The position numbers and the translations under genes were made by a program. This document shows positions 1 through 11,641 of a stretch of 11,641 bases of DNA, piece after piece (the first letter of the stretch is position 1; each line of letters begins with the position of its first letter). Source of the stretch: Ignavibacteria bacterium (lineage in GTDB: Bacteria; Bacteroidota; Ignavibacteria; Ignavibacteriales; Ignavibacteriaceae); assembly GCA_030648225.1 (NCBI GenBank), contig JAUSIA010000505.1, positions 1 through 11,641 on the forward strand, written 5' to 3'. The notes under the pieces were generated by a model. The model worked only from the letters and a program-made list of their open reading frames with translations, was not told the DNA's origin and did no database searches.

Positions 1-1
1 A

Positions 2-157
2 TGCGATAAAAAAGAACAACACCAAATCGTAGAAGAAATAGAATCCCGCTTTTCAGTTGCAGACAAACTCGAGCAGACAATAGATGAAAACCTGAAGAAG
101 GCAGAGACTTTAAGACAATCAATATTAAAAAAAGCTTTCGAAGGAAAATTAGTATGA
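2..157 (+). CDS. hsdS: Type I restriction specificity subunit HsdS, C-terminal end (partial)
   Basis: The frame is open from the window edge to a TGA and gives 51 residues. It ends in AETLRQSILKKAFEGKLV, the C-terminal signature of HsdS proteins: the distal conserved helix followed by the (I/L)LK.AF.G.LV tail. HsdS recognises the bipartite DNA target and holds two HsdM and two HsdR subunits; the part seen here would be in the conserved helical region, not in a target recognition domain. The start and both recognition domains lie outside the window. The gene lies upstream of mntA-hepT and hsdM on the same strand, so it may belong to the same restriction locus, although hsdM-hsdS is the more usual order. 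Confident in the family; nothing can be said about specificity. Confidence 0.85.
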   Translation, partial: CDKKEQHQIVEEIESRFSVADKLEQTIDENLKKAETLRQSILKKAFEGKLV

Positions 158-195
158 AAAAAAATTTTACCCGTCGTAGTCAAAGACGAAGGTGG

Positions 196-282
196 GCAGA
201 AACACTCAGGCAATCAATTCTTAAAAAAGTTTACCTGCCGGAATTCGAAGAATGCAGGCAGGCATTTGAGGGGAGATTGGTT
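196..282 (+). pseudogene. Broken second copy of an hsdS 3' end
   Basis: Translated in the frame starting at 196, this stretch reads AETLRQSILKK, then 11 extra residues, then AFEGRLV. Apart from the insertion, 17 of 18 residues match the intact hsdS tail at 101-154, but the DNA has diverged at many third positions, so it is an old paralogue or the remnant of a second hsdS and not a recent duplication. It lacks the stop codon at the expected place and runs on into the palindromic element at 294-430. An ATG at 154 would open a 74-residue frame through it, but that frame has no recognisable N-terminus and I do not regard it as a real protein. Confidence 0.65.
229..261 (+). repeat. 33-nt in-frame palindromic insertion in the hsdS remnant
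   Basis: Comparing the two hsdS tails shows exactly 33 extra bases here, placed between the LKK and AFEG codons without changing frame. The insert carries an inverted repeat: CCTGCC at 234-239 pairs with GGCAGG at 257-262, and an inner ATTC/GAAT pairs around a GAA loop, about 11 of 13 possible pairs. It encodes VYLPEFEECRQ. Structure and in-frame placement resemble the protein-coding palindromic elements described in Rickettsia; kinship with those is not implied. Confidence 0.7.
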
Positions 283-293
283 CGAAATTTAAT

Positions 294-430
294 GAATAGC
301 CCCGACTTTCAAGTCGGGGAAAAGAAAAATCCACCCAACAAATGGGCTTCAGCCCAAAACAAAAAGATATTTGGCTAAAGCCGGAGATATTTTTTATTTG
401 TAATCCACGCCCTAAAGGGCGTGGCTATTC
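294..430. repeat. Composite REP-like palindromic element with outer inverted repeats
   Basis: The outer ends are GAATAGCC (294-301) and GGCTATTC (423-430). Inside are four near-perfect hairpins: CCCCGACTT-TC-AAGTCGGGG (300-319), TGGGCT-TC-AGCCCA (343-356), GGCT-AA-AGCC (373-382) and CCACGCCCT-AA-AGGGCGTGG (405-424). The two left hairpins have TC at the centre and the two right ones AA. Such nested palindromes are typical of REP/BIME-like non-autonomous elements that RAYT-type (Y1) transposases mobilise, but no transposase is present in this window. The element lies between the hsdS remnant and mntA and could also act as a bidirectional transcription stop. Confidence 0.75.
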
Positions 431-475
431 AAATAGAATTAAAGTATTTTTATTTAACAAATAACCCATTCATAT

Positions 476-766
476 ATGAAAAACTTAAATGAAATAAAAA
501 AGCTTCTGGAACATCATAAGCAAAGTCTTAAAGACAAATACCATATTAAAAATATAGGATTATTCGGTTCTATTGTCAGAGGAGATACAACTGTTGAGAG
601 TGATGTTGATATTCTGGTTGAATTTGAAAAGCCGATCGGGTTAGACTTCGTTAGTCTTGCTGAGGAGCTTGAAGAAATTTTAGGAGTTAAGGTTGATCTT
701 GTAACTCCGAATGCTATTAAACCAAGAATGATGAAATACGTTAAGCAAGATCTGATTTATGTCTAA
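476..766 (+). CDS. mntA: MntA-type nucleotidyltransferase antitoxin
   Basis: This 96-residue protein is a minimal nucleotidyltransferase (MNT) domain. Residues 31-45 give the GS-x10-DxD signature (GS at 31-32, D43 and D45), and D74 in VKVDLV is the likely third metal-binding acidic residue. In characterised MntA-HepT systems the enzyme adds AMP units to the toxin's active-site tyrosine and so silences it. The stop overlaps the start of the next gene by 8 nt, the usual layout for this pair, which supports translational coupling. The length is normal for the family and all key residues are present, so it should be active. No good Shine-Dalgarno sequence precedes the ATG. The pair sits between hsdS and hsdM sequences, a common setting for this toxin-antitoxin type. 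Confidence 0.9.
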   Translation: MKNLNEIKKLLEHHKQSLKDKYHIKNIGLFGSIVRGDTTVESDVDILVEFEKPIGLDFVSLAEELEEILGVKVDLVTPNAIKPRMMKYVKQDLIYV

Positions 767-1103
767 GAGAGATTGGAAAATTCTGTTTGAAGATATTATA
801 GAAAGTATCAATAAAATTGAAGAATATTCTAAAGATTTAACGTTTGAAGGTTTTGCGCAAAGCCCTCTTATTATTGATGCAGTTGTAAGGAATATTGAAA
901 TAATCGGGGAAGCTTCTAAAAACATACCTCAGGAAATACAAAGTAAATTCAAAGACATTCCCTGGCAGAAAATAAAAGGAATCCGGAACAGGATTGTCCA
1001 TGAATATTTTGCTGTAGATATTTCAATCATCTGGCATATATCGAAAAACGAAATCGAACCTCTTAAAAATGTTCTTACCAAACATCTTAATGAAGACAAA
1101 TAA
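759..1103 (+). CDS. hepT: HepT-type HEPN ribonuclease toxin (DUF86)
   Basis: A 114-residue, all-helical HEPN-fold protein of the DUF86/HepT family. The catalytic RX4HXY motif is RNRIVHEY at residues 76-83 (R76, H81, Y83). In studied members R and H form the RNase active site of a dimer, and the tyrosine is the residue AMPylated by MntA. The conserved central stretch IIGEASKNIP is also typical. The gene overlaps mntA by 8 nt, and its ATG lies within the last codons of mntA. It is likely the toxin of the pair and may act in phage defence or stabilise the adjacent restriction locus; the second role is inference from position. Confidence 0.9.
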   Translation: MSKRDWKILFEDIIESINKIEEYSKDLTFEGFAQSPLIIDAVVRNIEIIGEASKNIPQEIQSKFKDIPWQKIKGIRNRIVHEYFAVDISIIWHISKNEIEPLKNVLTKHLNEDK

Positions 1104-1118
1104 ATTTTTAATTGATCA

Positions 1119-2600
1119 ATGACAACATCCTCAATCGTATCAAAAGTCTGGAATTACTGTAACATCCTCCGTGATGATGGTGTAAGCTATGGAGATTATC
1201 TTGAGCAGCTTACTTATCTGCTTTTCCTTAAAATGGCTTATGAGTATTCCAAACCCCCACATAACAGGCAAACTATCATTGAAAAGAAATATGACTGGGA
1301 ATCACTCCGCAGCATAAACGGCGGGACAGCACTGGAAGCTCATTACATTGAAATACTCAATGAGCTTGGCAAGAAAAAAGGAATGCTTGGAGAAATATTC
1401 TTCAAAACACAAAATCGCATCTCGGATCCAGCAAAACTTTATAAGCTTGTCCAGCTTATTGATGAGGAGAATTGGGTTTCACTCGAAACAGATGTAAAGG
1501 GAGATATTTACGAAGGTCTTTTAGAAAAAAATGCCGAGGATACTAAAAGCGGAGCGGGACAATATTTTACTCCACGTGCTTTAATAAAAGCAATGGTAGA
1601 ATGCATTCAGCCGGAACCATTAAAAACCATTGCAGATCCAGCCTGCGGAACCGGCGGTTTCTTTTTATCAGCTTATCAGTTTATAAGCAAACCATCCGCC
1701 TCAGGCGGACTTGATAAATCGGAAAAAGAATTTCTAAAGTTTAAAACTTTTAAAGGATGGGAGATAGTCCCAAGCGCAGCACGACTTTGTTTAATGAATC
1801 TCTATCTTCACGGTATCGGCGATATAGATAACATACCAACTATATTCAGGGAAGACAGCTTGCTGCGAAAACCAAAAGAGAATTTTGATTATGTTTTAAC
1901 AAATCCTCCCTTTGGTAAGAAGAGCAGCTTTACAATTACAAATGCCGCTGGTACACAAAAGAAAGATACACTTACCTATGAGCGTCAGGATTTCTGGGTA
2001 ACAACGTCAAACAAGCAATTAAACTTTGTTCAGCATGTTGTATCAATGTTAAAGCCTGATGGCAAGGCTGCAGTTGTTGTTCCGGATAATGTTTTATTTG
2101 AAGGAGGTGCAGGAGAAACAGTAAGAAAAAATCTTTTACAAAAAACAGATCTGCATACAATCCTGAGATTACCAACCGGGCTCTTTTATGCACAAGGTGT
2201 AAAAGCAAATGTAATCTTCTTTGATAACAAACCTGCAAGCAAAAATGCCTGGACTAAGGAAGTTTGGATTTATGATTTCAGAACCAACCAGCACTTTACA
2301 TTAAAGACACAGCAATTAAAGTACGAACATCTCCAGGATTTCATTAAATGCTACAACCCCAAGAACAGATTCAAAAGAAAAGAATCTGACTCCGGCGGAG
2401 AGTGCTTCAAAAAATTCACCTATGAAGAAATAACGGCAAGAGACAAAACCAATCTTGATATCTTCTGGCTTAAAGATGAATCTCTTGGAGATATGGATAA
2501 CCTTCCCGATCCTGATTTATTAGCACAGGAAATTGTTGAGAATGTTGAAGCAGGGTTAGAGAGTTTCAGAGAGATAGTGAATAATTTGAATGGGAAGTAG
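1119..2600 (+). CDS. hsdM: Type I restriction-modification DNA methyltransferase, HsdM subunit
   Basis: A 493-residue N6-adenine methyltransferase. The N-terminal helical domain (about 1-140) begins with VWNYCNILRDDGVSYGDYLE, typical of HsdM. GQYFTPR (147-153) leads into the SAM-binding motif I DPACGTGGF (173-181), and the catalytic motif IV is NPPF (262-265). The C-terminal part contains the conserved ITARDKTNLDIFWLKDESL. Length and motifs are those of an active enzyme. It starts 15 nt after hepT and has no strong ribosome binding site, so it is probably in the same transcript. Two short palindromes occur inside the reading frame and appear to add or replace a few residues (PSASGG at 192-197; the SDSGGE region near 425). 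No hsdS or hsdR follows it, so it depends on subunits outside the window or is an orphan. Confidence 0.93.
   Translation: MTTSSIVSKVWNYCNILRDDGVSYGDYLEQLTYLLFLKMAYEYSKPPHNRQTIIEKKYDWESLRSINGGTALEAHYIEILNELGKKKGMLGEIFFKTQNRISDPAKLYKLVQLIDEENWVSLETDVKGDIYEGLLEKNAEDTKSGAGQYFTPRALIKAMVECIQPEPLKTIADPACGTGGFFLSAYQFISKPSASGGLDKSEKEFLKFKTFKGWEIVPSAARLCLMNLYLHGIGDIDNIPTIFREDSLLRKPKENFDYVLTNPPFGKKSSFTITNAAGTQKKDTLTYERQDFWVTTSNKQLNFVQHVVSMLKPDGKAAVVVPDNVLFEGGAGETVRKNLLQKTDLHTILRLPTGLFYAQGVKANVIFFDNKPASKNAWTKEVWIYDFRTNQHFTLKTQQLKYEHLQDFIKCYNPKNRFKRKESDSGGECFKKFTYEEITARDKTNLDIFWLKDESLGDMDNLPDPDLLAQEIVENVEAGLESFREIVNNLNGK
1695..1709. repeat. 15-bp perfect palindrome inside hsdM
   Basis: TCCGCCT-C-AGGCGGA is a GC-rich perfect inverted repeat in an AT-rich gene. 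It encodes most of PSASGG, located between the FLSAYQFIS helix and LDKSEKEF, where HsdM proteins as I know them have a short turn. It looks like a small palindromic element inserted in frame in a surface loop. Confidence 0.6.
2390..2400. repeat. 11-bp palindrome inside hsdM
   Basis: CTCCG-G-CGGAG is a second GC-rich inverted repeat in the reading frame. It falls in a variable region where many HsdM proteins carry a longer stretch ending in GRWRKF; here the protein reads ESDSGGECFKKF. It could be a decayed copy of the same type of element as at 1695, but it is short enough to be chance. Confidence 0.35.
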
Positions 2601-2615
2601 TAAAAAAGAAGATAA

Positions 2616-2848
2616 ATGTCGATGGGTAACAGCTACACATACACCTGTTCATCCTGCGGTTATTCCGTTGTAACATCAGGAAAAGAGATGCAGGATTAAT
2701 TGTTGTTGTAAAACCTTATGTATGTCCTGCCTGTAAAATAATTACAGATGCGGTGGTTACTAAAAGTTGTAAAGATGGCTTTAAGGATGTTATAATTTAC
2801 ATCTCACAACAATTATTAAAAACAACTTTTATTAATCCTGTTGGGTGA
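2616..2848 (+). pseudogene. Small zinc-ribbon protein gene with a one-base frameshift
   Basis: The first frame (ATG at 2616 or the second ATG at 2622) reads MGNSYTYTCSSCGYSVVTSG and then stops at 2697-2699. The second frame continues as DAGLIVVVKPYVCPACKIIT and runs to the TGA at 2846-2848. Adding one A to the A-run at 2681-2684 joins the halves as ...SGKRDAGLIVV..., giving a protein of about 76-78 residues with two CxxC pairs (CSSC and CPAC) that would bind one zinc. I know similar small zinc-ribbon hypothetical proteins, but no function. It follows hsdM by 15 nt on the same strand. Either the gene is broken or the assembly dropped a base in the homopolymer. Confidence 0.65.
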
Positions 2849-2893
2849 TTGATATAAGTGGCCCGCCCTCCATTTCGCTTTGAGAGGCAATAA
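2849..2893. terminator. Possible convergent terminator hairpin
   Basis: This short gap lies between a + strand and a - strand gene that converge. An imperfect inverted repeat, GCCCTC at 2865-2870 against GAGAGGC at 2882-2888, could form a hairpin, but no clear T-run follows on either strand. Weak evidence. Confidence 0.25.
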
Positions 2894-3151
2894 TTATTCT
2901 TCGTTAATCTCTGAATCTTCTTTGTGCGGAAGGAAATGGCTTCTTATATCCTTAAGTAAAGCAGTCTGTGCCTCTGAGTTTATTAGCATATTTGCAAAAA
3001 AGAAAAATATTGCACCTATTACAATTCCTTGCACAATAAGACTTGCGCCGATTGCATAATCAAGGTTTTCAGTTGCTTTCCTCAAAAAAATTAATCCCTC
3101 TATTATACCGGTAACAGAAAATACGGTACCAATAACTTTTAAAAAATCCAA
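2894..3151 (-). CDS. Small two-helix membrane protein, function unknown
   Basis: An 85-residue protein with two predicted membrane helices (about residues 3-23 and 34-56) and a charged, acidic C-terminal tail (HKEDSEINEE). I do not recognise the family. The only usable start is a TTG at 3149-3151; an AAAGGA sequence 11 nt upstream is a fair ribosome binding site. The stop codon of the 29-codon peptide upstream (3158-3247) is in the same frame and only two codons away, so the two may be translated in succession or may once have been linked. Real-gene status rests on hydrophobic pattern and position. Confidence 0.6.
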   Translation of the reverse strand: MDFLKVIGTVFSVTGIIEGLIFLRKATENLDYAIGASLIVQGIVIGAIFFFFANMLINSEAQTALLKDIRSHFLPHKEDSEINEE

Positions 3152-3157
3152 CGTTAA

Positions 3158-3247
3158 TTATATCCTTTCTGTGATCAAAAAGATATTTTTACCAACTTCG
3201 TGTTCGCCAGTTGGTTGAGGATCTTTATTTACGTAGTAATTGGCCAT
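3158..3247 (-). pseudogene. Truncated MANYYV-type small protein
   Basis: A 29-residue frame begins MANYYVNKDPQPTGEHEV and then ends in unrelated GKNIFLITERI. The start matches from memory a family of about 60-70 residues that begins MANYYVNKNAQ..GDHEVHK and carries cysteines in its C-terminal half; that half is absent. The ATG has a good ribosome binding site (GGAG 8 nt upstream), so the fragment may still be translated. It is most likely a remnant truncated by deletion after GEHEV. The family's function is not known to me. Confidence 0.55.
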
Positions 3248-3439
3248 AACTAACTCTCCATTATTTTTTATTCAGATGAACTTTAATTATCAGGCATCCC
3301 CCAGGTACCTGAGTGAAAAGCTCATCTTAAATTTTACCCACACCTTCGGTTCATATCTTACATTGTTATAACAACCAGAAAACTTTAATAAGTTTCTAAA
3401 ATCGAACATTATCATAGGGTTGATCATATAAATGTTTAA

Positions 3440-3748
3440 CTAAAATTCCTGCACATCTTTAAGTACATCTGTTACTTCTTTATTATCATCAGTTATTATG
3501 TAAGCACCATTCTCTCTTTTTAAAAATACTTCTCTCCCTTTTTGCCAGTCACCCTTAGTGTCTTTGAAGATAGTTATAAATGCTTTTCCTACAGACATTG
3601 CAGCAATAACTTCTTCTCTTGTCCAGGTTACTCCTCCACTAACTTTAATCCCCTCATCTGAATGTACCTTGAAGTGAGTAATTTGAAAACGATTCGAAAG
3701 TTCTTCATATCTTACTGCCGATATCAGAAAATCAGCCCACTTTTGCAT
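3440..3748 (-). CDS. DUF3892-like protein (second of a tandem pair)
   Basis: A 102-residue soluble protein beginning MQKWADFLISAVRY, with VTWTREEVIAAMSVGKAFITIF in the middle and a K(E/D)VTDVLKDVQEF end. This order (ADYLISAVRY, W(S/T)REEV, G(K)xFxT, closing N..L..LPEF-like segment) is that of DUF3892, a family of unknown function. I chose the ATG at 3746-3748 because GGTG lies 6 nt upstream. An earlier ATG at 3758-3760, overlapping the previous stop by one base (TAATG), would add four residues. Either way it is directly coupled to the related gene upstream and probably shares its promoter with the two palindromic operators. No signal peptide or membrane segment. Confidence 0.75.
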   Translation of the reverse strand: MQKWADFLISAVRYEELSNRFQITHFKVHSDEGIKVSGGVTWTREEVIAAMSVGKAFITIFKDTKGDWQKGREVFLKRENGAYIITDDNKEVTDVLKDVQEF

Positions 3749-3759
3749 ATCATTCACCA

Positions 3760-4020
3760 TTAAAAATATGGTAAATCATCAAGATTATTCTTCTTTGTTT
3801 TATCAGGATCGGTCCTTAAACATTTACCTGTTCTCCCATCAATAACTTCAATTTCTACTCTTTCGCGACCAATGACTACATAGTAAGAATATATTTTATT
3901 CTCAATATCATAGATTGCATCTTCCTTAAATCTCGGTGACCAAAGTTCCCCATCATTACAAAGAGCCAAGATATCTCCTTCAGAACTTTTTTTACTTTGT
4001 TTTACTCTTCTTTCTGCCAT
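3760..4020 (-). CDS. DUF3892-like protein (first of a tandem pair)
   Basis: An 86-residue soluble protein. It reads ALCNDGELWSPRFKEDAIYDIE in the first half and ends LRTDPDKTKKNNLDDLPYF. Both segments are hallmarks I associate with DUF3892-type proteins (CNDGE.WSPR.K..AI.DIE; K.LRT.PD.T..NNLD.LP). The family has no established function. AAGGAGA 9-10 nt before the ATG is a strong ribosome binding site. Two copies of the TTAGTAC-NN-GTACTAA palindrome and a promoter-like TACAATTC box lie upstream, tying this pair to the neighbouring two-component system. The two genes belong to different branches of the family, so they are not a recent duplication. Confidence 0.78.
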   Translation of the reverse strand: MAERRVKQSKKSSEGDILALCNDGELWSPRFKEDAIYDIENKIYSYYVVIGRERVEIEVIDGRTGKCLRTDPDKTKKNNLDDLPYF

Positions 4021-4056
4021 TTATTTTAATCTCCTTGTTTATCTTAAATTTCAGTT

Positions 4057-4064
4057 GAATTGTA
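4057..4064 (-). promoter_or_regulatory. Candidate -10/-7 promoter box for the DUF3892 pair
   Basis: TACAATTC on the - strand, 22 nt from the proximal edge of the palindrome at 4087-4102. The same 22-nt spacing separates the palindrome and box at 5206-5213, so position and not just sequence supports the call. Confidence 0.4.
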
Positions 4065-4086
4065 AAAAATAGTATCAAGAATGTCA

Positions 4087-4102
4087 TTAGTACTTGTACT
4101 AA
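4087..4102 (-). promoter_or_regulatory. Palindromic operator, copy 1
   Basis: TTAGTAC-TT-GTACTAA, perfect over 16 bp. It lies 67 nt upstream of the first DUF3892 start codon. The asymmetric ATGA extension is on its left side, so it is inverted relative to copy 2. Confidence 0.7.
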
Positions 4103-4117
4103 AAATTCTCAAAAACT

Positions 4118-4133
4118 TTAGTACTTGTACTAA
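4118..4133 (-). promoter_or_regulatory. Palindromic operator, copy 2
   Basis: A second perfect TTAGTAC-TT-GTACTAA, 31 bp (about three helical turns) from copy 1, so both would face the same side of the DNA. It is followed by TGA like copies 3 and 4. Confidence 0.7.
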
Positions 4134-4152
4134 TGATTTTTATGTAATGAGG

Positions 4153-4440
4153 TTATGATTTGAGTTTTAGTAATAAAGGTGGGTTATTTTCTTTAAAGAC
4201 TGTGAAGAAGATTGCGATGAGTATTTCAAATGCTAAGGTAATATAGGCGAAGAGAATTCCTGAGTGAGTACCACTTAAGTAAACACTTAATTTTATCAAA
4301 ATTGTTATCTCATAAAAAACCAAAACTAAATAAAATATATTTAGTTCAGATTTCTGATGTAAATCTAATACTACTATTTGAACTAACCTTGCGAGAATTA
4401 AGATATGAATAGCTATAGTTAAGTAAAATAGTTCGGACAA
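4153..4440 (-). CDS. Multi-TM membrane protein, 3' part of a frame-split gene
   Basis: This 95-residue frame has about three membrane helices (residues ~3-25, 38-55, 62-82) and a short basic tail. It has no proper start: it opens at a TTG that is itself part of a T9 run shared with the upstream frame. One extra T in that run would join it to the 5' part as ...FISSLFFLSELFYLTIAIHIL..., a continuous hydrophobic helix, to make a protein of about 189 residues with six or seven membrane segments. It is therefore best read as the second half of that gene. I do not recognise the family. Confidence 0.6.
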   Translation of the reverse strand: MSELFYLTIAIHILILARLVQIVVLDLHQKSELNIFYLVLVFYEITILIKLSVYLSGTHSGILFAYITLAFEILIAIFFTVFKENNPPLLLKLKS

Positions 4441-4721
4441 AAAAAAAGGGAAGAAATAAATAAAACTCCGACAAGAAGATCTGTATGCGACAGTTTTAAT
4501 TTTGGCTGATCTCTGAAATTCAATGAGTAAAAAAGTAAAAGAGCTGCTATGCTGTGTATTAAACCTGGTTTGATTTGCAATAAAAAAACACTAAACAAAT
4601 TTATAGGATCTGATATACCCAACACAAGAAAAAAATAGAACATCCTGGTTTTATATTGTCTGAATATTGGGAATATCCAGACAATAATTGAAATATACAT
4701 TATTATAGTAGCTAGTTTCAT
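4419..4721 (-). CDS. Multi-TM membrane protein, 5' part of a frame-split gene
   Basis: A 100-residue frame with four hydrophobic segments (about 3-20, 27-49, 54-68, 82-94), ending abruptly in CPNYFT just after the T9 run (4439-4447). Its ATG directly follows the TAG of the secreted-protein gene (TAGATG), so translation is coupled. The following frame at 4153-4440 continues the membrane topology if a single T is added. Possibilities are an assembly error, a disrupted gene, slippage-based phase variation, or programmed frameshifting on the U9 slippery run. No enzymatic motif is visible. Confidence 0.62.
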   Translation of the reverse strand: MKLATIIMYISIIVWIFPIFRQYKTRMFYFFLVLGISDPINLFSVFLLQIKPGLIHSIAALLLFYSLNFRDQPKLKLSHTDLLVGVLFISSLFFCPNYFT

Positions 4722-5153
4722 CTAATTACAGACTGGGGGACAAAGAGTTCCAACCTCCATAGTTAATTGACCATAAGAAATTGATAAAACATCTTTTCTC
4801 TGCTCAATACTTACTAACACTCCACTCCCATTTGATAATAATTCATTTATAATAGAGACACTAAATACAGTAAATACATCTTGTGAGTTGACTTGCATAC
4901 CAGCCGGGTAAAGAACATTTCTTCTCTCATCAAGTATAACAACCTGGTTATCCTGAATCCTGAACATTAAATGATTGCTCGTCTGATTCGTAAAACTAAG
5001 AAGAGTATTTACCGGTAAATCAATAGATTTCAGAACCGGTCCAAACTTCTGATTTGCTGCCTCTCTGGTAAAAAGCGTTCCTTGTGCGGAAGCTGATGAG
5101 TACCAGATTAAGACGAATATTAGCAAAAGAAATATTTTAATATATCTTACCAT
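4722..5153 (-). CDS. Secreted protein with C-terminal CPPVC motif, function unknown
   Basis: A 143-residue protein with a clear N-terminal signal peptide, MVRYIKIFLLLIFVLIWYSSASA, likely cut before QG, so it is exported. The mature part is about 120 residues, beta-rich by appearance, and ends TLCPPVCN, with two cysteines in a CxxxC spacing that could form a disulphide or bind a ligand. I chose the ATG at 5151-5153 because AGGG lies 7 nt upstream and it places the signal sequence at the N-terminus; a GTG at 5198 would add 15 residues before it. It is coupled to the membrane protein downstream, and a single palindromic operator stands upstream. I do not recognise the family; a role as a secreted partner or ligand of the membrane protein is speculation from the operon. 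Confidence 0.65.
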   Translation of the reverse strand: MVRYIKIFLLLIFVLIWYSSASAQGTLFTREAANQKFGPVLKSIDLPVNTLLSFTNQTSNHLMFRIQDNQVVILDERRNVLYPAGMQVNSQDVFTVFSVSIINELLSNGSGVLVSIEQRKDVLSISYGQLTMEVGTLCPPVCN

Positions 5154-5183
5154 CTCAAAACCCTTTATGATGTTTTTAATGAT

Positions 5184-5200
5184 ATGTGGATACTCCACAT
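5184..5200 (-). other. Hairpin in the leader of the secreted-protein operon
   Basis: ATGTGGA-TAC-TCCACAT is a 7-bp perfect stem with a three-base loop. It lies just downstream of the promoter-like box and about 30 nt before the chosen start, so it would be near the 5' end of the mRNA and may affect stability. Not followed by a T-run, so not a terminator. Confidence 0.4.
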
Positions 5201-5205
5201 TTACC

Positions 5206-5213
5206 CAAATATA
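5206..5213 (-). promoter_or_regulatory. Candidate -7 promoter box (TATATTTG)
   Basis: TATATTTG on the - strand fits the Bacteroidota TAnnTTTG element exactly. It lies 22 nt from the palindrome at 5236-5251. No -33 TTG is visible; the palindrome occupies that zone, a position typical of an activator that replaces the upstream promoter element. Confidence 0.5.
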
Positions 5214-5235
5214 TATAAAGATTTTTATTTTACGT

Positions 5236-5251
5236 TTAGTACTTGTACTAA
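5236..5251 (-). promoter_or_regulatory. Palindromic operator, copy 3
   Basis: Perfect TTAGTAC-TT-GTACTAA in the gap between the response regulator stop and the secreted-protein gene, 83 nt before the latter's start. Single copy at this promoter, centred about 40 bp upstream of the presumed transcription start. Confidence 0.7.
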
Positions 5252-5273
5252 TGAATTTTATAACTAATTGTCT

Positions 5274-5957
5274 CTAAATCTGTTTTTCTCTTTTTATATT
5301 AAAATAATTGATGCCGAACTTGATTAACTCTGCTTGAGTATTGAACTCTAATTTTCTTAATAATGTTGACCTATAATAGTCAATACTTTTTTTACTCAAA
5401 TTCAGATTATCAGCTATTTCTTTGCTCTTCATACCCTCGACAATTAAATTCAAAACCTGCTCTTCCCTAAAGTTGAGTTTAGTTTCATCGAATTTACTAT
5501 TTCCCTTATGGTTGGCTTCATAATCATTCAAAAGTTGATTAAGACTTCCCTCAGTCCATTTACCACCAAAATATTTCTCTCCTCTGTATACCTTCTCTAT
5601 AGCATAATATAGTTCCTCATCCATTATATTTTTATTTACAAGACCACATCCACCTGTCTTGAGGACTTTATAAACATATTCTTCACCATCATCCATAGAC
5701 ATGAAGATTGATTTAGCATAAGGATCTTTTTCAAGAATTCTTTCAACCGCTTCAATTCCTGAAACCTCAGGCATTGAAATATCTACTAATATTATATCTG
5801 GCATTAGATTAAAATACCTGGCAATCAATTCTGAACCATTCTTAGCTTCCCCAATAACAATCACTTTTTTATTATCTTTTAATAATCTGATAACCCCTTG
5901 CCTAAATAAAGTATGGTCATCAGCTACTAATATTCTTATACTCTGGTTTTGTTTCAT
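5274..5957 (-). CDS. NarL/FixJ-family response regulator
   Basis: A 227-residue DNA-binding response regulator. The receiver domain (about 7-125) has the acidic pair D13-D14, the phospho-acceptor D59 in LVDISMP, S87 and K109, so all phosphorylation residues are in place. A LuxR-type helix-turn-helix follows at about 160-215 (LNFREEQVLNLIVEGMKSKEIADNLNLSKKSIDYYRSTLLRKL). Such proteins dimerise on phosphorylation and bind short inverted repeats. The start overlaps the end of the kinase gene by 38 nt, so the two are co-translated partners. The palindromes upstream of three nearby operons, including its own, have the 7-2-7 geometry used by NarL-type regulators and are its likely targets (inference). 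Confidence 0.95.
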   Translation of the reverse strand: MKQNQSIRILVADDHTLFRQGVIRLLKDNKKVIVIGEAKNGSELIARYFNLMPDIILVDISMPEVSGIEAVERILEKDPYAKSIFMSMDDGEEYVYKVLKTGGCGLVNKNIMDEELYYAIEKVYRGEKYFGGKWTEGSLNQLLNDYEANHKGNSKFDETKLNFREEQVLNLIVEGMKSKEIADNLNLSKKSIDYYRSTLLRKLEFNTQAELIKFGINYFNIKREKQI

Positions 5958-7161
5958 CTTTTTTATTCTTAATAGGGTATGTAGCTATTATATTTGTTCC
6001 TTGATTTAATGAAGAATCAATCTGGAAATTACCGTTCAGCCTCTCTACGCTTTCCTGCATATTCATTATACCCAAACCATCAGATACATATTTATCATTG
6101 AGCAGCTTCCTCGATTTGAACCCGATTCCATCATCAGAGATAAAAATTGTAGCTGTTTCTGGTTCTTCTAATAAACTAACTGTAAATTCTTTTGCTTTTG
6201 AATACCGGATTATGTTGTTAAGTGACTCCTGAACAATCCTATAAATGCATACTTGTAAATCTTTGGATAGTCCGTTTGTATTCTCAGGAAGATGAAGCAG
6301 ATATTTCAAACCGGTTTCTTTTGAAACATTACGGCACATCGATTTGATTAGTATAACAAGACCAAGTTCATCGAGATTGGGTGGTTTAAGATTATGCGCC
6401 ACTTCTCTTACTTTTGTAATCGTAGAATTCAGTATCTCTATTGTCCGCTGATATTCACTTTCATCAATACCAAGTGGAATAAATTTCTTATAGTTACTTA
6501 TATTTAGTTTTACTAAAAGTAGATTCTGACCAACCGAATCATGCAGTTCTTGTGATATTCTTGCACGCTCTTCTTCCTGTGTTTTCTGAAGAGATGCAGA
6601 AGTATTTTTCAACAGCTGCTGATAATTGCTCATCTGCTCATCATATTCCATTTTCAGTGTAGTATCCCAAAAATATAGTTGGGCCATCTCCAAGAATGAT
6701 ATACCATGAAAGTTTATTTCATAAAATCTATCTCTGACTTTCTTTGAAATAATAAATTGCTTACCAGATTGTATCGCATCTTTAATGTCAAAATCAATAC
6801 TATCTAGAATTGAATCAATCTTGCTTTTGTTAATCATTATTTCATTGAAAATTCTTTGGGCAGTTTTATTAAGATTTACTATTCTTCCTTCAGTATCAAT
6901 TCTGATGATAGGATTTGGGTCAAGTTCAGAAAACAGAGCAAGAAGTTTTGCCGTGTTGGTCTCAAATTGTTCCTGCTCCTTTTTGTGTTTTTTTAGGAGA
7001 GGATTGTATATATGCTTATAAGAGATATATATCAAAATCAGAATGATCAGGAATACAACAAGTGAGATATAGATAGGGTTATAAATACTCTGAACTAAAT
7101 CAATATATTCAGAAAGCTCATCTTTGCTTTGCAATAATATAACCAAAAAACTTACGGTCAT
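5920..7161 (-). CDS. Membrane-anchored PAS sensor histidine kinase (HisKA_3 type)
   Basis: A 413-residue kinase. One membrane helix at about 28-48 is followed by a cytoplasmic PAS-like domain (about 72-170; NPIIRIDTEGRIVNLNKTAQRIF), a short coiled segment, and the HisKA_3 dimerisation helix with phospho-accepting H207 in ARISQELHDSVGQ. The ATPase domain has an N-box (QESLNNIIRYSKA, 311-323), G1 (SDDGIGF, 342-348) and G2 (DGLGIMNM, 361-368). There is no extracytoplasmic sensor domain, only about 25 residues before the helix, so the signal is probably sensed by the PAS domain, in the membrane, or through a partner such as the multi-TM protein nearby (speculation). It transfers phosphate to the overlapping NarL-type regulator. 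Three palindromic sites lie upstream, consistent with autoregulation. The ATG at 7161 lacks a strong ribosome binding site. Confidence 0.94.
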   Translation of the reverse strand: MTVSFLVILLQSKDELSEYIDLVQSIYNPIYISLVVFLIILILIYISYKHIYNPLLKKHKKEQEQFETNTAKLLALFSELDPNPIIRIDTEGRIVNLNKTAQRIFNEIMINKSKIDSILDSIDFDIKDAIQSGKQFIISKKVRDRFYEINFHGISFLEMAQLYFWDTTLKMEYDEQMSNYQQLLKNTSASLQKTQEEERARISQELHDSVGQNLLLVKLNISNYKKFIPLGIDESEYQRTIEILNSTITKVREVAHNLKPPNLDELGLVILIKSMCRNVSKETGLKYLLHLPENTNGLSKDLQVCIYRIVQESLNNIIRYSKAKEFTVSLLEEPETATIFISDDGIGFKSRKLLNDKYVSDGLGIMNMQESVERLNGNFQIDSSLNQGTNIIATYPIKNKKDETKPEYKNISS

Positions 7162-7188
7162 TTTTTAAAATATATTTCCTATTGTAAA

Positions 7189-7196
7189 TCAATTTA
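7189..7196 (-). promoter_or_regulatory. Candidate promoter box of the kinase-regulator operon
   Basis: TAAATTGA (within TATAAATTGA) on the - strand, 21 nt from the proximal palindrome at 7218-7233. It matches TAnnTTTG only partly; the call rests on having nearly the same spacing as at the two other operator-bearing promoters. Confidence 0.3.
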
Positions 7197-7217
7197 TAGA
7201 TAAATTCTAATTTTTGT

Positions 7218-7233
7218 TTAGTACTTGTACTAA
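7218..7233 (-). promoter_or_regulatory. Palindromic operator, copy 4
   Basis: Perfect TTAGTAC-TT-GTACTAA, 57 nt upstream of the kinase ATG, followed by TGA as in copies 2 and 3. Confidence 0.7.
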
Positions 7234-7250
7234 TGAAATGATTAAAATCG

Positions 7251-7266
7251 TTAGTACATGTAATAA
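7251..7266 (-). promoter_or_regulatory. Palindromic operator, copy 5 (one mismatch)
   Basis: TTAGTAC-AT-GTAATAA, one base off the right arm, 33 bp from copy 4 and in the same orientation. Confidence 0.55.
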
Positions 7267-7281
7267 TGTTTATTGAAATTT

Positions 7282-7297
7282 TTAGTATAAGTACTAA
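7282..7297 (-). promoter_or_regulatory. Palindromic operator, copy 6 (one mismatch)
   Basis: TTAGTAT-AA-GTACTAA, one base off the left arm, 31 bp from copy 5. Together copies 4-6 make a phased array of three sites upstream of the kinase. Confidence 0.55.
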
Positions 7298-7398
7298 TGT
7301 TGCTTTTAATAGTAACATCACCAATGTCGAGAACTTTACTCATTACTTTAAAGAAATGTCACTTGGTGTATTGCTGCTGATTATTAAACAGATTCTGG

Positions 7399-7680
7399 TT
7401 GCTACAGGATTTCTCCTGCAAGCTCACAATCAAAACTCGTAAAAGAAAAGTGATAGTTTGTGAAAGCAAACACATAGTTAGCAAAAGAAAACATATAGTT
7501 AATGAAAGAAAACCTATAGTTAGTGAGAGAAAACATATAATTAGCTCCAGAAAAGATATAGTTAGTGAAAGCAAACCTATAGTTAGTGAGAGAAATCATA
7601 TAGTTGGCGAAAGTAAACCTATAGTTAGCGGGAGAAATTATAGGATGAGCTTAAGAAAGTATAGAACGGGCTTAAACTAA
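7399..7680 (+). CDS. Possible heptapeptide-repeat protein encoded by the minisatellite
   Basis: A 93-residue frame is open through the whole 21-bp repeat array and reads as heptapeptides of the form (E)(R/S)(K)(H/P)IVS, very rich in lysine and arginine (residues ~15-90). Differences between repeat units are often silent in this frame (GAA/GAG, AGC/AGT, CAC/CAT), while the same changes alter residues on the opposite strand, which favours this frame if any is translated. Against it: the only start is a TTG at 7399 with no ribosome binding site, and a 21-bp repeat keeps all frames open by default. Function unknown; treat as doubtful. Confidence 0.25.
   Translation: MLQDFSCKLTIKTRKRKVIVCESKHIVSKRKHIVNERKPIVSERKHIISSRKDIVSESKPIVSERNHIVGESKPIVSGRNYRMSLRKYRTGLN
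7441..7671. repeat. 21-bp minisatellite, eleven degenerate units
   Basis: Eleven contiguous 21-bp units, with a core like GAAAGAAAACCTATAGTTAGT. Units at 7462-7629 are close to the consensus; the last two (7630-7671) and the first (7441-7461) have drifted most. ATAGTTAG is the best kept part. There are no indels between units, so the array grew by unequal crossing over or slippage in whole units and then diverged by point mutation. Confidence 0.85.
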
Positions 7681-7961
7681 TTTTTTATTGCCTGTTGACT
7701 TTTTCCTTTTTTAAGCGGTTAGGCATTTTTTATCTCATTATTATTGGGGTCTAAGAGATCCAAAATATTCATTTCATCCAGCTTTGAATTATGTGCTAAT
7801 ACTTATGAAAGAGAAAGACTCGCATATACCTTGAGTACTCTGCGATTAAAACATTTGTTTTATATTCCTCATTTCGCTTCGCTACATTCTGAATGACTAA
7901 TCGGGTGAACCACTGTTTCCCTGATGGTCACCGCCGCACCGTGAAAAATGAAGGAACTAGT
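7681..7961. other. Intergenic stretch with repeat debris, downstream of pyrC
   Basis: No gene is supported here on either strand. At 7868-7895 the - strand reads GTCATTCAGAATGTAGCGAAGCG and continues AAATGAGG, which resembles the dispersed GTCATTCTGA..GAAGCGAAG repeat seen in many bacterial genomes. At 7904-7932 a stem with one bulge (GGTGAACCA against TGGTCACC) could be a weak terminator or part of the same debris for the pyrC transcript; it has no T-run. Confidence 0.4.
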
Positions 7962-9254
7962 TTATAAATCGCTAAACTCCCCTTTGAAATATATCTGCTT
8001 ATTATTTATAACTCCCACTGCCCTGCCGGTTAAAAGTCTTTTATTAAAAGGTGAGTTTACGGACCTGCTTTTAAATTTAGAAATATCCACTGTCCATACT
8101 TCATCAGGATCTAGAATTGTAAGATTAGCTTGTTCCCCAATCTCAAATTTTGGAACAGGAAGATTTAAAATCTTTCGTGGATTTATTGAAAGCTTTTCAA
8201 TTATCTGATTCAGAGTTAAGACTTTATTATGATAGAGTTCTGTAAAAGTTAATCCAACTTCGGTTTCTAATCCGATAATTCCATTAGGTGCATAATCAAA
8301 CTCCATCTCTTTTTCTTCTATTGAATGAGGAGCGTGATCGCTTGCTATACAATCAATTGTTCCATCCTTTAATCCTTTTAATATTTCTTCAACGTCTGCT
8401 CTTGTTCTTAACGGCGGACTCATTTTTGTATTTGTATCATAAGTTTTAACTGCATCATCAGTCAAAGTAAAATGATGAGGAGTAACTTCTGCAGTAACGT
8501 TTAATCCTTTTTTCTTTGCTTCCCTTACCATCTCAACAGATTTTTTTGTGCTGATGTGAGCGATATGAATTTTTCCGCCGGTATATTCAGCCATTAAAAT
8601 ATCCCTGCTTACAATAATATCTTCAGCAACAGATGGAATTGGTGGTAAACCTAATGTTGTGGAGTTCAATCCCTCATTCATTGAACCGCCTGCAAGAGTT
8701 TCATCTTCACAATGCTCGATAACTGTTGTATTAAACATTTTAGAATACTCAAGTGCCCTGCGAAGAATTGCAGATGTTTTTATTGCAACACCATCATCAG
8801 AAAAACCAACAGCACCGTTTTCATAAAGTTCCGCCATAGGGGAAATAACTTCTCCTTTTCTGCCGACTGTTGCAGCAGCAATCGGATAAACATCAACTAA
8901 GTGGCTTGCAGCTTTTCTTTTTATAAATGTAACTACTTCAGCAGAATCAATTGCAGGTTCAGTATTAGGCATACAGGCAATTCCTGTAAATCCGCCATTT
9001 GCCGCACTATTGCATCCTGAAATAATAGTTTCTTCATCTTCTCTTCCAGGTTCTCTAAGATGAACATGCATATCGAAGAAACCGGGAACAATAAATTTTC
9101 CACTCAGATCAAATTCCTGTGCATCATTTAAATCTTCTTTGGAGAGATTTCCAATTTTAGAAATAACTCCATCAATTAATAATATATCAGTTTTATCTTT
9201 ATCAATTTTTTGTTCAGGATGAAGTAAGTGAATATTGTTTAAGATGATTTTCAT
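7962..9254 (-). CDS. pyrC: Dihydroorotase
   Basis: A 430-residue amidohydrolase that closes carbamoyl aspartate to dihydroorotate, step three of de novo UMP synthesis, in the cytoplasm. The zinc site is complete: H63 and H65 in DMHVHLREPG, D153 in GFSDDG, H181 in IEHCED, H233 in HIAHIST and the catalytic D306 in IASDHAPH. The length of about 430 and the HVHLREPG motif place it in the class I (PyrC/CAD-like) dihydroorotases, not the shorter E. coli type. It begins 9 nt after pyrB ends and is the last gene of the operon, so it is controlled from the pyrR leader. Confidence 0.96.
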   Translation of the reverse strand: MKIILNNIHLLHPEQKIDKDKTDILLIDGVISKIGNLSKEDLNDAQEFDLSGKFIVPGFFDMHVHLREPGREDEETIISGCNSAANGGFTGIACMPNTEPAIDSAEVVTFIKRKAASHLVDVYPIAAATVGRKGEVISPMAELYENGAVGFSDDGVAIKTSAILRRALEYSKMFNTTVIEHCEDETLAGGSMNEGLNSTTLGLPPIPSVAEDIIVSRDILMAEYTGGKIHIAHISTKKSVEMVREAKKKGLNVTAEVTPHHFTLTDDAVKTYDTNTKMSPPLRTRADVEEILKGLKDGTIDCIASDHAPHSIEEKEMEFDYAPNGIIGLETEVGLTFTELYHNKVLTLNQIIEKLSINPRKILNLPVPKFEIGEQANLTILDPDEVWTVDISKFKSRSVNSPFNKRLLTGRAVGVINNKQIYFKGEFSDL

Positions 9255-9263
9255 TTTAAACTC

Positions 9264-10187
9264 TTAATTCATTGTACCGAGTAAATATAAAACTGCCATT
9301 CTAACAGCAACACCATTTGTTACCTGTCTTAAGATTATTTGCTTAAGTCCATCTGCAACTCCCGAAGAAAGTTCAACTCCCCTATTTATAGGACCCGGAT
9401 GAAGAATCAAAATATCTTCCTTACCAACTTTCTCAAGACGTTCTTCAGTAATTCCAAAGAAAGTAGAGTATTCCCTGATTGAAGGAAAATATTCGCGTGC
9501 TTTTCTTTCTAATTGAATCCTAAGAACATTAAGCACATCATTTTCCCGGATTGCTTCATCTATATCATAAATAACTTTTACACCAAGTTGTTCTATATTT
9601 TTAGGAATCATTGTAGAAGGACCGCAAACCGACACTTCGGCTCCAACAGACTTAAGACCAAATATGTTTGATAAAGCAACCCTGCTATGTGCAATGTCTC
9701 CGACAATACAAACTTTAACTCCTTCAAGCCTTCCAAGTTTTTCTTTTATAGAATACATATCAAGTAAAGCTTGTGTCGGATGTTCGTGAGCACCATCGCC
9801 TGCATTGATTATGTTTGAGTCGCAAACTTTAGTAAGAAAGAGGGGTGTTCCCGCAGCAGAATGCCGAACCACCACCATATCAACTTTCATTGCTTCAATA
9901 TTTCTTATAGTATCTTTAAGTGTTTCACCTTTACTAACACTGCTTGTAGAAACTGAAAAGTTTACTGAATCTGCTGATAATCTTTTTTCTGCCAGCTCAA
10001 ATGAAATTCTTGTACGTGTGGAATTTTCATAGAAAAGATTTACAACAGTTTTCCCTTGCAGAGTTGGAACTTTTTTTATCGGTCTTTCAAGAACTTCTCT
10101 GAATGTCTTTGCAGTATCAAGTATAAGGTTTATATCTTCTTTAGGAACTCCCTGGAGTCCCAGCAAATGTCTGCTTGAAAGCGGCAT
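9264..10187 (-). CDS. pyrB: Aspartate carbamoyltransferase catalytic subunit
   Basis: A 307-residue ATCase that joins carbamoyl phosphate and aspartate, step two of pyrimidine synthesis. The carbamoyl-phosphate loop STRTR is at residues 56-60; HEHPTQALLD follows in the middle and HPGPINRGVEL marks the aspartate-binding part near the C-terminus. All are intact and the length is normal. AGGG lies about 8 nt before the ATG. No regulatory chain gene (pyrI) is nearby, as expected for an operon controlled by PyrR. The 16-nt gap to pyrR and 9-nt gap to pyrC show co-transcription. Confidence 0.96.
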   Translation of the reverse strand: MPLSSRHLLGLQGVPKEDINLILDTAKTFREVLERPIKKVPTLQGKTVVNLFYENSTRTRISFELAEKRLSADSVNFSVSTSSVSKGETLKDTIRNIEAMKVDMVVVRHSAAGTPLFLTKVCDSNIINAGDGAHEHPTQALLDMYSIKEKLGRLEGVKVCIVGDIAHSRVALSNIFGLKSVGAEVSVCGPSTMIPKNIEQLGVKVIYDIDEAIRENDVLNVLRIQLERKAREYFPSIREYSTFFGITEERLEKVGKEDILILHPGPINRGVELSSGVADGLKQIILRQVTNGVAVRMAVLYLLGTMN

Positions 10188-10203
10188 CTAATTTTCCCTG
10201 AAA

Positions 10204-10749
10204 TTATTTTTCTTCAACATCAACTAAATAGACAGAATCTTCTCCATCTTTTTCTTTCATTTTAACTTTTATTTCTTCATCAATAGATGTAGGAATATTT
10301 TTACCAACATAATCAGCTTTAATTGGTAATTCTCGGTGTCCCCTGTCTATCAATACAACTAACTGAATTGTGTTTGGTCTTCCCATATCCATAATTGCAT
10401 CGAGTGCTGAACGAACTGTTCGCCCGGTATATAAAACATCATCAACAAGAATTATATCTTTTTCATTAAGATCGAAAGTAATATCTGAAACTGAAACCTG
10501 GGGCTGTTTTAGTCTCATCCTAAAGTCATCCCTGTAAAGAGTTACATCAAGTATCCCAAAAGGGATTTCAATATTTTCAATCTCTTTAATCTTGGTAAAT
10601 ATTCTTTTTGCAAGAAATTCCCCTCTTGTTTTCATACCAAGAAGAACAAGTGTTTTTGAGCCTTTGTTTTTTTCAAGAATCTCGTGAGAAATTCTTGTAA
10701 TTATTCTCTCAAAATTCTGTTCGTCTATTATTTTTGCTTTAACTGCCAT
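10204..10749 (-). CDS. pyrR: PyrR, pyrimidine operon attenuator and uracil phosphoribosyltransferase
   Basis: A 181-residue type I phosphoribosyltransferase-fold protein with the PRPP loop [19 protein letters not shown] at about 100-118 and the R(D/G)[18 protein letters not shown] segment that is characteristic of PyrR. With UMP bound, PyrR attaches to a specific loop in pyr leader RNA and promotes termination; many members also make UMP from uracil. It is the first gene of the operon and is preceded by just such a loop and a terminator, so it should regulate its own transcript together with pyrB and pyrC. The ribosome binding site (AAGGGGGA) lies in the 3' arm of the terminator hairpin. Confidence 0.96.
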
Positions 10750-10784
10750 ATAAAAAAAATCCCCCTTAAATAATTTTAAGGAGG
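10750..10784 (-). terminator. Intrinsic terminator/attenuator in the pyrR leader
   Basis: On the - strand a 10-bp stem (10775-10784 with 10761-10770, one G-U pair, loop ATTA) is followed by an A and eight T. This is a classic intrinsic terminator. The AAGGGGG of its 3' arm is also the only Shine-Dalgarno sequence of pyrR, and the T-run is the spacer to the ATG. So the folded hairpin would both stop transcription and hide the ribosome binding site. Confidence 0.8.
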
Positions 10785-10821
10785 TCTCTGTATTTTCTAA
10801 TAAATTTTATTCTCATTTTTT

Positions 10822-10852
10822 CCTTCCCCATCTCTCAGGACAGGATTAAAGG
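10822..10852 (-). promoter_or_regulatory. PyrR-binding loop in the pyr leader RNA
   Basis: The - strand RNA has a short lower stem (CCUU with AAGG), a UAA bulge on the 5' side, an upper stem of six to seven pairs (UCCUGUC with GAUGGGG, including G-U pairs) and the loop CUGAGA. GUCCUGAGAGAUG closely follows the known PyrR target consensus around UCCNGNGAG(G). The AAGGA at its 3' edge can alternatively pair with UCCUU in the 5' arm of the terminator, which gives the usual switch: PyrR-UMP holds the loop closed and lets the terminator form; without it the pairing would act as antiterminator. The switch is inferred from complementarity. Confidence 0.75.
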
Positions 10853-10975
10853 TATTAAAAATTTCTTTTCAAAATTTATAAACAATTTCCTTTAATAACA
10901 AAGATTTACTCTTTTATGAATTAAAATGAGACTAAAAAAATTTATTTTCTAATTGTGTTGTAAATCAAAAGTTAA

Positions 10976-10983
10976 TAATTTCG
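10976..10983 (+). promoter_or_regulatory. Weak promoter candidate for the protease gene
   Basis: TAATTTCG is one base from TAnnTTTG, and a TTG lies 20 nt upstream at 10953-10955. This fits the Bacteroidota promoter layout loosely, in the divergent gap before the protease gene. Confidence 0.25.
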
Positions 10984-11031
10984 GGGGAATTTTTTGTTCA
11001 TTTTTCAATTATTAAATCCTCGGGAGCTATG

Positions 11032-11641
11032 ATGAAAAAAGTCCTTTCTATTTTTTCTTTTCTAATTTTTCTTTCCTCTTTTGCTTTTGGTCAGGTTGAA
11101 ATATCAACAAGATTATCAGAAGCCTTGCAAAATGCTGAATCAACTGATTATATAAGAACACTTGTTTATCTAAGGGATCAGGTTGATATATTATCACTTG
11201 ATCAAAGACTTTATGAAGAAAAAGCTACACTTCAAAGAAGAGCATTCGAAGTAATAACTGCTCTTCAGGAGAAAGCAAATAATACTCAGGGTAATCTTGC
11301 TTCATATTTTCAATCCAAAGTAATTGAAGGAAAAGTTTTTAATTATCAATCCTACTGGATTGCAAATATGTTTATGGTAGAAGCGCAGCCAGAAGTAATT
11401 CAAGAACTTTTTACCAGGATGGATGTGGGACAAATGGATCTTGATGCAATCCTGGAATTAGATAGACCAATTATTGAAGAAAAAAATACAGAAGGAATTG
11501 AGTCCTCTGAACCCGGATTAAGAATTATTAATGCACATCTTTTATGGCAATTGGGTATAACAGGTGCTGGAAGAATAGTGATGAATATGGATACAGGAGT
11601 ACTATTATCTCATCCTGCGTTACAATTTAAATGGAGAGGTA
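11032..11641 (+). CDS. Secreted subtilisin-family (S8) serine protease, N-terminal part
   Basis: The frame is open from the ATG to the window end, 203 residues. A signal peptide (MKKVLSIFSFLIFLSSFAFG, cut near GQ) is followed by a prodomain-like region of about 130 residues, and then by GLRIINAHLLWQLGITGAGRIVMNMDTGVLLSHPAL. This is the start of an S8 protease domain: a conserved W.LGITG.G and the catalytic aspartate in MDTGV (VIDTGV in most members). The histidine and serine of the triad would lie beyond the window. Of two adjacent ATGs I chose the second (11032) because GGGAG stands 5 nt before it, too close to the first. Divergent from pyrR with no functional link. Confidence 0.85.
   Translation, partial: MKKVLSIFSFLIFLSSFAFGQVEISTRLSEALQNAESTDYIRTLVYLRDQVDILSLDQRLYEEKATLQRRAFEVITALQEKANNTQGNLASYFQSKVIEGKVFNYQSYWIANMFMVEAQPEVIQELFTRMDVGQMDLDAILELDRPIIEEKNTEGIESSEPGLRIINAHLLWQLGITGAGRIVMNMDTGVLLSHPALQFKWRG

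Follow-up and report, generated by a model that had tools for sequence, protein, structure and literature searches.

The window analysed here is the whole 11,641-nucleotide stretch, positions 1-11,641, of contig JAUSIA010000505.1 from the Ignavibacteria bacterium assembly GCA_030648225.1. It carries, on the minus strand, genes for a histidine kinase, a NarL/FixJ-type response regulator, an exported protein, a seven-helix membrane protein and two DUF3892-type proteins, together with copies of the palindrome TTAGTAC-N2-GTACTAA and promoter-like boxes (Table 1).

Table 1. Genes, palindromes and promoter-like boxes of the cassette (window coordinates)
Feature	Position	Strand	Basis or remark
DUF3892-like protein, 106 aa	3440..3760	-	Pfam 18.2 bits, below cut-off 22.3
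DUF3892 protein, 86 aa	3760..4020	-	Pfam 34.9 bits, cut-off 22.3
TACAAT promoter-like box, DUF3892 genes	4059..4064	-	22 nt past operator
Putative proximal operator, DUF3892 genes	4087..4102	.	perfect; kept in G045, G027, G061, G072, G064
Putative distal operator, DUF3892 genes	4118..4133	.	perfect; pattern search
Seven-helix membrane protein gene	4153..4721	-	ORFs; relatives; model
Exported protein, 143 aa, C-terminal CPPxC	4722..5153	-	signal sequence judged by eye
TATATTTG promoter-like box, exported gene	5206..5213	-	22 nt past operator
Putative operator, exported-protein gene	5236..5251	.	perfect; same place in G045, G051, G015, G072, G064
NarL/FixJ-type response regulator	5274..5957	-	ORF + Pfam
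Histidine kinase, HisKA_3 + HATPase_c	5920..7161	-	ORF + Pfam
TAAATT promoter-like box, kinase operon	7191..7196	-	21 nt past operator, one off the usual 22
Putative operator copy 1, kinase gene	7218..7233	.	perfect; pattern search
Putative operator copy 2, kinase gene	7251..7266	.	1 mismatch; pattern search
Putative operator copy 3, kinase gene	7282..7297	.	1 mismatch; pattern search

The kinase matches the Pfam models HisKA_3 (42.5 bits, cut-off 24) and HATPase_c (45.3 bits, cut-off 26.4), with a weak PAS match, and an external domain, judged by eye, is almost absent. Its H207 is invariant in all nine orthologues. The regulator gene overlaps that of the kinase by 38 bases, and its product comprises Response_reg (76.2 bits, cut-off 30.2) and GerE (52.2 bits, cut-off 23.5) domains. 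Residues D13, D14, D59, S87 and K109, which we take to be the acidic pair, phospho-acceptor aspartate, Ser/Thr and Lys of the receiver, are invariant in 9/9 orthologues, so the predicted phosphorylation residues are intact.

The longer reading frame of the exported protein, starting from GTG at 5198, is probably over-called. The first-pass annotation had described a secreted/membrane pair. The gene pair stands, while the membrane gene is not an intact reading frame in the window: it is split into frames 4419-4721 and 4153-4440 with the break at a T homopolymer, and corresponds to a single ORF of 191-202 aa in seven relatives. Neither the exported nor the seven-helix protein has a match in Pfam or NCBIfam. 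As for the two DUF3892 proteins proposed there, the assignment holds for the 86-aa product, while the 106-aa one, conserved in six relatives, scores below the Pfam cut-off. The best PDB sequence match for DUF3892 has an E value of 0.3.

Pattern search recovered all six palindromes that had been reported, with the same division into four perfect copies and two with one change, and with distances of 31, 33 and 31 bp between neighbouring copies. It gave no additional match in the window at up to three mismatches, the threshold at which 200 dinucleotide shuffles produced 0.55 matches on average and four at most. Every copy is located 5' of minus-strand genes, and the two inverted heptamers are two bases apart, in agreement with the NarL-type geometry attributed to them.

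The scanned assembly comprises 2.51 Mb in 510 contigs and is 69% complete, about a third of the genome being absent. At one mismatch or fewer, seven sites were found against none for a reversed-pattern control; at two or fewer, the control outnumbered the sites (20 vs 12), and for this reason only near-perfect copies are informative. The one-mismatch scan, suggested in the initial reading of the locus, thus added to the six window copies only C379:6103 in this assembly. This copy lies in a 101-bp stretch at a contig end that is 100% identical to window positions 5229-5329. It was rejected as a seventh independent locus, being a contig-end duplicate of the 5236 site, and the stretch represents an assembly fork or a strain variant.

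Conservation of the cassette and co-occurrence of regulator and palindrome

Orthologous kinase-regulator cassettes are present in eight other genomes of the family, with regulator identity of 51-60%, and each carries at least one perfect palindrome. Alignment of the related loci, proposed as a check by the first-pass annotation, shows that sites are kept at cassette promoters in all eight. In the gap between the regulator and exported-protein genes, a site with at most one mismatch is found in the window and in G045, G051, G015, G072 and G064. A form of the palindrome two bases shorter is visible there in G067, while G027 has no site 5' of the exported gene and G061 only a four-mismatch stretch. 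Between the membrane and DUF3892 genes, a site at the same threshold occurs in the window, G045, G027, G061, G072 and G064; G015 has a two-mismatch copy in this gap, and in G067 the site comes after the membrane gene, where the contig ends.

The kinase promoter is less regular. No site with up to two mismatches was detected in the intergenic stretch 5' of the kinase in G045, G027, G061, G067 and G064, and in G072 this region falls off the contig. Sites in G051 are 393 and 720 bases upstream of the kinase, and the G015 copy is placed between the kinase and a divergent gene, off the usual spacing. The kinase-regulator operon consequently bears sites in the window, as described for it, and not as a general rule among relatives. 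The set of predicted targets was likewise expected to be local, which is true of eight of the nine genomes. In G015 it extends to promoters of secreted BNR-repeat proteins, with three perfect copies 5' of Sortilin/BNR-type genes encoding a C-terminal sorting domain. One of these copies falls within an ORF that has probably been called from too early a start. A search with the kinase alignment gave seven loci of 48-59% identity, which are recorded under Ignavibacterium sp., Ignavibacteriota, Ignavibacteriales and similar names, or simply as "Bacteroidetes bacterium" or "bacterium".

Four copies in the window are identical over 16 bp and one extra copy in the assembly is a contig duplicate, features that a dispersed repeat or an assembly product devoid of a regulatory role would also show. 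Against this, flanking sequences differ among the copies, and the copies are held at orthologous promoters across genera with a fixed spacing to the promoter box. Because conservation is position-specific, this explanation is extremely improbable.

In the 80 genomes of the family, orthologue-profile scores separate nine regulators (387-416 bits) from the next one (289 bits). Perfect palindromes are present in 9/9 regulator-bearing genomes and in 3/71 of the others, the three exceptions being intragenic copies in G073 and G030 and a promoter copy in G054. The hypergeometric P of 9.5e-10 treats genomes as independent and is overstated because they are related. All 21 perfect copies in the family could be assigned: 14 to the nine cassettes, 1 to the contig duplicate, 3 to the BNR-type genes of G015, 1 to the G054 promoter, and 2 to intragenic positions. 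On the other side, copies with one mismatch are present in 64/146 genomes, among them many that lack the regulator, and reversed-control matches are about equally frequent there.

Promoter geometry, recognition helix and sister palindromes

Distances of 22, 22 and 21 nt between the nearest palindrome and a TA-rich box, noted in the initial annotation of the window, are correct. The spacing count started from 33 rows, of which 26 promoter-proximal sites were retained after subtracting five distal copies and two intragenic sites. The motif TAnnnT starts exactly 22 nt past the palindrome in 22 of these 26, the misses being the window kinase promoter (21 nt) and the sites G051 HK, G015 HK and G015 DUF. 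When the sites were grouped by eye into 17, with one representative each, the motif was found at 22 nt in 13 groups and at the next-best offset in 4; the best of 5000 shuffles reached 7, and none attained 13. The box form TAnnTTTG is characteristic of Bacteroidota promoters, and the TATATTTG box of the exported gene fits it.

As the box starts 22 nt past the palindrome, the palindrome centre is 30 bp before it. The site is positioned at a fixed distance just 5' of the promoter box, as in class II activated promoters. An activator-like position had been claimed for the palindromes: the fixed site-to-box spacing bears this out, and from it we infer activation itself. Alternatively, the regulator could act at these sites as a repressor of the cassette promoters and come off in response to a signal. 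Repression by NarL-type proteins is known, for example by NarL at frdA (PMC4549865). The fixed 22-nt spacing, however, puts the cassette site upstream of the promoter box and not over it, whereas the NarL site at frdA is near the start point. We consider repression unlikely, and activation is the reading followed here.

Helical phasing of the copies is suggestive only. A set of 14 copy-to-copy spacings (33, 31, 31, 31, 31, 31, 42, 104, 105, 53, 54, 53, 53 and 53 bp) gives R = 0.91 at 10.5 bp; this set was picked by eye, several values come from related promoters, and one uses a two-mismatch copy (G051). Spacings of 63 bp (G044) and 327 bp (G051), three further 53-bp pairs in genus g37, and the out-of-phase 132 bp separating both G054 pairs were left out.

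In the wider family, the same cassette is accompanied by more distant regulators. The recognition helix reads KK[TS]ID[YF]YR[SA] in 9/9 TTAGTAC-type regulators, while D[YF]YR is found in 0/21 of the other aligned regulators, eight of which read T[VI]D[TS]HR. The latter helix type is present in the regulators of G054, G030 and G021, whose cassettes, together with that of G002, carry the palindrome TACGTAY-N2-RTACGTA. The G002 regulator is unseen because the contig ends before any regulator. Throughout the 80 genomes, 12 of 13 perfect copies of this second palindrome are at sister cassettes, with the exception of G030:C37. In G021, the copy is 430 bases before the kinase, and all three proximal sites of this type at exported genes have TA 23 nt downstream. 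At the cassette loci examined, single candidate palindromes were found in G047 (TCCGTAG-N2-CTACGGA) and G044 (ATAATAG-N2-CTATTAT). The other loci compared have only weak palindromes, as expected in AT-rich DNA. Across these cassettes, another palindrome is thus present where the recognition helix differs.

The helix pattern was found in 21/146 genomes, nine of them with the TTAGTAC-family cassette regulators. It also occurs in cassette regulators of family f2 (G120, G117, G145 and G109), and in G131, G062, G010 and G104 the pattern could not be placed in a regulator ORF among the ORFs shown. In G111, G099, G110 and G143 the pattern belongs to other regulators without a palindrome copy at one mismatch or fewer, and as a sole predictor of sites it was rejected on these four genomes. 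In genus g37 of f2, four genomes encode a kinase, a regulator with the KKTIDYYR helix and a seven-helix protein in one cassette, from which the exported gene is missing; the helix of G088 is KKTVAYYR. These g37 cassettes have no TTAGTAC site at the cassette itself; paired sites with a spacing of about 53 bp are present at other promoters of the genus. By our own reading, 7/10 g37 intergenic loci show TAnnnT 22 nt away in one or more of the possible orientations, and several of these loci are equivalent promoters of different genomes.

The pairs at other promoters in g37, and the promoter site that G054 keeps although its cassette regulator has another helix, would be understandable if the sites belonged to a transcription factor encoded elsewhere, of which the whole cassette, regulator gene included, was only a target. 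The presence of perfect sites in all nine regulator-bearing genomes of the family, as opposed to 3/71 of the others, argues against this, as does the change of palindrome where the helix of the cassette regulator changes, and we regard such an owner as very unlikely. Conservation, co-occurrence, fixed spacing and the matched change of helix and palindrome support the link between palindrome and cassette regulator, which the first-pass annotation had drawn from their proximity. On these features, all read from sequence, it is highly probable that the palindromes are operators bound by the cassette's own regulator, which would activate the cassette.

Predicted regulation, accessory proteins and known systems

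In the proposed mechanism, the kinase would phosphorylate the regulator, dimers of which would then occupy the 7-2-7 palindromes, each centred about 30 bp upstream of the TAnnnT box. In that position the protein would reach into the -35 region and touch RNA polymerase, as in class II activation. It would thereby switch on the DUF3892 genes and the operon encoding the exported and seven-helix proteins; in the window genome, its own operon is possibly a further target. Additional upstream copies could act as auxiliary sites on the same face.

To characterize the two accessory families, we collected 129 relatives of the exported protein and 164 of the seven-helix protein at E ≤ 0.01. Among the matches listed (120 per family), named organisms are of the Ignavibacteria group, except for one Candidatus Eremiobacterota with the membrane protein. 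From 50 of 53 matching places, 49 exported-family ORFs were counted. A seven-helix gene is downstream in 43/49, a matching regulator directly upstream in 22/49, and a matching kinase downstream in 13/49, these being wider relatives located before other kinases; regulator upstream or kinase downstream accounts for 35/49. Gene order links both families to histidine kinases. As a guess from this gene order, the two proteins may work with the kinase in sensing or feedback. A more specific and tentative model, which we hold to be somewhat less probable than its negation, is a four-part module in which the CPPxC and seven-helix proteins would form a ligand-sensing co-receptor of the kinase, and the regulator would feed back on the co-receptor via operators that co-diverged with the recognition helix within the order Ignavibacteriales. 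No prior description of such a four-part sensory module was found in a literature search, nor is the cassette described in any of the titles listed.

VraSR and LiaFSR are envelope-stress systems. They likewise include a membrane protein gene in the cluster, and among PDB sequences the one most similar to the cassette regulator is VraR. The seven-helix protein, for which Pfam and NCBIfam gave no match, may or may not be related to LiaF or VraT, and the LiaS NCBIfam model scores 79 bits against a cut-off of 450. The top-scoring NCBIfam equivalogs for kinase and regulator are MctS and MctR, with scores far below cut-offs (155 vs 700 and 144 vs 300 bits, respectively).

The E. coli NarX/NarQ-NarL system is alike in its receiver and GerE domains and in inverted heptamers two bases apart. 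At ogt1052, one NarL 7-2-7 site is enough for activation; it is centred at -44.5 and lies 32 bp upstream of the -10 element (PMC9314961). In the cassette, the palindrome centre is 30 bp from the box. The NarL half-site in an engineered site is TACCCCT (PMC4549865), in contrast to TTAGTAC with GTAC innermost in the cassette. The NarL NCBIfam model gives the cassette regulator 116 against a cut-off of 250, and the predicted cassette regulon, unlike that of NarL, is small and local.

In its regulator-operator logic the cassette resembles systems already known, and what is new are the unnamed accessory genes and the matched operator series. A literature search returned no paper joining the group name with "promoter" and "transcription start sites"; for this group, most of which is uncultured, the cassette provides a predicted regulator-operator pair together with the geometry of its promoters. 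Sister palindromes (TTAGTAC and TACGTAY, with the candidates TCCGTAG and ATAATAG) offer a natural series on the choice of half-site by NarL-type helices. In addition, two unnamed protein families are tied to two-component signalling.

Window features and the split membrane-protein gene

The gene for the seven-helix membrane protein is a single ORF in seven relatives and is split in the window, where the frameshift may represent either an error or a real mutation. The duplicate found at the end of C379, another contig of the same assembly, is either an assembly fork or a strain variant; a helicase-like gene adjoins this contig end. Beside the cassette, a 21-bp tandem repeat gives rise to ORFs with 7-residue repeats on both strands, and the LbR_Ice_bind match of one of them is possibly due merely to repeat periodicity. 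Downstream of the PyrR element lies a Pribosyltransferase-domain gene, followed by carbamoyltransferase and dihydroorotase-like genes.

Coordinates of individual features
Location	Feature	Detail
Window 476-2600	Nucleotidyltransferase/HepT-like pair and HsdM-like N6-methylase gene	pair immediately upstream of the methylase gene
Window 4419-4440	Membrane-protein gene frameshift	at T homopolymer
L013 6025-6125 (C379)	101-bp contig end	same sequence as window 5229-5329
Window 7399-7680 (+)	ORF, Pfam LbR_Ice_bind match	32.7 bits (cut-off 30)
Window 7442-7675	21-bp tandem repeat	~11 units
Window 10752-10856	PyrR binding-site RNA element	scores 54.4 bits against a cut-off of 54
L086 6974 (G054)	TTAGTAC site	TAnnnT box at 22 nt; upstream of 246-aa ORF

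A second cassette layout

At ten loci (L136, L147, L149, L154, L158, L159, L166, L167, L169, and L170), the exported and seven-helix protein genes are located directly 5' of a histidine kinase gene. This gene order is a second layout of the cassette.

Palindromes outside the cassette

The related genome G054 carries its TTAGTAC site although its own cassette regulator pairs with the TACGTAC half-site, and the ORF downstream is without a Pfam match. In G015, which has a TTAGTAC-type regulator, a site of this type is present at the start region of each of six Sortilin/BNR-type secreted-protein ORFs (L077-L079), whose promoters are closely alike. In g37, a genus of family f2, palindromes are paired, 53-54 bp apart (L172, L173, L193, L194, L197, L199, and L201), and often flanked by AAAACATTAGTAC. 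Genes downstream of these pairs are varied, and include another NarL-type regulator. The g37 pairs look like a separate regulon using the same half-site.
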